Origin: Telluribacter humicola
GTDB lineage: Bacteria > Bacteroidota > Bacteroidia > Cytophagales > Spirosomataceae
NCBI RefSeq assembly: GCF_017355935.1
Contig: NZ_JAFIQT010000003.1
Coordinates: forward strand, 503,450-567,449
Length of the DNA: 64,000 nucleotides
Reading direction: 5' to 3'
The notes below the pieces were generated by a model. That model made no database searches. It was not told where the DNA came from and worked only from the letters and a program-made list of their open reading frames with translations. Shown here piece after piece: positions 1 to 64,000 of this stretch (position 1 is its first letter; each line of letters begins with the position of its first letter). A program made the translations under genes and the position numbers.

Positions 1-897
1 TGGCGGCAGCAGTACCTGCCCGTGTTACAGAAGAAGCTGGGTAATGAAGCAGGCAAAGCGGTTGCTTATGGGAAAGCTTATTTCACCGAAGGCTTCCGTC
101 TGACCGGGAATGAGAAGTACCCTCTAATCCTGTTTGCCCCCGGCATGGGCTGGTCCACGCTTGAGTATAGCTATATCATACAGGAACTGGTAAGTGCCGG
201 GTATATGGTAGCCGCTCTCAACTCCTCGCCCCTGGCTCCTGTTCTGCAGGCCTCCGATGGTACGTTTATTGCCGCCGATAAGCCCAAAGACAGCTATCAG
301 TTGATAGCCGACGATATGTCATTCGTGTTGCGCCAGATCAAAACCGGAAGCGCTCCTTTACAAAACGTAACCAAGTATATAGATCCGGAAAGGATTGCGC
401 TGGCTGGACACTCGCTCGGTGGCGCCGCCGCCCTACTGGCTTCAGATATGAATCCAGGAATCAAAGCTGCAGTGAATATGGATGGAGATGTAATGGATGC
501 CAGCCAAAAGGCAGCTCCACGAGGCTCTGTTTTGTTCTTAAACCAGATCCCTGCTGCATTTGAAAAGAAGTCTTTCACCGAAATGCAGGCAGATCCTGAC
601 CTGGGATGGCGGTATCAACAAATGACTAAGACAACGGCCAATGCTTCGCAGGGTAAGTATGTAGCGATTGCGGGCATGTACCACTCCAATTTCCAGGATT
701 ACGCGCTACTTCCCACGACTATGATTCCGGAGAATATCCGTAAAACCAGACTAGGACCCATTGATGGAAGCAAGTGCCTCCAGCTTATCACTAAGACGCT
801 CATCTCTTACTTCGATGAGGCTCTGAACGGTAAAAAAGCAGAGCAGATAGCCTTTGAAAAGGAAAACCCAGACCTGCGGGTGATTAATCTTAAATAA
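1..897 (+). CDS. alpha/beta hydrolase, 5' truncated by window edge
   Basis: The reading frame is open from base 1, so the true start lies upstream; a GTG at 22 is in frame but is probably internal. The product has an alpha/beta-hydrolase fold with the nucleophile elbow GHSLGG (serine codon at 412-414). A strand-loop reading LFAPGMGW precedes it, probably forming the oxyanion hole. A later Asp in NMDGD and a His in GMYHSNF are plausible triad members. The layout resembles the dienelactone hydrolase / platelet-activating-factor acetylhydrolase-like secreted esterases. The substrate cannot be told. The signal peptide, if any, is outside the window. Confidence 0.8.
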   Translation, partial: WRQQYLPVLQKKLGNEAGKAVAYGKAYFTEGFRLTGNEKYPLILFAPGMGWSTLEYSYIIQELVSAGYMVAALNSSPLAPVLQASDGTFIAADKPKDSYQLIADDMSFVLRQIKTGSAPLQNVTKYIDPERIALAGHSLGGAAALLASDMNPGIKAAVNMDGDVMDASQKAAPRGSVLFLNQIPAAFEKKSFTEMQADPDLGWRYQQMTKTTANASQGKYVAIAGMYHSNFQDYALLPTTMIPENIRKTRLGPIDGSKCLQLITKTLISYFDEALNGKKAEQIAFEKENPDLRVINLK

Positions 898-1003
898 GAA
901 AAAGCGCTAAGGTAGAACGGGCGGCGTTGGCGGCGCGGCGAACGTCGCGTGGCCGCAACCTTTTCACATGTTCACTCATTGGTGGCAACGCTAAAATAAA
1001 ATC

Positions 1004-1651
1004 ATGAAAGTACTTCACTTTAGTAGATTACTTTACGGTCTAATCTTACTGTTAGGCACAGTAGGTATCTATTTAATCCTATCATACGATAGATTTTTTG
1101 AGGTACAATCCATCGCTGCTATAGTAAGTCTTCTTCTACTATTCATCATCTTCAAGTACTTCAATCCAATAAGTATAGCAAATAGAATTTTAAAAACAGT
1201 ACTTATTGGTGCAGGGCTCTTTTACTCTGTAATGATCATTGGTTCTAGGCTTGTATACTTCATAAATATACAAAGTAATAGAAATGAGATTAGCTCAGAG
1301 TCTTCTGTAAACTTTGAGAAGGAGAGCTTTCTTGCAAGTTTAGAAAAGGCGAAAAAAGAAGATAAACTAATATTTTTAGATATATATACCGGTTGGTGTG
1401 GCCCTTGTTTACGTTTCAGCAAAACTGTTTTGAGAGATCAAGAAGTTATACAAATCTTAAATAGTAAGTTTATAAACCTGAAATATGACGGGGAAGTCGG
1501 GGAAGGTATTGAGATAAGCAAAAAATATGGTCAGGGTCAGTATCCGGTCCTTTTGATTTTAGATAGTGCTGGAAATATAAAAGAAGATATTTTTAAAACG
1601 ACTTTACCTGATAAAAATATGATGATGAATGTATTAGCGAAGTACAAGTAG
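1004..1651 (+). CDS. membrane-anchored thioredoxin-like protein
   Basis: A 215-residue protein with three hydrophobic N-terminal segments (about 8-26, 34-52 and 62-86) followed by a thioredoxin-fold domain. The redox motif WCGPC is at 131-135 and a cis-proline context QYPVLLIL lies further on. The thioredoxin domain probably faces the periplasm and handles disulfide exchange, as in membrane-tethered DsbD-gamma/TlpA-type proteins; partner unknown. The gene is visibly richer in A and T than all its neighbours (AAA, ATA and TTA codons are common). The 106-base spacer in front of it is by contrast very GC-rich, suggesting a separate origin for this gene. Confidence 0.85.
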   Translation: MKVLHFSRLLYGLILLLGTVGIYLILSYDRFFEVQSIAAIVSLLLLFIIFKYFNPISIANRILKTVLIGAGLFYSVMIIGSRLVYFINIQSNRNEISSESSVNFEKESFLASLEKAKKEDKLIFLDIYTGWCGPCLRFSKTVLRDQEVIQILNSKFINLKYDGEVGEGIEISKKYGQGQYPVLLILDSAGNIKEDIFKTTLPDKNMMMNVLAKYK

Positions 1652-1793
1652 TATCGTTATAGATTAATAAATCCATTTATAAAGAACTTTGTTATCTACC
1701 TCTCCCCAATTTACAAGCAGTAGTACTAATTGACAAGAGGCTCCCTCTAAACGGCAGGCCTGCAACGACCACAGTCAAATAACCAATCGAAAA

Positions 1794-2645
1794 TTGAAGA
1801 AAGCCCTCATTCTGGCATCGGCTTATACAGGAGCTATGCTGCTCGTCTCTTTTTTGCTCAATACTTTTCTCAATGGAAGTGTCTGGAATGGGATGGTCGT
1901 GAGCCAATCGGCCCTGAACGTAGAGTACTGCGAGTACAACAACGAACACCGGTTTTTTCATCAAAACATCAATACGTACTCCAACCTTGCCTACTTCTTC
2001 TTTGGGGTTTTTATCTGCGAAATAGCTCGGCGAGATTTCAGAAATCAATCAAATACGCATCTGAATTGGCTGCAACGATTTCCAATGTTGTCGTTTTTGA
2101 TGGGGGCAAGTTTCATTTATTTGAGTATTGGCTCCGCATTTTTTCATGCTTCCCTAACCTGGATGGGGCAACGAGTCGATATGAACGGTACCTACAGCAT
2201 CAGTATTTCTTTGCTGTTCATTGCGTTATACCATGTTTTTCATTCAGACAATTGGTCTGATACCGTAAAGAAAGCCACCCTTGTCGCAGCGCTGCTCATC
2301 ATTATTTCTTTTTATGAAATTCATCTCCTGGTTCCAAGTAGTATTCTGTTGCCCGTTCTGATCCTTTTGATCTGGATTCTCACCGCCATCAATTATTTTC
2401 AGTTTCCAAAAGAGCGTTCTGTCGTTCTGGGACTCCTTGGCCTTTTTCTGATTGTTGTAGCGCTAAAAATCAGGGGACTGGATGTGCAAAAAGTTGGTTG
2501 CGATCCTCATTCGGTCTTTCAGGGGCATTCGTTATGGCATGTATTGACGGCGGCAAGTAGTTTTTGTAGCTATGCATTTTTTAGATTTTCGGCTAAAAAT
2601 ACGGTGGCTAATCCCGCTTACCCCAGCCGGTCCGTTGGGACGTGA
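1794..2645 (+). CDS. CREST-superfamily membrane hydrolase (alkaline ceramidase-like)
   Basis: A 283-residue polytopic membrane protein. Residues 44-70 read EYCEYN...NTYSNLAYFFFG, typical of the ceramidase/PAQR/Per1 (CREST) family. The hallmark residues of alkaline ceramidase are present with matching spacing: Ser114, His118, Asp129 and a C-terminal HxxxH (His245, His249). In human ACER3 the zinc site uses one early His and a late HxxxH. A zinc-dependent amidase acting on a membrane lipid (ceramide or another N-acyl lipid) is therefore likely; the substrate is inferred. The frame opens at 1734 without an ATG; I chose the TTG at 1794 because a hydrophobic segment follows directly. Confidence 0.8.
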   Translation: MKKALILASAYTGAMLLVSFLLNTFLNGSVWNGMVVSQSALNVEYCEYNNEHRFFHQNINTYSNLAYFFFGVFICEIARRDFRNQSNTHLNWLQRFPMLSFLMGASFIYLSIGSAFFHASLTWMGQRVDMNGTYSISISLLFIALYHVFHSDNWSDTVKKATLVAALLIIISFYEIHLLVPSSILLPVLILLIWILTAINYFQFPKERSVVLGLLGLFLIVVALKIRGLDVQKVGCDPHSVFQGHSLWHVLTAASSFCSYAFFRFSAKNTVANPAYPSRSVGT

Positions 2646-2770
2646 TTACCTGTTGTCTGCGAATCGCATCACAAACGAGGTGAGGAAACGGCTGAGGCCG
2701 TGCTACTTAGAAATCAGGAGCAACCAGGTTAGAAATTTCATAAGCCAAACCACTGCATCTCCATACGCTT

Positions 2771-3367
2771 TCAGATACCAGTTGCGGTGTCCTGAAGGTC
2801 GTTTTCTATTTCGATCAATTCGGCTAGACTTTGCATTTCTTTTTTAATGCCTTTTCGGATCTGCACGAAGAGGAATACCGCCATGATCACAAACGAGCCA
2901 TGCATCAGCAGCATCCAGTTGAAAGGGATGTACTGGCTGAACTCGGGCGTCAGCAAATAAAAGCCGAGGATATAAAGAGCCACGATAGACAGGGTGATCG
3001 GTCCGTGAATCCGCTTGCGGAAGCTGTAGTACCCGACTGCCTCGTGGGTGGCCTGGAGCGTAGTGGTACCTAGCTGTATCTTTTGGGATTTGAAAATGCT
3101 CCACACCTCTATCCCGATGCGTAGCAACAGCCCACCCAGCATACAGGCTACCCCTACCCGGCTAAGTACCTCCCGAACCGGAGCAAGCCAGTAAAAGAAG
3201 GCGCCGACCCCAATCAGGCTGATGGTTAAGACCAAAATATTCCCGAGCTGGAAGTACTGCGAACTTCGCTGTCGTTGTCGGGCCCGTCCTACCAGCTGAC
3301 TACTATCGGCAGGGGTTGTTTGTAGCTGCGTCCTTGCTTTTTTCCACTGATTTGAAAGCTCGTCCAT
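2771..3367 (-). CDS. four-helix membrane protein, putative anti-sigma factor
   Basis: A 198-residue protein starting MDELSNQWKKARTQL. About 45 polar N-terminal residues are followed by four hydrophobic segments (about 43-63, 66-83, 120-140 and 148-168) and a short acidic tail. The start is placed at the ATG 11 bases after the sigma-factor stop, because the longer frame only reads through the sigma gene out of register. A small membrane protein with a cytoplasmic N-terminus directly after an ECF sigma gene is the usual position of an anti-sigma factor in Bacteroidota. No zinc-binding HxxxCxxC motif is present, so this role rests on context. Confidence 0.7.
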   Translation of the reverse strand: MDELSNQWKKARTQLQTTPADSSQLVGRARQRQRSSQYFQLGNILVLTISLIGVGAFFYWLAPVREVLSRVGVACMLGGLLLRIGIEVWSIFKSQKIQLGTTTLQATHEAVGYYSFRKRIHGPITLSIVALYILGFYLLTPEFSQYIPFNWMLLMHGSFVIMAVFLFVQIRKGIKKEMQSLAELIEIENDLQDTATGI

Positions 3368-3378
3368 AGTAGTATGTA

Positions 3379-3870
3379 TTAGAGTAATTTTCTGAGTTTG
3401 TTTTTGATCCGGTAAATCCTTACCCGCAGGTTCACCGCGTTGATACCCACTACCCTGGATATTTCTTCGTAATCCAGTTCGTCCAGTACCATCATGATGA
3501 TCAGCCGTTCCAGCTCGGGTAGCTTGCCGATGGCCTGGTACAAAGGCTGGTACTCCCGTTCGCCCTCCTCCAACCATTCAAACTGGTCTGACAAGGCTAC
3601 AGCCTCCTGCGCTACTTTCTCCTTCCTGCGGGTAGTACGGATGTACATCAGGCATGTGTTGACGGTGATGCGGTAGATCCAGGTCTTGGGAGAGGCTTCA
3701 CTCCGAAACTGCGGCAGCGCCCGCCAGACATTAATGAATATCTCCTGTGCGAGGTCCTTGGCCTGGTCCCGGTCCCCCTGCACGTAGCCCAGGCACACTT
3801 GGAGTACCATAGGGCGGTACTGCTGGTACAGCGACTCAAAGAGCGGTAACTGGGCGGGAGAACTACTCAT
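3379..3870 (-). CDS. ECF-type RNA polymerase sigma factor
   Basis: A 163-residue sigma-70 family protein of extracytoplasmic-function type. Region 2 spans about residues 10-78, with the DLAQEIFINVWR core-binding segment and a PKTWIYRITVN segment for -10 recognition. Region 4 spans about 105-160 and contains the DYEEISRVVGINAVNLRVRIYRIKNKLRKLL-type helix-turn-helix, described here only by its key residues YEEIS and RIKNKL. Its start overlaps the end of the upstream hydrolase gene by 8 bases, and the next gene starts 11 bases after its stop. The three genes are therefore probably co-transcribed. Confidence 0.93.
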   Translation of the reverse strand: MSSSPAQLPLFESLYQQYRPMVLQVCLGYVQGDRDQAKDLAQEIFINVWRALPQFRSEASPKTWIYRITVNTCLMYIRTTRRKEKVAQEAVALSDQFEWLEEGEREYQPLYQAIGKLPELERLIIMMVLDELDYEEISRVVGINAVNLRVRIYRIKNKLRKLL

Positions 3871-4702
3871 TTTTCAGAAAGGCGTCTATTTTTCCGTATA
3901 ACCAGTCGGGCTGATCAAACATGATAAAGTGCCTGCTGGCGGGAGCGATATGGATGGTTTTGGCTGGTAGCCCGGCGTACTGCTTCTGAAAGTTTTCCAG
4001 GACTACCTTCTCATCCGGAAACGAAGCACCCAGGATCAGCACTTTGGCCTTTACACTGGGAAGTACTTCCCGCAGGTCCAGTTTGAGGAGGTCGGTGTAC
4101 CCATACACGTAGGTGGGTCGATGGGCTTCCAGAGTCCACCGGGCGAGGGTGTCGGCCATGGCCTTATTACTGGTCATGTTGGCAGCCATGCCTGCGGCCA
4201 TCTGGGCAAACTGCGCATCGGGCATCTCCAGCATCTGCTTGTTGTACGAGTTTTCGTAGGAGATCTGTGAGGCCGGTACGCCGGGCATCATGAGCGCCCG
4301 CATGCAGGGAATGGCATCCACCAGTACCAGTTTGGTAACGCGGTCGGGCAGAGCGGCGGCTATGTCTACCGCCAGGTTACCTCCCATACTGTGCCCAATC
4401 AGGGTCAGATTGTCTAATTTTTCCTGTTTAATGTAGTCCAGCAGCTCCTGCCGGAGGCGGGGGTACCAGGGCGTTTCAACGGGAGGTATGCCGTTGAAGC
4501 CGGCGTAGGAAACCACGTGGCTCTCCACCCTGGGGAGGTGGCGGATAGTTTCATTCCAGACGGAGCCCGGAGATGTAAAACCGGGCAGAAAAAGAACAGC
4601 AGTACCTTTGCCTTTCTTCACCACCCGAATAGCCTGGGGCTGTGCGAAGGCCAGGGCGGCCATTAGTAGCAAAGCGATAGTACATGTGATAGTCCTCATC
4701 AT
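3863..4702 (-). CDS. secreted alpha/beta hydrolase
   Basis: A 279-residue protein with a clear signal peptide (residues 1-20, ending ALAFA before Q21). The alpha/beta hydrolase domain has an HGF/PGF-type oxyanion strand (VLFLPGFTSPG, 36-46) and the nucleophile elbow GHSMGG with Ser105. Asp in GASFPDEK and His in SRHFIMFDQP complete a credible triad. It resembles the BioH/epoxide-hydrolase/lipolytic alpha/beta-fold enzymes. It is the first gene of a leftward module and overlaps the ECF sigma gene by 8 bases. A periplasmic hydrolase whose gene leads a sigma-factor operon could be its target or part of its sensing; that is inference. Confidence 0.88.
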   Translation of the reverse strand: MMRTITCTIALLLMAALAFAQPQAIRVVKKGKGTAVLFLPGFTSPGSVWNETIRHLPRVESHVVSYAGFNGIPPVETPWYPRLRQELLDYIKQEKLDNLTLIGHSMGGNLAVDIAAALPDRVTKLVLVDAIPCMRALMMPGVPASQISYENSYNKQMLEMPDAQFAQMAAGMAANMTSNKAMADTLARWTLEAHRPTYVYGYTDLLKLDLREVLPSVKAKVLILGASFPDEKVVLENFQKQYAGLPAKTIHIAPASRHFIMFDQPDWLYGKIDAFLKNE

Positions 4703-4767
4703 TTGTTTTTTTATCGCTTGGATGCGGGTACCGGAAAAATGTTACACAGGCCCTGACTTTTTTTCTA

Positions 4768-5457
4768 TCACCCAAAACTATACAGAAAAGGAGCCTTGTT
4801 GGCGGCACCGGAGTACTGCTTTTCGTGGCGCTGCAACACGCCGAGGCTCAGCATTTTCCGCTGGAAGGTACCCCTATGGAGCTTTTCGCCCAGGATGGCC
4901 TCGTACACATGCTGCAGCTCCTTCATGGTAAAGCGGGCCGGGAGCAGATTGCCTCCTACCAGTTTCCGGTTAATATTTTCCCGCAGGGTTTCCAGGGCTT
5001 TTTGCACAATCTGCGCGTGGTCGAGCATTAGCGGGGGCAGCTGGTCTACATCGTACCACCCGCAGGAGTCTGACAGGTCGTCGGGTGTAGGTATTACTTC
5101 CGCATAATTAATCAGAGCATAGTAGGCTACTGATATAAATCGGTCCAGTAACCACGACAGGTCTTCGTCGGGTACCTTATTGGCCTGGATAATCTGCTTC
5201 ATGACCTCGGGCTTGTAGCGTGCTACATCACCAAATGTATAAAATTGCTCGAGAAAGATCTGGTCCAGCCCCGTCCGCTCCTTCAGCCCCCGTTGTACAG
5301 CATCGTTCAGATTCTCATTCGTACGGACAAATCCTCCGGGCAAAGCAAACAGGCCGGTGTTGTGATATTCCAGTATCAGTATTTTCAGTTTCTCTCCCGA
5401 AAAACCAAAAATTACCGAGTCGTAGGCTATGTGATGTAGGTAATCGTCTCCCTGCAT
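4768..5457 (-). CDS. Nudix-domain transcriptional regulator (NrtR/AraR-like)
   Basis: A 229-residue protein with an N-terminal Nudix-fold domain (about 8-140) and a C-terminal winged helix (about 160-225, including FTMKELQHVYEAILG, the usual start of the NrtR-type DNA-binding domain). The Nudix box at 42-64 is degenerate: the RE and EE pairs that bind metal read RG (56-57) and ER (60-61), so catalysis is unlikely and the domain probably senses a ligand. In Bacteroidota such proteins control sugar or NAD genes. It is divergent from a carboxylesterase, with a perfect palindrome at 5533-5567 between them that probably is its operator. Confidence 0.88.
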   Translation of the reverse strand: MQGDDYLHHIAYDSVIFGFSGEKLKILILEYHNTGLFALPGGFVRTNENLNDAVQRGLKERTGLDQIFLEQFYTFGDVARYKPEVMKQIIQANKVPDEDLSWLLDRFISVAYYALINYAEVIPTPDDLSDSCGWYDVDQLPPLMLDHAQIVQKALETLRENINRKLVGGNLLPARFTMKELQHVYEAILGEKLHRGTFQRKMLSLGVLQRHEKQYSGAANKAPFLYSFG

Positions 5458-5502
5458 AGGTTATGTAGTAGCTCCGGATTGCTATCTGATTTGATAATTT
5501 TT

Positions 5503-5510
5503 CAAAACTA
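5503..5510 (-). promoter_or_regulatory. candidate -7 promoter element for the Nudix regulator
   Basis: Read leftward this is TAGTTTTG, an exact match to the Bacteroidota -7 consensus TAnnTTTG, about 46 bases before the regulator start. The large palindrome at 5533-5567 sits where the -33 element would be, so a bound repressor would cover this promoter. No clear TTG -33 element is visible. Confidence 0.45.
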
Positions 5511-5532
5511 AATAGGATTATTTTAAAGAACT

Positions 5533-5567
5533 AATTATTATTGTCGCAAAATGCGACAATAATAATT
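5533..5567. promoter_or_regulatory. perfect 16+16 bp inverted repeat, probable regulator operator
   Basis: The arms at 5533-5548 (AATTATTATTGTCGCA) and 5552-5567 are exact reverse complements with a 3-base spacer, aaa. It lies in the divergent spacer, 13 bases before the carboxylesterase ATG at 5580 and upstream of a -7 element for the Nudix regulator. There is no T-tract, so it does not look like a terminator. A site this long and symmetric fits a dimeric winged-helix regulator acting on both genes. Confidence 0.75.
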
Positions 5568-5579
5568 CTAAATCATTTT

Positions 5580-7214
5580 ATGAAGCAGATCCTTTATACA
5601 GTAGCTCTTGCGTTGGGAGTATCTCTGGCTAGTCAGGCCCAGAACACCAATGCTTTTGCAGTACAAACCAAGATCGAACCCGGCATTATCGAGGGTGACT
5701 ACGATACCAAGACCGGTATCCAGACCTACTTTGGCGTTCCCTTTGCCAAACCACCCGTTGGAAACCTGCGCTGGAAAGCCCCCCAGCCGGTTGATAAGTG
5801 GACGGGCGTAAAAGAAACTCGTAAGTTTGGCCCACGCCCCATGCAGAAGCTGGTATTCGGGGATATGAACTCCCGCTCCAACGGTGTCAGCGAAGACTGC
5901 CTGTACCTGAATGTGTGGACGCCGGCTAAGCGTGCTACTAAGGACCTTCCCGTTCTGGTGTATTTCTATGGTGGTGGCAACGTAGCCGGCGACGGCTCGG
6001 AGCCCCGCTACGACGGTGAGGCCATGGCAAAAAAAGGCATTGTAGTAGTTACCTGCAACTACCGCCTCAATATCTTCGGCAACTTTGCCCATCCTGAATT
6101 ATCGGCTGAGGCTCCCTACAAAGCATCCGGCAATTACGGCTACCTCGACCAGGTGGCGGCCCTGCAGTGGGTACAGAAGAACATCGCGCAGTTTGGTGGT
6201 GATCCTAAAAAAGTAACTATCGCGGGCGAGTCGGCCGGCTCTATATCGGTAAGCTACCAAATGGCGTCTCCTCTATCGAAAGGCCTGATAGCCGGAGCCA
6301 TTGGCGAAAGTGGAGCGGGTATCAGCCCTACGATGGCCCCGGTACCCCTGGCCGAAGCCGAGAAGCAGGGAGCTGAATTTGCAAAGAATGCAGGCGCACC
6401 TACCCTGAAGCAGTTGCGGGCGCTGTCGTCACGCGACCTGTACGAGATGTACGACGAGTCGAAGCGTTTTGGTTTTCCGGTAGTACTGGATGGCTACTTT
6501 CTGCCCAAGTACCTGCCCCAGATCTTTGCCGCCCGTGAGCAGGCCCAGGTACCCTTGCTACTAGGCTGGAACTCAGCCGAAATTCCGGCCGGTGCCTTTA
6601 TGTACGGTAAGCCCAATATCCCCGAGAACTTTATTGAGCGCGTGAAGGCCGAGTACCCCGATACCCACCAGGAAGTACTGAAACTTTACCCCCATGGTAA
6701 CGAGAAAGAAGTGGAACTATCGGCTACGGCCCTGGCCTCTGACCGCTTCATCTCCTACTCGACCTGGAAATGGTTTGACCTGCACCGTAATAACTCTAAT
6801 CAGCCGGTATACCGCTACCTGTACAGCAAGCTGCGCCCACCATTGGTAGACAATACCCTGACTCCGGGTCTGGCGGGAGGTACTTTGAAGAAAACTTCAA
6901 CTACCCCTGAGCCTCCCAAGGCCGTGGGTGCGCCACACGCCTGCGAAATCGAGTACTGCATGGGTAACCTCCACCTGATCAAAGAGTACGCCTGGACCGA
7001 AGAGGACTACAAAGTATCAGAAACTATGTCGGAGTACTTTGCTAACTTCATCAAAACCGGAAATCCCAACGGAGCTAAGCTACCTACCTGGGAGGCGGCC
7101 AAAGCGGGTGATGCTACCCCACCGGTTATGATCATCGACACCGTATCGCGTACCGAAAAAGCAAAAGACGATGCTCGTTACGATTTCCTGGATAAGGCAT
7201 ACAAGAATAAATAA
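5580..7214 (+). CDS. secreted type-B carboxylesterase
   Basis: A 544-residue protein with a signal peptide (about 1-20, ending SLASQA). It shows the type-B carboxylesterase signatures EDCLYLNVW (105-113) and GESAGS with nucleophile Ser218. An oxyanion loop reads YGGGNVAGDG (130-139), and a late His in GAPHACEIEY is the likely triad base. The length is normal for the family. The ATG at 5580 is chosen over the in-frame TTG at 5541, because the latter lies inside the palindromic operator and would put non-signal residues before the signal peptide. It is followed 26 bases later by the isomerase-like gene, probably as one operon under the Nudix regulator. The ester substrate is unknown; plant or carbohydrate esters are possible. 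Confidence 0.92.
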   Translation: MKQILYTVALALGVSLASQAQNTNAFAVQTKIEPGIIEGDYDTKTGIQTYFGVPFAKPPVGNLRWKAPQPVDKWTGVKETRKFGPRPMQKLVFGDMNSRSNGVSEDCLYLNVWTPAKRATKDLPVLVYFYGGGNVAGDGSEPRYDGEAMAKKGIVVVTCNYRLNIFGNFAHPELSAEAPYKASGNYGYLDQVAALQWVQKNIAQFGGDPKKVTIAGESAGSISVSYQMASPLSKGLIAGAIGESGAGISPTMAPVPLAEAEKQGAEFAKNAGAPTLKQLRALSSRDLYEMYDESKRFGFPVVLDGYFLPKYLPQIFAAREQAQVPLLLGWNSAEIPAGAFMYGKPNIPENFIERVKAEYPDTHQEVLKLYPHGNEKEVELSATALASDRFISYSTWKWFDLHRNNSNQPVYRYLYSKLRPPLVDNTLTPGLAGGTLKKTSTTPEPPKAVGAPHACEIEYCMGNLHLIKEYAWTEEDYKVSETMSEYFANFIKTGNPNGAKLPTWEAAKAGDATPPVMIIDTVSRTEKAKDDARYDFLDKAYKNK

Positions 7215-7240
7215 GAGGAGTACCCTGTAAGTAACAGAAC

Positions 7241-8200
7241 ATGACAACGAGAAGAGATTTTATAAAAAGCACAGGCTTACTAGCGGCAGCCACTTTTTCA
7301 CCCTTAGAAAATTGGATGGATCGTTTGAAGAAAGAGGATAAACTGGGCATTCAGCTTTTCTCCATTCCCAAAATGCTCTCCGAAGATTTCGTGGGTGGAA
7401 TTAAGATGCTTTCGGACCTGGGTTATAAGGAAATTGAAATGTTTGGTCCCTTTCCGTTCAGTGCGGAGAAGGCAAAAAAAGGATGGGAAGGTGCCGCTAA
7501 GATGTTAGGTTTTAGCGGAAGCGGGTACTTTGGCCGGGATGTGAAGGAAGTCAAGAAGATCCTGGCTGACCACGGCCTCAAAACCACCGGTACCCACACC
7601 GACCTGGATACGCTGCTACAAAACATGGGGCCGCTGGCCGAAGCCGCCAACCTACTAGGCCAGAAGTATGTGACGCTCCCCGCCATACCCGACGATAAGC
7701 GACGGACGCTGGATGACTACCGGAAGATGGCCGACACCTTCAACACCATTGGTGCCAGTGCCAAAAAGCACGGCGTGCGGTTTGGCTACCACAACCACGG
7801 CTACGGATTCACAGCCATTGATGGTAAGGTACCGTTTGAAGTACTGGTGGACAACACCGACCCTAACCTGGTTTTCCTGGAGATGGATATTTTCTGGACC
7901 ACCGCCGCGGGAGCTGATCCAATCAACTACCTCAACAAGTACTCCAACCGGTACAAGATGCTGCACCTCAAGGATATGAAGGAGAAGAAGACATTTAGCG
8001 GCGACGGAAACGATGCTTCTCAATGGTTCCCGCTCTTTTCTGTTATGACCTCCGCCGGTGAGGGCGTCATGGATCTGGAAGGGATTGTCTCTACCGCTAA
8101 GAAGATAGGTGTAGAACACTACTACGTGGAGCAGGATCTGGTGGCTGCCCCAAAAGAGGCGCTGGGCAAAAGCGCCACCTACCTGAAAGGCAAAATCTAA
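7241..8200 (+). CDS. Tat-exported sugar phosphate isomerase/epimerase-like TIM barrel
   Basis: A 319-residue protein beginning MTTRRDFIKSTGLLAA, a twin-arginine export signal. The rest is an AP-endonuclease-2/xylose-isomerase-like TIM barrel: GIQLFSIP, a metal-region strand FGYHNHGYGF, then LEMDIFWTTAAG and KMLHLKDMK, the usual His/Asp/Glu metal ligands. Exported proteins of this family are frequent in Bacteroidota and Planctomycetota. Their reactions are mostly unassigned, though some act on oxidised sugars. It follows the carboxylesterase by 26 bases and ends at a strong terminator, so the pair forms a two-gene transcription unit. Confidence 0.9.
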   Translation: MTTRRDFIKSTGLLAAATFSPLENWMDRLKKEDKLGIQLFSIPKMLSEDFVGGIKMLSDLGYKEIEMFGPFPFSAEKAKKGWEGAAKMLGFSGSGYFGRDVKEVKKILADHGLKTTGTHTDLDTLLQNMGPLAEAANLLGQKYVTLPAIPDDKRRTLDDYRKMADTFNTIGASAKKHGVRFGYHNHGYGFTAIDGKVPFEVLVDNTDPNLVFLEMDIFWTTAAGADPINYLNKYSNRYKMLHLKDMKEKKTFSGDGNDASQWFPLFSVMTSAGEGVMDLEGIVSTAKKIGVEHYYVEQDLVAAPKEALGKSATYLKGKI

Positions 8201-8223
8201 TTAGTATAGTTTCCTTATTGCAG

Positions 8224-8255
8224 GCCACCCGACTATGAGTCGGGTGGCTTTTTTT
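8224..8255 (+). terminator. rho-independent terminator after the isomerase-like gene
   Basis: An 11-bp perfect stem (8224-8234 with 8238-8248), a three-base loop atg, and a run of seven T at 8249-8255. It closes the carboxylesterase/isomerase unit. Confidence 0.9.
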
Positions 8256-8470
8256 ATACTACTCCCTATCCCCCAGCGGTTACTATTAATAGACCGGTAC
8301 AACATAAGGTACCCGGTGGAAGTTTTAGTATTATATACTACCTACCTAGAGTACCTGCGGAAAGTAAAGCCTGCTATAATCTGAAACAATATCCCCTAAC
8401 AAGCCTTTCCTATTAAAACCACTCACTATTAGCCTTTTATATTCCAGAAACCGAAATCCTAGATACCTGC

Positions 8471-9253
8471 ATGGAAGAAAACGAAAAACTGCAACTGACC
8501 GAGGACGAGAAGAAACTGTTTGAGGACCTCATGCCGGAAGACTTGGACGAAATCCTCGATACGGGTGTAAACCGGCGTCACTTCCTGAAATTACTGACCC
8601 TAACCGGCGGAGGAATCCTGGCTTACCAGGCGGCCGCGGCCGAGCAGGTACTGACCCGACCGCTCAACGCACCACCGGCTGAATTACTACCGGCTAGTAT
8701 TGAAAATGGGGTTGATGTCTCATTTAAGGTTAATGGAGCAGCTAAAAAGCTGACGGTAGACTCCCGGATGACGCTGCTGGATACCCTGCGCGAACGGCTG
8801 GAACTTACCGGCTCCAAAAAAGGCTGTGACCACGGGCAGTGCGGCGCGTGTACGGTACTGGTGGATGGTCGCCGGGTGTTGTCATGCCTTACGCTGGCCG
8901 CCAGTTGTGAAGGCCGGTCGGTCAAAACCATTGAGGGGCTGGCCCAGGGCAATGAACTGCATCCGGTACAGGCAGCATTCATCAAAAACGATGGTTTTCA
9001 GTGTGGGTTCTGTACGCCCGGGCAAATCTGCTCGGCGGTAGCCGTACTGGAAGAGGCCAAAAGAGGCGAAGCCAGCTACGTGACCGAAAACGTCCGCAAA
9101 ATATCCGGAGCCATTCCTCTCTCAGATGAGGAGATACGGGAGCGAATGTCGGGCAACCTGTGTCGCTGCGGCGCTTACCCCAATATTGTAGCGGCAATCC
9201 GCGAAGTATACAGCGGGAAACCCGTAGAGCCAACCTGGAAATTTGTAGGGTAA
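8471..9253 (+). CDS. periplasmic aldehyde oxidoreductase, 2Fe-2S subunit (PaoA-like)
   Basis: A 260-residue protein of the xanthine oxidase small-subunit family. An acidic N-terminus is followed by a twin-arginine signal, NRRHFLKLL (34-42). A plant-ferredoxin type 2Fe-2S site follows (Cys119, 124, 127, 139). The second helical 2Fe-2S domain has CGFC (178-181) and CRC (231-233). Together with the next two genes it matches the architecture of the E. coli periplasmic aldehyde oxidase PaoABC, where only this subunit carries the Tat signal and the folded complex is co-exported. The aldehyde substrate is not known. Confidence 0.93.
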   Translation: MEENEKLQLTEDEKKLFEDLMPEDLDEILDTGVNRRHFLKLLTLTGGGILAYQAAAAEQVLTRPLNAPPAELLPASIENGVDVSFKVNGAAKKLTVDSRMTLLDTLRERLELTGSKKGCDHGQCGACTVLVDGRRVLSCLTLAASCEGRSVKTIEGLAQGNELHPVQAAFIKNDGFQCGFCTPGQICSAVAVLEEAKRGEASYVTENVRKISGAIPLSDEEIRERMSGNLCRCGAYPNIVAAIREVYSGKPVEPTWKFVG

Positions 9254-9264
9254 GTACCAGGATC

Positions 9265-9342
9265 GCACTATTGTCCTCCTGAGCGAAGTCGAAGGATAAG
9301 CAACTCATCCGCACTACTGTCACCCTGAGCAAAGTCGAAGGG
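9265..9342. repeat. two copies of a 32-base dispersed intergenic repeat
   Basis: Copies at 9265-9296 and 9311-9342, in the same orientation and 46 bases apart, agree at 27 of 32 positions. The shared core reads CCTGAGCRAAGTCGAAGG. They sit between the 2Fe-2S and FAD subunit genes. From memory, sequences with this core occur as dispersed intergenic repeats in many bacterial genomes; no mobility function is evident here. Confidence 0.7.
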
Positions 9343-9418
9343 CCAACTGCTCCACTTAGAATACATAGCAGGACTTTTTCCAACTGACCCGTAGCATCAA
9401 AACTACTTGCAGAATCTC

Positions 9419-10426
9419 ATGAGACCATTTAAATATACAAATGCTAAAGACGTTCCCAGCGCCACCCGGCTCCTGACGGCCAATCCGGGAGGGCGGTTTT
9501 TGGCGGGCGGTACCAATCTGCTGGACCTGATGAAGGAAGATGTGGAGCGGCCCAATGAGTTAATTGATATTTCCCGCTTAGGCCTTGACCAGATTAAAAC
9601 CATAGCGACCGGCCCCCACAAAGGCGGGCTGTCCATCGGGGGATTGGGCAAGAATACCGATGCGGCCAATCATGCGTTGGTACGCCAGCACTACCCGCTG
9701 CTTACGCAGGCTATACTGGCGGGGGCTTCCGGGCAAATCCGGAATATGGCGACCAACGGAGGCAACCTGTTGCAACGCACCCGCTGTCCGTATTTCTATG
9801 AAGTATCCATGCCCTGCAACAAACGCGAGCCCGGCACTGGCTGCGGTGCGCTGGAAGGTATCAACCGGCTGCATGCCATCTTTGGCTGGTCTGATAAATG
9901 CATCGCCGTGTACCCTTCGGATATGTCAGTGGCACTGGCCGCGCTGGACGCGGTGGTAAGGGTCCGGGATGCCGCCGGTCAGGAACGAACCATTCCTTTT
10001 GGCGACTTCCACCGCCTACCAGGCGATACCCCCGAAAAAGACACCAATCTTAATCATGGTGAACTGATTACGGCCATCGAACTACCTAAGAACAACTTTG
10101 CCGAAAAGTCCTACTACCTCAAAGTCCGGGACCGGGCTTCGTATGCTTTTGCCCTGGTTTCGGTCGCGGCGGCCCTCGAGGTAAGTAACAACCGGATTGA
10201 TCAGGCCCGGATTGCGATGGGAGGGGTGGCGCACAAGCCCTGGCGGGCCCTACAGGCAGAACAGATGTTAGTGGGAAAAGAACCTACGGAAGCTAACTTC
10301 AGGCTGGCCGCCGAAGCCGCGATGGCGGACGCAAAGCCTCTTGAGCATAACAAGTACAAAGTGGAGCTGGGCCGACGAAGCATTGTGCGGGCTCTTCAAG
10401 TAGCCATGGACGGAAAAAGGTCCTGA
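9419..10426 (+). CDS. periplasmic aldehyde oxidoreductase, FAD subunit (PaoB-like)
   Basis: A 335-residue FAD-binding subunit of the molybdopterin dehydrogenase family. It has the FAD motif FLAGGTNLLD (27-36) and a second FAD contact GNLLQRTRCPYF. Residues 123-142 form a loop with three cysteines (RCPYFYE, MPCNK and GTGC) at the place where PaoB and 4-hydroxybenzoyl-CoA reductase hold an extra 4Fe-4S cluster. I see only three Cys in the segment, so coordination is uncertain. The ATG at 9419 starts directly on the conserved RPFKY opening; the TTG at 9407 adds four residues. It follows the small subunit and precedes the large one by 21 bases. Confidence 0.92.
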   Translation: MRPFKYTNAKDVPSATRLLTANPGGRFLAGGTNLLDLMKEDVERPNELIDISRLGLDQIKTIATGPHKGGLSIGGLGKNTDAANHALVRQHYPLLTQAILAGASGQIRNMATNGGNLLQRTRCPYFYEVSMPCNKREPGTGCGALEGINRLHAIFGWSDKCIAVYPSDMSVALAALDAVVRVRDAAGQERTIPFGDFHRLPGDTPEKDTNLNHGELITAIELPKNNFAEKSYYLKVRDRASYAFALVSVAAALEVSNNRIDQARIAMGGVAHKPWRALQAEQMLVGKEPTEANFRLAAEAAMADAKPLEHNKYKVELGRRSIVRALQVAMDGKRS

Positions 10427-10447
10427 TTTTTAAAAGCCCTTAATTGT

Positions 10448-12574
10448 ATGGAAGAGAAAAATAAAATGGTCGGTATGCCCGTCAGTCGCATCGATGGGAT
10501 TCTAAAGGTTACCGGCAAGGCTGACTATTCCGTGGACCACCCGGTGACGAATGTCGCCCACGCCATGATTTTCAAAAGCACGATTGCCGCCGGAAAGATT
10601 CGGGACATTGACACCGCCGCGGCCGAGAAAGCGCCCGGCGTACTAGCCGTCATTACTCATAAGAACGCGCCTAAGCTGAACGAAAAAGGGGGTATCCGGG
10701 GCGGAGCCATGCTGCAAAGTCCGGTTATTGAATTTTATGGTCAACATATAGGTCTAGTGGTAGCCGAAACCTTTGAACAGGCCCGGCACGCCGCACGCCT
10801 GATCAAGGTGGACTATGAAGAGGCTTCACCCAGGACCCACTTTGAAAAACTATCCAAAGAAGCCGTAACACCCAAAGACAAAGAACGGGCGGATGTGAAG
10901 CGCGGGGATGTGAAAGCGGCACTTGCCAACGCCGAATACAAAGTGGAGGAGGTATACGAAACGCCCATGGAGCACCACCACCCCATGGAACCCCATGCCA
11001 CCATCGCCGAATGGAAGGGAGACCACGTGACCTTGTATAACAGTGCCCAGATTGTATCCGGAGCGCAGAACGCCGCCGCGTCCACGCTTAACCTCAAACC
11101 GGAGCAGGTACGTATTGTATCGCCCTACCTCGGCGGTGGCTTTGGTTCAAAGGGGGGGCAATGGGCCAATCTGGTGCTGACGGCGGTAGCGGCCAAGATG
11201 GTGAACCGGCCGGTACAACTGGCCCTCACTCGCCATCAGATGTTCAATTCGGTTGGGTTGCGACAGCGTAACCATCAGAAGGTAAGTCTGGCTGCTACCA
11301 AAGACGGTAAACTAACGGCCCTGGCGCATGAAACCACCACCCACTGCGCCATTGACAATGAGTTTGTGGAACCCTGCGGCGATTGCTCCAAGGTCATGTA
11401 CGAGGTACCCAACTCGCTCATCAGCTACCGGGTGGTACCCATGCATATCATCCTGCCTACCTACACGCGCGGGCCGGGAAAATCCACGGGAAGCTTTGCG
11501 CTGGAATCAGCGATGGACGAGCTGGCTTACAAGCTAAAAATGGATCCCATCGAGTTCCGCATCAAAAATGAGCCGGAGCGCGACCCCACCAGTGGCAAAC
11601 CCTGGTCGTCACGGACTACGGTGCAATGCCTGCAAGAAGGTGCCAAAGCATTTGGCTGGGAGAAGCGCAAGCCCGAACCCCGCCAGAACCAGCAGGGCAA
11701 CTACCTAATTGGCTACGGGGTGGCTTGCGGTACTTACCCGGCACACCAAAGGCCCAGCTCCGCGCTGGTAAAACTGGACCGAAAGGGCAATGAAGTGACC
11801 GCCACCGTTGAGCTGGCCGCAGCCGATCTCGGCACCGGTACCTACACCATCTTGGCCCAGACCGCCGCCGACGCCCTGGGTCTGCCTATGAATAGGATAA
11901 CCGTCAAAATCGGTGATTCTGATTTACCGCCTGCCGCCGGTTCGGTGGGTTCGGTGGGAGCCACCAGCTACGCCAACGTAGTCAATGATGCCTGTATAAA
12001 AATCACAGATGAGCTGATGGCCAAATCGGGTAAGCAGTTTTTTACCAGACCGACAGCCGCCCAGTTGATGCTTTCTGAAAAAGTCACTGAGTTCCAGACA
12101 CGGGCTGACTCAAAAGAACTGGAGGGTGCCGATGAGTACTCATCGCACAGCTTCAACGCTAACTTTGCGGAGGTACGGGTAGATATGTATACTGGCATGG
12201 TACGCGTGGACCGCTTCCTGGCCGTAACCGGAGCGGGCAAAATACTGAATCCTAAAACGGCCAATTCACAGGTGATTGGAGGCGTAGCCTGGGGCATAGG
12301 TATGGCCTTATCCGAAGAGTCAGTAGTTGACCCGCGCTGGGGCAACTTCGTCACCCGCTCCCTGGCCGATTATCACGTTCCTTCCAATCTAGACATAGGT
12401 ACCATGGAAGCCATTTTTATCCGGGAGGAGGACAAACATTCAAATAGATTAGGCATAAAAGGATTGGGGGAAGTCGGCATCGTGGGCGTATCCGCGGCCG
12501 TTGCCAACGCCGTATTCAATGCCACCGGTAAACGAATTAGGGAACTCCCCATCACACCAGACAAACTCATATAA
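10448..12574 (+). CDS. periplasmic aldehyde oxidoreductase, molybdenum subunit (PaoC-like)
   Basis: A 708-residue large subunit of the xanthine oxidase family that binds the molybdopterin cofactor and carries out hydroxylation of the substrate. Visible signatures are PVSRIDG...TGKADY at the N-terminus, GGGFGSKGG (cofactor loop), TRGPGKSTGSFALESAMDEL, the glycine-rich GSVGSVGATSY, and GLGEVG near the C-terminus, whose Glu is the catalytic base. It has no signal of its own, consistent with co-export with the Tat-tagged 2Fe-2S subunit. A PaoD/XdhC-type cofactor-insertion chaperone is not next to the operon. Confidence 0.93.
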   Translation: MEEKNKMVGMPVSRIDGILKVTGKADYSVDHPVTNVAHAMIFKSTIAAGKIRDIDTAAAEKAPGVLAVITHKNAPKLNEKGGIRGGAMLQSPVIEFYGQHIGLVVAETFEQARHAARLIKVDYEEASPRTHFEKLSKEAVTPKDKERADVKRGDVKAALANAEYKVEEVYETPMEHHHPMEPHATIAEWKGDHVTLYNSAQIVSGAQNAAASTLNLKPEQVRIVSPYLGGGFGSKGGQWANLVLTAVAAKMVNRPVQLALTRHQMFNSVGLRQRNHQKVSLAATKDGKLTALAHETTTHCAIDNEFVEPCGDCSKVMYEVPNSLISYRVVPMHIILPTYTRGPGKSTGSFALESAMDELAYKLKMDPIEFRIKNEPERDPTSGKPWSSRTTVQCLQEGAKAFGWEKRKPEPRQNQQGNYLIGYGVACGTYPAHQRPSSALVKLDRKGNEVTATVELAAADLGTGTYTILAQTAADALGLPMNRITVKIGDSDLPPAAGSVGSVGATSYANVVNDACIKITDELMAKSGKQFFTRPTAAQLMLSEKVTEFQTRADSKELEGADEYSSHSFNANFAEVRVDMYTGMVRVDRFLAVTGAGKILNPKTANSQVIGGVAWGIGMALSEESVVDPRWGNFVTRSLADYHVPSNLDIGTMEAIFIREEDKHSNRLGIKGLGEVGIVGVSAAVANAVFNATGKRIRELPITPDKLI

Positions 12575-12609
12575 ACATCAGATTCCCTTCTGGTAGTACT
12601 ATTCCATTT

Positions 12610-12646
12610 CAAATTCCAGGTACCGTGGTATCTGGAATTTGTTTTT
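12610..12646 (+). terminator. terminator of the PaoABC-like operon
   Basis: A near-perfect 15-bp stem (12610-12624 with 12627-12641, one G-T pair near the tip) is followed by TTTTT. It lies 35 bases after the large-subunit stop. Confidence 0.85.
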
Positions 12647-12802
12647 GCCTTCGTTTGTAAAGGCGAACAGGTACTTTCTTCGTCTGTGTTATTGCTAAGG
12701 TGTCCGGTCACTACATACAAGATGTTTGGTAAGGGTAGTTACGGATGCTGTTTTTGCTTTTAGATACATAAAGAAAGGCTTTGCTTTCAATAGTATAAAC
12801 CC

Positions 12803-15571
12803 ATGTTAAGATTCTCACGTACTATTTTGGGGGTTGCTTCGGTCGGCGCTCTGTCCGTAGCTTCGCTGTTTATGGCCGGCAACTCCGACTTCCGGAAGGT
12901 AGTTACTACTCAGCCAGATTCCCTCATACTCGGCGACTTCGTTGAGTCAGATTTCCCTTTTATCTCTACCTCTATTGATGGCCGCAAGCTGGGATCGGGC
13001 TTCCCGAAGGAAAATGAGGCCGCCCGGACGCTTGCCATCCGGCTCAGCGACAGCGCCTACGTGGCCTTTGATACGGATCTGCTCCGGTGGTCGGTGGCCT
13101 GGACGCGTCAGTTCATGCCCATGCACCTGATGGCGCAGGTATCGTACAGCGATTTCTTCAACAAGAGCAATAAGCTGGCGACCATTGGCGGAGTACCTCA
13201 GCTGGCGACCGGAAGCTACGCAGGTTGGGTTGCTCTGAAAGGCAATCCGGCAACCTTTGAGGTAGGTGCTCCCAAACGAGACTGGATGCCGCTACCGGCC
13301 GAGGAGGCCCGGTGGAATGGCATATACACCTACGGCGATAAGGTAGTACTAAACTACACCGTCGGACAGACACCGGTGATGGAGCTACCCGGAAGTACCT
13401 CATTCAGCGGACAGACCGCCTTTACCCGTACTTTCAGAATAGGGCCTTCGGCCGATGTACTGGGACTCGTACTGGCGGAAGTACCCAATGCTAAGAAAGT
13501 AGAGCAGAATGCGCGCTTTGCTTACATCTACCAGGGCGCTAATCAGGATACCGTTACGGCCATAGGGCTGGCCGGTAAGGGTACTAAGCTGATGACACCC
13601 AGCGTATCGGACAAGGGCCACCTGAAAGTAAGAGTGGCGCCTTCCAGTCAGAGTACGGAAGCTACTTTACTGATTTGGAAAGGCCCGGTCCGCTTGATCA
13701 AGCAGTTTGAGAAAGCCGCCAAAGCTACCAAAATCACTCTCCCCGACGTACAGAAAGGTGGCCCTGCCTACTGGAAACAGGACGTAGTAACGCAGGGAGT
13801 AATAGCGCCGGATACGGCAGCCTTTGTTACCGATAAAGTCACCCTACCCCTACCCAACCCCTGGAAGCGGAACGTACGGGTGGCAGATGTATCCTTCTTC
13901 AAAGATGGACGGGCCGCGGTCATTACTTTCGAGGGCGACGTGTGGTTGATTGATGGCATTGACCGCAGCCTTCAGAATGTGAAGTGGCGGCGGTTTGCGT
14001 CCGGTATGCACGAGACGATGAGCATTGAGGTAGTGACTGATACAGTCTACGTGTTTGGACGGGAGGGTATCGTACGACTGCACGACCTGAACCGCGACGG
14101 CGTAGCCGACTACTACGAAAACTTCTCGAATGTAATGTCCCAGTCGCCGGAAGGCCGGGAGTGGGCGGGTGACCTGGTACACGCGCCGGATGGCAGCTTT
14201 TATGTAGCCAAGGGCGGTAGTCTGAGCAACGGCCCGGGTATGACACCACAAGTGGCCAAGGGATTCCGTCAGGGCTCGAAGCATAATGGCGTCATTCTAC
14301 GGATTTCAGCCGATGGCCGGGAAGCCGAAGTGATCGCTACCGGCCTCAGGGGGCCGTACCTGGGTATTAATCCTGAAACCGGCGTCCTGACCGCCTCCGA
14401 CCAGCAGGGCAACTTTGTACCCTCTACCCCCATTTACCTGATAAAGAAAGGTGACTACTACGGCGTAAGCCCTACTGCTCATGGGCAGGAGAATCCCGAG
14501 ATTACCCCACCGCTTACCTGGATACCTCACCACATTGACCAGTCCAGTATCTCACAGGCCTGGGTGACCAGTAATAAGATGGGTCCCCTGAGCGGGAATC
14601 TGGTACACTACTCCTTTGGCCGTCCCGGTTTGTTTAGGGTATTGATAGATAGTACTTCGCAGGGAGTACAGGGAGGCGTTTCAATAATTCATGCCGACTA
14701 CCCGGCTCCTACTTCAAAAGGTGCCACGAACCCGGTAGACGGGCAGCTCTATGCCGCCGGTTTCAACCTGTGGGGCTCCAATTCAAAAGGGCTGAGTGCG
14801 CTGCTAAGGCTACGCTACACGGGTAAGCCCAGCTATATGGTAAATGGCTTTGAGGTAGGAAAGCAGGGAATTGTACTAAGCTTCGATTCTGAACTTGACC
14901 CGGCTGTAGCTTCCAATCCTGATAATTTTAAGGTAAAAAGATACAACTATAAGCGGACGGAAGAATACGGCTCCGGGCATTATAAACTGGATGGCTCAAC
15001 CGGCGAAGAAACCATGTACGTTTCGGCAGCTTACGTATCGCCTGACCGGAAGAAGGTACTGCTGCTAGTACCGGAGATGAAAGAGGTGATGCAGATGGAG
15101 GTTGACTACCAGTTAAAGGCGAAGGATGGCCATAAAGTTGACGACCAGTTTTGGTTTACCATTAATCATCTGGATGAACTGTCTCCCGCGAAGTATGGGT
15201 TCGAAAAAGTAGATTACAATCTATTGACGGCTCTTAGAGAACCAGCGACCGAAAAGGCCAAAGAAGTAGCCTCCGTTGAAAAAGGAAGGCAGGTATTTCA
15301 GAAAACAGCCTGTGCGGGTTGCCACTCGGAAGGTACCCGTACCAAAGGTATGTACGGTCCTCCTTTCCAAAACCTCTACGGTGCCAAACGTCCGCTGGAA
15401 GATGGTACCACGGTCGTAGCCGATGATAATTACATCAGGGAATCTATCCTGAACCCCTCGGCCAAAATCGTAAAGGGATACAACCCGGAGATGCCTTCCT
15501 TCCAGGGTATCCTGTCTGATACCGATATTGATTCCTTTATTCTGTTTGTGAAGTCACTGGAGAAGAAATAA
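12803..15571 (+). CDS. exported DUF6797/beta-propeller protein with C-terminal cytochrome c
   Basis: A 922-residue exported protein. The N-terminal hydrophobic segment (about 7-25) acts as signal or anchor. Residues about 30-320 match what I recall as the DUF6797 type, followed by a beta-propeller-like region (about 350-680, including FEGDVWLIDG and LVHAPDGSFYVAKGG, as in sorbosone/glucose dehydrogenase-like propellers). A monohaem cytochrome c domain ends the chain: CAGCH at 837-841 and probable distal Met897 in NPEMPSF. It could pass electrons from a sugar-type oxidation to the respiratory chain. The neighbouring periplasmic molybdoenzyme might use it, but the terminator between them argues against one operon. 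Confidence 0.8.
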   Translation: MLRFSRTILGVASVGALSVASLFMAGNSDFRKVVTTQPDSLILGDFVESDFPFISTSIDGRKLGSGFPKENEAARTLAIRLSDSAYVAFDTDLLRWSVAWTRQFMPMHLMAQVSYSDFFNKSNKLATIGGVPQLATGSYAGWVALKGNPATFEVGAPKRDWMPLPAEEARWNGIYTYGDKVVLNYTVGQTPVMELPGSTSFSGQTAFTRTFRIGPSADVLGLVLAEVPNAKKVEQNARFAYIYQGANQDTVTAIGLAGKGTKLMTPSVSDKGHLKVRVAPSSQSTEATLLIWKGPVRLIKQFEKAAKATKITLPDVQKGGPAYWKQDVVTQGVIAPDTAAFVTDKVTLPLPNPWKRNVRVADVSFFKDGRAAVITFEGDVWLIDGIDRSLQNVKWRRFASGMHETMSIEVVTDTVYVFGREGIVRLHDLNRDGVADYYENFSNVMSQSPEGREWAGDLVHAPDGSFYVAKGGSLSNGPGMTPQVAKGFRQGSKHNGVILRISADGREAEVIATGLRGPYLGINPETGVLTASDQQGNFVPSTPIYLIKKGDYYGVSPTAHGQENPEITPPLTWIPHHIDQSSISQAWVTSNKMGPLSGNLVHYSFGRPGLFRVLIDSTSQGVQGGVSIIHADYPAPTSKGATNPVDGQLYAAGFNLWGSNSKGLSALLRLRYTGKPSYMVNGFEVGKQGIVLSFDSELDPAVASNPDNFKVKRYNYKRTEEYGSGHYKLDGSTGEETMYVSAAYVSPDRKKVLLLVPEMKEVMQMEVDYQLKAKDGHKVDDQFWFTINHLDELSPAKYGFEKVDYNLLTALREPATEKAKEVASVEKGRQVFQKTACAGCHSEGTRTKGMYGPPFQNLYGAKRPLEDGTTVVADDNYIRESILNPSAKIVKGYNPEMPSFQGILSDTDIDSFILFVKSLEKK

Positions 15572-15602
15572 GGAACGGTCGGGAAACTAATTTACTTTGG
15601 TT

Positions 15603-16523
15603 ATGAATAAAGTACTTGCTCTTCTACTCAGCCTTACGGCCTTAGGAGCCATAGCGCAGCCTAAGCAGCTATGCGTCACGGTAGATGACTTACCTACGGT
15701 AGAGTATGGGGAAGGAAATCAGAAAGAGATTACTCAGAAGCTGGTCGCTCACTTCCAGAAGTACAACATACCTGCCATTGGATTTGTAAATGAGGGAAAG
15801 CTGTACGAGTCGGGGAAGCTGAAAGCGGAACGGGTAGCGCTTCTACACCAGTGGCTGGACAACGGGTACGAGTTAGGAAATCACACATACGGACATCCGA
15901 GCTACCACCAAACGCCTTTTAGTTCATATTCAAAAGACGTACTGAAAGGTGCAGTGGTAACCCCGCCGCTGAGCAAAAAAGCGGGCTTGCCGTGGAGGTA
16001 CTTCCGACACCCGTTCCTGCACATTGGCCAGAATCAGGCGCGGTATGATTCGCTCAGCTCCTTCCTGACTCAACATAATTTCATTGAAGCTCCGGTCACC
16101 ATTGACAACGATGATTATCTGTTTGCCAAAGCTTACTCCAATGCACACAAAAAGAATGATAAGGCGCAGATGCAGCGCATTGGTTCGGACTACGTAAAGT
16201 ACATGGAGGCCAAAGTCTTTTTTTACGAGCAGGCGAGCGATAAATTATTTAACCGGCAAATTCCGCAGGTCCTGCTGATCCACGCTAATCTGCTTAATGC
16301 TGACTACCTGGATGACCTGGCAGAGATGTACAAGCGAAACGGGTACACATTCGTAGATTTACACACAGCCCTCCGGGATAAAGCTTACCTGGAAAAAATA
16401 ACCAAATTCGGCAACTACGGCATTTCCTGGATTGACCGCTGGGCCCTCAGCCGCTCCGTTCCAAAAGAATTCTTTGCCAATGATCCAGAAACTCCGGCCT
16501 ATATTGTCAATGCAGCAAAGTAG
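15603..16523 (+). CDS. secreted polysaccharide deacetylase
   Basis: A 306-residue protein with a signal peptide (about 1-18, ending GAIA) and a NodB-like deacetylase domain. Motif 1 reads TVDDLPT (catalytic Asp and metal Asp), motif 2 ELGNHTYGHPSYH supplies the two metal-binding His, and YFRHPFLHIG contributes motif 3. The catalytic His motif appears as LLIHANLLNADYL. The ATG at 15603 is used; an upstream TTG adds two residues. The gene starts 31 bases after the cytochrome fusion gene and probably shares its transcript. It likely removes acetyl groups from an N-acetylhexosamine polymer in the periplasm. Confidence 0.9.
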   Translation: MNKVLALLLSLTALGAIAQPKQLCVTVDDLPTVEYGEGNQKEITQKLVAHFQKYNIPAIGFVNEGKLYESGKLKAERVALLHQWLDNGYELGNHTYGHPSYHQTPFSSYSKDVLKGAVVTPPLSKKAGLPWRYFRHPFLHIGQNQARYDSLSSFLTQHNFIEAPVTIDNDDYLFAKAYSNAHKKNDKAQMQRIGSDYVKYMEAKVFFYEQASDKLFNRQIPQVLLIHANLLNADYLDDLAEMYKRNGYTFVDLHTALRDKAYLEKITKFGNYGISWIDRWALSRSVPKEFFANDPETPAYIVNAAK

Positions 16524-16547
16524 AGACGCAAGATTTTGCGTCTCTAC
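16520..16547. repeat. 12-bp-arm palindromic element overlapping a stop codon
   Basis: Perfect arms at 16520-16531 (GTAGAGACGCAA) and 16536-16547 with loop gatt. The TAG stop of the deacetylase lies inside the left arm. It separates two convergent genes and could end transcription, but there is no strong T-tract on either side. The arm resembles a short palindromic repeat that I recall from intergenic regions of other bacteria. Confidence 0.7.
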
Positions 16548-16556
16548 TACAAGGCC

Positions 16557-17117
16557 TTAGTTCAGGCTTGGATCGGTAGGATAATGAGCCATAGAGCGAT
16601 ATTTTCCCCCCATGCTTTTAAGTACTTCGCGCCAGAACTGGTTGGCAGGAGTATTGAACAGAAAATCAGAGGTAGTATGTGAAACGATCCAGGTCTTCTG
16701 CAGGAGTTCATCCAGCAACTGACCACTTCCCCAGCCCGAATAGCCTACAAAGAAACGGACGTCTTCATTGGTAATCTGATTGACGTTGATCAGCGTCTTG
16801 CACTGTTCAAAGTCACCTCCCCAATATATGTTATCTCCTATCTCTGAACCTCCATCGATGAGGTCAGGGCGACGGTGAATAAAGTGCAGGGTATTTTTCT
16901 CTACGGGCCCGCCGAGGTAAAGAGGTATATCCTGATATATCGCTTCTTCAATCACATCGCCAAGCATCAGCTCAGTAGCCTGGTTCAATACAAAACCAAA
17001 AGATCCCTGTTCGTTATGCTCGCATAGCAACACTACACCACGTTCAAAATTCGGATCACCAAGAAAGGGTTCTGCAATCAGCAGGCTACCCTTTGATATA
17101 TTTACAACTGATGCCAT
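16557..17117 (-). CDS. yqgE: YqgE/AlgH family protein
   Basis: A 186-residue protein covering the whole YqgE/AlgH family: GSLLIAEPFLGDPNFERGVVLLCEHN at the start (key residues PFL, DPNF and VVLL), the GFVLN strand, LYLGGPV, and the closing FVGYSGWGSGQLLDEL. The family is cytoplasmic and widespread. Its exact biochemical role is unsettled; in Pseudomonas a relative was described as a regulator of alginate. It converges on the deacetylase gene. Confidence 0.95.
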   Translation of the reverse strand: MASVVNISKGSLLIAEPFLGDPNFERGVVLLCEHNEQGSFGFVLNQATELMLGDVIEEAIYQDIPLYLGGPVEKNTLHFIHRRPDLIDGGSEIGDNIYWGGDFEQCKTLINVNQITNEDVRFFVGYSGWGSGQLLDELLQKTWIVSHTTSDFLFNTPANQFWREVLKSMGGKYRSMAHYPTDPSLN

Positions 17118-17260
17118 AGCTTTTACTTTTAGTTAATTCCTATGCCTAAAATATATTGTTTTTCCGGGAGAAAAACCTATTTCTTTTTTAACCGGAAATA
17201 ACTCACTAAAATTGTTCCACTCCTACTGCCAGGAGTTAAGGTGGCTTTATTTGTAAAGGA

Positions 17261-18625
17261 ATGCGTGAAAAAATCTGGTGGGTGACGGGTAAGGTACTTG
17301 ATAAACTGATCTGGCTCCGGCACAAGATCATCAATCAGGAAGTACGGACTATAACATTACAGGCGCTCCCGTTTTGGGTAGCTTCGTTCGTGACGGGGCT
17401 TGTAGCGGTAGGCTACGAAAAGCTCTTTGCCTGGTTTGAACGCATGGGGCGCGAGATGGTTCTGCATACGCCGTGGGTTATTTTTATTACAGCCCCTGCC
17501 TTCTTTACACTATCGTGGTGGTTGGTCAACAGGTTTGCTCCAACGGCCCGGGGAAGTGGCATACCCCAACTGATGGCTTCTATCGAACTGGCCAATCCCA
17601 AGCAGGATGACAAGGTTGACCAGCTACTTGGCCTTCGTATCGCCCTCGTAAAAGTACTAAGTAGTCTCAGTCTGTTAGTGGGAAATGGGGCTATTGGCCG
17701 CGAAGGTCCTACTTTGCAGATATCTGCTTCCATATTCCGATTTGTCAACCGGCTGCTACCGAGCTACTGGCCTAAGGTATCCAAGCGCATAATGCTCGTA
17801 ACGGGTGGTGCATCGGGGCTGGCGGCCGCTTTTAATACGCCGCTTGGTGGTATTGTTTTCGTGGTAGAGGAACTTACCAAAACCCATATCACCTACTTTC
17901 GCACGGCGGTGTTTGCTTCGGTGATCATTGCCGGTATGACAGCCCAAGCACTTCTGGGGCCTTATCTCTACCTGGGCTATCCCCAAATTACTCCCGTTGG
18001 CTTTTCATTTATCGGGGTAGTCTTGCTGGCAGGTATCCTATCCGGCCTGGCGGGCGCCTTACTGGCCAAAGTGATACTCTATATAAGCGACTGGAAAACC
18101 CTCCATATCAAGGGTCAAAAACAACAGGCTCTGTTCGTAGCTACTCTAGGGTTGCTGTTTGCCTGTCTGATCTACTTTTCGGGTGTACAGGCGGGTGGAA
18201 GCGGTAAAGAACTTATGAACCGGCTGCTGTTTACACCGGAGAAAAACATTCAGTGGTACGAATTTCCGGCGCGTTTTATCGGGCCAATCCTAAGCTATCA
18301 TAGTGGCGGAGCGGGTGGAGTATTTGCTACTTCACTCAGCGCTGGTGCCACGTTGGGAGCCGGTATTGCGGAGCTGCTACAGCTAGCCCGTGAAAACTAC
18401 AACCTGGTGATGCTGGTAAGCATGGTAGGCTACCTCACCGGCGTTACCCGCTCGCCTTTTACCTCAGCTATTCTGGTATTGGAGATGACCGACCGCCACT
18501 CTGCCATATTTTACCTGCTCCTGGCGGGGATGGTCGCTAACCTGATGGGCTACTACGTTGACCGGAAGTCGTTCTATGAGCATCTGAAGGAGCATTTCCT
18601 GAAACCCACAGTGTCCAAAGCATAA
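17261..18625 (+). CDS. ClC-family chloride channel or H+/Cl- exchanger
   Basis: A 454-residue membrane protein with the ClC signatures GSGIPQ (98-103), GREGPT (146-151, gating Glu148) and FVVEEL with Glu203/Glu204, the internal proton glutamate position of CLC-ec1. Both glutamates suggest a proton-coupled exchanger rather than a passive channel. The third filter motif, normally GxFxP, reads GGVFATSL here, with Thr in place of Pro. No C-terminal CBS domains are present. A RBS-like AAAGGA directly precedes the ATG. The last six codons lie inside a long palindrome that acts as the terminator. Confidence 0.93.
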   Translation: MREKIWWVTGKVLDKLIWLRHKIINQEVRTITLQALPFWVASFVTGLVAVGYEKLFAWFERMGREMVLHTPWVIFITAPAFFTLSWWLVNRFAPTARGSGIPQLMASIELANPKQDDKVDQLLGLRIALVKVLSSLSLLVGNGAIGREGPTLQISASIFRFVNRLLPSYWPKVSKRIMLVTGGASGLAAAFNTPLGGIVFVVEELTKTHITYFRTAVFASVIIAGMTAQALLGPYLYLGYPQITPVGFSFIGVVLLAGILSGLAGALLAKVILYISDWKTLHIKGQKQQALFVATLGLLFACLIYFSGVQAGGSGKELMNRLLFTPEKNIQWYEFPARFIGPILSYHSGGAGGVFATSLSAGATLGAGIAELLQLARENYNLVMLVSMVGYLTGVTRSPFTSAILVLEMTDRHSAIFYLLLAGMVANLMGYYVDRKSFYEHLKEHFLKPTVSKA

Positions 18626-18654
18626 AGTAGTACTTTATGCTTTGGACACTGTGG
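18606..18654 (+). terminator. 49-base near-perfect palindrome straddling the clc stop codon
   Basis: Arms of 24 bases (18606-18629 and 18631-18654) are exact reverse complements around one central G. The left arm encodes the last residues of the ClC protein and its TAA stop. The hairpin is very stable and is presumably the terminator, though no T-run follows. Confidence 0.75.
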
Positions 18655-18670
18655 AAGGCATAGATGATTA

Positions 18671-18678
18671 TAACTTTG
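18671..18678 (+). promoter_or_regulatory. candidate -7 promoter element upstream of the carbonic anhydrase gene
   Basis: TAACTTTG matches TAnnTTTG exactly and follows directly after the clc terminator. It would give a leader of roughly 100 bases before the ATG at 18789. Confidence 0.4.
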
Positions 18679-18788
18679 CCTTTCATACTTCTACTGGTAT
18701 TTCATTCTTCGAAAGGCTCTTTCCGGACCTTCCGTATCTCAAAATACAAGTACTATATTACTTTTATGGTTAAATAAATCCTGAAACT

Positions 18789-19307
18789 ATGGCTTTGATA
18801 CGATCTGTACGTGGAATAAAACCTGAATTTGGCGACAACTGCTGGCTGGCTGATAACGCCACGGTAGTAGGTGATGTAGTGATGGGCGCTAACTGTACCG
18901 TGTGGTTCAACGCGGTGGTACGGGGCGATGTCAACAGCATCCGGATCGGCCATAACTCCAACGTACAGGATGGCGCCGTGATCCACTGTACCTACCAGCG
19001 ATTTGCGACTACCATCGGCAACTACGTATCCATTGCGCACAACGCCATTGTACACGGCTGTACCATTCAGGACCGGGTGCTGATAGGTATGGGGGCTATC
19101 GTGATGGACGGAGCCGTGATAGGTGAAGGAGCCATCGTGGCCGCGGGAGCCATCGTAACGCAGGGTACTATAGTAGAGCCGGGCAGCATCTACGCCGGTA
19201 ATCCGGCCCGGTTCCTGAAAAAGGTATCCCCCGAACTGGATGAGGTGATTACCCGCACGGCCAACAACTACATTACGTACTCAAGCTGGTTTAAGGAAGA
19301 AGAGTAG
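18789..19307 (+). CDS. gamma-class carbonic anhydrase-like protein (left-handed beta-helix)
   Basis: A 172-residue hexapeptide-repeat protein forming a left-handed parallel beta-helix. The zinc-site pattern of the YrdA/gamma-carbonic-anhydrase family is present: His in VIHCTYQ, then NYVSIAHNAIVHGC with two further His. The conserved NAVVRGDVNSIRIG segment carries the Arg and Asp of the trimer interface. It may hydrate CO2, but many members of this family show little or no such activity, so the reaction is not assured. Confidence 0.93.
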   Translation: MALIRSVRGIKPEFGDNCWLADNATVVGDVVMGANCTVWFNAVVRGDVNSIRIGHNSNVQDGAVIHCTYQRFATTIGNYVSIAHNAIVHGCTIQDRVLIGMGAIVMDGAVIGEGAIVAAGAIVTQGTIVEPGSIYAGNPARFLKKVSPELDEVITRTANNYITYSSWFKEEE

Positions 19308-19310
19308 TGA

Positions 19311-19964
19311 CTACTTCATGCTACGTTCCTGCTCCGCCTTTAATTCCTTACGGGCACTGAAGTAGCCTTTCACGACGGTGATGGTGGTAACAGCCAGGAA
19401 GAAGATCACTATGTAGTGTACATAGTCGATAATCCAGGGAAAACGGGCTCCGAAGTAGTACCCCCCACCGGTCAATCCACCGATCCAGAGGGCTCCCCCC
19501 AGTACATTATACGTCAGGAAGTCGGTAGTACGCATCTTGACTACACCGGCCAGGATAGGGGCGAATGTGCGCACAACGGGCAGAAAGCGGCTAATGATAA
19601 GCGTCCGGCTCCCGTACTTTTCGAAGTACTTACGGGTGGTTTCTATATTCTTCTTCTTGAAGAAGAGGGAGTCTTTTCTATTTTCCAGCTGATCGCCAAA
19701 GTACTTCCCGAACAGGTACCCTACCAGCGAGCCCAGTACCGCGGCCGCGAACAGACATATCAGTAGCAGCGTGACAGGTACATCCAGCAGATGAGTACCG
19801 CAGAATACCCCCGCCAGAAACACCAGGTAGTCGCCGGGTAGGAAAAAGGCAAAGAACAGACCGTTTTCGGCAAAGACGATAAGGGTAATTACCACAAGCC
19901 CACCCGTACGGATAAGCTCTTCAGAATCTAAGAGGTACTGAAAAAATTCTAGAATAGAATTCAT
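19311..19964 (-). CDS. DedA-family membrane protein
   Basis: A 217-residue polytopic membrane protein of the DedA/SNARE-associated family. It shows the membrane-re-entrant motif FFLPGDYLVFLAG and the second GSRTLIISRFLPVVRTFAPILAG block, including the essential Arg residues. Family members recycle undecaprenyl phosphate or other lipid carriers across the inner membrane and affect membrane homeostasis. Its stop is 3 bases from that of the carbonic anhydrase gene, so the two genes converge without room for a separate terminator. Confidence 0.93.
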   Translation of the reverse strand: MNSILEFFQYLLDSEELIRTGGLVVITLIVFAENGLFFAFFLPGDYLVFLAGVFCGTHLLDVPVTLLLICLFAAAVLGSLVGYLFGKYFGDQLENRKDSLFFKKKNIETTRKYFEKYGSRTLIISRFLPVVRTFAPILAGVVKMRTTDFLTYNVLGGALWIGGLTGGGYYFGARFPWIIDYVHYIVIFFLAVTTITVVKGYFSARKELKAEQERSMK

Positions 19965-19979
19965 AGATGGCTAATTTAA

Positions 19980-19987
19980 CAAAGGTA
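19980..19987 (-). promoter_or_regulatory. candidate -7 promoter element for the DedA gene
   Basis: Read leftward this is TACCTTTG, matching TAnnTTTG, 16 bases before the DedA start. A 11-bp hairpin lies directly upstream at 19994-20028. Confidence 0.5.
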
Positions 19988-19993
19988 GTTTCC

Positions 19994-20028
19994 GTGGTAC
20001 AGGCGATCAGATTCATAGCCTATACCAC
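19994..20028 (-). promoter_or_regulatory. inverted repeat just upstream of the DedA promoter
   Basis: Arms 19994-20004 and 20018-20028 pair over 11 bp with a single G-T pair. It is only seven bases upstream of the -7 element, where the -33 region should be. It may be a protein-binding site or the second part of the terminator of the upstream ABC-F gene. Confidence 0.4.
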
Positions 20029-20032
20029 GAAC

Positions 20033-20058
20033 AACAGCCACGACTATTCATGGCTGTT
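20033..20058 (-). terminator. hairpin after the ABC-F gene
   Basis: Arms 20033-20042 and 20049-20058 pair with one mismatch, six-base loop, 20 bases after the ABC-F stop. No long T-run, so termination strength is uncertain. Confidence 0.45.
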
Positions 20059-20077
20059 AGCGGGTCATATCCCAAAG

Positions 20078-21970
20078 TTAAGCAAATTCTGATAGTTCGA
20101 GCCAGCGCATCTCTTTCTCCGACAGCTCCTCCGTAATCTGCTCAATCGCTTTGGCCCATTCGGTCAGTTCCTCGTGAGAACCGCCGCTGTTAAGTTTTCC
20201 AATCAATTCCCCCTTGCGCTCCTCCAGGTTTGCTATATCTGTCTCCAGTTGTTCTAATTCCCGCTGCTCCTTATAGCTCAATTTCCGTTTAGATGCAGAC
20301 GAAGTATTGGCTGCTTTAGCCGGCTCAGGACTTGGCGCGGCAGCCTGTTGTCGGCTCTGGGCCAGTTGCTGCTCGCGCTTCTGCTCCACCTCCCGCTCTC
20401 CCTGCCAGATCCGGAAGTCGCTGTAGTTACCCGGAAAATCACGAATTTTACCCTCTCCTTCAAATACAAACAGGTGGTCTACCAGCCGGTCCAGGAAGTA
20501 ACGGTCGTGGGACACGATCACCAGGCAACCCGGAAAATTAGCCAGAAACTCCTCCAGTACATTAAGGCTGCTGATGTCAAGGTCGTTGGTGGGCTCATCC
20601 AGGATGAGGAAGTTAGGCTCCTTCATCAGTACCAGCAAGAGCTGCAGACGGCGCTTCTCCCCCCCACTCAGCTTGGATATATAGTCGTGCTGCTTGGACG
20701 GCGAAAACAGAAATGCCTCGAGGAATTTTGACACCGTGACGGTCTGCCCGGTACCTAGTCGTACTACCTCCGCCACATCTTTCACAATGTCAATAACCCG
20801 CTGGTCATCCTGAAACTGTAGGTCGCTCTGGGTATAATAGCCAAATTGCACCGTATCACCGCGTACTACCTGACCGTTGTCCGGACGCAGCTCACCGGTT
20901 ATCATATTCAGCAGGGTACTTTTACCCATCCCGTTCTGTCCCACGATGCCGATGCGGTCGCCCTTGCGGAAGGTGTACAGAAAGTTGTGGATCAGTTCGC
21001 GGTCACCGAAGCGTTTGCCCACGCTCTGCAGCTCCACGATCTTACTACCCAGACGGGTCGCCTTCACGTTCAGCTCCATCTGGTTGTCGTACTTGCGCTG
21101 ACTGGCCTTATCTTTCAGGTCTTCGAAGGCATCTACACGGTACTTGGCTTTAGTGCCACGCGCTTTAGGTTGGCGTCTGATCCAGTCCAGCTCCTTACGC
21201 ATCAGGTTACGGGCCTTATCAATCTCGGCAGCCTCCATTTCCTCCCGCTCCGCTTTCTTTTCCAGGAAGTACGAGTAGTTGCCTTTATAAGTATAAGCCG
21301 AGCCTCCGTCCAGCTCCACCACGTTGTTACATACCTTATCCAGGAAGTAGCGGTCGTGCGTAACGATCAGGAGCGTCGTGTTTTGGGTAGCCAGGTAGTT
21401 TTCGAGCCATTCAACAGTATCCAGGTCCAGGTGGTTAGTAGGCTCATCCAGGATCAGCAGGTCCGGATCTTCGAGCAGTACCTTGGCCAGAGCCACGCGC
21501 TTACGCTGTCCCCCCGACAGGGTACCAAAGCGAGCATCTACATCATGAATGCCTAGCCGCCCCAGTACTTCCTTAGCCTTGGCTTCAAAGTCCCAGGCTT
21601 TCAGCGAGTCCATTTCACCCAGAATAGCCGTCAGCTCGTTATTATTACTGGTAGCCAGGGCGTGTTCGTACTGCTTCACTACCTGAGCTACGGGATTGGA
21701 TGACGCAAAGATCACCTCCATCACGGGTAGCGCCTCATCGAAGGATGGGCTTTGGTCCAGGTACCCCAGGCGGATATCCTTACGCAGGCTCACCAGCCCC
21801 TCATCGGGCGGCATGAGCCCGGCCAGTATGTTTAGAAAAGTAGTTTTGCCGGTTCCGTTGGTACCAATCAAGGCTACTTTATCGCCCCGGCTGAGCCCGA
21901 AGTTAATGTTACGGAACAACCACTTTTCACCAAATGACTTTGATATATTTTCAGCAGAAAGGTAATTCAT
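20078..21970 (-). CDS. ABC-F family ATPase (Uup/EttA-like)
   Basis: A 630-residue soluble protein with two ATP-binding cassettes and no membrane domain. Cassette 1 has Walker A GTNGTGKTT, signature LSGGQRKRVALAKV and Walker B LLILDEPTNHLDL. Cassette 2 has GQNGMGKST, LSGGEKRRLQLLLV and FLILDEPTNDLDI. They are joined by an arginine/lysine-rich linker (WIRRQPKARGTKAK). A charged C-terminal coiled coil (about 560-630, KLSYKEQRELEQLE) is typical of Uup-type members. Such proteins act on the ribosome or on branched DNA; resistance function is not indicated by the context. Confidence 0.93.
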   Translation of the reverse strand: MNYLSAENISKSFGEKWLFRNINFGLSRGDKVALIGTNGTGKTTFLNILAGLMPPDEGLVSLRKDIRLGYLDQSPSFDEALPVMEVIFASSNPVAQVVKQYEHALATSNNNELTAILGEMDSLKAWDFEAKAKEVLGRLGIHDVDARFGTLSGGQRKRVALAKVLLEDPDLLILDEPTNHLDLDTVEWLENYLATQNTTLLIVTHDRYFLDKVCNNVVELDGGSAYTYKGNYSYFLEKKAEREEMEAAEIDKARNLMRKELDWIRRQPKARGTKAKYRVDAFEDLKDKASQRKYDNQMELNVKATRLGSKIVELQSVGKRFGDRELIHNFLYTFRKGDRIGIVGQNGMGKSTLLNMITGELRPDNGQVVRGDTVQFGYYTQSDLQFQDDQRVIDIVKDVAEVVRLGTGQTVTVSKFLEAFLFSPSKQHDYISKLSGGEKRRLQLLLVLMKEPNFLILDEPTNDLDISSLNVLEEFLANFPGCLVIVSHDRYFLDRLVDHLFVFEGEGKIRDFPGNYSDFRIWQGEREVEQKREQQLAQSRQQAAAPSPEPAKAANTSSASKRKLSYKEQRELEQLETDIANLEERKGELIGKLNSGGSHEELTEWAKAIEQITEELSEKEMRWLELSEFA

Positions 21971-21991
21971 GAATCAGATTATATTTTAACC

Positions 21992-21999
21992 CAAAGTTA
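21992..21999 (-). promoter_or_regulatory. candidate -7 promoter element for the ABC-F gene
   Basis: Read leftward this is TAACTTTG, an exact TAnnTTTG match, 22 bases before the ABC-F start. Confidence 0.5.
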
Positions 22000-22167
22000 G
22001 GACTATAACTGGTAAGTACCTGCTTTGTGGGTGGGGAGCAGGTCAAGTCTATATCCTTTAGTAACAAACATATCTTAAAAATCATCTTTTGTGTAGTATA
22101 ACTTTACTATTTTTACTCTTTATACTAGATAGACTTATTTCAAGTACCCCATTTGCATTTTTGTCTG

Positions 22168-23160
22168 ATGAATACGCGCATATCATTTTTAGTAATTAGT
22201 CTTTTTTCACCCTTACTGGCCTTTTCGCAGGCTGATTTGAAGAGCTATACGCAGAAGATCCCCGGCAGCAGCCAGACCTATGAGATGGTAGCTATACCGG
22301 GCGGTGAGTTTATGATGGGAAGCCCCGCTTCCGAGAAAGGCCGTAAAGAGGACGAAGGTCCGCAGCACAAGGTCAAGATTGAGCCATTCTGGATGGGTAA
22401 ACACGAGGTAACCTGGGACATCTACGACCTATACGCCTTTAAGAATATGGAGAAGGAAATGGCCGCCCGTAACCCCGACCCCAGCAATAGTATTGATAAA
22501 ACGGATGCCAGTACCCGCCCCAGCCCTCCTTACGTGGATATGTCGTTCGGAATGGGACGTGCGGGCTATCCGGCTATCAACATGACGCAATACTCGGCTA
22601 TCTACTTCTGTAAGTGGCTGTACGAAAAGACAGGTATATTTTACCGACTGCCTACCGAGGCTGAGTGGGAGTACGCCGCCCGCGCCGGTACCAAGACCGC
22701 CTACTCATTTGGTGATGATCCGGCTAAGCTGGGGGAATATGCCTGGTACAAGGATAACAGCGACGGCGCTTACAAGCCCATCGGTCAGAAAAAACCTAAC
22801 CCCTGGGGACTGCACGATATACATGGTAACGTAATGGAGTGGACACTGGATCAGTACCATCCCGATTACTACGCTAAGAAATCTAAAGGTGAGGTAAAGG
22901 AACCCTTTGCGCCTGTTACTGAGTTATATCCCAACGCGGTACGGGGCGGATCGTGGGACGATGATGCCTCGGTAGCCCGTAGCGCGGCCCGGACTCCCTC
23001 ATCACCTGACTGGAAGATTCTGGACCCGCAGTTGCCCAAGAGTGAGTGGTGGCTGACCAGTGCCTCTTTTGTAGGACTTCGCCTGGTACGTCCGCTCAAA
23101 ACGCCTTCAAAGGAGGAGATTGAGAAGTACTACAATCCACCTCTGATCGAAGATTATTGA
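22168..23160 (+). CDS. SUMF1/FGE-like secreted protein lacking the active-site cysteines
   Basis: A 330-residue protein with a signal peptide (about 1-19, ending LLAFSQ) and a formylglycine-generating-enzyme fold. It has VAIPGGEFMMGSP, the PFWMGKHEVTW block, RLPTEAEWEYAARAG, GLHDIHGNVMEW and the closing VRGGSWDDD...ARSAAR. The two cysteines of the true FGE active site, expected in the last block, are absent (the stretch reads DDDASVARSAAR). It is therefore unlikely to make formylglycine, and no sulfatase is nearby. It may be a structural or binding relative, as GldK is. The ATG at 22168 is chosen over the TTG at 22153. It lies 38 bases before an oxidoreductase gene, probably as one operon. 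Confidence 0.88.
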   Translation: MNTRISFLVISLFSPLLAFSQADLKSYTQKIPGSSQTYEMVAIPGGEFMMGSPASEKGRKEDEGPQHKVKIEPFWMGKHEVTWDIYDLYAFKNMEKEMAARNPDPSNSIDKTDASTRPSPPYVDMSFGMGRAGYPAINMTQYSAIYFCKWLYEKTGIFYRLPTEAEWEYAARAGTKTAYSFGDDPAKLGEYAWYKDNSDGAYKPIGQKKPNPWGLHDIHGNVMEWTLDQYHPDYYAKKSKGEVKEPFAPVTELYPNAVRGGSWDDDASVARSAARTPSSPDWKILDPQLPKSEWWLTSASFVGLRLVRPLKTPSKEEIEKYYNPPLIEDY

Positions 23161-23198
23161 TTTAGCATACATACCTTTAACTCTTAACATAAAGTACA

Positions 23199-24527
23199 AT
23201 GGAAAAAAATCGTCGCGAATTCCTAAAAGCCTCCGGCTTACTGGCGGGTGGAGCCCTGCTTAGCCCTCTGGCATCCTACGGCTATAATAGTGCAGTGGAC
23301 GATACAATCAAAGTCGCTCTGATCGGTTGTGGTGGTCGTGGTTCGGGAGCCGCTGCTCAGGCACTGAGTACGTCTCAGAACGTGAAACTGGTAGCTATGG
23401 CCGATGCCTTCCGCGATCGTCTGGAAGAAGCCTACACCGGTCTGACCAAGCGCAAGTATAAAGATGCTTCTGGTAAAGAGGTTAATAAAGTAGATGTACC
23501 CGACTCACATAAGTTTGTAGGATTGGATGCTTACAAGCAAGCCATCGCCCTGGCCGATGTAGTGATTCTGGCTACACCTCCGGGCTTCCGTCCGTCGCAC
23601 TTCGAAGAAGCGGTGCGTCAGAATAAGCACGTTTTTATGGAGAAGCCCGTCGCAACCGATGCGCCCGGTATCCGTAAAGTGCTTGAAGTGGCTGAAATTG
23701 CCAAGAAGAAAAAACTGAACGTGGTGACTGGCCTGCAGCGCCACTACCAGCGCAACTACCGAGAAGCCATGAAACGCATCCACGACGGTGCCCTGGGTGA
23801 CATCGTGGGCGGACAGGTGTACTGGGTGAGCGGAGGCGTATGGGTACGTGATCGCCAGCCCAGCATGACCGAGATGGAATACCAGATGCGTAACTGGTAC
23901 TACTTCAACTGGCTATGCGGCGACCATATCGTGGAGCAGCATGTACACAACATAGATGTAGCCAACTGGGCGAAGAACGCCTATCCGGTAAGCATACAGG
24001 GTACCGGTGGTCGTCAGGTACGTACCGACAAAAAGTACGGTGAGATATTTGACCACCACCTGCTAGACCTCGTGTACGCTGATGGCACGACCATATCCAG
24101 CCAGTGCCGCCACTACGAGGGTACCTACAGTAAAGTAGATGAGGCCTTCGTGGGTACCAAAGGACGTATCGACAGCTTCAGCGATAAAGGTACTGTACTT
24201 AAAGATTACAAAGGAGGAGTAATATACGCCCACGACAGCAAAGGCGATAAGAACCCTTATCAGGTTGAGCATGACGAGCTGTTTGAGGCAATTGCCAAAG
24301 GAGAGTATAAGTTTGCTGATGCCGAGCGCACCGCCAAAAGTACTATGACGGCCATTATGGGCCGGATGGCTACCTACTCGGGCAAGCTGGTGAAGTGGGA
24401 TGACGCGCTGAACTCAAATATCAACCTCTTCCCTGAGAAGCTGGCATGGGATGCTATGCCTAAAGTACTTCCAGGACCAGATGGCTACTACCCTGTAGCA
24501 GTACCTGGTAAGACGCAGGTGATTTAA
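23199..24527 (+). CDS. Tat-exported Gfo/Idh/MocA-family oxidoreductase
   Basis: A 442-residue protein beginning with a twin-arginine signal (NRREFLKASGLL, 3-14). An N-terminal NAD(P)-binding Rossmann domain follows (VALIGCGGRGSG), with the family motif MEKPVATDAPG. The C-terminal alpha/beta domain carries the substrate-site HIVEQHVHNIDVANW segment. Exported members with tightly bound NAD are common in Bacteroidota and act on sugars or glycoside linkages. The substrate is unknown. It follows the SUMF1-like gene and is closed by an inverted repeat. Confidence 0.92.
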   Translation: MEKNRREFLKASGLLAGGALLSPLASYGYNSAVDDTIKVALIGCGGRGSGAAAQALSTSQNVKLVAMADAFRDRLEEAYTGLTKRKYKDASGKEVNKVDVPDSHKFVGLDAYKQAIALADVVILATPPGFRPSHFEEAVRQNKHVFMEKPVATDAPGIRKVLEVAEIAKKKKLNVVTGLQRHYQRNYREAMKRIHDGALGDIVGGQVYWVSGGVWVRDRQPSMTEMEYQMRNWYYFNWLCGDHIVEQHVHNIDVANWAKNAYPVSIQGTGGRQVRTDKKYGEIFDHHLLDLVYADGTTISSQCRHYEGTYSKVDEAFVGTKGRIDSFSDKGTVLKDYKGGVIYAHDSKGDKNPYQVEHDELFEAIAKGEYKFADAERTAKSTMTAIMGRMATYSGKLVKWDDALNSNINLFPEKLAWDAMPKVLPGPDGYYPVAVPGKTQVI

Positions 24528-24583
24528 GAGCTATTAGCTGTTAGGTTTTTGCCGTTAGTCTTTTACTTAAAGCTAAATGAATA

Positions 24584-24615
24584 AAGAGGGTGGAGCACAA
24601 GTGCTCCACCCTCTT
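24584..24615. terminator. bidirectional terminator hairpin between convergent genes
   Basis: A perfect 15-bp stem (24584-24598 with 24601-24615) with a two-base tip aa. It is nested inside a longer imperfect inverted repeat (about 24529-24682) made of TTAGCTGTTAG-like sequence. Confidence 0.75.
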
Positions 24616-24694
24616 CTCTTAATAATCAGTACTACTCCATAAGATCGAAGGCAAAAAAGCTAACAGCTAATAACTAATAGCTACCAACTAACCC

Positions 24695-26017
24695 CTATTT
24701 CCCGAACGGATAGGTTTCCGGCGTCAGACTTTCGTCAACAGGTTGGCGAAGTGGATGCAGGGCTTCGGTAGTATCTATGTATATAAAAGCATCGTAGCGG
24801 GCATTAAGTACTGTGGGTACGTAGTTGCCGTAGCTTTCGTACTCCGGATTGTACACTACCCCGATAGCCCGATGGGGCATCTCCTTACTGAATCGCTCTT
24901 TTTCATTGTATCTGTTAAAAATAAGAAGCTTATCTTCCGCCGACTCATTGTGCAGTAGCTCTTCGACGCTTCCCTCCCGGGCCTCCGGCATCTCCATTTC
25001 TTCCATAGGAGCGCCCCAACTGCTACCCGCAATAACAGAGCCCTCATACGAGCCAAAACCTACCAGTACTACGTCATCTTCGTGGTTTTGCTCCCGAACC
25101 AGTTGTCCTACGTTAATCATCCCAACCCGTTTCATATCCGTATAGCGGGCATCGCCAATGTGGGTATTGTGCTCCCAGATGATGGCCTTTGAGTCAGGTC
25201 CGTAGAAGTTGGTGATCCGGTTCAGCGTTTCCACCATATGAGTGTCGCGGATATTCCAGGATTTGTCGTCAAAGCCTACCATACTGCGGTAGTACCTTTC
25301 AGCATTGACCGCAATATGCGCATTTTGCTCGGTATTCAGGGTTGCTTCGGGGTCATGGTCGTACTGAACACCCCGGCTTCTTACTTCCTTTAATAGCTTA
25401 ACTACATCTTCCCGACACGACTGTGGCAGGCCTCCCATCTGAGCCGTAGCGTACAGTTGCCCATCCTCCGCATAAGGCTCAAAACATTGGGCTGCTTTAC
25501 GAGCCAGCGCCGCAGTATGCGGATCAGTCTTTTCCAGGTACTCTACCAACGCATCCATCGACTCCCACAAGCTGTATACATCCAGTCCGTAGAAGCCCAC
25601 CCGCTGGTCCGGGTACAGCTGGGCGTTGTGGTCCTTCAGCCATGATATGAGAGCGGCTACTTCCCAGTTTGCCCACATCCAGGTAGGCCAGCGATCAAAG
25701 TCTCTCAGTATGTCTACCGGTTTCTTATCCTGGTCAGCATAGCCCTTGACGTAGCGATTGATCCGGTAACAGTCGGGCCAGTCACCTTCTACGGCTATGA
25801 AGTTGAATCCTTTCTCCTCAATCAACCGCCTGGATATTTCTGTCCGCCAGACATAGTACTCGTGGGTACCGTGCGTAGCTTCCCCCAGCAGCACAAAACG
25901 GGCATCACCTATACGTTCCAGCAGCGGATCCAGATCCTTCGCTGTATGCAATTGAATAGTCTTCTCCCTTACTTCATTATCTGTATCATGCCTCCCTGTG
26001 AACTGTTCTGTTGCCAT
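24695..26017 (-). CDS. erythromycin esterase-like protein
   Basis: A 440-residue member of the erythromycin esterase family. It has the signature FVLLGEATHGTHEYYVWR (Glu and His of the active site), the FIAVEGDWPDCYRINRY block, AIIWEHNTHIGDARYTDM with a conserved His, and a late YESYGNYVPTVLNARYDAFIY. It starts 12 bases after the stop of a phosphoribosyltransferase gene, a pairing that I recall being common across bacteria and even found as fusions. The linkage suggests a house-keeping or stress reaction on a nucleotide or small metabolite rather than macrolide resistance; the true substrate is unknown. Confidence 0.9.
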   Translation of the reverse strand: MATEQFTGRHDTDNEVREKTIQLHTAKDLDPLLERIGDARFVLLGEATHGTHEYYVWRTEISRRLIEEKGFNFIAVEGDWPDCYRINRYVKGYADQDKKPVDILRDFDRWPTWMWANWEVAALISWLKDHNAQLYPDQRVGFYGLDVYSLWESMDALVEYLEKTDPHTAALARKAAQCFEPYAEDGQLYATAQMGGLPQSCREDVVKLLKEVRSRGVQYDHDPEATLNTEQNAHIAVNAERYYRSMVGFDDKSWNIRDTHMVETLNRITNFYGPDSKAIIWEHNTHIGDARYTDMKRVGMINVGQLVREQNHEDDVVLVGFGSYEGSVIAGSSWGAPMEEMEMPEAREGSVEELLHNESAEDKLLIFNRYNEKERFSKEMPHRAIGVVYNPEYESYGNYVPTVLNARYDAFIYIDTTEALHPLRQPVDESLTPETYPFGK

Positions 26018-26029
26018 AGCTTTTTCCTC

Positions 26030-26722
26030 TTAGTTGAACTCCCTACTGTCCCAGTTTTCATTTGGCTTCTTCTCCCTTTCTGCCCGTTGCAGCAGGGCCG
26101 CCATTTGTTCATCCGTAAATTCACCGAACTCCTCATACACCTGCCCTACCGAATGGAACGGATCAGGCTGTATCAGTACTTCCAGGTCGTCGGCCTCGTT
26201 CAGGGCTTTGTCGTATTTATAACCCGACACCGGAGCCGCCAGTATGATACGGGCAGCGCCATGCTTACGGCAGAGTCGGATGGCGGCAATAAGGGTAACC
26301 CCGGTGGCTATACCATCGTCTACCAGTAGTACGATTCGTCCTTCCATAGAAGGTATAGTTCCCCCCTGCCGGTACTGGCTAACCCGCCGGTCTATTTCTT
26401 GTTTCTGTTCTTCGATTACTTTGTCGATGGTAGCGCGGGGGAGTGAGTCATCAACTCTCGGTGATATATACACGGAGTAATCTTCGGCAATGGATCCGAT
26501 ACCGTACTCTTTGTGCCCCGGAAACGGCAGCTTCTTTGTAATTACAAAAGACAAATCTGTCGCCAGCTCCTTTGCCACGTAATAGGCCACTTCTACGCCC
26601 CCACGAGGTATGCCCAGTACCAGTGGATGCAGATGTCTGTAGATCGGTACCAGGTACTTACCCAGCTCCTCGCCAGCATGTCGGCGATTTCTGAAGATCA
26701 GATCGTTCTCTACCCTTTCCAT
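26030..26722 (-). CDS. phosphoribosyltransferase
   Basis: A 230-residue type I phosphoribosyltransferase. The PRPP-binding loop reads IVLLVDDGIATGVT; the N-terminal FRNRRHAGEELGKYL and the LGIPRGGVEVAYYVA strand-loop are typical of the subgroup found beside erythromycin-esterase-like genes. Substrate base unknown. It is the first gene of a two-gene leftward operon; 12 bases separate it from the esterase-like gene. Confidence 0.93.
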   Translation of the reverse strand: MERVENDLIFRNRRHAGEELGKYLVPIYRHLHPLVLGIPRGGVEVAYYVAKELATDLSFVITKKLPFPGHKEYGIGSIAEDYSVYISPRVDDSLPRATIDKVIEEQKQEIDRRVSQYRQGGTIPSMEGRIVLLVDDGIATGVTLIAAIRLCRKHGAARIILAAPVSGYKYDKALNEADDLEVLIQPDPFHSVGQVYEEFGEFTDEQMAALLQRAEREKKPNENWDSREFN

Positions 26723-26945
26723 GCGTTTTACTTTTTCGGGTCCTGACCAGGCGGCTATTCACCTTATATCCTCTCTTTCATAAACTATTGCTACCAGGTA
26801 ATGTTTGCTAGTGTCAATGATAATGACGTATATACTTAGAGAGCAAGTGCTGCGCTATGAGTAGAAAGTAAATGACAGTATCGGGCACCTCAGTGTATAA
26901 GACATCCACAGGGTGATAGAGTAATAGAAGAAGTTTTGAATAAGA

Positions 26946-28022
26946 TCAGTTACGCTCAGAACTAGGCGCCGGAAGAGTATTCCAGCTCCTGATACGGTCT
27001 CCTTTGGTTTCCAGCAGCCACACCTGTACGTTCGGAAAGCGTTTCAGGAGCTTTTTGCCACGGTCGATACCTGCTACACTCAGGGCCGTAGCCAGCGCAT
27101 CGGCAAGGGTACCATTGGGAGCAATGATGGTGGTCCGGACGTGATGAAGAAGCCCTACTCCGGTCCGGGGATCTACAATATGGGAGTAGCGTTTTCCCTG
27201 ATGCTCAAGGTAACGGTAGCTGGCTCCCGAGGTAGCTATGCCTACATTAGAAAGCTCTAGGGTCTGGACAGAATCAGCATTGGTACCTGATGATACCTCT
27301 ACCCGCCAGCCGGATTGCCCCGGCGGTGGATCACCCAATGTCAGGTCACCGCCCGCATCTACCAGTACGGAATTGATACCCATCTCCCGGAGTACTCGCA
27401 CGGCTTCATCAGCGGCGTAGCCTTTGCCTATACCTCCTACATCTAAGCGCATTCCTTTGCGCAACAGTAGTACTTTACGCTGTGGTGCATCTAGCTTGAT
27501 ATAGCGATAGCCTACGCTCTGCCGCGCCTGCCGGATGGCCTCTTGTTCGGGAAAATAAGACCTGCGCATAGCCCGCCGCCACAGCTGTACCACCGGCCCT
27601 ACAGTAATATCAAATGCACCGCCGGTACGCTGGCTGATTTGTCTGGAAGCAGAGATGACATCAAACAGCTCCGGGCTTACGCCTACCCACTCTCCTGTAC
27701 CCGAGCGGGCCGAAAGGCGATTGATCTCACTACCGTCCCGGTAATCACTCAGGATGTTGTTCAATTCTTCAATTCGACCAAAGGCCTGACTGGCGGCGCG
27801 CTGTGCGGTGGAGCTATCAGGAGCATAAAAAATCAGCCGAAACTGTGAGCCCATAAGCCCTCTGGCGTACTCGTATCGCCCCGCTTGGGCAATTGCCTGA
27901 TCAGGTAAGTAGATTATAATCAGGAGAATACTTATAGCATAAAAAAAGACAGCCCGTATAGTGTGACCTATGCGACTGTCTCTATTCTGTAACGAACTTA
28001 TAAAGCGGGTGAAACTTAGCAT
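26946..28022 (-). CDS. apbE: FAD:protein FMN transferase (ApbE)
   Basis: A 358-residue protein from the chosen ATG at 28022, with a hydrophobic signal segment (about 23-45, ending AIAQ). The ApbE fold shows GLMGSQFRLIFY, an ITVGPVVQLW motif, the flavin-site MRLDVGGIGKGYAADEAV, VDAGGDL, and the metal-binding TLADALATALSV. ApbE attaches FMN through a phosphoester bond to threonines of exported flavoproteins such as NqrB, NqrC and RnfG. The frame is open up to 28154, but a small rightward gene overlaps that region, so the longer version is less likely. Confidence 0.9.
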   Translation of the reverse strand: MLSFTRFISSLQNRDSRIGHTIRAVFFYAISILLIIIYLPDQAIAQAGRYEYARGLMGSQFRLIFYAPDSSTAQRAASQAFGRIEELNNILSDYRDGSEINRLSARSGTGEWVGVSPELFDVISASRQISQRTGGAFDITVGPVVQLWRRAMRRSYFPEQEAIRQARQSVGYRYIKLDAPQRKVLLLRKGMRLDVGGIGKGYAADEAVRVLREMGINSVLVDAGGDLTLGDPPPGQSGWRVEVSSGTNADSVQTLELSNVGIATSGASYRYLEHQGKRYSHIVDPRTGVGLLHHVRTTIIAPNGTLADALATALSVAGIDRGKKLLKRFPNVQVWLLETKGDRIRSWNTLPAPSSERN

Positions 28023-28197
28023 TACTAACGCGTTACTTATCCTGCTCATCGGCCTGGTGATGGTGATTACGGGTGCCTTCCTGAATCTACGCACACTTCC
28101 ATTTGGTAATCCAACCATACTGGCTGGGCTGGGGGTAGACTTCATGGGAACCATACTGCTTGTGTTGAGCCTGCACCGCCGACGCCGTAATAGTTAG
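27970..28197 (+). CDS. small two-helix membrane protein overlapping apbE
   Basis: A 75-residue frame with two hydrophobic segments (about 20-40 and 48-66) and a basic tail HRRRRNS. The segment [20 protein letters not shown] reads like the membrane-turn-membrane of GldL-type or other small Bacteroidota membrane proteins. It is divergent from apbE and overlaps its 5' end by 53 bases. A GTG at 28009 is an alternative start that nearly removes the overlap. It ends 4 bases into the aroC stop. Not a recognised family. Confidence 0.55.
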
Positions 28198-29273
28198 ACC
28201 CTGCTGGCCGTATTGCGCAGGTACATATCTGCCAATACCAGAGCTGCCATAGCCTCCACGATAGGTACAGCACGAGGCACCACACACGGATCGTGCCTTC
28301 CTTTGCCCTGTACCGTTACTTTTTCTCCAAATTGGTCTACGCTATCCTGATCCTGCATGATCGTCGCTACGGGCTTAAATGCTACCCTAAAATAGATTTC
28401 TTCGCCATTGGAAATACCTCCCTGTATACCTCCCGAATGGTTAGTAGTTGTGCGGACCTTTCCCTGCTCGTCGGTATAGAAGGCATCATTATGCTCAGAG
28501 CCATACATCTCTACTCCGGCAAAGCCACTACCATACTCAAAGCCTTTTACCGCATTGATGCTTAGCATAGCCTTACCCAGCTCCGCGTGGAGCTTGTCAA
28601 ACACCGGCTCTCCCCAACCTACAGGCACTCCCTTTGCTACGCAGGTCACTACTCCACCGACTGAATCACCCCTCTTACGGGTCTCGTCAATGAAGTTAAA
28701 CATCTGCTGCGCCATTTCGGGATCCGGGCAGCGTACGGCATTTGTTTCAGCCTGTTCCAGATCCAGCTCCTGATAACTCTTATCCAGTTTCAGCCGGCCT
28801 ACCTGTGAAACGTAAGCCTGTACAGTAATGCCCAGATGCTTAAGGAGCTGCTTGGCCAGAGCTCCGGCGGCTACCCGGGCGGCGGTTTCACGGGCTGAGC
28901 TGCGCCCTCCTCCCCGGTAGTCCCGTACGCCATACTTAGTTTGGTAGGTATAGTCAGCGTGTGAGGGGCGATACTGGGCCGAGATATGCGAGTAATCCTT
29001 GCTTCGCTGATCCTGATTGCGAATGATCAGAGCAATAGGAGTACCGGTAGTCTTTCCTTCGAAAACACCCGATAATACCTCGAACTCGTCGGCCTCCCGG
29101 CGTTGGGTGGTTATACGCGACTGTCCCGGCTTGCGACGGTCCAGCTCACTTTGAATAAAATCTAGATCGAAATCGACACCGGCCGGGCAGCCCTCGATCA
29201 CAACTCCTATACCTACACCATGTGATTCACCAAAGGTGGCGATTTTGAATATTTTACCGTACGTACTACTCAT
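28194..29273 (-). CDS. aroC: chorismate synthase
   Basis: A 359-residue enzyme making chorismate from 5-enolpyruvylshikimate-3-phosphate, the last shared step to aromatic amino acids, using reduced FMN. Signatures seen: [16 protein letters not shown] at the N-terminus, [24 protein letters not shown] (key residues RRKPGQS and ESD-like EADE), [18 protein letters not shown], and [12 protein letters not shown]. Length is normal. It starts 9 bases after the stop of the BatD gene, so the two may be co-transcribed. Confidence 0.97.
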
Positions 29274-29282
29274 GGTCTCTGT

Positions 29283-30692
29283 TTATTTTCTGAACATCCA
29301 TATTGTCCCAATCAACAATACGATTACTACTGCATTGATCAAACTACGGGTGATGCCCTGGTAGTTGATATAGGGATTGGTCGTATCCAGCCGGGCCAGA
29401 TTCTCATACATCAGCAGTTCACCCTCAGTTGATACTACATCAGATGGACGACTTTCTCCTACTACTTTAATCACCCGACTTGACCGCAGTGTATCATAGC
29501 GGGCTTTCTGGGGATCAAAATAAACCCATTGGAAGTACCTTCCCAAGGGAAACGTGCCATTTTGCCGGGCTACTATAAAATAATTAAATGATTTCTCTCC
29601 GGTTACCCGTTCGTAGCTACGCCTGATTACCTGGCTTACCTCAGGTGGATAAAAATCAAAGGAGGCGCTATTCAGTACATCAGGAGCGGTCACGGCAGCC
29701 AGGTTTCCGGTACCTTTAATCTTGAAGATGTAGCGTAAGCTCTCGCCGGAGGCTAGCTGCTGCCTGGTTACCTGCTCTTCCAGCGTATACGTCCCTACCG
29801 CCACCTGATCTTTATGAGGATGGGCCGGCAAGGGTTGGACCTGTACTTTAATAGGTCGTGAAGCAAACTTCTGAATGGTCTTTTTCCTTTCACCTTTTTC
29901 CTGGAGCTCATATACCAGCATATCCAGAGCTACCGCCGGAAAGGCAACATCCTGCTGAGTTAGTGGAAAGAACACCGCCTGGTACATACGGTACTCCGTA
30001 AATTTCTTTCCATTGATAGTAACTGTATTCTGTAGTATCTCATCTATACCAACACTTTCTTCCCAACAGCTGGCAGGGCGCAGCTTTTTCAGAATAGCCT
30101 GCAACTGAGCATCAAGCTGGTAAAACTCCATTTCTACCGGAGCACTTTCTAAAACGTATAGTGATAGGCGTACTGCGAATCCTTCTCTTACGAAGACACG
30201 GGTCTTATTGGTCTGCACCGACAGGAAAATTGAGCCACTGGCCAACTCTTCGGCTACCATATTCGAAACCGCTACCTCAGGCTCAGGAGCAGTGGGTGAC
30301 GCTTCATCTGATAGGTTATCGGCGAATTGTAATGTAAATTTTTCAACTTTTAATTTTTCCCCATTCACCACAACTACCAGTGGTGGTACCTCAATAGTCC
30401 CTTCGCTCCTGGCAAAATATTGCTGGCTTATAGTCTGTACCATAGTGGCTTTACCACCTTCGGTAGTCATAGCACTGGTGGCCGAAGCGCTTCTCTTTTC
30501 AAGACCAGCTATATCGGGAAATACAATCAAAGGGCGCTCTTCGCTATCGCGAATGATAACAGAAAGTATAAATGGACGGTTAATATCAAGTGATTTGTTG
30601 CCTAATTCAATAGTAATGCCCGGATCCTGTTCCTGTCCGAGAGTTATTATTGAAAAGCACAAAAAAATATTTAAAAAAACATATAATTTCAT
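29283..30692 (-). CDS. batD: BatD-family protein
   Basis: A 469-residue protein with a signal peptide (about 1-19, ending TLGQ), a beta-rich periplasmic part of BatD type (residues 25-440; ISQQYFARSEGTIEVPPL is the diagnostic segment) and a C-terminal membrane anchor (SLINAVVIVLLIGTIWMF). BatD belongs to the Bacteroides aerotolerance set, whose usual partners are the MoxR ATPase and the VWA proteins BatA and BatB. None of these partners is next to it here. Confidence 0.88.
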   Translation of the reverse strand: MKLYVFLNIFLCFSIITLGQEQDPGITIELGNKSLDINRPFILSVIIRDSEERPLIVFPDIAGLEKRSASATSAMTTEGGKATMVQTISQQYFARSEGTIEVPPLVVVVNGEKLKVEKFTLQFADNLSDEASPTAPEPEVAVSNMVAEELASGSIFLSVQTNKTRVFVREGFAVRLSLYVLESAPVEMEFYQLDAQLQAILKKLRPASCWEESVGIDEILQNTVTINGKKFTEYRMYQAVFFPLTQQDVAFPAVALDMLVYELQEKGERKKTIQKFASRPIKVQVQPLPAHPHKDQVAVGTYTLEEQVTRQQLASGESLRYIFKIKGTGNLAAVTAPDVLNSASFDFYPPEVSQVIRRSYERVTGEKSFNYFIVARQNGTFPLGRYFQWVYFDPQKARYDTLRSSRVIKVVGESRPSDVVSTEGELLMYENLARLDTTNPYINYQGITRSLINAVVIVLLIGTIWMFRK

Positions 30693-30797
30693 TTAAGTTT
30701 GACGTTATAAATAGTGGCAAAGGAATGGTACAGATCTAGTAACAACTTAAGGTTCGTCCAAACTATTGCTCCCTAAACCACAAAATTACATAATACT

Positions 30798-31004
30798 ATG
30801 GCCTCGATGCTTGAGTACATTAAAATTATTCTGCAGAAAGTAAGTTTTGATAGCAGATTATTTGAGAAAGAACTTCGTAAAGCTTTACGCATGTTGATGC
30901 CAGACGAAGTAAAACGATTAAAAAATTGGTGTTATGAACGTTTTAGTGCCCTTCATTTGACTGTGTTAAATAGTTGCTTTGTTCTACCTAGTACTCCTGT
31001 CTAG
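30798..31004 (+). CDS. small conserved-looking protein of unknown function
   Basis: A 68-residue protein (MASMLEYIKIILQKVSF...) dominated by two charged amphipathic helices, including KELRKALRMLMPDEVKRLKNW. From memory, short proteins with the pattern EYIK..L.KVSFD..LF.KEL.KAL recur in Cytophagales. There is no signal peptide or membrane segment. It stands alone between the divergent batD gene and a 50-base palindromic terminator. The last residues look less family-like but end at a clean stop. Confidence 0.65.
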   Translation: MASMLEYIKIILQKVSFDSRLFEKELRKALRMLMPDEVKRLKNWCYERFSALHLTVLNSCFVLPSTPV

Positions 31005-31023
31005 TATTACTTTAATCAAGTTC

Positions 31024-31073
31024 TTATAAAAGCGAAAGCCCCCGGAAATTTCCGGGGGCTTTCGCTTTTATAA
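31024..31073. terminator. 50-base perfect palindrome, bidirectional terminator
   Basis: Positions 31024-31073 form a perfect palindrome of 25+25 bases with GC-rich centre CCCCCGGAAATTTCCGGGGG and A/T-rich ends that supply a T-run in both directions. It separates convergent genes. Its outer arms AAAAGCGAAAGCC recur in the terminator at 43356-43400. Confidence 0.92.
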
Positions 31074-31085
31074 AGAGTCAGCTTA

Positions 31086-32801
31086 TTATTTCTGCTTAGC
31101 AGCTCCTTGAGCAGGAGTAGTAGCAGTTTGAGCTAAACCTAGTGCTTCTTTAGCAGCCTGGTTATTAGGATCTACTTCCAAAAGCTTATTCCAGGCAGCT
31201 TTTGCTTTTTCCTGATCCTGGGTAGTATTCTGATGGTAGAACGCCAGGTACTGGTACGCAGTCTTCAGGAAGCTCTTAGGCACATCACCTTTCTGCTCAG
31301 CTACTTCAACGAACTTCTGATAGTGTGGTACAGATATACCTTGTGCCAAGTTCGCTTCTGGACCATACGCATTGTAGAGTGAACTACCACGCCAGTAATA
31401 TCCGAAAGGCCAGTCAGGCAACTTTTGAGTTACTGTGACAAACACTGAATCAGCCTTCAGGTACAAATCCTTCTTCTCCTGAACTACCTGAGCACTATCT
31501 GCGGCACCGCCGGCAGTCATATTTCCAGCCTGCTGGTAGTAAGCCAAGCCCAGGTAATAGAAATCATTAGGTGATGCCTTAGCCGTATCCAGAGCAATAC
31601 CTTTCTTATAGGCCTTTGCTGCTTTGTCGAACTCTTTTTCCTTGTAGTACAGGTTTGCTACTTCTTTATAAGTTGTAGCTGCTTCAGTAGCACTGGTATC
31701 GATGTCAGCCCCTTTCAACAGGTACTGCATACCTGTAGAGTCATACTCTTTATCGGTAGCCATCTTGTTATACGCACGGCCCAGGTACTTGTAGTCATCA
31801 GCGATTACTTTCTCAGGAGCTACCTTTATGAACTCCTGCAGATCCTTAATTGCCTGCTCCATCTCATTCGTCTTGAAGCGTGACCAACCATACATACGTA
31901 GTGTAATAGGGTTGCTAAGCTTTCCTTTTACTGAATCAAGCAGTTCCAGAGCTTTGGTGTAATCATCCGCAGTAAAGGCAAACTGAGCCGCACGAAGAAT
32001 CATCTCAGGATCGTTGTTACCACTCTTCTGTAGATACATATCGAAGTTTTCAGCGGCACGCTTGTACTGACGAGCAAAGAAATAAAGCTCGGCCAGATCC
32101 TTGTAGGCAGGAGCAAAATCAGGATTTGCATCGATAGCTTTCTTGTAGTAATCAAGTGCCTGATTATAGTTCTTACCACGCAGGAAGATCTGTCCAATAC
32201 GGTTGTTAGCAAGTGCATAATTAGGCTTAGCAGTCAAAGCATATTCATATGCCGTTACAGCAGGACCACCTTCATTCTTAAGGCTCAATGCATCCCCTTT
32301 GACAATGTAGGCATCAGCCAGGTTCTTGTCACGCTTTATAGCGGCATCTAACAAACGGATAGCCTCAGCAGGATCATTATTTTTCTCGAACAAGGTGTAA
32401 GCTTCACCAGCACGGTACAATACCTGAGCATCCTTACCTCTTGTCTTCTTCTCCGCTGTGGCAATCAACTCCTGTGCTTTGGCTTTATCACCCTTACCGA
32501 GAGCTACTGTAGCCAGACCCACCTGGTTCAGATAGCTCTTGTCGTCTAGTGCAAGGCCTTTTTCAAAGGCTTTCTGCGCTTCGTCTAGTTGATTTGTACG
32601 AACATAGAAGTATCCTAAGTTGTAGTAACTTTCTGGTGTAGGATTACTCTCCGCTAGCTTCGTAAAAATCTCTTTAGCCTCTTTCACACGCTCCCCATTC
32701 AGGTTCGCAAATCCTTCTTCAGGAGTTTGGGCAACTACGGTTGCAAGCGTAACCACACTCAAAAAGAGTGCTCCTAACATTGATTTCAATCTCATGTTCA
32801 T
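31086..32801 (-). CDS. secreted tetratricopeptide-repeat protein
   Basis: A 571-residue protein with a signal peptide (about 1-24, ending TVVAQ). Tandem TPR units fill about residues 30-550; examples are AESYYNLGYFYVRTNQLDEA-type and ADAYIVKGDALSLKN-type repeats, described here only by type. The tail is Ala/Gln-rich. It is the last gene of the leftward exbB-exbD-exbD-tonB operon; a TPR protein in this position is common in Bacteroidota clusters. It probably acts as a periplasmic scaffold for the TonB-dependent or gliding machinery; no catalytic motif. Confidence 0.9.
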   Translation of the reverse strand: MNMRLKSMLGALFLSVVTLATVVAQTPEEGFANLNGERVKEAKEIFTKLAESNPTPESYYNLGYFYVRTNQLDEAQKAFEKGLALDDKSYLNQVGLATVALGKGDKAKAQELIATAEKKTRGKDAQVLYRAGEAYTLFEKNNDPAEAIRLLDAAIKRDKNLADAYIVKGDALSLKNEGGPAVTAYEYALTAKPNYALANNRIGQIFLRGKNYNQALDYYKKAIDANPDFAPAYKDLAELYFFARQYKRAAENFDMYLQKSGNNDPEMILRAAQFAFTADDYTKALELLDSVKGKLSNPITLRMYGWSRFKTNEMEQAIKDLQEFIKVAPEKVIADDYKYLGRAYNKMATDKEYDSTGMQYLLKGADIDTSATEAATTYKEVANLYYKEKEFDKAAKAYKKGIALDTAKASPNDFYYLGLAYYQQAGNMTAGGAADSAQVVQEKKDLYLKADSVFVTVTQKLPDWPFGYYWRGSSLYNAYGPEANLAQGISVPHYQKFVEVAEQKGDVPKSFLKTAYQYLAFYHQNTTQDQEKAKAAWNKLLEVDPNNQAAKEALGLAQTATTPAQGAAKQK

Positions 32802-32881
32802 TTTTTAACCGGGTTGGAAAAGGATAAAAAATTTTGTGTTTACTACTATTAACTAACAAATATAAGAATTAGTGCCAAACT

Positions 32882-33835
32882 CTAAAAATTTTGTTCGGAT
32901 CTTACTTCGATCTCTCGAGGGTAAGGCACTGCCGGGACAAGTCCCATTTTTTGGATAATAAGACCTCCTACATCGCGGGCTATATATGTCATAAGACCAC
33001 CGCCCAGTCCTGAAAATCCCTCCCTGCTGATAATATACAGTTTGCGGGATAAAGGGTATTTTCTGCGGATCAAATCCTGCTGAAATGGCTGGTAATAATC
33101 TGCCTTTGAGGCAGGTTCAGCTTTGTCAGAAACGCCCATTACATGAATACCTTTCGATAATTCATAGGTAATGGATTCATCTCCATCGCTAATCCAGTTG
33201 ACGCCAATAAAACCTATAGTCTGTGGGTTCTTACGCACATAGTCAATTACTTTCTCATTATTGCCCGCTGTAAAAATCCGTAGCTTAGTAACGTCTTCTA
33301 CGTTAAACTGTTTTAACATAAAGCCTAAATTACTGGAATTAGCATCATCAAAAACCAAGGTAACTTTACCAGTCTGATTACTACCCTTCAGTTGAGACCA
33401 GTCCGTAATTGTCCCATTGAAGATCTGCTCCAGTTCCGCCATCGTGATAAGACTGTCGGTATTAGTCTTACTGGTGATTAATGCTATTCCATCAACGGCT
33501 ATATGCTGCACCCGATGTGCGCCCTCCTGTTCACGAATATAGTCTTTCTCTTTGGTTGTAAGCTCACGCGTTACAATGGCCAGACGAGCACTATCCTGCA
33601 GCAGGGCTAAGACAGCTTCCTGCTCGGGTCGGTACAGTACATTAAAATGAGCATCCGGATAAATTCCTTCGTACGCCTTTGTAAGAGCACTCACCACCGG
33701 CTGGAACGATTCGTCCGCAGCAATGGTGATAGTTCCTTGTCGCGGATTATCCAGTGAATCCGAGCTATTACACCCTGTAAACATCAGGGTACTCGTGAGT
33801 ATCGCTGCAAATCCAGTTAACGCTCTTCTCTTCAT
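32882..33835 (-). CDS. PstS-like substrate-binding lipoprotein
   Basis: A 317-residue lipoprotein: the signal peptide ends in lipobox FTGC (Cys about residue 22). The body is a PstS-type phosphate-binding fold: GTITIAADESFQPVVSAL, the VDGIALITSKTN segment, LEQIFNGTITDWSQLKG (the usual PstS signature) and IGFIGVNW. The ATG at 33835 places the lipoprotein signal correctly; longer upstream starts would spoil it. No Pst permease genes are nearby, so its ligand and role are open. It sits between a small membrane protein gene and a TPR gene in the TonB operon. Confidence 0.9.
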   Translation of the reverse strand: MKRRALTGFAAILTSTLMFTGCNSSDSLDNPRQGTITIAADESFQPVVSALTKAYEGIYPDAHFNVLYRPEQEAVLALLQDSARLAIVTRELTTKEKDYIREQEGAHRVQHIAVDGIALITSKTNTDSLITMAELEQIFNGTITDWSQLKGSNQTGKVTLVFDDANSSNLGFMLKQFNVEDVTKLRIFTAGNNEKVIDYVRKNPQTIGFIGVNWISDGDESITYELSKGIHVMGVSDKAEPASKADYYQPFQQDLIRRKYPLSRKLYIISREGFSGLGGGLMTYIARDVGGLIIQKMGLVPAVPYPREIEVRSEQNF

Positions 33836-33851
33836 AACCTGCAGGTAATGG

Positions 33852-34073
33852 TTAAACATGATTTCCATCCAAACCTTTCCATGCCCGATATCCCCGGAAT
33901 ACACCATATGCAATCAATGCTGCACCAAGCAGGTAACGCCATATACTACCTGCTGGTATCAGATTAAAAGACGAGGAGGAGGCAATCAAGTAGATGCCTC
34001 CTCCTGCGTATACCAGAGCCATCATCATGGAGGTTATGATTGTAACTCTCTCATGCAATGGTCTATCTTTCAT
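33852..34073 (-). CDS. small two-helix membrane protein in the TonB operon
   Basis: A 73-residue protein with two membrane segments (about 11-32 and 43-62) and a short basic loop and tail. It starts 6 bases after the tonB stop and ends 16 bases before the PstS-like start, so it is surely co-transcribed. Proteins of this size and layout occur between TonB and the substrate-binding protein in related genomes. Function unknown. Confidence 0.8.
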   Translation of the reverse strand: MKDRPLHERVTIITSMMMALVYAGGGIYLIASSSSFNLIPAGSIWRYLLGAALIAYGVFRGYRAWKGLDGNHV

Positions 34074-34079
34074 ATTTTA

Positions 34080-34904
34080 TTACTCAAGCTGGAAGTTGAT
34101 AGGCAGGTTGTACTTAACCCGAACCGGGCGTCCTGACTGCTTACCTGGCTTCCACTTTGGCATTGTTTTTACCACGCGGATTGCCTCTTCGTCAGTACCG
34201 AATCCTAGTCCTTTCAGTACCTGCACATCCTGAATACTTCCATCCGTATTTACTACGAAAGTCAAGAATACCTTACCCTGTACGTTGGCGCGTGAAGCGG
34301 CACTTGGGTACTTGATATTTTTCCCGAGGAACTTATACATTTCTGCAATTCCTCCGGGGAATTCAGGCTGCTGCTCAACTACTGTAAAGACTTGCTCTTC
34401 AACCGGAGCAGCTTCTACAACTGTACCCTTGCTTGGTGCGGCAATCTGCTCAGGAGCGATAATAATCTCTTCAGCATTTGGATCACCTTTTACCGTTTCC
34501 GTTGCGGCAACCGCTTCCTTCAACTCTTCTACAGTTGGGGGTGGCGTTTCCTCAGGAACTTCTTCGTCCTTCTTTACTTCGGGCGGTAAGAACTTCACTG
34601 TGTTCACCTTAGGCTGCTCAACTGGCGGCGGCGGTGGTGGTGGTGGCTCTGCGGGATCAATGGGTGGCGGCGGTATCTTCATCAAGTCCACTTCTACCAT
34701 TGCCTGCTCCTGCTCATCTCCTGCCGACAATTTGTCAATTAGCATCGGAGTAAGCATAGCTAGCACGAAGAGTGTGGCTCCAAACAGGGTAGCGCGGTTG
34801 ATAACACCGCGATACTCCTGGCGAAGTGAATATGCACCGTACGCCTTATTGCGATTTGCAAACACTATATCTTCAAGTGTTGCATTCTGGCTTACTTCTG
34901 CCAT
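34080..34904 (-). CDS. tonB: energy transducer TonB
   Basis: A 274-residue TonB. The cytoplasmic N-terminus contains the NRNKAYGAYSLRQEY motif typical of Bacteroidota TonB, followed by one membrane helix (about 37-56). The periplasmic spacer is rich in Pro, Glu and Val, with a run of nine prolines near residue 90. The C-terminal TonB domain (about 190-274) ends with GKVFLTFVVNTDGSIQDVQV and the final Pro-Lys-Trp-Lys-Pro segment. It passes proton-motive-force energy from ExbB/ExbD to outer-membrane receptors. Confidence 0.96.
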   Translation of the reverse strand: MAEVSQNATLEDIVFANRNKAYGAYSLRQEYRGVINRATLFGATLFVLAMLTPMLIDKLSAGDEQEQAMVEVDLMKIPPPPIDPAEPPPPPPPPVEQPKVNTVKFLPPEVKKDEEVPEETPPPTVEELKEAVAATETVKGDPNAEEIIIAPEQIAAPSKGTVVEAAPVEEQVFTVVEQQPEFPGGIAEMYKFLGKNIKYPSAASRANVQGKVFLTFVVNTDGSIQDVQVLKGLGFGTDEEAIRVVKTMPKWKPGKQSGRPVRVKYNLPINFQLE

Positions 34905-34938
34905 GGCGCTTCTGTTTTAGAGTTTAATACTTAAAAAA

Positions 34939-35523
34939 TTACTGTTCCGGCTGTGGAACGATGCGATCGCCTAACAGCGACTTCTCTGCGTCTGTCAGTT
35001 CATCAACAAGAGCGTAACGCTTTGTCTTGGTAATAGCCATCTCGTCCAGTACATCAACCATGTTCTTGTAAGTTGAAACTGGAGTTGGCTTTAGTACCAC
35101 CACAAAAGGGTCGTTACCAGCCTCATCCTTTGGGTTCTGAGAGTTGATGCGTGTCTTTGATTTAAAGATAACATCACGAATCTCCGTACCATAGCTGGCC
35201 TTCTTGAGAGCTGTTTCAGCATTATCATCATCAGCCGCAACGCCATCAAGATACCAAATGTCGTTGTTACGACCCATAAAGATAGTTAGCACCTTAGAGG
35301 CCTTCAGAGGCTCTGTCTGCTGCTCTTCTTTCTTATCCTGTTTATCAGGTACGTTAAGCGTCATGGATGTTGGCTTAGTCATCGTTGTCGCGAGCATAAA
35401 GAACGTGATCAAGAGAAATCCCAAGTCCACCATCGGTGTCATGTCCACCCGGGTGGACATTTTTTTGGACCGGACTTTACCATCGCCTTTACCACCCCCA
35501 CCGGTGTCTACTATTTCTGCCAT
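34939..35523 (-). CDS. exbD: ExbD-family transport protein (second copy)
   Basis: A 194-residue protein with the ExbD membrane helix and its conserved Asp: STRVDMTPMVDLGFLLITFFML (key residues D28-like Asp, TPMVD). The periplasmic part is longer than in E. coli ExbD and holds a DGVAADDDNAETAL insert. It pairs with the other ExbD in the operon. In Bacteroidota, heteromeric ExbD pairs energise TonB. Confidence 0.94.
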   Translation of the reverse strand: MAEIVDTGGGGKGDGKVRSKKMSTRVDMTPMVDLGFLLITFFMLATTMTKPTSMTLNVPDKQDKKEEQQTEPLKASKVLTIFMGRNNDIWYLDGVAADDDNAETALKKASYGTEIRDVIFKSKTRINSQNPKDEAGNDPFVVVLKPTPVSTYKNMVDVLDEMAITKTKRYALVDELTDAEKSLLGDRIVPQPEQ

Positions 35524-35563
35524 TGTATTACTGTTTGTTCAGGTGATACCTCACTTGCTATAA

Positions 35564-36193
35564 TTACTGCTGATCCTCATCAGGAGCCCATCCCGAAGGT
35601 GGTTGCTCTGAACCTGTAATAAGGTTGAACTTGTTGATGTTCTGCGACTGCAGATTCGTAAGTACATCCTTAAATACCGGGAACTTAGCTGCGTTGTCTC
35701 CTTTCAGAGCAAGTCTAAGTTGTGGATTCGCTTTACGAGCTGCATAAACCCAGTCAGCCAACTCACTAACTCCGGTAGAGTCTACTGGAATACCAGGCTG
35801 CTTTACTGCTTTCATCTGCTCTACTGATAAGCCTAACCAGGGTTTCAGCTGATTGAGCGGGAAACCAAAGCTTGCAAACTGAGAAAATTTAGCTTTCTCC
35901 GCATCAGTAAAGGAAACTCCCTTAGACTCTGCGATATTATCCAGCATTCCAACGCGAGTTGCCTGCGCATCAACACCAAAGAAAACCTTTCCTGAATTAT
36001 CGATACTGATGATCATGATGTTTTCATCAGGGACTTTAATACCAGAAATAGACGTTGGTGTGGCAATCTCAACAGCTTCATTCGATTTGAAGGTAGCTGT
36101 CATGATAAAGAACGTAAGTAACAGAAACGCTACATCCGTCATGGCAGTCATGTCCGTTACGGGAGGATGCTTTTTAGGTCTTACTTTTCCCAT
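35564..36193 (-). CDS. exbD: ExbD-family transport protein (first copy)
   Basis: A 209-residue protein with the ExbD helix (VTDMTAMTDVAFLLLTFFIM; the conserved Asp in MTDVA) and a periplasmic domain of about 150 residues that includes an extra FPLNQLKPWLGLS segment. It lies between exbB and the second exbD. Spacing to each is 40 bases, so the four genes form one operon. Confidence 0.94.
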   Translation of the reverse strand: MGKVRPKKHPPVTDMTAMTDVAFLLLTFFIMTATFKSNEAVEIATPTSISGIKVPDENIMIISIDNSGKVFFGVDAQATRVGMLDNIAESKGVSFTDAEKAKFSQFASFGFPLNQLKPWLGLSVEQMKAVKQPGIPVDSTGVSELADWVYAARKANPQLRLALKGDNAAKFPVFKDVLTNLQSQNINKFNLITGSEQPPSGWAPDEDQQ

Positions 36194-36237
36194 ACCTCAA
36201 ATATATAAGTTTTTTTTATATTAACGAAAAATGAGTA

Positions 36238-37077
36238 TTAATAGTGCGCAGCAAAATTTTGCTGGATGCTCATACCGATTTCGTCAATGCTATAAGTAAG
36301 GTCGTCAACGCGGCTGTTTAGGTAAGCGTAAGAGATCGTAGCGATCGCAGCAGTACCGATACCAAGAGCCGTGTTGATCAAGGCCTCAGAGATACCTGTT
36401 GCAAGTGCAGCGGAGTCAGGCTGACCAGATGTACCCAACGCGGCAAAAGCCTTGATCATACCAATTACCGTTCCTAGAAGCGCTAAGAGTGTAGATGCAG
36501 ATGCCAGAGTTGCAATGATAGTTAGGTTCTTCTGCAGCATAGGCATCTCCAAAGTTGTTGCTTCTTCGATTTCCTTCTGCAGGGCGGCTAGCTTCTGCTC
36601 TTTATCAAGGTTGGTCTCGCTTATCAGCTGCTTGTACTTCTCAAGACCAGCTTTGATTACATTACCAACTGATCCTTTTTGCTTGTCACACTCACGGATA
36701 GCCTCGTCAATTTGATTTTTGTCAAGCAGGCTTCTGATTTTGCGTACAAAAGCATCAATATTACCACTTCCACTTGCTTTGCTTAACGTAATCAGACGCT
36801 CAATAGTGAACACCAATACAATTAAGAAACAGGTCATCAAAATAGGTACAATTGGTCCTCCTTTGTAAACGATACCATAATAATCACCTGGCTTTGGACC
36901 TTTTTCGTGATCACCATCAATAAAGTGATCGGGAGACCCCAACACAAAGAGATAGATTGCAAGGGCAATCAGAAACAGGGCCGGGATTACCAACGCTGGG
37001 TTTAGACCTCCTTTGCTTTTCTTTGGTGCTGCTGCAGGCTTGGCTGCGGGTGCCGGAGTCGTCGCTTTCTTTTCCAT
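36238..37077 (-). CDS. exbB: ExbB/TolQ/MotA-family proton channel protein
   Basis: A 279-residue protein with an Ala/Lys/Pro-rich N-terminus and membrane helices at about 28-47, 74-93, 180-205 and 220-245. The conserved ExbB/TolQ block reads LGTVIGMIKAFAALG and LINTALGIGTAAIATISYAYL. It is the first gene of a leftward seven-gene operon running through exbD, exbD, tonB, a small membrane protein, a PstS-like lipoprotein and a TPR protein. A -7 promoter match lies about 113 bases upstream. Confidence 0.95.
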   Translation of the reverse strand: MEKKATTPAPAAKPAAAPKKSKGGLNPALVIPALFLIALAIYLFVLGSPDHFIDGDHEKGPKPGDYYGIVYKGGPIVPILMTCFLIVLVFTIERLITLSKASGSGNIDAFVRKIRSLLDKNQIDEAIRECDKQKGSVGNVIKAGLEKYKQLISETNLDKEQKLAALQKEIEEATTLEMPMLQKNLTIIATLASASTLLALLGTVIGMIKAFAALGTSGQPDSAALATGISEALINTALGIGTAAIATISYAYLNSRVDDLTYSIDEIGMSIQQNFAAHY

Positions 37078-37189
37078 CAGACTTACTTTTAAAGGGTTAA
37101 TTTAGAATTTGGTTGTGAATAAAAGAAAAATTTGAATTAAAGGTTCTTTGTAAAATAAAATTTTGATTAAGGTATAATACAGAGCTTTA

Positions 37190-37197
37190 CAAAAGTA
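37190..37197 (-). promoter_or_regulatory. candidate -7 promoter element for the exbB operon
   Basis: Read leftward this is TACTTTTG, an exact TAnnTTTG match. A TTTG-like -33 candidate reads from 37221-37224, slightly too far away (23-base spacer). It would give a leader of about 105 bases before exbB. Confidence 0.45.
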
Positions 37198-37976
37198 TGT
37201 GTTTTCCTTTTAAAAAAATGCAAAGGCTTCTTCAGTTTTTTTAACACATTTTAAAAAGTCAAACAATTAGTTGTACTATTCAAAGCGCAAGCATCGTAAA
37301 AAACGCAGCCGCATCAACAGCTATTGTCTTAACAATCAATAATTTAAATTCACCCTATACCGGCTTCCGCAATTTGGACTATTAACGGCTCCTGTGCAAA
37401 TTAAGTTTCCTATTACCCTTAATTTGGATTCGAAAATTAACCTCTTGCTTACAAAAAAACAAATTTTATTCTGAAAGCCAGTTAACAATTTGTTCATCTA
37501 CCGGTTCCTTGGCAGCAAACGACAAAGTACTATTATTTGTATACTATACTGTAAAAAACGAATATTATCTTCATCAAAGCAAACCTACCCCTGTTTCTAC
37601 CCTTTACTTGTAGTTACAATTCGCTAAATCTGCCCAGTGGCAGCTACTTTGATGTTCCTTTCTGGAAAGATAATGAATGAAATACTAAACTCCAATATAT
37701 AAAAGAAAATTTTATATTGATTAGGCATCACCTCCTCCCATACAGGGCAAAGCTTAAGCTCTATGCACTGTGAGTAGGTAGAGGAGAAAGTAATCAGACT
37801 CTACAACCAGTACACACGCATCCTTATACGCTGTACTTCCACTGATTGATGCAGGAGCTAGCAATAACCTCATACCCAACTATCTGCTTTCATAATGCTA
37901 TGGCAGCTTAAATATAATCATAGGCTTACACAAAGCTTTTTATAGGATAGGTGTAGCGATATTGCTTTCCATTTAT

Positions 37977-38013
37977 TACTTTTGTGTCATAACTATGATG
38001 TAGTTTTATCATA
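37977..38013 (+). promoter_or_regulatory. candidate promoter and short inverted repeat before the HTH/S24 gene
   Basis: TACTTTTG at 37977-37984 matches the -7 consensus. Just downstream, TATGAT (37994-37999) and ATCATA (38008-38013) form a 6-bp inverted repeat with an 8-base spacer, at the probable transcription start. This is where a self-repressing HTH protein would bind; the repeat is short, so the call is weak. Confidence 0.4.
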
Positions 38014-38034
38014 AAAAATACACCTCACATATAG

Positions 38035-38739
38035 ATGGCTGCTAAATTCGATAATGAAACTTCTGTACAGGAACGCCTGAAGCAGGTATTTGATGCTCTT
38101 GGTATAAGCATCTACCAGATTGCGAAGGATCTGGACGAGAACTCGTCTAAGTTCTATAATATCCTGAACGGACGCGCAAAGCCATCCTATGATACCATTA
38201 TTCGAATTCTGGATCATTACCCACAGGTAAGCGCTGACTATCTTCTGCGTGGAGTACAGCCAGTGCTTAATGGTGCTGATCCCTCCAATGCCCGTATGGT
38301 AGCTAATGAGATCTCCTATGTAGAGGTACCATTTGTCCCTATTAAGTTTCATGCCAGCTTTGTAGAGACCTATACGGATGGATTCCGCTATACTGACCTG
38401 GAAACCTACAGTGTAAGTACAGAAGCTGTAAAAGGCCTGCGTGATCCAATCATTATTGAGATCTCTGGTAATAGCATGAGTCCGCAGTTGGTTAACGGAG
38501 CCAAGGTAATGGTAGTCCCCGTTGATCCGGGCGACTGGATCTACCAATCGGGTGGGGTGTTTGCCGTAATTTATCGTGATTTCTTTGTTGTAAAACGTAT
38601 CCGAGAAAACGAACTTTTGACTAAGCGCTATCTGACTTTACACTCTGATAATCCTCTGGGAGGCAGTGTAAGTGTTCCTGCTGACGAACTCAGAGGACTC
38701 TGGCGCGTAGCTCATATTGTAAGTGCTCCCGTAGAGTAA
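38035..38739 (+). CDS. HTH (XRE) regulator with S24/LexA-like C-terminal domain
   Basis: A 234-residue protein. Residues about 12-65 form an XRE-type helix-turn-helix (GISIYQIAKDLDENSSKFYNILNGR, key part IYQIAK). The C-terminal half resembles the LexA/UmuD/CI peptidase fold, with nucleophile Ser in ISGNSMSPQL and a likely general-base Lys in FAVIYRDFFVVKRI. A clear Ala-Gly or Cys-Gly self-cleavage site is not visible in the linker, so cleavage is unproven. There are no phage genes around it. It precedes a UvrD/PcrA-type helicase gene by 85 bases, so a link to DNA damage is possible. Confidence 0.88.
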   Translation: MAAKFDNETSVQERLKQVFDALGISIYQIAKDLDENSSKFYNILNGRAKPSYDTIIRILDHYPQVSADYLLRGVQPVLNGADPSNARMVANEISYVEVPFVPIKFHASFVETYTDGFRYTDLETYSVSTEAVKGLRDPIIIEISGNSMSPQLVNGAKVMVVPVDPGDWIYQSGGVFAVIYRDFFVVKRIRENELLTKRYLTLHSDNPLGGSVSVPADELRGLWRVAHIVSAPVE

Positions 38740-38772
38740 TAGCTGAAGACATAATCATTCTTTGGTTTTTCC

Positions 38773-38780
38773 TAACTTTG
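38773..38780 (+). promoter_or_regulatory. candidate -7 promoter element for the helicase gene
   Basis: TAACTTTG, an exact TAnnTTTG match, 45 bases before the ATG at 38825. It suggests that the helicase gene has its own promoter as well as possible read-through from the regulator gene. Confidence 0.45.
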
Positions 38781-38824
38781 GGCTTTACTATAGTAGTAGA
38801 CTACGGAAACGAGGAGAAAAATAT

Positions 38825-41083
38825 ATGAATGATTATTTGTCGAGTCTGAATGAACCTCAGCGCCAGGCGGTCACCCACGGGGATGGCCCTCTGATGATCA
38901 TAGCCGGTGCGGGGTCAGGCAAAACTCGTGTACTGACCTTTCGCATCGCCCATCTTATAGAGAATGGAGTAGACCCATTCCGGATACTTTCCCTGACTTT
39001 TACCAATAAGGCCGCTGCCGAAATGCGTCAGCGCATTGAGAAGGCGATTGGTAATGAGGCCCGAAATATCTGGACGGGTACTTTCCACTCTGTATTTGCC
39101 AAGATACTGCGCATCGAAGCCCGCTACCTGGGCTACACCAGCGACTTCTCCATCTATGATACAGACGACTCCAAGTCGTTGCTGCGGAGTATTATCAAGG
39201 AATTTAACCTGGACGATAAAACCTATAAGGCTAATGTCGTATTCAACCGCATATCGGGTGCCAAGAACCGCCTGGTGTCGGCAGACGACTACCTGAACAA
39301 CGCTATTATTAAGGCGGATGACGACGCGGCCCGTATGCCTGAGATCGGTCGCTTGTATAAAGCCTATACAGTACGTTGCTTCCAGGCCAATGCCATGGAC
39401 TTTGATGACCTGCTCTTCAATACCAACGTGCTGTTCCGGGATTTCCCGGAAGTACTGCATAAGTACCAGCACAAGTTCCAGCACGTGATGGTAGATGAGT
39501 TTCAGGATACTAACGTTTCGCAGTACCTCATTACGCGAAAGCTGTCGGCGGTGCATCGTAACATTTGTGTGGTAGGTGATGATGCCCAGAGTATCTATGC
39601 CTTCCGCGGTGCCAACATCGAGAACATCCTGAACTTTGAAAAGGACTTTCCGGATGTACGTACCATCAAGCTCGAGCAGAACTATCGCTCTACCCAGACC
39701 ATCGTCAATGTCGCCAACTCCATTATTGAGCGAAATAAGGCGCAGCTGAAAAAGAATGTCTTCACCGAAAATGACGAAGGTACCCTTATCGAAGTCATCA
39801 AGGCCAACTCTGACAATGAAGAAGGCCGGCTGATTGCTACCTCTATCTTCGAAGAGAAGATGCAGCACAGCCTGCACAATACTGACTTCGCTATCTTATA
39901 CCGTACTAATGCCCAGTCACGGGCCTTTGAAGAAGCCCTGCGCAAGTTGGGTATTAAGTACCGGATTGTAGGTGGCTTATCATTCTATCAACGTAAGGAA
40001 ATCAAGGACCTGCTGGCTTACCTGCGTTTCACGGTCAACCAGCAGGACGAAGAAGCTTTCAAACGGATCATCAACCTACCTAAGCGCGGCATTGGCGATA
40101 CGACCGTAGCCAAGATTACCGTCACGGCTGCCGAACGCCAGGTACCTATCTGGGAGGTAGTAAGTAACATACATCAGTATGTAGGTGGCCGCTCTACGGC
40201 ACCTATTGAGCAGTTTTCAACGCTGATCAAAAGCTTCAAACTCCTGATCGAGCAGGGGAAAGATGCTTATGAGGTAGCTTCGCATATAGCTAAAACCTCC
40301 GGCTTGCTGCGTGAACTGTACGAGGATAAAACCGTAGAGGGTCTGTCGCGCTACGAGAACGTGCAGGAGTTGCTCAACGCCATCAAGGAGTACGTAGATA
40401 ATGCCGAGACTGAAGATAAGTCGCTAAGTTCATTCCTGCAGTCGGTATCGCTACTGACTAATGCTGATGAACCCGATGAGGATGGAGATAATGATCGCAT
40501 CACCCTGATGACCATCCACTCGGCCAAAGGGCTTGAATTCCGTAATGTATACGTAGTAGGGATGGAAGAAGACCTATTCCCCAGCCAGATGATGCTCGAG
40601 AGCCGGCAGGATCTGGAAGAGGAGCGGCGTCTGTTCTACGTGGCCATTACCCGGGCGGAGAGAAAACTTACCTTTTCCTACGCCGAAAGCCGCTATCAGT
40701 GGGGCCGTCTGAAAATGTGTGAGCCCAGTCGCTTCCTGATGGAGGTAGACCAGCGCTACCTCAATTCTTCCAAGACTACCCGGAGCCTGGCTGAGCGCGA
40801 AACATCACCCGCTCCCATGGCTTTCCTGAAGAACATGAGCCAGCGTCCGGCTGCTCCCAGCAAACCGGCTGCCGCCAGTAATCATGTACCTTCTTCTGAT
40901 TTCACCCCCAGTGATACCTCCGGCCTTACCGAGGGGCAGCGCGTCGAGCATCCCAAGTTTGGCTTTGGAGTAGTGAGCAAGGTAGATATTAACGGTACCG
41001 ATCGTAAAGCCGTCGTCAAATTTGATTCCGTTGGGGAGAAGACCCTCCTTCTAAGCTTTGCTAAGTTGAGGATCCTGAATTGA
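38825..41083 (+). CDS. pcrA: UvrD/PcrA-type 3'-5' DNA helicase
   Basis: A 752-residue superfamily 1A helicase. Motifs in order: Q-motif LNEPQRQAV, Walker A AGAGSGKT, Ia TFTNKAAAEMRQR, II VDEFQDTN, III GDDAQSIYAFRGA, IV LEQNYRST, V TIHSAKGLEFRNVYV, VI VAITRAERKL. The last 60 residues form the PcrA-type C-terminal domain (GQRVEHPKFGFGVV) that binds RNA polymerase in relatives. The ATG at 38825 is chosen because the sequence from there matches the family; the longer frame adds 21 unrelated residues. Role: removal of proteins from DNA, and excision and mismatch repair. Confidence 0.96.
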   Translation: MNDYLSSLNEPQRQAVTHGDGPLMIIAGAGSGKTRVLTFRIAHLIENGVDPFRILSLTFTNKAAAEMRQRIEKAIGNEARNIWTGTFHSVFAKILRIEARYLGYTSDFSIYDTDDSKSLLRSIIKEFNLDDKTYKANVVFNRISGAKNRLVSADDYLNNAIIKADDDAARMPEIGRLYKAYTVRCFQANAMDFDDLLFNTNVLFRDFPEVLHKYQHKFQHVMVDEFQDTNVSQYLITRKLSAVHRNICVVGDDAQSIYAFRGANIENILNFEKDFPDVRTIKLEQNYRSTQTIVNVANSIIERNKAQLKKNVFTENDEGTLIEVIKANSDNEEGRLIATSIFEEKMQHSLHNTDFAILYRTNAQSRAFEEALRKLGIKYRIVGGLSFYQRKEIKDLLAYLRFTVNQQDEEAFKRIINLPKRGIGDTTVAKITVTAAERQVPIWEVVSNIHQYVGGRSTAPIEQFSTLIKSFKLLIEQGKDAYEVASHIAKTSGLLRELYEDKTVEGLSRYENVQELLNAIKEYVDNAETEDKSLSSFLQSVSLLTNADEPDEDGDNDRITLMTIHSAKGLEFRNVYVVGMEEDLFPSQMMLESRQDLEEERRLFYVAITRAERKLTFSYAESRYQWGRLKMCEPSRFLMEVDQRYLNSSKTTRSLAERETSPAPMAFLKNMSQRPAAPSKPAAASNHVPSSDFTPSDTSGLTEGQRVEHPKFGFGVVSKVDINGTDRKAVVKFDSVGEKTLLLSFAKLRILN

Positions 41084-41161
41084 TTAATTCTTTTCCCGAA
41101 AAATTTTTTAAACCTAAACCTTTAAACTATACTTCCTATCCTAAAACCTACATACAAGACT

Positions 41162-42658
41162 ATGTTTAATGATGACGATTTACAGCTTATAAAAGAGCGT
41201 GGCAGTGATGTCGCGCTCGTAGAAGAACAAATTAATTACTTCATAGATGGCTTCCCCTTTCTGCCGCTTTCAAAGGCAGCTACGGTTGGTGAAGGTATCA
41301 TACGCCTGTCGGACGAGCAGATTCAGCAGTTAACGGCTGAGTTTGACCGAAGTGCCGCCGAAGGAGAAATAAGCCTGCTCAAATTTGTCCCGGCTTCGGG
41401 AGCCGCTACCCGGATGTTTAAGTCGCTGTTTGCGTTCCTGGAGCAGGATAAAAGCGACAAGTCAGTCGAAGAGTTCTTTGAGCGTCTGACTGAGTTTGCT
41501 TTCTACAATGATCTGCAGGAAGCCTTGACGGCCGACGGCAAAGACATCAATACAGCCGACCGTAAGACAATAGCGGAATATTTCCTGACTGATAAAGGAC
41601 TGGGCTACGGTAGCCTTCCCAAAGGTCTGCTTGAGTTTCACCGTTATGAAGATGGCTCCCGAACTCCACTGGAAGAGCACCTGGTAGAAGGCGCGCTCTA
41701 CGCTAATGCCGGCGGAAGGGTTCAGATCCACTTCACTGTATCGCCTGAGCACCGCGATAAATTTGAAAAGCTGGTCGTAGAGGTACTTCCTACGTACGAA
41801 AGCCGCTTCGGGGTGAAGTACTACGTGTCTTTCTCTGAGCAAAAAGCCTCTACCGATACCATTGCCGTGAATATGGACAACACGCCTTTCCGCGAGAAAG
41901 ACGGTAGTCTGTTATTCCGGCCGGCCGGACACGGAGCACTGCTCGAGAATCTGGCAGGTCTTGATGCGGATGTTATCTTCACCAAGAATATTGATAACGT
42001 AGTACCTGATCGTCTGAAAGATACTACCATCACCTATAAAAAAGCACTGGCGGGCATACTCCTCAGCTACCAAAAGCGGATATTCAGCTATATAGAGAAG
42101 CTTGAGAAAGGACAGGATGCTGCACTGCTGGAAGAGCTGGACCGCTTTTTCCAGGAAGAGCTTTCGGTTCGCCCTCCACAGGGCTACACCAGCTGGTCAG
42201 ACGATGAGAAGGCTGCTTACTTCCTCCGTAAACTGGACCGTCCTTTACGTGTATGCGGTATGGTAAAGAACGAAGGCGAGCCTGGTGGTGGTCCTTTCTG
42301 GGCTGACAATGCCGACGGATCAGCTTCGTTGCAGATTGTGGAATCAGCACAGGTAGATATGGATAATGAATCGCAGAAATCTATATTCAAGAATGCTACA
42401 CACTTCAATCCCGTAGATCTGGTAGGCGCCATGAAAAACCGCCATGGTCAGGCATACGATCTGCGTCGTTTCCGCGATCCGATGACGGGCTTCGTTTCCA
42501 ATAAGTCCAAGGATGGCAAAGACCTGAAGGCCCAGGAACTACCGGGACTCTGGAATGGCTCTATGGCTGATTGGAATACCCTGTTCGTAGAGGTACCTCT
42601 TGTCACCTTCAATCCGGTGAAGACGGTGAATGACCTGCTCCGCGAGCAGCACCAGTAG
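41162..42658 (+). CDS. DUF4301 family protein
   Basis: A 498-residue cytoplasmic protein. The N-terminal third contains FVPASGAATRMFKSLF and KGLLEFHRYEDGSRTPLEEHLVEGA, a glycine-rich phosphate-type pocket with an acidic loop that reads like a nucleotidyltransferase. Later are RVCGMVKNEGEPGGGPFW and VDLVGAMKNRHG. I recognise it as the DUF4301 family of Bacteroidota; its reaction is not established. It stands between the helicase gene and a strong terminator and probably has its own promoter. Confidence 0.88.
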   Translation: MFNDDDLQLIKERGSDVALVEEQINYFIDGFPFLPLSKAATVGEGIIRLSDEQIQQLTAEFDRSAAEGEISLLKFVPASGAATRMFKSLFAFLEQDKSDKSVEEFFERLTEFAFYNDLQEALTADGKDINTADRKTIAEYFLTDKGLGYGSLPKGLLEFHRYEDGSRTPLEEHLVEGALYANAGGRVQIHFTVSPEHRDKFEKLVVEVLPTYESRFGVKYYVSFSEQKASTDTIAVNMDNTPFREKDGSLLFRPAGHGALLENLAGLDADVIFTKNIDNVVPDRLKDTTITYKKALAGILLSYQKRIFSYIEKLEKGQDAALLEELDRFFQEELSVRPPQGYTSWSDDEKAAYFLRKLDRPLRVCGMVKNEGEPGGGPFWADNADGSASLQIVESAQVDMDNESQKSIFKNATHFNPVDLVGAMKNRHGQAYDLRRFRDPMTGFVSNKSKDGKDLKAQELPGLWNGSMADWNTLFVEVPLVTFNPVKTVNDLLREQHQ

Positions 42659-42670
42659 TATCATACTCAC

Positions 42671-42714
42671 AAAAAAGGTCCGGGGAAAGCTCAGCTCTAC
42701 CGGACCTTTTTTTT
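42671..42714 (+). terminator. terminator after the DUF4301 gene
   Basis: A 13-bp stem (42671-42683 with 42700-42712) with a 16-base loop and a T-run to 42714, 12 bases after the stop. Confidence 0.9.
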
Positions 42715-42812
42715 ATGCGCTGTTGTACTCAATGCTCCTATAAGTATAAACACAAATGCTGCTAAGTGACTGATACTTCTTTAGCGGCTGCCTCCGTTAA
42801 GTGTAAACCACC

Positions 42813-42820
42813 TACTTTTG
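42813..42820 (+). promoter_or_regulatory. candidate -7 promoter element for the lipoprotein gene
   Basis: TACTTTTG, an exact TAnnTTTG match, 55 bases before the ATG at 42876. Confidence 0.45.
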
Positions 42821-42875
42821 TACCCAACTTATATCAACCCTCCATCTATACTTTAAAGTAACACCTGAATACCAC

Positions 42876-43334
42876 ATGAAACCTCTTCCTCTACTATGCT
42901 TTTTAGTGCTGCTTGCAGGAGGCTGCAAGCCCCCTCATGATGTCTATCGCAATGAAGTTTTGAATGGCCATTTTCAAGCCAGAGAACAGTACTTTCTTAA
43001 ATCAGGTCAGATGGTCCCACTGCGGGATCAGGGACAATTTCTGCGTACAGAGTATAATACCCTGCGGGTCTATCAGGGTGACTCTACCTTAGTGTACCTT
43101 CCCGACTATAAGCAGAACCAGGAACTAAGCAGCCAGAAAGACGGTATACTCGTTCTGGAAGCTAATACGCCCGAGGGGTTAAAAAGTATTCGGATTACAA
43201 TGGGAGATGACTACCGGAGCACTGCCCAAAGCCTGCCCTTTACCATGGGACAGCTAATCGACGGCCCTTATAATGCTGAGTTGGATACTGTACAAACGGT
43301 ATATGATAAAATCGACTTTACATTATTTCAGTAG
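42876..43334 (+). CDS. hypothetical lipoprotein
   Basis: A 152-residue protein with a lipoprotein signal (lipobox LAGGC, Cys17), so it is membrane-anchored after export. The rest is hydrophilic and beta-rich without a motif I recognise. It sits alone between a terminator and a convergent glycogen synthase gene, with its own likely promoter. Confidence 0.8.
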   Translation: MKPLPLLCFLVLLAGGCKPPHDVYRNEVLNGHFQAREQYFLKSGQMVPLRDQGQFLRTEYNTLRVYQGDSTLVYLPDYKQNQELSSQKDGILVLEANTPEGLKSIRITMGDDYRSTAQSLPFTMGQLIDGPYNAELDTVQTVYDKIDFTLFQ

Positions 43335-43355
43335 CAATTCAGACCATGGGTACTC

Positions 43356-43400
43356 TAAAAAGCGAAAGCCGGTTGATGATCAACCGGCTTTCGCTTTTTA
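43356..43400. terminator. bidirectional terminator between convergent genes
   Basis: A 21-bp stem (43356-43376 with 43380-43400) with a three-base tip tga and A/T ends that give T-runs in both directions. The outer part AAAAGCGAAAGCC equals that of the terminator at 31024-31073. Confidence 0.92.
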
Positions 43401-43420
43401 TATACAAATGACTCGATTCA

Positions 43421-45235
43421 TTAGGGCTTCTTACGCTTGATGGCCAGGTCATGGGCGGTATCGTAGTAGGAGCGCAGATTAGTCCAGTCAAAAATATCAG
43501 AAATATTCTCCACCCGGTTCCGTTGCATAATACGGTCGCGGCGTTGCATCCTCACAAACTTGAACAGTATATCGGCTAACTGATCGGCAGCCTGCGTGAA
43601 GTTCTGCGACTTGCGATTGATCACGTAGATACCTCGGTTCTCGTAGTCACGCATGATCTGCATGATATAATCACCGAAGCCCGAGAGGTCGCTGGTTACT
43701 GTAGGTACTCCACGTACGATACACTCGAGAGGCGTATACCCCCAGGGCTCATAGTAGCTTGGGAATACCCCCAGATGACATCCCCGAACAAACTGTCCGT
43801 AATCAAGTCCAAATAAAGGATTGGTAGAGGCAATAAAATCAGGGTGGTAAACAATCTTAACCCGATCACGCTCATTGTTTACCAGATTAGCTTTACGGCA
43901 AAAATCGGTGATACCATCGTCCTGCTTCAAGTCATGCGTGACAAAAGCAGGCAATCGCTCGGTTTTCCAGGTCTGGATGGTCCGGCGCAGGCGTAGCCGC
44001 CAGTACTCATCCACGAAGTTGTTCAGGTCGGGCATCTTGTGGTCGCTACCAGCGGCTGTCGCCAGAAACAACCGCTCCCCTACCTGCTTCTCAATAGCAG
44101 TACATGTCTCCTGAAGTTCATCCAGTACCGCTCTGGACTGCAGTACATCGGCATTGATAGAGTAGTAAGGCTGCTTGGTCACAATGAACATCACTACTGT
44201 CATATCCATATTGGCCTGTACCATCTTCCAGTTCAGGCGTGCCAGCGCTTCCAGCGTAAGATCGTATCCTTTGTTACTATACTCAAAGCGTCCGGACGTG
44301 AAGAAGTAGAGCGTTTTGTCAAGGTCAAATGAATAGCTCGGGAAGAAGTGCCCCAGCACAAACTCATGGATCTGCTCCTTGTACTTGACGTGCAGGTTCT
44401 GAAACTCGTGTACCGCCGAGAAACGGGTCACGTTCAGACCATTGGGAGTAACCAGATCCGGCATGCGCCCCAGGAACACCTCACACTCGCGGGCGGTCAC
44501 ATCACTTACCGTAGTGAGTACATGCGCATTCTGAGCGGCTAGCCGCTCTATAGTCGCCTGGGTTTCGATGCCGTAGTTACGGGCCTCGTGTTCCCAGTCA
44601 AAGAACGGAAGCTTATTATAGAATCCTTCCACATTCTGAGCCAAGTACCTTCCCAGCATGGTAGCATGGGTAGTGAAGGTAACCGCTACTTTTACATTAT
44701 CACGTCGGAGATCAGGTAAGGCAGTACCTGCCATCCACTCATGCATCTGCACTACTATCTCAGACTTCCTGGCGTTTTCGGCGGCAAATTCGGTAAGGAA
44801 TACGCGTGTGGCCTCCCCAAAAAGCAGTACCTGATTAACCAGCTCTTCAACGTTAAGCGTAGATATCCGGTGGTGTTCCCACAATCCGTACTTGATCTTG
44901 TCGAGCTGGGGAGCCATACTCTGAATATCAAACAGGACAACCCGTGGCTTACCTGTCACCAGCCAATAGCCATAGTGGACGGTATAACCCAATTCGCGCA
45001 TACGGCGTACCGTACGCCCGGCGGGCGAATCATCCAGATCCGATATAGGTTCGAATTCAGAGGCAGCCTTCTGCGGAAAGTAAGGCCCCAGCAGGAAATA
45101 ATCTTCGCCCCACTTTTCTACCATGGCTGGTACTTTGGTGCGGATTACGGTATAAATGCCCCCTACCTGGTTACAAACTTCCCAGGCTACTTCAAATAGT
45201 AATGTATTCTTTGGCGTTTTTACGTATGGTTCCAA
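43421..45235 (-). CDS. GT3-type glycogen synthase
   Basis: A 604-residue glycosyltransferase of the GT3 (animal/fungal glycogen synthase) type, unlike bacterial GlgA (GT5). Features: FEVAWEVCNQVGGIYTVIRTK at the N-terminus (sugar-nucleotide Lys), the TTHATMLGRYLA segment, GRFEYSNKGYDLTLEAL, and the C-terminal SYYEPWGYTPLECIVRGVPTVTSDLSGFGDY block with the catalytic Glu. It makes alpha-1,4-glucan from UDP- or ADP-glucose. GT3 enzymes are normal in Bacteroidota; the branching enzyme is not in this window. Confidence 0.92.
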   Translation of the reverse strand: MEPYVKTPKNTLLFEVAWEVCNQVGGIYTVIRTKVPAMVEKWGEDYFLLGPYFPQKAASEFEPISDLDDSPAGRTVRRMRELGYTVHYGYWLVTGKPRVVLFDIQSMAPQLDKIKYGLWEHHRISTLNVEELVNQVLLFGEATRVFLTEFAAENARKSEIVVQMHEWMAGTALPDLRRDNVKVAVTFTTHATMLGRYLAQNVEGFYNKLPFFDWEHEARNYGIETQATIERLAAQNAHVLTTVSDVTARECEVFLGRMPDLVTPNGLNVTRFSAVHEFQNLHVKYKEQIHEFVLGHFFPSYSFDLDKTLYFFTSGRFEYSNKGYDLTLEALARLNWKMVQANMDMTVVMFIVTKQPYYSINADVLQSRAVLDELQETCTAIEKQVGERLFLATAAGSDHKMPDLNNFVDEYWRLRLRRTIQTWKTERLPAFVTHDLKQDDGITDFCRKANLVNNERDRVKIVYHPDFIASTNPLFGLDYGQFVRGCHLGVFPSYYEPWGYTPLECIVRGVPTVTSDLSGFGDYIMQIMRDYENRGIYVINRKSQNFTQAADQLADILFKFVRMQRRDRIMQRNRVENISDIFDWTNLRSYYDTAHDLAIKRKKP

Positions 45236-45459
45236 AATATAGTATGAGTTAGACCAATCTGCGGATTAGATTGAAAGGTACTATTTTTCATTAAAATCAC
45301 AAAAGCACACACTTTATACCCGAAAAATGCGATAAAGTTAATTAAGGCCATTCCGTAAGGAACGACAAAGAGTGAAATTGAATCCTCCTGTACTTACGAC
45401 TTTCGCATTAAAATTCTTTACTTTGAAGATAGTAAATTAACTTTCAGTAGTCTGGTTCT

Positions 45460-47037
45460 GTGAAAAATTTCCGTGCCCTAACCTTCAGTCTTTTCTTCAG
45501 TACCGTTCTGATGGTGTCATGTCAGGCGCAATCCTCTGTGTCTGAACAACCCGAGCCTTACATACCTCCCAAACGCGAATTCAGGGCCGTATGGATTGCC
45601 ACTGTAGATAATATCGACTGGCCTAGCCGAAAGAACATGCAGCCGGATGAGCAGAGGCGGGAGTTTGCAGAACTCCTGGACTTTCATCGGCAAAATGGTA
45701 TCAACTCGGTATTTGTACAGGTACGTGCGGCCGGCGATGCCTTCTACGCCAAAAGCCCTGAACCCTGGTCGGAGTGGCTGACAGGCCAGCAGGGTCGCGC
45801 GCCTGAGCCCTTTTACGATCCACTGGAGTACATGATAGAGACTTCCCACCGCCGGGGACTGGAGTTTCATGCCTGGCTCAATCTCAACCGGCTGGTTCAT
45901 AAATCCTCCACCAGCGTATCTCCCCAGAACCTCAGCTATACCAAGCCCGGCTGGATACTGAGCTACGACGGCTACAAGCTCTTTAACTTTGGTTTGCCCG
46001 AGGTACGTCAGTTCATAACGGATATGACCGTTAACATTGCCAAAAACTACGATGTAGACGGTATCCACTTTGACGATTATTTCTACCCCTATGCCGTACG
46101 GGGACAAACCTTACAGGATGATGAAACCTATAAAAAATACGGCCAGGGATTTTTTAACAAAGCCGACTGGCGACGTCACAACGTAGACCTGCTCATCAAA
46201 CAGATCCACGACGCACTGATGGAGGTGAATCCACGCCTCAAGTTTGGCATAAGCCCGTTTGGGGTATGGCGCAACCGTAATGCTACACCCGATGGCTCCG
46301 AAACCTACGGCGGCCTTACTTCTTACGATGACCTGTTTGCCGATACCCGCAAGTGGATCAAAGAAGGATGGATTGACTACGTAGCTCCCCAGGTATACTT
46401 CTCTTCCGGATTTAATAAAGTACCCTACCGGAATCTGGTAGACTGGTGGAGCAACAACCGATTTGAGCGGCACCTGTACATTGGTCAGGGTGCTTACCGG
46501 GCCGGTTATAAAGATCTGGATAAGACCTGGGCTAATCCGCGGGAGATACCTAATCAGGTACGGTATCTGCGCCAGCACGGTGCTGAAGGAAGTATTTATT
46601 TTAGTTCACGCTCGATGAAGGCCAACAGCCTTGGCTTTGTAGATTCGCTGCGCAACGATCTGTACCGCTACCCCGCTCTGATACCTACCATGCCCTGGAA
46701 GGATAATACGCCCCCATTGTCCCCTCAGAACCTGAAGGCTACGGTACATCCGCGTGGAATTGAGCTATTTTGGGAAGCACCCGAACCCGCCGAAGATGGC
46801 GACAAGGCCTGGTACTACGTCATTTATCGATTCGACCCGGAGCATACGCCCAGCGCCCGCGATCCACGTCGTATTGTAGGTCTGTGTCATGTAGGAGAGC
46901 GTTTTCTGGATACTACCGCTATGCCCGGCAAGCGATATGCTTACTACATTACTGCAGTTGATCGTCTGCATAACGAGGGCCGCCCCATTGGTCCCCTCAG
47001 GATTATGATGAATGACAAGGCTCTAGAGCAGTTTTAG
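45460..47037 (+). CDS. family-10-like glycosyl hydrolase lipoprotein (GHL10/DUF187)
   Basis: A 525-residue exported protein starting at GTG 45460 with a lipoprotein-like signal (VLMVSC, Cys21). The main domain (about 38-400) is a GHL10-type TIM barrel: FRAVWIATVDNIDWPS, the INSVFVQVRAAGDAFY strand, VDGIHFDDYFYPY with catalytic acidic residues, and IDYVAPQVYFSSG. A fibronectin-type III-like domain closes it (PPLSPQNLKATVHPRGIELFWEAPE). It probably degrades a polysaccharide at the cell surface. It lies 24 bases before a DinB gene. Confidence 0.9.
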   Translation: MKNFRALTFSLFFSTVLMVSCQAQSSVSEQPEPYIPPKREFRAVWIATVDNIDWPSRKNMQPDEQRREFAELLDFHRQNGINSVFVQVRAAGDAFYAKSPEPWSEWLTGQQGRAPEPFYDPLEYMIETSHRRGLEFHAWLNLNRLVHKSSTSVSPQNLSYTKPGWILSYDGYKLFNFGLPEVRQFITDMTVNIAKNYDVDGIHFDDYFYPYAVRGQTLQDDETYKKYGQGFFNKADWRRHNVDLLIKQIHDALMEVNPRLKFGISPFGVWRNRNATPDGSETYGGLTSYDDLFADTRKWIKEGWIDYVAPQVYFSSGFNKVPYRNLVDWWSNNRFERHLYIGQGAYRAGYKDLDKTWANPREIPNQVRYLRQHGAEGSIYFSSRSMKANSLGFVDSLRNDLYRYPALIPTMPWKDNTPPLSPQNLKATVHPRGIELFWEAPEPAEDGDKAWYYVIYRFDPEHTPSARDPRRIVGLCHVGERFLDTTAMPGKRYAYYITAVDRLHNEGRPIGPLRIMMNDKALEQF

Positions 47038-47061
47038 CGTATCCACTCTAACAATATACCT

Positions 47062-47598
47062 ATGGGACTCCTCGAGATCCAGCATAGATTCAATACTTCC
47101 GCCAGTGGCTACGTCGCGGCACTTGATCGTTATACCGATGAGCAATTCGCAGCAAAGCCCTCCGCCGAAGCCTGGTCGCTGGCGCAGATGTACGAACACC
47201 TGTACCTGGCTACTACCTACTTTTTTCTGGCCAATGCCAAACGCTGTACCGAAAGACGTAAAGGACAAGTAGGTGGCGAACTGAATGATCTAGGAAGAAA
47301 CCTCTTTAAGTACAATAGCTTTCCACCTGTTAAGCTGCGTCCGCCGGATTCACTGCGGGTACCTGAACCGGTAGGACGCTCCCGCGATGAGTACCGTACC
47401 CTCTTTGCGCAGCTCATCCCCAGTTCTGATGCACTCATGGAAGCCATAGCGGCCGACGATAGTACTTATAAGGCGCTGCAACCGGCCTTTGGCTGGCTTA
47501 CCGCCCGGGAGTGGTACCATGTAGGCGAAATGCACCTGCGCCACCACCATCGTCAGCAGCAGGAACTGGAAGCATGGCTGCGCTCTCTCGCCTCATAA
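47062..47598 (+). CDS. DinB-family protein
   Basis: A 178-residue four-helix-bundle protein of the DinB/YfiT-like superfamily. The metal-ligand pattern shows MYEHLYLA (His46) and the later HVGEMHLRHHHRQ with the other His ligands. Members are metal-dependent, cytoplasmic and often act as thiol-S-transferases or have unknown roles. It follows the glycosyl hydrolase by 24 bases, so it may share its transcript. Confidence 0.88.
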   Translation: MGLLEIQHRFNTSASGYVAALDRYTDEQFAAKPSAEAWSLAQMYEHLYLATTYFFLANAKRCTERRKGQVGGELNDLGRNLFKYNSFPPVKLRPPDSLRVPEPVGRSRDEYRTLFAQLIPSSDALMEAIAADDSTYKALQPAFGWLTAREWYHVGEMHLRHHHRQQQELEAWLRSLAS

Positions 47599-47677
47599 GC
47601 TACTGAAGTAACTGCTGGCATAGATATTTAACTACGTTTAGAGCATTATTAACACTCACTTTAAATTAGTTATTTCT

Positions 47678-48238
47678 ATGAAAAGAATAGCATTGAATGT
47701 ACTGATGGCGACAAGTCTGTTCGCGGCAGTAGCCTGTAACGAAACCAAAAAAGATGACAGCGCTGAAATGGCCGAAGAACAAAATGAAGCCCGGATGGGC
47801 GATGCCATGGAAGACGATGCCGAGTTTGCGGTAGCCGCTGCCGACGGAGGTATGTTTGAGGTACAGATGGGGGAACTTGCTCAGAAAAACGGATCGGCGG
47901 CCCAGGTGAAGGAGTTTGGCCAGATGATGGTCAATGATCATGGCAAGGCCAACGAGGAACTAAAAGCTCTGGCCCAGCAGAAAAACATCACCCTGCCTAC
48001 TTCGCTCAGTTCTGAAAAGCAGGAAAAATACAATGAACTGTCCAAAAAGACCGGAGCAGAATTTGATAAATCCTACATGGACCTGATGGTACAAGATCAC
48101 AAGAAAGATATTGAGGAGTTCAGAGAAATGAGCCAGGAAGGAAAGGATGCAGAATTAAAAACCTGGGCAACCAGTAAGGTACCTACTCTGGAGATGCACC
48201 TGCAGCGAGCCCAGACTATTCAGGGAGCCGTTCAATAA
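47678..48238 (+). CDS. DUF4142 lipoprotein
   Basis: A 186-residue lipoprotein (lipobox AAVAC, Cys20) followed by an acidic linker and a DUF4142 four-helix domain (about 50-180) with the hallmark QVKEFGQMMVNDHGKANEEL and VQDHKKDIEEF. The His-containing helices suggest a ferritin-like bundle. Function is not known; members are often induced by stress. Confidence 0.9.
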   Translation: MKRIALNVLMATSLFAAVACNETKKDDSAEMAEEQNEARMGDAMEDDAEFAVAAADGGMFEVQMGELAQKNGSAAQVKEFGQMMVNDHGKANEELKALAQQKNITLPTSLSSEKQEKYNELSKKTGAEFDKSYMDLMVQDHKKDIEEFREMSQEGKDAELKTWATSKVPTLEMHLQRAQTIQGAVQ

Positions 48239-48252
48239 ATACATCTGCTATC

Positions 48253-48299
48253 TATAACACAGCGAGGCAGGGGTTAGTACCTTGCCTCGCTGTGTTATA
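48253..48299. terminator. bidirectional terminator between the DUF4142 gene and ispH
   Basis: Perfect 17-bp stem (48253-48269 with 48283-48299), 13-base loop. The A/T ends serve both directions. Confidence 0.9.
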
Positions 48300-48315
48300 T
48301 TAAGTATAATAGTGG

Positions 48316-49539
48316 TTATCTGTATATCTCCATCACCTCCTCTACCGGACGGATACCTTCGTAGAAGGACAGCAGCCGCATCAGGATACCCTCCACGACC
48401 GCATCCGGACAGGAGGCGCCACAGGTAAGCATGATAGTAACAGGTTCTTCCGGCAGGTAATTTTCCGTCACTACCTCTTCCTTTGTATGCAAATTATAGT
48501 GGCGGATCAACTGGCGATCCAGTAGCTTATCGGCTGAAGCAATAAAGTAGGTAGGCAGCTTTTCTTCGCACAACTCTACCAGATGCGAGGTGTTGGAGCT
48601 GTTATAACCTCCGGCTACTATCACAAAGTCGGCCGGGTGCGTTAGCAGAGCATAGGTAGCATCCTGATTATCATTGGTAGCATAGCAGAGTGTATCGCGG
48701 GTATTGGCAAAGTGCTCATCTACCTGCTCAGGCGCCAGATGAAAATGGTAAATCATGACCTGCTTCAGATAATCAGCTATTCCCTGCGTATCCGCCGCCA
48801 GCATAGTAGTCTGATTGACTACCCCGATGCGACGCAGGTCCTGCGCTGGGTTGAAGCCTTCGGAGTACTGCCCCCTGAACTCTTCGTAAAATTGCTCTGG
48901 GGTAGATTCTCCCGTAATATAAGTAGCCAGTCGCTGGGCCTGAGCCATATCTTTGACTACTATCGTAGGCGCTCCTTCTTTGCTGTGGGAGAAAGTAGCA
49001 CGGGTTTCTTCGTGGGTAGGCTTACCGTGTACTACTACGGTATACTGCTTCTCCCCGATCTGAGCGGCACGCTTCCATACTTTCTCCACAAAGGGACAGG
49101 TCGTATCATACTGGTAAGCATTAATACCCAGCTCGGCCAACTTGTTCTGTATTTCTATGGTAGTACCAAAAGCTGGTACAATTACGGTATCATCCGGCGT
49201 TAGTTCAGCCCAGGGTATAAGCTGATTGCCCTTAGTATCCAAGATAAACTGTACCCCCCGATCCTGCAGGTCGCGGTTCACGTCGGGATTGTGAATCATC
49301 TCACTCAGTAGAAATATGCGCTTGCCTTCGTTCTCAGCAATGGCTTTATAAGCTATATCGATGGCATTTTCTACCCCGTAGCAGAACCCAAAGTGCCGTG
49401 CGATCAGGAAACGTACCGGACCGAAATCCAGCACCGTAGGAGTAAAGTCCCGCTTGAGTTTGTCTTTTTGTCGACGATACTCTTTGATGGGGGTAATGAT
49501 ACGGCTACGATAGAAATCAGGGATATTGAAGGTCTTCAT
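48316..49539 (-). CDS. ispH: 4-hydroxy-3-methylbut-2-enyl diphosphate reductase
   Basis: A 407-residue iron-sulfur enzyme that makes isopentenyl and dimethylallyl diphosphate in the last step of the MEP pathway. The three cluster cysteines are in RHFGFCYGVENA, TTCPFVEKVW and CGASCPDAVVEG (first Cys of TCGAS). The protein is about 90 residues longer than the E. coli one, with an N-terminal extension (residues 1-45) and an insert, which is usual for this phylum. Promoter elements are visible at 49564-49592. Confidence 0.95.
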   Translation of the reverse strand: MKTFNIPDFYRSRIITPIKEYRRQKDKLKRDFTPTVLDFGPVRFLIARHFGFCYGVENAIDIAYKAIAENEGKRIFLLSEMIHNPDVNRDLQDRGVQFILDTKGNQLIPWAELTPDDTVIVPAFGTTIEIQNKLAELGINAYQYDTTCPFVEKVWKRAAQIGEKQYTVVVHGKPTHEETRATFSHSKEGAPTIVVKDMAQAQRLATYITGESTPEQFYEEFRGQYSEGFNPAQDLRRIGVVNQTTMLAADTQGIADYLKQVMIYHFHLAPEQVDEHFANTRDTLCYATNDNQDATYALLTHPADFVIVAGGYNSSNTSHLVELCEEKLPTYFIASADKLLDRQLIRHYNLHTKEEVVTENYLPEEPVTIMLTCGASCPDAVVEGILMRLLSFYEGIRPVEEVMEIYR

Positions 49540-49563
49540 GAAAGTAATTCTCTTTTATGAGGG

Positions 49564-49592
49564 CAAAGTTACGCTAGCTTTTTAAAGAACAA
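49564..49592 (-). promoter_or_regulatory. Bacteroidota-type promoter of ispH
   Basis: Leftward -7 element TAACTTTG (49571 to 49564) and a -33 TTG (49592 to 49590) with an 18-base spacer. The start codon follows about 24 bases after the -7 element. This is the best-formed promoter seen in the window. Confidence 0.6.
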
Positions 49593-49729
49593 CCACCCTG
49601 AAAGCTTTGTTCATAGCTGATTCAGAATGTTGTTGCAACCACTATCTTAAAAAAATTCTACTCCGGATGCAACGCCCTATCGCCGGTCAGTGTCTTTGAT
49701 TCAGAACGTTCAACTATTACTCCTTCTGC

Positions 49730-50287
49730 TTGGAAACAAAACTTTACACCGACCGGCATGTCGATTTGGTGGAGCGCTGTAAGCAAGGCGAACGCAAGGC
49801 ACAGTACGAGCTTTATAAGCATTACTCTAAAGCCATGTACAACGTCTGCCTGCGGATGCTCAACCATGTGGGTGAAGCAGAGGATGCTTTGCAGGAGGCT
49901 TTTGTGGATGCGTTTACACATATTCATCAGTTCAGGCAGCAGTCTACGTTCGGGGCGTGGCTGAAGCAGATCGTGGTGAACAAGGCAATTAACCAGCTCA
50001 GAAGCCGTAAAGTACAATGGGTCGAAATCGATGAATGGCAGGAAGCTGAAGAAGCCAACAGCCCTTCGGAAGAAATGGCCTACCTGGAAGATGACCAATC
50101 GTACGAAGTGGAGCGCATCCGGTGCGCCATGAAAAGCCTCCCCGAAGGCTATCGCGTGGTGCTGAGCTTGTACCTGTTTGAAGGCTACGACCATGAAGAG
50201 ATCGGCGAAGTACTCGGTATCAGTGAGACTACTTCCCGAACTCAGTACATGCGGGCCAAACGAAAATTGCTGGAATTGATGAAATAA
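49730..50287 (+). CDS. ECF-type RNA polymerase sigma factor
   Basis: A 185-residue sigma-70 protein. Region 2 (about 12-85) has YELYKHYSKAMYNVCLRML and the core-binding GEAEDALQEAFVDAF; region 4 (about 120-180) has LPEGYRVVLSLYLFEGYDHEEIGEVLGISETTSRTQYMRAKRKL, key residues YDHEEIGE. The frame has no ATG near the expected N-terminus; a TTG at 49730 gives a normal length. The next gene, 119 bases on, is a putative anti-sigma factor. Confidence 0.92.
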   Translation: METKLYTDRHVDLVERCKQGERKAQYELYKHYSKAMYNVCLRMLNHVGEAEDALQEAFVDAFTHIHQFRQQSTFGAWLKQIVVNKAINQLRSRKVQWVEIDEWQEAEEANSPSEEMAYLEDDQSYEVERIRCAMKSLPEGYRVVLSLYLFEGYDHEEIGEVLGISETTSRTQYMRAKRKLLELMK

Positions 50288-50406
50288 GTAGAATGGAAGA
50301 GGGTGCGAATGGAGTAAAGCGAAAAAGTAAGTAAACCGTAAGCTAGTTGCTAAACCTAATCCCTAATACCATTTGATAATTTTTTACTAATCAATCTGAT
50401 AATACG

Positions 50407-51000
50407 ATGAGAAAGCCTTCTGATAAGAAAGATCGGCTGGAGCGGTTTGTGCGGGATAATCGTGAGGCGTTCGACAGCTTTGAGCCGAGCGACGATCTAT
50501 GGGGACGTATTGAGGAGCAGTTTGGAGAAGCTCCCAAAACAAACAAAGTAAAACGGCTGAAATGGTGGGGCAAAGCCTACCTCGACTGGCGCATAGCCGC
50601 CGGAATAGTAATGGCCGTGGGAATGTCTTATGTCTACTACCTCAATAATCAATACGGGGTCACGCGTGATCCTAAAGTAGCCCTGGTAGTGCCTACCTAT
50701 GCCCGGGAGTTTAACCAGTACTCGCTAGCCATTGACGAAAAGCGCAACGAACTCGTCCGGCTCACCAGCGACAATCCCGAATTATACAAAGAGTTCTCGG
50801 GTGACCTCGACCGCCTGGAACGTAACTATCAGAACCTGAAATCTGAACTTCCCAAGGCTCCGAACCAGGAGGCCCTGATCCAGGCTATGATCCAGAACCT
50901 GCAGTGGCAGCTCGACCTGCTCAATCAACAACTAACTATTCTTCAACGAATCAAAGAGGCCGATAAAAGCCATGAAAAAGATAATAGTACCATTATTTAG
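50407..51000 (+). CDS. putative anti-sigma factor
   Basis: A 197-residue protein with a cytoplasmic N-terminus (about 1-60, with SFEPSDDLWGRIEEQF), one membrane helix (about 62-78) and a periplasmic coiled-coil-like part (95-185) rich in Leu, Gln and Glu. The DLW...IE pattern is common in anti-sigma proteins of Bacteroidota. It follows the sigma gene and its last 29 bases overlap the next gene, so translation is probably coupled. Confidence 0.75.
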   Translation: MRKPSDKKDRLERFVRDNREAFDSFEPSDDLWGRIEEQFGEAPKTNKVKRLKWWGKAYLDWRIAAGIVMAVGMSYVYYLNNQYGVTRDPKVALVVPTYAREFNQYSLAIDEKRNELVRLTSDNPELYKEFSGDLDRLERNYQNLKSELPKAPNQEALIQAMIQNLQWQLDLLNQQLTILQRIKEADKSHEKDNSTII

Positions 51001-52171
51001 TCTGCTCACGCTGATTCAGATACTCAGTGTACAGGCAGGGCCACGTCTGGCCGCGCCACGCTTGGACGTCCCTAGTCTGGATGGACCCGGTCTGGATGGA
51101 CCCGGTCCCGATGGGCCTCGTCCTGCGGGGAGACCAGCCTTATGCATAGTAGTTCCAGGGCGGGATATCATCCTGATGGATAACGACGCTGGTCTGGTCG
51201 AAAAACGTAAGACTATCGTGAAAGTATTTGACGTAACGGCCAAAGATCAGCTCATGGTCGACAATCAGTTTGGCCAGGTAAAGGTCAACCTGTGGGATAA
51301 AAAAGATGTCCGGGTAGATGTAGTGATCACAGCCAATGCACCTACTGACCAGCGCGCCCAGGAGTACCTGAGTTCGGTGACCATTGATGAAAAGCGCGAA
51401 GGTAGTCAGATCAGCCTCCGCACGAATATTGATCGGGATCACTTTGGGAGCAACAACTGGAGCGCCTGGAAGAGCACCAGCAGGGAGAATAAAAACTTTA
51501 TCCAGATTGATTATACCATTAATATGCCAAAGAGTAATGCACTGGTGGTACATAATAAGTTTGGTGATACCAACATACCGGTATTTCATGCACCACTTAC
51601 TGTCAACTCAAAGCATGGTAACTTTTTTGCCACTGACCTTGACAACTTGCAGAACGTCATACAGGTAGCATTTGGCAATGCCGATATAAAAACCATGAAA
51701 GGTGGTAAGCTGGAAATGCGCTATGGCGACCTGCAGTTAGACCGCGCCACTACTTTAACATTGATCAACAAATTCGGAAAACTCAATATCCGTGAAGTAG
51801 ACCGGCTGCACGCCGATATTGACTACTCAGGTGCCAGCATCGGAACGCTCACCGAATACTGCAAAGTAAGGGTGAGTTACTCCGATAACTTCCGGATCAA
51901 TCAACTACCGCAATCGGCGGAGAATGTAGATATCCAGGCAGCCTATTCGTCGGTAGTGCTACCAGCCGAGCAAAGCAATTTTGATGTGACGGTCACCCAC
52001 GGACAATTCAGGTATCCAAACAACGTAAAGGTGTCGCTTACTAATCAACCCGGTCAGGAGCAAAGATCCCCCCGTACCTCTACCCGGTCTTACGAAGGCA
52101 GAGTGGGCGCCGGTACCGGTACCAGGATCAAGGTTATCTCCAAGTTTGGGGACGTAAGCCTGAAAGACTAG
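50972..52171 (+). CDS. secreted DUF4097-like beta-strand protein with a pentapeptide-repeat leader
   Basis: A 399-residue protein with a signal peptide (about 1-22). Residues 26-55 are six five-residue units of type LDGPG encoded by a 15-base tandem repeat. The remainder is a repetitive beta-rich domain with short strands like VDNQFGQVKVNLWDKKDV, as in DUF4097/adhesin-like beta-solenoid proteins. It overlaps the anti-sigma gene by 29 bases and thus belongs to the same sigma-controlled operon. It is probably a periplasmic or surface sensor or effector; the role is inferred only from context. Confidence 0.8.
   Translation: MKKIIVPLFSLLTLIQILSVQAGPRLAAPRLDVPSLDGPGLDGPGPDGPRPAGRPALCIVVPGRDIILMDNDAGLVEKRKTIVKVFDVTAKDQLMVDNQFGQVKVNLWDKKDVRVDVVITANAPTDQRAQEYLSSVTIDEKREGSQISLRTNIDRDHFGSNNWSAWKSTSRENKNFIQIDYTINMPKSNALVVHNKFGDTNIPVFHAPLTVNSKHGNFFATDLDNLQNVIQVAFGNADIKTMKGGKLEMRYGDLQLDRATTLTLINKFGKLNIREVDRLHADIDYSGASIGTLTEYCKVRVSYSDNFRINQLPQSAENVDIQAAYSSVVLPAEQSNFDVTVTHGQFRYPNNVKVSLTNQPGQEQRSPRTSTRSYEGRVGAGTGTRIKVISKFGDVSLKD
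51047..51136 (+). repeat. six-unit 15-base tandem repeat coding for pentapeptides
   Basis: Six in-frame units of 15 bases encode LAAPR, LDVPS, LDGPG, LDGPG, PDGPR and PAGRP. The two central units are identical in DNA (CTGGATGGACCCGGT); the outer ones have drifted. The pattern points to slippage expansion directly after the signal peptide. Confidence 0.85.
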
Positions 52172-52183
52172 CTTTCCCACATT

Positions 52184-52239
52184 ATATCACTATAAAAAAG
52201 TCCTGCGACCAGAGCCGCAGGACTTTTTTATAGTGATAT
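52184..52239. terminator. bidirectional terminator between the sigma operon and purU
   Basis: Perfect 24-bp stem (52184-52207 with 52216-52239) with an 8-base loop and A6/T6 tracts on both sides of the GC core. Confidence 0.93.
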
Positions 52240-52251
52240 TTTAAATACGCT

Positions 52252-53085
52252 TTACAGGATAATGGTCCGGTTGTTATGGATAAATACCCGGTCATTGAAT
52301 ACCAGCTTCAGGGCTTTTGAAAGTACCAGCTTCTCCGTGTCGCGCCCTAGCGTAGCCATGTCCGTGGCCGTCTGCCGATGATCTACCTCCTTTACATCCT
52401 GCGCTATGATCGGTCCCTCGTCCAGGTCATCATTGACAAAGTGTGCCGTAGCTCCGATAATCTTTACCCCCCGCTCGTACGCCTGCCGGTAGGGGTTAGC
52501 TCCTACAAACGCGGGTAAGAATGAGTGGTGAATATTGACAATACGGCTGGAGTAGTGCTTTACAAAGTCCGAGGTAAGTACCCGCATGTACTTAGCCAGT
52601 ACTACGTACTCAGGCTGGTAGATATCCAGCGTCCGCAGTATAGCCTCCTCGTGCTCCTGGCGGGTTTTGTGCTCGTGTGAGATATAGTGGAACGGTATCC
52701 CAAACTTGCTCACGAAGGGCTGTAGTACATTATAGTTGCTGATAACAGCCTGTATATTTGCATCCAGTTCATCAAACGCATAGCGGATCAGCAGCTCACC
52801 CAGGCAGTGGTGCTCCTTGGTTACCATTAGTACCACATCCTTTTTCTTCTTCGGATTTACCCGCAGATTGATTACCTGAGGTAGTTCGTTTTGCAGTACT
52901 ACCAGCAGTTGATCCGGATCTGCTTCTCCCTCAAACTCAGTACGCATAAAGAAGTACCCGGAGGGGCTTACGTATTCGTCGTTGCGGATGATATTGAGGT
53001 TATGTTCAAAGAGGACGCGGGTTACGTGATAGATCAATCCTTTGTGATCGGGACCATCCATCAGCAGGATATGGCGGTTATTCAT
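52252..53085 (-). CDS. purU: formyltetrahydrofolate deformylase
   Basis: A 277-residue enzyme that hydrolyses 10-formyltetrahydrofolate to formate and tetrahydrofolate. An N-terminal ACT domain (about 1-75; LLMDGPDHKGLIYHVT) binds regulators. The C-terminal formyltransferase domain has NIHHSFLPAFVGANPY (catalytic His) and LDEGPIIAQDV (catalytic Asp). The length fits the family. Confidence 0.95.
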   Translation of the reverse strand: MNNRHILLMDGPDHKGLIYHVTRVLFEHNLNIIRNDEYVSPSGYFFMRTEFEGEADPDQLLVVLQNELPQVINLRVNPKKKKDVVLMVTKEHHCLGELLIRYAFDELDANIQAVISNYNVLQPFVSKFGIPFHYISHEHKTRQEHEEAILRTLDIYQPEYVVLAKYMRVLTSDFVKHYSSRIVNIHHSFLPAFVGANPYRQAYERGVKIIGATAHFVNDDLDEGPIIAQDVKEVDHRQTATDMATLGRDTEKLVLSKALKLVFNDRVFIHNNRTIIL

Positions 53086-53210
53086 AAAATTTTTTAATAA
53101 ATTGCTCGTATATTCAATGTACTACTTCTGAGCGTACAGCTCCGGAAGTAGCTACCAGAGTTACGGATGTTCAAATTAAAGCAGTTATAGCTTACTCACC
53201 TACCTTTTCT

Positions 53211-54173
53211 ATGCTGAATCGTCGAAAATTTCTACAGGCTGGCGGAGCCGCCCTTATCTCTCCTGCCCTTCCCCCTACTGAACCTACCGCTCAGGGAGGA
53301 GGCCTTCCTATGGCTATATGTACCTGGGATCGTCTCAAAGCCAACGAAGCGGCCCGCACCATACTCGAGAAAAAAGGCCGGGCACTGGATGCCGTCGAAG
53401 CAGGGGTACGAGTGCAGGAAGCCGACCCCAACGACACCAGCGTAGGCTACGGCGGCCTTCCCGACCGCGACGGCCACGTCACCCTCGACGCCTGTATTAT
53501 GGACGAAAAAGGCAACGCCGGGGCGGTGACCTTCCTGGAGCATATCATGCACCCGATATCGGTAGCCCGTATGGTGATGGAGAAAACGCCACACGTGATG
53601 CTTAGCGGCGAAGGTGCCCTGCAGTTTGCGCTGGCTAACGGCTTCAAGAAAATTAACCTGCTTACCCCAAGATCCGAGAAGGCCTGGAAGGAGTGGCTCA
53701 AGACAGCCAAGTATAAGCCCATCGTTAACGTAGAGCGTCACGATACCATTGGTATGCTGGCTCTGGATGCGCAGGGCGATATGTCAGGTGCCTGTACCAC
53801 CAGCGGTATGGCCTTCAAGCTGCACGGCCGCGTAGGTGACTCGCCTATTATCGGAGCGGGACTATATGTAGATAATGAAGTAGGTGGAGCCTGTGCTACG
53901 GGAGTAGGTGAATTTGTAATGCGGACGCTGGGGTCTTTTCTGCTGGTAGAGCTCATGCGGCAGGGACGCAGCCCTCAGCAGGCGTGTGAGGAGGCCATCG
54001 GTCGTATCGTCAAAGGCAAAACTAAGGATGATTTCAAAGACTTTCAGGTAGGGTACCTGGCGGTAAATAAGAAGGGTGAGTACGGTGCGTATAGCATCCA
54101 GAAAGGCTTCAACTACGCCCTATACCAGAACGGCCAGAACCGCGTCATTGAGTCAGACTACTGGATGAAGTAA
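53211..54173 (+). CDS. Tat-exported N(4)-(beta-N-acetylglucosaminyl)-L-asparaginase-like Ntn hydrolase
   Basis: A 320-residue glycosylasparaginase-type enzyme. The N-terminus carries a twin-arginine signal (NRRKFLQAGG, 3-12). The body shows the family block SVGYGGLPDRDGHVTLDA and the autocleavage site RHDTIGM, where Thr179 becomes the new N-terminal nucleophile. GDSPIIGAGLYVDNEVGGACATGVGE follows (key residues GDSPIIGAG). It releases aspartate and a glycosylamine from glycosylated Asn, or acts as isoaspartyl peptidase; it acts in the periplasm. Confidence 0.93.
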   Translation: MLNRRKFLQAGGAALISPALPPTEPTAQGGGLPMAICTWDRLKANEAARTILEKKGRALDAVEAGVRVQEADPNDTSVGYGGLPDRDGHVTLDACIMDEKGNAGAVTFLEHIMHPISVARMVMEKTPHVMLSGEGALQFALANGFKKINLLTPRSEKAWKEWLKTAKYKPIVNVERHDTIGMLALDAQGDMSGACTTSGMAFKLHGRVGDSPIIGAGLYVDNEVGGACATGVGEFVMRTLGSFLLVELMRQGRSPQQACEEAIGRIVKGKTKDDFKDFQVGYLAVNKKGEYGAYSIQKGFNYALYQNGQNRVIESDYWMK

Positions 54174-54232
54174 CTTTTCTGACCCTGTTTACGTTCAGGT
54201 ATTCTGACTAGTTGATAAAGTACCCATTACTC

Positions 54233-54718
54233 ATGGCTGAAACACTTACCATACCTACCACCACCAACCGTGCCGCTATCTACGCGGCTATATACCCGCA
54301 GATAGCCGCGCTGATCGAAGACGAGAGCGACCTGACGGCTAATCTGGCTAATGTAGCCGCTGCACTGAAAGAAGCGTTTGGATTTTTCTGGGTAGGCTTT
54401 TATATCACTAAAGAAGGGCAACTGGTACTGGGACCATTCCAGGGACCTATCGCCTGTACCCGTATTCCGTTTCACAAAGGTGTATGCGGAGCTTGCTATA
54501 CGCGTCGCGAAACCATCATTGTACCCGACGTAGAGGCTTTCCCCGGCCATATAGCCTGTAGCTCTGCTTCCCGGTCGGAAATCGTAGTACCTGTGTACCA
54601 CCGCAATGGTACCGTAGCCATGGTACTGGATGTAGACAGCGACCAGCTCGATGACTTTAGCGAGGCCGATGCCGAAGGCCTGGAAAAGATAATGAGACTG
54701 CTCGAGCGGAAGCTGTAG
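54233..54718 (+). CDS. msrC: free methionine-(R)-sulfoxide reductase (GAF domain)
   Basis: A 161-residue single GAF-domain enzyme. Cysteines 75, 85 and 109 reproduce the spacing of the catalytic and resolving cysteines of E. coli fRMsr, in FQGPIACTRIPF, KGVCGACY and GHIACSSASRSE. The ATG at 54233 gives the family N-terminus; the TTG at 54212 adds seven residues. It reduces free methionine sulfoxide in the cytoplasm with thioredoxin as donor. Confidence 0.94.
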   Translation: MAETLTIPTTTNRAAIYAAIYPQIAALIEDESDLTANLANVAAALKEAFGFFWVGFYITKEGQLVLGPFQGPIACTRIPFHKGVCGACYTRRETIIVPDVEAFPGHIACSSASRSEIVVPVYHRNGTVAMVLDVDSDQLDDFSEADAEGLEKIMRLLERKL

Positions 54719-54735
54719 TGGCACCTTGGTGCCAC
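54718..54735. other. short GTGGCACC hairpin at the msrC stop codon
   Basis: An 8+8 bp perfect inverted repeat with a two-base tip (tt), starting at the last base of the msrC stop codon. No T-run. Probably part of the end-of-transcript structure with the next hairpin. Confidence 0.5.
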
Positions 54736-54750
54736 CGCTACTTACATAAA

Positions 54751-54798
54751 AGCTGGCCGTTGACAAGGTTACTGAAGTACCCCTCTCAACGGCCAGCT
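54751..54798 (-). terminator. hairpin between msrC and the YraN gene
   Basis: Arms 54751-54763 and 54786-54798 pair perfectly over 13 bp; the right arm touches the YraN stop codon. It separates two convergent genes. The loop is 22 bases and T-runs are weak. Confidence 0.65.
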
Positions 54799-55154
54799 CA
54801 ACAAAAGGCATCCTCAATGTGACGGATATTGATACCTCCATCCGGAAACAGAATGATAGAAATAATGTCGAACCGTACATCAAAATGCCAGTTGGTGTCG
54901 AAGATGTACCCTTCGGCCGCCTTCATGACCAGCTTGGCTTTGGTGTAGTTCACAAACTCTTCGGGCAGGCCGTAGCCCGTGCCGGTGCGGGTCTTTACCT
55001 CTACGAATATCAGTAGTTTTCCCTTCTTTGCGATCAGGTCTATCTCGGCGTGGCGGTGACGGTAGTTTTTGACTACTATTTCGTAGCCTTTGCCCTGCAG
55101 GTACTCTACCGCTTTCTTTTCACCCCAATTGCCGGTATCATTATGTTGTGCCAT
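54798..55154 (-). CDS. YraN/UPF0102 family protein
   Basis: A 118-residue protein starting MAQHNDTGNWGEKKAVEYL, the usual N-terminus of the family. The endonuclease-like core shows AEIDLIAKK and LLIFVEVKTRTG, a PD-(D/E)XK-type arrangement. The frame could start nine bases earlier (MFG). Function is unproven; relatives resemble Holliday-junction nucleases. Confidence 0.93.
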   Translation of the reverse strand: MAQHNDTGNWGEKKAVEYLQGKGYEIVVKNYRHRHAEIDLIAKKGKLLIFVEVKTRTGTGYGLPEEFVNYTKAKLVMKAAEGYIFDTNWHFDVRFDIISIILFPDGGINIRHIEDAFC

Positions 55155-55259
55155 CCCGAACATTTTTAGCCTAATTTAACGTTAATTTACATAGGTCTTG
55201 GGCTACTGAAAGTACTTTCGCAGCCGACTGACCTGTTAGATACTACTTCTTACTACCAA

Positions 55260-56003
55260 ATGAATACCCGCATTAATAAGTACGTTGAATTTCGGGACCT
55301 GGGACTGATCGATTACCAGCAAGCCTGGGACTACCAGGAGGGGCTGTTTGCTGACATCATCGCGACCAAGATCCAGAACCGTGATAAGGCTCCCGACGAG
55401 CAGACGCTGACGCCCAACTACCTGCTCTTCTGCCAGCACCCCCACGTGTACACGCTCGGCAAGAGTGGTAAGCCGGAGCACTTGCTACTGGATACCGAAG
55501 GGCTGGATCAGAAACAGGCCAGGTACTACAAGATCAACCGGGGGGGCGATATTACCTACCACGGTCCGGGGCAACTGGTAGGCTACCCGATCTTGGACCT
55601 GGATAACTTCTTTACGGATATCCACCGCTATATGCGAATGCTGGAAGAAGGGATCATCCTGACGCTAGCTGACTACGGACTGGATGCCGGCCGGATTGAA
55701 GGTCTGACGGGTGTGTGGCTCGACCATGTAGAGCAGCGAAACCCGCGCAAGGTCTGTGCGATGGGTGTAAAGTCGAGCCGGTGGGTCACCATGCACGGCT
55801 TTGCCCTGAACGTCAATACTGATCTGACGTACTTCGGGCATATAGTACCCTGCGGTATTCAGGATAAAGCCGTAACGTCTATCGAATCAGAGTTAGGACA
55901 TGCGGTAGTCATGAAAGAAGTAGCCCATATATTAAAGAACCATCTGGCCGTTCTGTTTGAAATGGATCTGGCAGAAACATCAACACAAAGTATAGATCAA
56001 TGA
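55260..56003 (+). CDS. lipB: octanoyl-[acyl-carrier protein]-protein transferase
   Basis: A 247-residue LipB, which moves octanoate from acyl carrier protein to lipoyl domains of 2-oxoacid dehydrogenases and GcvH. Motifs: YLLFCQHPHVYTLGKSG, RGGDITYHGPGQLVGYPI, the catalytic Lys in CAMGVKSSRWVTMHG, and the catalytic Cys in HIVPCGIQDKAVTS. It overlaps the next gene by 4 bases (ATGA). Confidence 0.96.
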   Translation: MNTRINKYVEFRDLGLIDYQQAWDYQEGLFADIIATKIQNRDKAPDEQTLTPNYLLFCQHPHVYTLGKSGKPEHLLLDTEGLDQKQARYYKINRGGDITYHGPGQLVGYPILDLDNFFTDIHRYMRMLEEGIILTLADYGLDAGRIEGLTGVWLDHVEQRNPRKVCAMGVKSSRWVTMHGFALNVNTDLTYFGHIVPCGIQDKAVTSIESELGHAVVMKEVAHILKNHLAVLFEMDLAETSTQSIDQ

Positions 56004-56413
56004 AAAAAGACATCACCTTTTTACCCGTCGAAGGTATACAGATAGCCATCGTAAGAAATACAAATGAATTGAATCAACCGGAGTGGCATGTCGTACTGTT
56101 GAACCGCAACGAGGTTGCCATCAACAACATATTTGTCACCTCCAAAGGATATAGCAATACTGAGTCTGGTACAGACTCTGAACAACGTACCTCTACCCTG
56201 CGTCATTTCTTTGCCGAGATACAACCCAATGCCCACGTAGTCGTGGAGCCCATTATGCCGGATGTGTTTCACCTGAATAATGAATACTGGGTGAGCTACT
56301 TTATCGGGAGCCAGATTTACGATAAAAAGTTTATCTTCGTGCCGGACAGCATTGTGGAAGATAACATCATTGAGATAGCTCCGCTGGGGCTGGAAGGTGT
56401 ACTTCACGAGTAG
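56000..56413 (+). CDS. conserved-looking protein translationally coupled to lipB
   Basis: A 137-residue cytoplasmic protein without signal or membrane segments. The mixed strand-rich sequence includes WHVVLLNRNEVAINNIFVTSKGY and a central HHFFAEI-like part (LRHFFAEIQPNAHVVVEPIMP). Its start overlaps the lipB stop by 4 bases, so the two are co-translated. I do not recognise a family with known function; the coupling hints at lipoylation or general metabolism. Confidence 0.8.
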   Translation: MKKDITFLPVEGIQIAIVRNTNELNQPEWHVVLLNRNEVAINNIFVTSKGYSNTESGTDSEQRTSTLRHFFAEIQPNAHVVVEPIMPDVFHLNNEYWVSYFIGSQIYDKKFIFVPDSIVEDNIIEIAPLGLEGVLHE

Positions 56414-56503
56414 GACTGTCCATTTTGGGTAAGGGTCTATCCAGACTCTTACTCAAAACTCAGTTGCCGCTCCGGCGGATTATGCTTTTGCTACTCTTCC
56501 TCT

Positions 56504-57259
56504 ATGAACCCTGAATTTCGTCGCCGCGCCAAAAATCTACTTCTCCTTGATATCGAAACCGTAGCCTCCGTACCTGCCTATGACCACCTCAGCGATCGTA
56601 TGCAGCAGTTGTGGAGTAAGAAGGCACACCGGCTACGTAAAGATGAATACCCCCTGACCGATGCTGAAATCTTCTATGACCAGGCGGGTATTTTCGCCGA
56701 GTTTGGCCGTATTGTCTGCATTGGATTCGGAGCCTTTTACTGGAATGAACAGGACGAAATCTGCTTCCGGGTACGTACGTTCGCTCACGACGACGAAGCT
56801 ACCCTCCTCCGCGAGTTCAAAGCACTGGTAGAAAAGTACCCGGCCGACCAGTTGATCCTGTGTGCCCACAACGGCAAGGAATTTGACTTTCCGTATATCT
56901 GCCGCCGTATGCTTATTCACGGTATCGAACTCCCTCGTGCTCTGCAGCTATCTGGCAAAAAGCCCTGGGAGATCCTGCACCAGGATACCATGGAACTCTG
57001 GAAGTTCGGGGATTTTAAAGGAGCTACCTCCCTGGACTTATTGGCTGCGGTGTTTGGAGTTGCCAGTAGCAAAGATGAAATGAGCGGCAATCAGGTGACC
57101 CGCGTCTTCTATGAAGAAAAAGATATTCCGAAGATCTGCCGCTACTGCTGCGAAGACGTAGTAGTACTGGCCCAGCTGTATCTGCGGATGAATTATCTGC
57201 CTACCGTACCCGAACAAAACATAGACCGGCCGCTGCAAGTCCCGTCAGAAAACATATAG
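56504..57259 (+). CDS. predicted DnaQ-like 3'-5' exonuclease (PolB-exonuclease-like)
   Basis: A 251-residue single-domain protein with the DEDDy exonuclease motifs: LLLLDIETVA (Exo I, Asp and Glu), LILCAHNGKEFDFPYICRR (Exo II Asp) and YCCEDVVVLAQLY (Exo III with Tyr/Asp). It fits the predicted 3'-5' exonuclease family related to the proofreading domain of DNA polymerase B, without polymerase part. Substrate not known (single-stranded DNA or RNA). Confidence 0.88.
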   Translation: MNPEFRRRAKNLLLLDIETVASVPAYDHLSDRMQQLWSKKAHRLRKDEYPLTDAEIFYDQAGIFAEFGRIVCIGFGAFYWNEQDEICFRVRTFAHDDEATLLREFKALVEKYPADQLILCAHNGKEFDFPYICRRMLIHGIELPRALQLSGKKPWEILHQDTMELWKFGDFKGATSLDLLAAVFGVASSKDEMSGNQVTRVFYEEKDIPKICRYCCEDVVVLAQLYLRMNYLPTVPEQNIDRPLQVPSENI

Positions 57260-57374
57260 AGAGTATAGTAAGTTGTACTGAGACTACACGCCCTCGGACC
57301 AAAATCCAATTGGATAACGCTCTCTTTGTGCCGGGTCTCTACGGCTCTATATATACTACATAATCAGTTTAGCA

Positions 57375-59729
57375 ATGAAGAATAAAAGACCTAAAAGAGA
57401 ATTTAAAGAAAAGAAGTCCGGCGGCCGGGAAAAAAGGTCCGGTGGCCGGCAAAATAATATACTCTCGTTCATCGATGAACTGAAAGCTGATATTGCCGCT
57501 TTCTTCGAGATCAACAATGAACAACACTTCCGCCTGGCCGATATACACGATCATTTTGGGGTGGAAGATAAAAAGCTCCGCAACCTTTTCAACGAGATCA
57601 TCCACGAGCTACACGAATCAGGACGCCTGCTCCGACAGTCGGATGGTACCTACTCCGGTGCTCCTACTACCGAACAAACGGGGGTAGTAGGTCGCGTGGA
57701 TCACGTAAATAAGAACTTCGCCTTTGTCATAGTAGAAGGTCAGGAGAATGATATCTACATAGATACCGACGACCTGCGGGGAGCCGTGGATGGCGATACC
57801 GTACGGGTGCAGGTATTCAGCGACGGACGCGCGCGCGGCCAGAAACTGGAAGGCCGGGTAACGGATGTACTCGAGCGGGGCCGACCTGAAATAGTAGGTA
57901 CAGTAGAGGTATGGCCAAAGTACGCCCTCGTACAACCCGATAGCCGTAAGCTTTATGCCCCTATCCATATAGCGCTGGACCAGCTCGGCAAGGCCCAGGA
58001 GCGCGATAAAGTAATCGTAAAAATCACCCAGTGGCCTACCCGCACCCGGCAGGCCGAAGGACAAATCTTAGAAGTACTGGGACAAGCCGGTAATAACAAC
58101 GCCGAGATGCACGCCATCCTGGCCGAGTTTGGCTTGCCTAACCGCTTCCCCGAAGAGGTCGAAAAGGAGGCGCAAGCTATCCCCGACGCTATTCCCGAAG
58201 ACGAAGCAGCCAGGCGACGTGACTTCCGCTCTATCACTACCTTCACCATTGACCCGGTCGATGCCAAGGACTTTGATGATGCGCTGTCGGTACGTTTTCT
58301 GGATGAAGGTAATGTGGAGATAGGCGTTCATATCGCCGATGTTTCGCACTACATTCAGCCCAATACGGAGCTTGAAAGCGAAGCCTACCGGCGGGCCACC
58401 TCCGTATACCTGGTGGACCGGACGGTACCTATGCTCCCCGAGAAGCTGTCGAACAACCTCTGTTCGCTACGACCTCACGAAGATCGTCTGGCATTTTCGG
58501 CGGTATTTGAACTAACCCCTAAGGGGAAGATCCTGAACGAGTGGTTTGGCCGTACTATCATCCACTCCGACCGTCGTTTTTCTTACGAAGAAGCGCAGGA
58601 GGTACTGGATAGCGGCGCAGGCGACTACCCCGAAGAGTTGACACTACTCAACCAGATTGCCAAGCAGCTCCGTCGCGAGCGCTTCCGCAGGGGTGCCATC
58701 AACTTCGAAACCGTAGAGGTACGTTTCAAGCTGGATGAAAACGGTAAGCCGCTGGGTATCTACCAGAAGGAGCGTAAGGATTCGCATAAACTAATTGAAG
58801 AATTCATGCTGCTGGCCAACAAACGGGTAGCTGAGTATGTCTTTTCGATGTCAAAAGGAAAAGATAAGTATACCATGGTGTACCGGGTACACGAGTCACC
58901 GGATCCCGAGAGACTAAAGACCTTCTCTACCTTCGTGGCCAAGCTGGGCTATTCTATAGAAGTAGAGGACGAGAAGAAGATCGCCAACTCCATGAACATC
59001 ATGCTGGAAGAGGTAGAGGGGAAGCCGGAGCAGAACCTGGTCGAGCAGCTAGCGGTACGTACCATGGCTAAAGCCCGGTACAGCACGGAGGATCTGGGGC
59101 ACTTCGGACTGGCTTTCCGTAGGTACTCCCACTTTACCTCTCCTATCCGCCGCTACCCCGACGTGATGGCGCACCGCCTGCTGCAGCACTACCTCGATGG
59201 TGGCAAATCCGTAGATAAGGAACAGTACGAGGCGGCCAGTAAGCATTCATCCGAGCGGGAACGCCTGGCCGCTGAGGCCGAGCGGGCTTCCATTAAGTAC
59301 AAGCAAATCGAGTACATGGGTACTATGGAAGAGGATCGTGTCTTTGATGGTATCATTACCGGTGTTACAGACTTCGGTATGTTCGTAGAGATCACCGAAA
59401 CTGCCTCCGAAGGTCTTGTACGTATGACTGACCTGGATGATGACTATTACGAACTGGATAAAGAGAACTACCGCCTGATCGGACAGAAGACCAAGAAGAT
59501 TTACACATTTGGGGATCCGGTGAAGGTGCGGGTGAAAGAAATCAACCTCGCCCGCCGCAGTATGGATCTGCTCCTGGAGGGCGACCCAAATGCTACCAAG
59601 CGCTCCCGCCGGGTTGAGGCCTCCAAATCTGGTTCCCGCTCGGGAGGCAGAGGTGGAAGAGGCTCCTCCTCTAATTCTAAAGTTGACAGAGGTGGCTCCC
59701 ACGGCAAACGTACCCGAAAGAGTAGATAA
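57375..59729 (+). CDS. rnr: ribonuclease R
   Basis: A 784-residue processive 3'-5' exoribonuclease. A basic N-terminus (KNKRPKREFKEKKSGGREKR in part) precedes a winged-helix and two cold-shock domains (about 30-240). The RNB catalytic domain (about 260-590) has TIDPVDAKDFDDALS, whose Asp residues bind Mg. An S1 domain (about 640-725, FDGIITGVTDFGMFVEI) and a Gly/Ser/Arg-rich basic tail follow. It degrades structured RNA and takes part in RNA quality control. Confidence 0.96.
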   Translation: MKNKRPKREFKEKKSGGREKRSGGRQNNILSFIDELKADIAAFFEINNEQHFRLADIHDHFGVEDKKLRNLFNEIIHELHESGRLLRQSDGTYSGAPTTEQTGVVGRVDHVNKNFAFVIVEGQENDIYIDTDDLRGAVDGDTVRVQVFSDGRARGQKLEGRVTDVLERGRPEIVGTVEVWPKYALVQPDSRKLYAPIHIALDQLGKAQERDKVIVKITQWPTRTRQAEGQILEVLGQAGNNNAEMHAILAEFGLPNRFPEEVEKEAQAIPDAIPEDEAARRRDFRSITTFTIDPVDAKDFDDALSVRFLDEGNVEIGVHIADVSHYIQPNTELESEAYRRATSVYLVDRTVPMLPEKLSNNLCSLRPHEDRLAFSAVFELTPKGKILNEWFGRTIIHSDRRFSYEEAQEVLDSGAGDYPEELTLLNQIAKQLRRERFRRGAINFETVEVRFKLDENGKPLGIYQKERKDSHKLIEEFMLLANKRVAEYVFSMSKGKDKYTMVYRVHESPDPERLKTFSTFVAKLGYSIEVEDEKKIANSMNIMLEEVEGKPEQNLVEQLAVRTMAKARYSTEDLGHFGLAFRRYSHFTSPIRRYPDVMAHRLLQHYLDGGKSVDKEQYEAASKHSSERERLAAEAERASIKYKQIEYMGTMEEDRVFDGIITGVTDFGMFVEITETASEGLVRMTDLDDDYYELDKENYRLIGQKTKKIYTFGDPVKVRVKEINLARRSMDLLLEGDPNATKRSRRVEASKSGSRSGGRGGRGSSSNSKVDRGGSHGKRTRKSR

Positions 59730-59840
59730 TTAGCCGTTACTGACCGTTAGATAAATTTATCATAGCTTAAGTAGTAAAGAGTCTGTAGTGGTGTAATTTG
59801 GGAAAGAATACGCCACTACAGCCACTAACACATCATAGCT

Positions 59841-60851
59841 ATGAGTACTATTATCCAACGTATCAAGCATAAAGTTGACGTTGCCAAAGACAAATTCTTT
59901 CCAATGACGGAATTTGACGCCGCAACGCTCCCTTGGATCGACCGCCCTAATCCTCCTATCGCTGATTTTCTTGCTAAAAATCCTCCCCGCTTCGAAGTAC
60001 CTTACGACATGGCTGATAAGCTTAGCCACTGGCACGACAAAGGGTATGTAGTGCTGGAACAAATTGTGCCGCATGAGATGGTCGACCGGTTCTGGCAGGA
60101 TGTTGAGGAGATTATAGAGCATCCCGAACGCCACTTCCTGAACGTCCGGATCGACCGGGATGAGTTTAAGCCCAATCAGGAGCGTAACATCAGCGATTTT
60201 CCCAAGGATGCCTTACGGGGTAAGTACGTAAAGTTTAATGACTTTCATAACTCATCGGTAGCGGGCAAGAAGCTCATGGCTCATCCTTCCATTGTGGCTT
60301 TCCTGGAAGCAGTATTCAACCAGCAGGTAGTAGTGATGCAGAGCCTTGTATTCCTGTACGGTAGCCAGCAACCTACTCACCAGGACTTTCCCTGGGTAAC
60401 CGCCAAGATCCCCAGTCACCTGGCAGCAGCCTGGATCGCGCTGGAAGATATCAAGATTGACTCCGGACCCTTATTTTACTACATCGGCTCTCACCGCATC
60501 CCGAAGTTCAACTTTGGTACTGGTATCTTATGGAAGCCTAATTCTCCCCGCACCCCGCTGGAATTTGCTGATTATCTTAATAAGACCTGTGAGGAGCATA
60601 ACCTCCCAAAAGAGACGCTGCTCATCAAAAAAGGTGACGTACTTATCTGGCATTCGGCTCTGGCCCATGGTGGAGGCCCTATCCTGAATCCGGAGCAGAC
60701 CCGCAAATCATTTGTGTGCCACTACTCTACCGAACAAGCCCTGCCCTTCCATCGTAGCAACATCAATACAGTACCTGTAAAGCAGGAGTATAACGGCATG
60801 TACATCTATAACAACCCGGCTCTACCTCAGGCCGAAGATTCGCTGAAGTAG
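59841..60851 (+). CDS. phytanoyl-CoA dioxygenase (PhyH) family protein
   Basis: A 336-residue Fe(II)/2-oxoglutarate-dependent oxygenase. The iron facial triad is seen in QPTHQDFPWV (His and Asp) and LAHGGGPILNPEQTRKSFVCHYS (distal His, and Arg for 2-oxoglutarate). The N-terminus (1-45) is an extension with SHWHDKGYVVLEQIVPHEMVDRFW as the domain start. The substrate is unknown. It is followed by a terminator and then gldG. Confidence 0.9.
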   Translation: MSTIIQRIKHKVDVAKDKFFPMTEFDAATLPWIDRPNPPIADFLAKNPPRFEVPYDMADKLSHWHDKGYVVLEQIVPHEMVDRFWQDVEEIIEHPERHFLNVRIDRDEFKPNQERNISDFPKDALRGKYVKFNDFHNSSVAGKKLMAHPSIVAFLEAVFNQQVVVMQSLVFLYGSQQPTHQDFPWVTAKIPSHLAAAWIALEDIKIDSGPLFYYIGSHRIPKFNFGTGILWKPNSPRTPLEFADYLNKTCEEHNLPKETLLIKKGDVLIWHSALAHGGGPILNPEQTRKSFVCHYSTEQALPFHRSNINTVPVKQEYNGMYIYNNPALPQAEDSLK

Positions 60852-60872
60852 CCGCTTACTTAACGTATATGT

Positions 60873-60902
60873 AAAAAGAGAGGCTTTTAGGCCTCTCTTT
60901 TT
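60873..60902 (+). terminator. terminator after the PhyH gene
   Basis: A 12-bp stem (60873-60884 with 60891-60902) with a 6-base loop, ending in TTTTT. The gldG promoter starts within its tail. Confidence 0.88.
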
Positions 60903-60903
60903 G

Positions 60904-60911
60904 TATTTTTG
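60904..60911 (+). promoter_or_regulatory. candidate -7 promoter element for gldG
   Basis: TATTTTTG matches TAnnTTTG and lies 25 bases before the ATG at 60937, directly at the tail of the PhyH terminator. Confidence 0.5.
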
Positions 60912-60936
60912 CCCCACTACCGGTCGTTATAGCTCC

Positions 60937-62592
60937 ATGAAAAGAATACTCCTTAGGCTCCTTATCGTACTAGTGGCACTGGTTGGCCTCAACTGGCTGG
61001 CTTCATTTATATATGTGCGCTGGGATCTGACAGAAGATAAACGCTACACTATCTCAGATGCTACCAGGCAGCTCCTGCAGAATCTCGACCGCAATGTACA
61101 TGTAGCCGTATACCTGTCGGGGGATTTTCCTCCGGGATTTGAGCGTCTGGAGAATGCTACCCGTGAAACGCTGGAAGAATTTGAAACCTACGCCGACGGC
61201 CGACTCACCTACGAATTTATAGACCCCTCGGCAGCTACCTCTGAGGAGCAGCGCCGGCAACAGTACCAGCAGTTGGTAGATCGCGGCCTTACCCCTACGA
61301 ACCTGTTTGCCAATGAGGACGGCAAGCGTACCGAAAAGCTTATTTTTCCGGGGGCTATTGTACAGGCAGATACCCTGGGAGTACCCGTACAACTCCTGAA
61401 GGGCAACCGCAGCAGCAACTCTGAACAGCAGCTCAACCAGTCGTTTGAGGGGGTAGAGTTTGAACTGGCATCGGCCATTCGTCTGCTGGCACCACAGGAG
61501 CGAAAGAGAATAGGTCTGCTGGTTAGCCATACGACTATTTCTCCGGGCCGATTATCGGACCTGATCGCTACGCTGCAGCAGAGCTACGATGTATTTCTTG
61601 ATGTGAATAGCCCTAATTCGTACGAGGGACTGGATGCGCTGCTGGTACTTAAGCCTGATCAGCCTTTTACCGAAGAAGAAAAGTACAAGCTCGACCAGTA
61701 CGTAGTCAATGGAGGTAGAGCCCTATTTTTTGTAGACGGTGCCCGGGTAGATAGCGTGAGCATGCAAGGTACCTTTGCCCAGCCTCTGGACCTCAATCTG
61801 AGCGACCTTTTTTTCAGGTGGGGTGTACGGGTCAATACCAATCTGGTCAAAGACCTGAATGCCGCCCTGATTCCGCTTAATGTAGGCAACATGGGCGACG
61901 CTCCGCAGATACAGCCCCTGCCCTGGAGGTTCTTCCCGCTGCTCAACAACTTTGGCGACCACCCCATCACCCGCAATACAGACATTGTCCTTACCCGTTT
62001 CCTGAGTTCAATCGATACGGTTGGAGGAGCGGCCGGACTTCGAAAGAGCCCATTGCTCATGACATCCCCCTATACCAAAACGCTTAATGCACCGGCGCTG
62101 GTGGCCTACAACGAAGCCCGTCAGGAACCCTCCCCCAGTGAATACAATGGCGGAATAAAACTGGCGTCTGTACTATTAGAAGGCCAGTTTCCCTCCCTAT
62201 ACCAGAACCGGATCCTTCCCTCCGATCCCCGGTCAGCTACATTCAAGGCTCAGGGTGAAGCGGGGCGAGTTCTAGTCTGCTCCGACGGCGATGTCGTAAT
62301 TAATGACTTTGACTACCGGCGCAATGCCCCACTACCGCTGGGTTACGACCGGGTGTCACAAAACATCTACGGCAACAAAGATTTCATCCTTCACGCCATC
62401 GACTACATGACCGATGCCCAAGGCCTCATTACGGCACGTAATAAGCAAATCAGTATCAGGCCTCTGGACAAGGTACGGGTACAGGAACAGCGCACTCGCT
62501 GGCAACTCCTCAACCTGCTGCTCCCGGTAGGCTTAGTGGGTATTTTTGGGGCTATCCGGTACTACTGGCGACGTCGAAAATTTGCCCGTTAA
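60937..62592 (+). CDS. gldG: gliding-motility ABC transporter auxiliary protein GldG
   Basis: A 551-residue protein with a membrane helix at the N-terminus (about 5-25), the family opening YVRWDLTEDKRYTISDATRQLL, a large periplasmic ABC-type auxiliary domain with HPITRNTDIV and GRVLVCSDGDVVIND, and a second membrane helix at the C-terminus (about 523-543) before a basic tail RRRKFAR. GldG works with GldA (ATPase) and GldF (permease) in the gliding machinery of Bacteroidota. The start at 60937 puts the helix at the N-terminus; an upstream TTG gives an unlikely extension. No gldF lies before it. dnaN follows. Confidence 0.9.
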   Translation: MKRILLRLLIVLVALVGLNWLASFIYVRWDLTEDKRYTISDATRQLLQNLDRNVHVAVYLSGDFPPGFERLENATRETLEEFETYADGRLTYEFIDPSAATSEEQRRQQYQQLVDRGLTPTNLFANEDGKRTEKLIFPGAIVQADTLGVPVQLLKGNRSSNSEQQLNQSFEGVEFELASAIRLLAPQERKRIGLLVSHTTISPGRLSDLIATLQQSYDVFLDVNSPNSYEGLDALLVLKPDQPFTEEEKYKLDQYVVNGGRALFFVDGARVDSVSMQGTFAQPLDLNLSDLFFRWGVRVNTNLVKDLNAALIPLNVGNMGDAPQIQPLPWRFFPLLNNFGDHPITRNTDIVLTRFLSSIDTVGGAAGLRKSPLLMTSPYTKTLNAPALVAYNEARQEPSPSEYNGGIKLASVLLEGQFPSLYQNRILPSDPRSATFKAQGEAGRVLVCSDGDVVINDFDYRRNAPLPLGYDRVSQNIYGNKDFILHAIDYMTDAQGLITARNKQISIRPLDKVRVQEQRTRWQLLNLLLPVGLVGIFGAIRYYWRRRKFAR

Positions 62593-62750
62593 ACGCCATA
62601 GGTGCATTATTTTTTTTACTTTTGTTTTTTACAGAGAAAATTTGGGCTTTACGTGTGAATTGTGAGTATCTTAGCTTTAAGAAGCCCCCATTCCTACCCG
62701 AAGGAACTGTACTTGTCAACTGTCAACTGAAAAAATAGCCACTGCGTATT

Positions 62751-63875
62751 ATGAAGTTTGTCGTATCGTCATCGGTGCTCCTCAAACAACTATCGGCCAT
62801 CAACGGTGTCGTCTCTACGAACCCGATCGTGCCTATACTGGAGAACTTTTTATTTAAACTGGAGGGTAATACCCTTACTGTCACTGCTTCGGACCTGCAA
62901 ACGGTCATGATTACTGAAATAGAGGTGGAAGCGGGTGACAAAGGCGCCATCGCGGTACCGGCCAAGCTTCTTCTTGATACGCTGAGGGGTCTTCCCGAGC
63001 AGCCCATTACATTCAATGTTGATGAGGAGACGTTCGGTACGGAGATTGTTTCGGATAATGGCCGCTACAAACTCTCCGGCGAGAACCCTATTGATTTCCC
63101 CAAGACGCCATCCGTCAACCGCGGACAGTCAGTAGAGTTGTCATCGGCTTCACTGGCTACGGCTATATCCAATACCATTTTCGCAACCAGTACCGATGAT
63201 CTGCGTCCGGCTATGACAGGGGTATTTGTACAGATAGGAACCGAAAATGCTACGTTCGTTGCTACTGATGGCCACCGTCTGGTACGCTACCGTCGCAGCG
63301 ACATCAAGTCCAGCTCCGATACGTCCATGATTATCCAGCGGAAGGCTCTGAACCTGCTGAAGTCATGTCTGCCTTCGGAGGATATGGTAGTAAAGGCGGA
63401 GTTCACCTCTTCCAACGCGTTCTTTAGCTTTGGAAACATCCGGATGATCTGTCGCCTGATCGATGAGCGTTTCCCCGATTACGAAAATGCCATCCCTACC
63501 AACAACCCCAATACGCTCACCATCAACCGAGCCGAAATGCTCAACTCGCTGAAGCGTATTTCCATCTACTCCAACCGTACCACGCATCAGGTACGCCTGA
63601 AGATGACGCTCAACGATCTGTCTATCTCGGCCGAAGACCTTGACTACTCCAACGAGGCCAACGAAAGGCTTATGTGCGAGTACAACGGGGACGATATGGA
63701 GATTGGCTTCAACGCGAAGTTCCTGATCGAGATCCTGAGCAACCTAACCTGCAAGAATGTGACGTTTGAGCTGTCAGCACCTAACCGGGCCGGACTGATC
63801 ATACCCGTTGAGCAGGAAGATTATGAAGATATCCTGATGCTGGTGATGCCGGTAATGCTTAATACCTACGCTTAA
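62751..63875 (+). CDS. dnaN: DNA polymerase III beta sliding clamp
   Basis: A 374-residue clamp subunit, starting MKFVVSSSVLLKQLSAINGVV, with the three clamp domains (about 1-120, 128-245 and 248-374). Diagnostic segments are LRPAMTGVF, FVATDGHRLVRYR, ERFPDYENAIP, and the closing LIIPVEQ and LMLVMPVML. It tethers DNA polymerase to DNA. The 158-base gap from gldG holds no gene and no recognised terminator. Confidence 0.97.
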   Translation: MKFVVSSSVLLKQLSAINGVVSTNPIVPILENFLFKLEGNTLTVTASDLQTVMITEIEVEAGDKGAIAVPAKLLLDTLRGLPEQPITFNVDEETFGTEIVSDNGRYKLSGENPIDFPKTPSVNRGQSVELSSASLATAISNTIFATSTDDLRPAMTGVFVQIGTENATFVATDGHRLVRYRRSDIKSSSDTSMIIQRKALNLLKSCLPSEDMVVKAEFTSSNAFFSFGNIRMICRLIDERFPDYENAIPTNNPNTLTINRAEMLNSLKRISIYSNRTTHQVRLKMTLNDLSISAEDLDYSNEANERLMCEYNGDDMEIGFNAKFLIEILSNLTCKNVTFELSAPNRAGLIIPVEQEDYEDILMLVMPVMLNTYA

Positions 63876-63900
63876 TAGGGAACATACATAGTACTTATAT

Positions 63901-63938
63901 AAAGAAGCGGCCGCTCTATTCAGGGCGGCCGCTTCTTT
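63901..63938 (+). terminator. terminator after dnaN
   Basis: A 14-bp stem (63901-63914 with 63925-63938) with GC-rich GCGGCCGC core, a 10-base loop, then TTTGTTTT-like sequence. Confidence 0.88.
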
Positions 63939-64000
63939 GTTTTGGGGCAAACTCAACTATATGTTAAGAATAGCTTTTTCGTAAGCATGTTTAGCTTTTA

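Follow-up and report, generated by a model that had tools for sequence, protein, structure and literature searches.

The analysed stretch (hereafter the window, 64,000 nt of a Telluribacter humicola contig, NZ_JAFIQT010000003.1) contains a divergent pair of genes encoding a Nudix-type transcriptional regulator and a carboxylesterase, whose start codons lie at 5457 (minus strand) and 5580 (plus strand). The genes and the terminator of the esterase operon are:

4768-5457, minus strand: NrtR/AraR-type regulator of 229 aa with a Nudix-like N-terminal domain and a winged helix (Pfam, phmmer)
5580-7214, plus strand: type-B carboxylesterase of 544 aa (Pfam COesterase, 4.4e-110), the constant divergent neighbour of the regulator
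7241-8200, plus strand: TIM-barrel protein resembling sugar isomerases/lyases (Pfam AP_endonuc_2, 2.2e-17)
8222-8250, plus strand: probable intrinsic terminator of the esterase-TIM-barrel operon, with a 13-pair stem and a T run

The esterase begins with an N-terminal signal peptide, as judged by eye, and the TIM-barrel gene, located 26 bp behind it, encodes a twin-arginine motif (RRDFIK). An earlier sequence-only reading of this DNA had treated this Tat-exported, isomerase-like protein as part of the controlled unit. The gene does lie directly behind the esterase, but its standing as a defining part of the system is weakened: this arrangement is shared with Telluribacter (L013) and absent within the flanks of ten other neighbourhoods examined, so that among these neighbourhoods it is confined to the genus. 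The gene after the esterase codes for a protein of 1096 aa in Persicitalea and for one of 535 aa, carboxylesterase-like by eye, in Lewinella, while most other flanks in relatives hold the esterase alone or unrelated genes. Beyond the operon terminator, three consecutive genes (8471-12574) appear by eye to encode a xanthine-dehydrogenase-type oxidoreductase with its iron-sulphur, FAD and molybdenum subunits. The regulator is followed downstream by two genes that overlap by a few bases (3379-4702), one for an exported alpha/beta hydrolase and one for an ECF-type sigma factor (Sigma70_r2, Sigma70_r4_2), and the same pair lies behind the regulator in Telluribacter (L013).

Pfam assigned the regulator to NrtR_WHD (7.2e-18), NUDIX (1.7e-08) and AraR_C (4.6e-06), with the domain combination of the NrtR family, PF00293 and PF21906, above the gathering cut-offs. 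Its Nudix box is impaired, another hallmark of this family, and reads RGLKERTGL against the expected REUXEEXGU; position 57 is never Glu and position 61 always Arg in 74 relatives. Because two glutamates of the box are lost, the protein should be a sensor rather than an enzyme. The palindromic operator that NrtR-family proteins have at their own or a neighbouring promoter is likewise recognizable here, as far as sequence can tell. Among solved structures, phmmer retrieved BtAraR, the L-arabinose regulator of Bacteroides thetaiotaomicron (BT0354; PDB 5BS6, 5DD4, 5DDG, 5DEQ; PMC4666351), as best match (5BS6, 1.4e-30), followed by SoNrtR, the ADP-ribose-responsive NAD regulator of Shewanella oneidensis (PDB 3GZ5, 3GZ6; 3.1e-19). 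Both share the architecture of a Nudix-like domain joined to a winged helix. The relevant parts of the protein are:

5005-5433, minus strand: Nudix-like domain, residues 9-151, predicted to be ligand-binding and not catalytic
4774-4953, minus strand: NrtR winged-helix DNA-binding domain, residues 169-228 (Pfam)
4858-4878, minus strand: codons 194-200 (HRGTFQR), equivalent to the base-contacting residues 178-184 of BtAraR (alignment, PMC4666351, co-variation)

The regulator fits neither of these characterized types. Lys179, Arg180, Asn181 and Lys184 are absolutely conserved in BtAraR orthologs (PMC4666351) and correspond here to R195, G196, T197 and R200, such that the recognition helix reads HRGT instead of DKRN; L-arabinose is held in BtAraR by Arg34, Arg86 and His131 (PMC4666351), for which the regulator has Tyr31, R80 and H147. 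Since recognition and ligand residues both differ, we rejected the assignment as an AraR ortholog. The gene linkage differs as well: BtAraR controls a regulon of arabinose genes, whereas the present regulator neighbours the carboxylesterase and the TIM-barrel protein and has a single target site next to the divergent esterase. An NAD-type, ADP-ribose-responsive NrtR was rejected on the NCBIfam NtrR equivalog NF050029, against which the regulator scored 93 bits, far below the cut-off of 400; unlike for SoNrtR, no NAD genes were seen in its neighbourhood. BtXylR (BT0791), a predicted NrtR-family xylose regulator linked to xylose catabolic genes (PMC3878776, PMC4666351), likewise belongs to the sugar branch of the Bacteroidetes NrtR family, and is set beside the present regulator by description only.

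Eight further NrtR winged-helix matches are present in the genome. One of them is truncated (L012 1501-1626; G000:C17:888116-888241), covers positions 20-61 within an open frame of 76 aa, lies about 5.7 kb away from a paralogue of full length and is probably a decayed copy. A regulator paralogue (L079, 5627-12169) has an exact GTGT-N7-ACAC about 60 bp upstream and is followed by genes that resemble glycoside hydrolases by eye, making this a likely AraR/XylR-type sugar operon in the same genome.

The spacer between the regulator and the esterase is occupied by the following elements, of which the promoter boxes are predictions:

5503-5510, minus strand (read 5510-5503): predicted -7 box of the regulator, TAGTTTTG, matching TAnnTTTG (sequence, surrounding conservation)
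5531-5534, minus strand: predicted -33 region of the regulator, TTAG, overlapping the palindrome edge (sequence, relatives)
5533-5567, no strand: perfect 16+3+16 palindrome, the proposed operator (sequence; core kept in relatives)
5533-5548: left arm of the palindrome, AATTATTATTGTCGCA
5552-5567: right arm of the palindrome, TGCGACAATAATAATT
5536-5543, plus strand: predicted -7 box of the esterase, TATTATTG, inside the left arm (one-sided extra conservation; consensus of PMC9723704)
5539-5561, no strand: conserved operator core, TATTGTCGCA-AAA-TGCGACAATA (information content, 35 non-redundant orthologs)
5543-5546, plus strand: half-site GTCG, in the register of GTGT in the BtAraR operator (Table 2 of PMC4666351)
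5554-5557, minus strand: second half-site GTCG, 7 bp from the first (sequence compared with PMC4666351)

The palindrome had been described as perfect, far beyond chance, placed in a divergent spacer and ending 13 bases before the esterase ATG, and each of these points held. Its arms are fully complementary over 16 nt (16/16, 100%) around 3 nt, with the dyad centre at 5550. Perfect stems peaked at 11 bp across 30 Markov-1 simulated windows with matching dinucleotide composition; when a spacer with 75% AT was simulated 4000 times, the maximum was 13, with five reaching at least 12 and none reaching 16. A whole-genome search, the check named beforehand, found the half-site TTATTGTCGCA at one place in the 6.56-Mb genome, the regulator-esterase spacer itself, and the whole palindrome is likewise single-copy. 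This result leaves the proposal of a wider regulon unsupported, as the half-site is found nowhere else in the genome. Whether the genome was searched with the palindrome (up to three mismatches), with a loose palindrome or with the half-site, no second operator emerged convincingly; the three loose palindrome matches (TTGTTACTAAATGTAACAA, TTGTGTCTGGTGGTTACAA and TTGTGACTGATAGTAACAA) did not convince as second sites.

We compared loci from 30 public contigs with one another and with loci from a survey of the family that covered 151 genomes. Of 84 divergent regulator-esterase loci, a set that includes a few near-duplicates, 81 carry the motif TTGTnnCA-N3-TGnnACAA, with at most two mismatches, no more than 260 bp ahead of the regulator; the remaining three (L091, L095, L097) carry TTGTCTCAAAATGCGACAA about 325-460 bp upstream. 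This conservation supports the carboxylesterase as the target that had been suggested. Among the 151 genomes, 108 have a close regulator homologue and 89 of these carry the motif, against 10 of the 43 that lack one (Fisher p = 1.2e-11). The same pattern found no operators for more distant homologues (Epilithonimonas, L024-L036). Within the palindrome, conservation covers about 23 inner bp (5539-5561, -11 to +11 from the dyad centre), which are nearly invariant in 35 non-redundant close orthologs except for the -4/+4 bases and the spacer. Conservation of the outermost symmetric bases does not extend to both arms in relatives. On the arm facing the esterase promoter, conservation extends further, with +11, +13 and +14 invariant in the 35 orthologs, and there is no such extension on the other side.

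This one-sided conservation fits a -7 box of the esterase, TATTATTG, which has one mismatch to TAnnTTTG, the -7 promoter consensus of Bacteroidetes (PMC9723704). Given this predicted box, the esterase transcript would start near the dyad centre; no -33 box was found for this promoter. For the regulator, the stretch around the -7 box TAGTTTTG is likewise conserved in relatives, and 20 nt further upstream, at the edge of the palindrome, comes TTAG (5534-5531), replaced in many relatives by TTGG or TTGC. The suggested overlap of the palindrome with the regulator's -33 region is therefore plausible, and we infer the positions of both promoters on these grounds. A scan for E. coli-type sigma-70 promoters, which does not cover the Bacteroidetes promoter type, returned no more than chance.

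With the palindrome over the predicted esterase -7 box and abutting the predicted regulator -33 region, the geometry fits repression of both promoters. The direction of control itself cannot be read from sequence, and the regulator might bind the palindrome and activate the esterase instead. We consider this unlikely: a site that covers the predicted -7/start region of one gene and abuts the -33 region of the other combines two classic repression geometries, and published accounts present BtAraR and the NAD-linked NrtR proteins as repressors or as proteins that ligand releases (PMC4666351).

In the solved complex of BtAraR with DNA, 7 bp separate the half-sites GTGT and ACAC; the G is contacted by Lys179, the -5 pair by Asp178 and Arg180, and the -4 pair by Asn181 and Lys184 (PMC4666351). 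The present half-sites, GTCG-N7-CGAC, have identical spacing and register and differ in sequence, GTCG replacing GTGT. The invariant Arg195, equivalent to Lys179, is matched by an invariant operator G, and H194 takes the place of Asp178. We ranked 190 variable columns of 74 non-redundant regulators that have a site by their association with operator bases, a procedure in which shared ancestry is only partly controlled. For base -4 and for the dinucleotide -5/-4, columns 194 and 197 come first and second; for base -5 taken by itself they come first and third. With both half-sites pooled, 197 is first, 194 second and 196 sixth; with the 35 closest orthologs only, 196 is first, 194 third and 197 down at 25th. 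As controls, no helix column is in the top nine for the spacer and the left flank; for bases outside the core, column 196 is second for +16/+17 and column 197 first for +24/+25. Individual helices go with individual half-sites: NRAN with GTTTC; NRSS with GTTGC or GTCGC; HRSG mostly with GTAAC/GTATC; xRxN mostly with GTATC; and RRTT mostly with GTCTC/GTCAC and never with GTCG. Paralogues with a D..N helix, as in BtAraR, have the exact GTGT-N7-ACAC in three cases (L079, L037, L038). In 37 nearest-neighbour pairs, joint change of helix and operator exceeded expectation: both changed in 14 and neither changed in 12, the mixed classes holding 3 and 8 (Fisher p = 0.01).

Several sites are frequent in divergent spacers, so a different transcription factor might own the palindrome, its conservation beside the regulator being a coincidence. 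This reading is improbable: the site co-occurs with the regulator and has the exact BtAraR register, the operator bases associate with the recognition helix over other residues, and a single copy in the genome is what a local regulator would lead one to expect. Taken together, co-occurrence, register and co-variation indicate that the palindrome is read by the adjacent regulator, lending comparative support to the sequence-only reading that had paired the two.

The palindrome might instead act as RNA, as an attenuator, stability element or terminator in the transcript of either gene. A 16-bp stem would fold stably, and a terminator scan lists the palindrome as terminator-like on the minus strand, yet the divergent spacer has no upstream gene to terminate and the tail AGTTCTTTAA is a poor T run. 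Furthermore, an esterase mRNA starting near the dyad centre, as predicted, would contain one arm only. The half-sites, each individually conserved, disagree with one another at -4/+4 in 49 of 74 non-redundant relatives, which breaks the stem there; we rejected an RNA hairpin, which we regard as very improbable, because the half-sites are conserved and their pairing is not. A mobile or repetitive element, or a chance inverted repeat, can be dismissed almost entirely: the window does contain several other long palindromes, but this one is single-copy in 6.56 Mb, exceeds all simulations and is conserved in position in dozens of genomes, copy number and conservation together excluding a repeat element.

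The other palindromes in the window are of several kinds. Two long perfect ones (31024-31073 and 43356-43400, arms of 25 and 22 bp) have the stretch AAAGCGAAAGCC/GGCTTTCGCTTT in common at their ends and look like strong bidirectional terminators. Two further perfect inverted repeats, at 18606-18654 and 52184-52239, have arms of 24 bp around loops of 1 and 8 nt, and a palindrome with 13-bp arms, AGTAGAGACGCAAGATTTTGCGTCTCTACT, lies at 16519-16548.

We conclude that the palindrome is very probably the operator of the adjacent NrtR/AraR-type regulator, which would repress itself and the esterase and be freed by a small sugar-like ligand. That the protein binds and represses, where the promoters lie and what the ligand is are all predictions from sequence comparison. 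A regulator dimer would place one winged helix on each GTCG half-site and, lying over the esterase -7/start region and beside its own -33 region, repress both promoters. The ligand would most likely be a sugar, or a compound resembling one, produced from the substrate of the exported esterase (and here also of the TIM-barrel protein); on entering the non-catalytic Nudix pocket it would rotate the winged helices and release the DNA, in the way L-arabinose acts on BtAraR (PMC4666351). Two of the three BtAraR pocket residues are kept (Arg86 as R80, His131 as H147), and both proteins have an impaired Nudix box. Because Arg34 is replaced by Tyr31, however, the ligand is not readable from sequence, and the regulator also differs from BtAraR by about 20 residues inserted behind R80, a feature common to nearly all relatives with the same operator type. 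That the ligand is sugar-like but not L-arabinose, and perhaps derives from the esterase substrate, is about an even prospect; the role in sugar use suggested for the locus would likewise derive from the AraR relationship and the pocket residues.

The type of switch proposed here is already known; its esterase branch and the joint change of protein and DNA across relatives look new, and the open-licence literature searched held no description of this branch. We tentatively suggest, as a possibility somewhat short of an even one, that it is an undescribed, widespread Cytophagales branch of NrtR proteins: a one-site repressor of an exported carboxylesterase that senses a new, esterase-released ligand, with residues 194, 196 and 197 setting two variable operator bases and so providing a recognition code for the family. 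Through this analysis, a common branch of NrtR-type regulators that is apparently undescribed gains a proposed operator and target, and the dozens of natural helix-operator pairs collected are an attractive data set for such a code. The ligand of this dedicated regulator would, in turn, give a handle on the role of exported type-B carboxylesterases in these bacteria.
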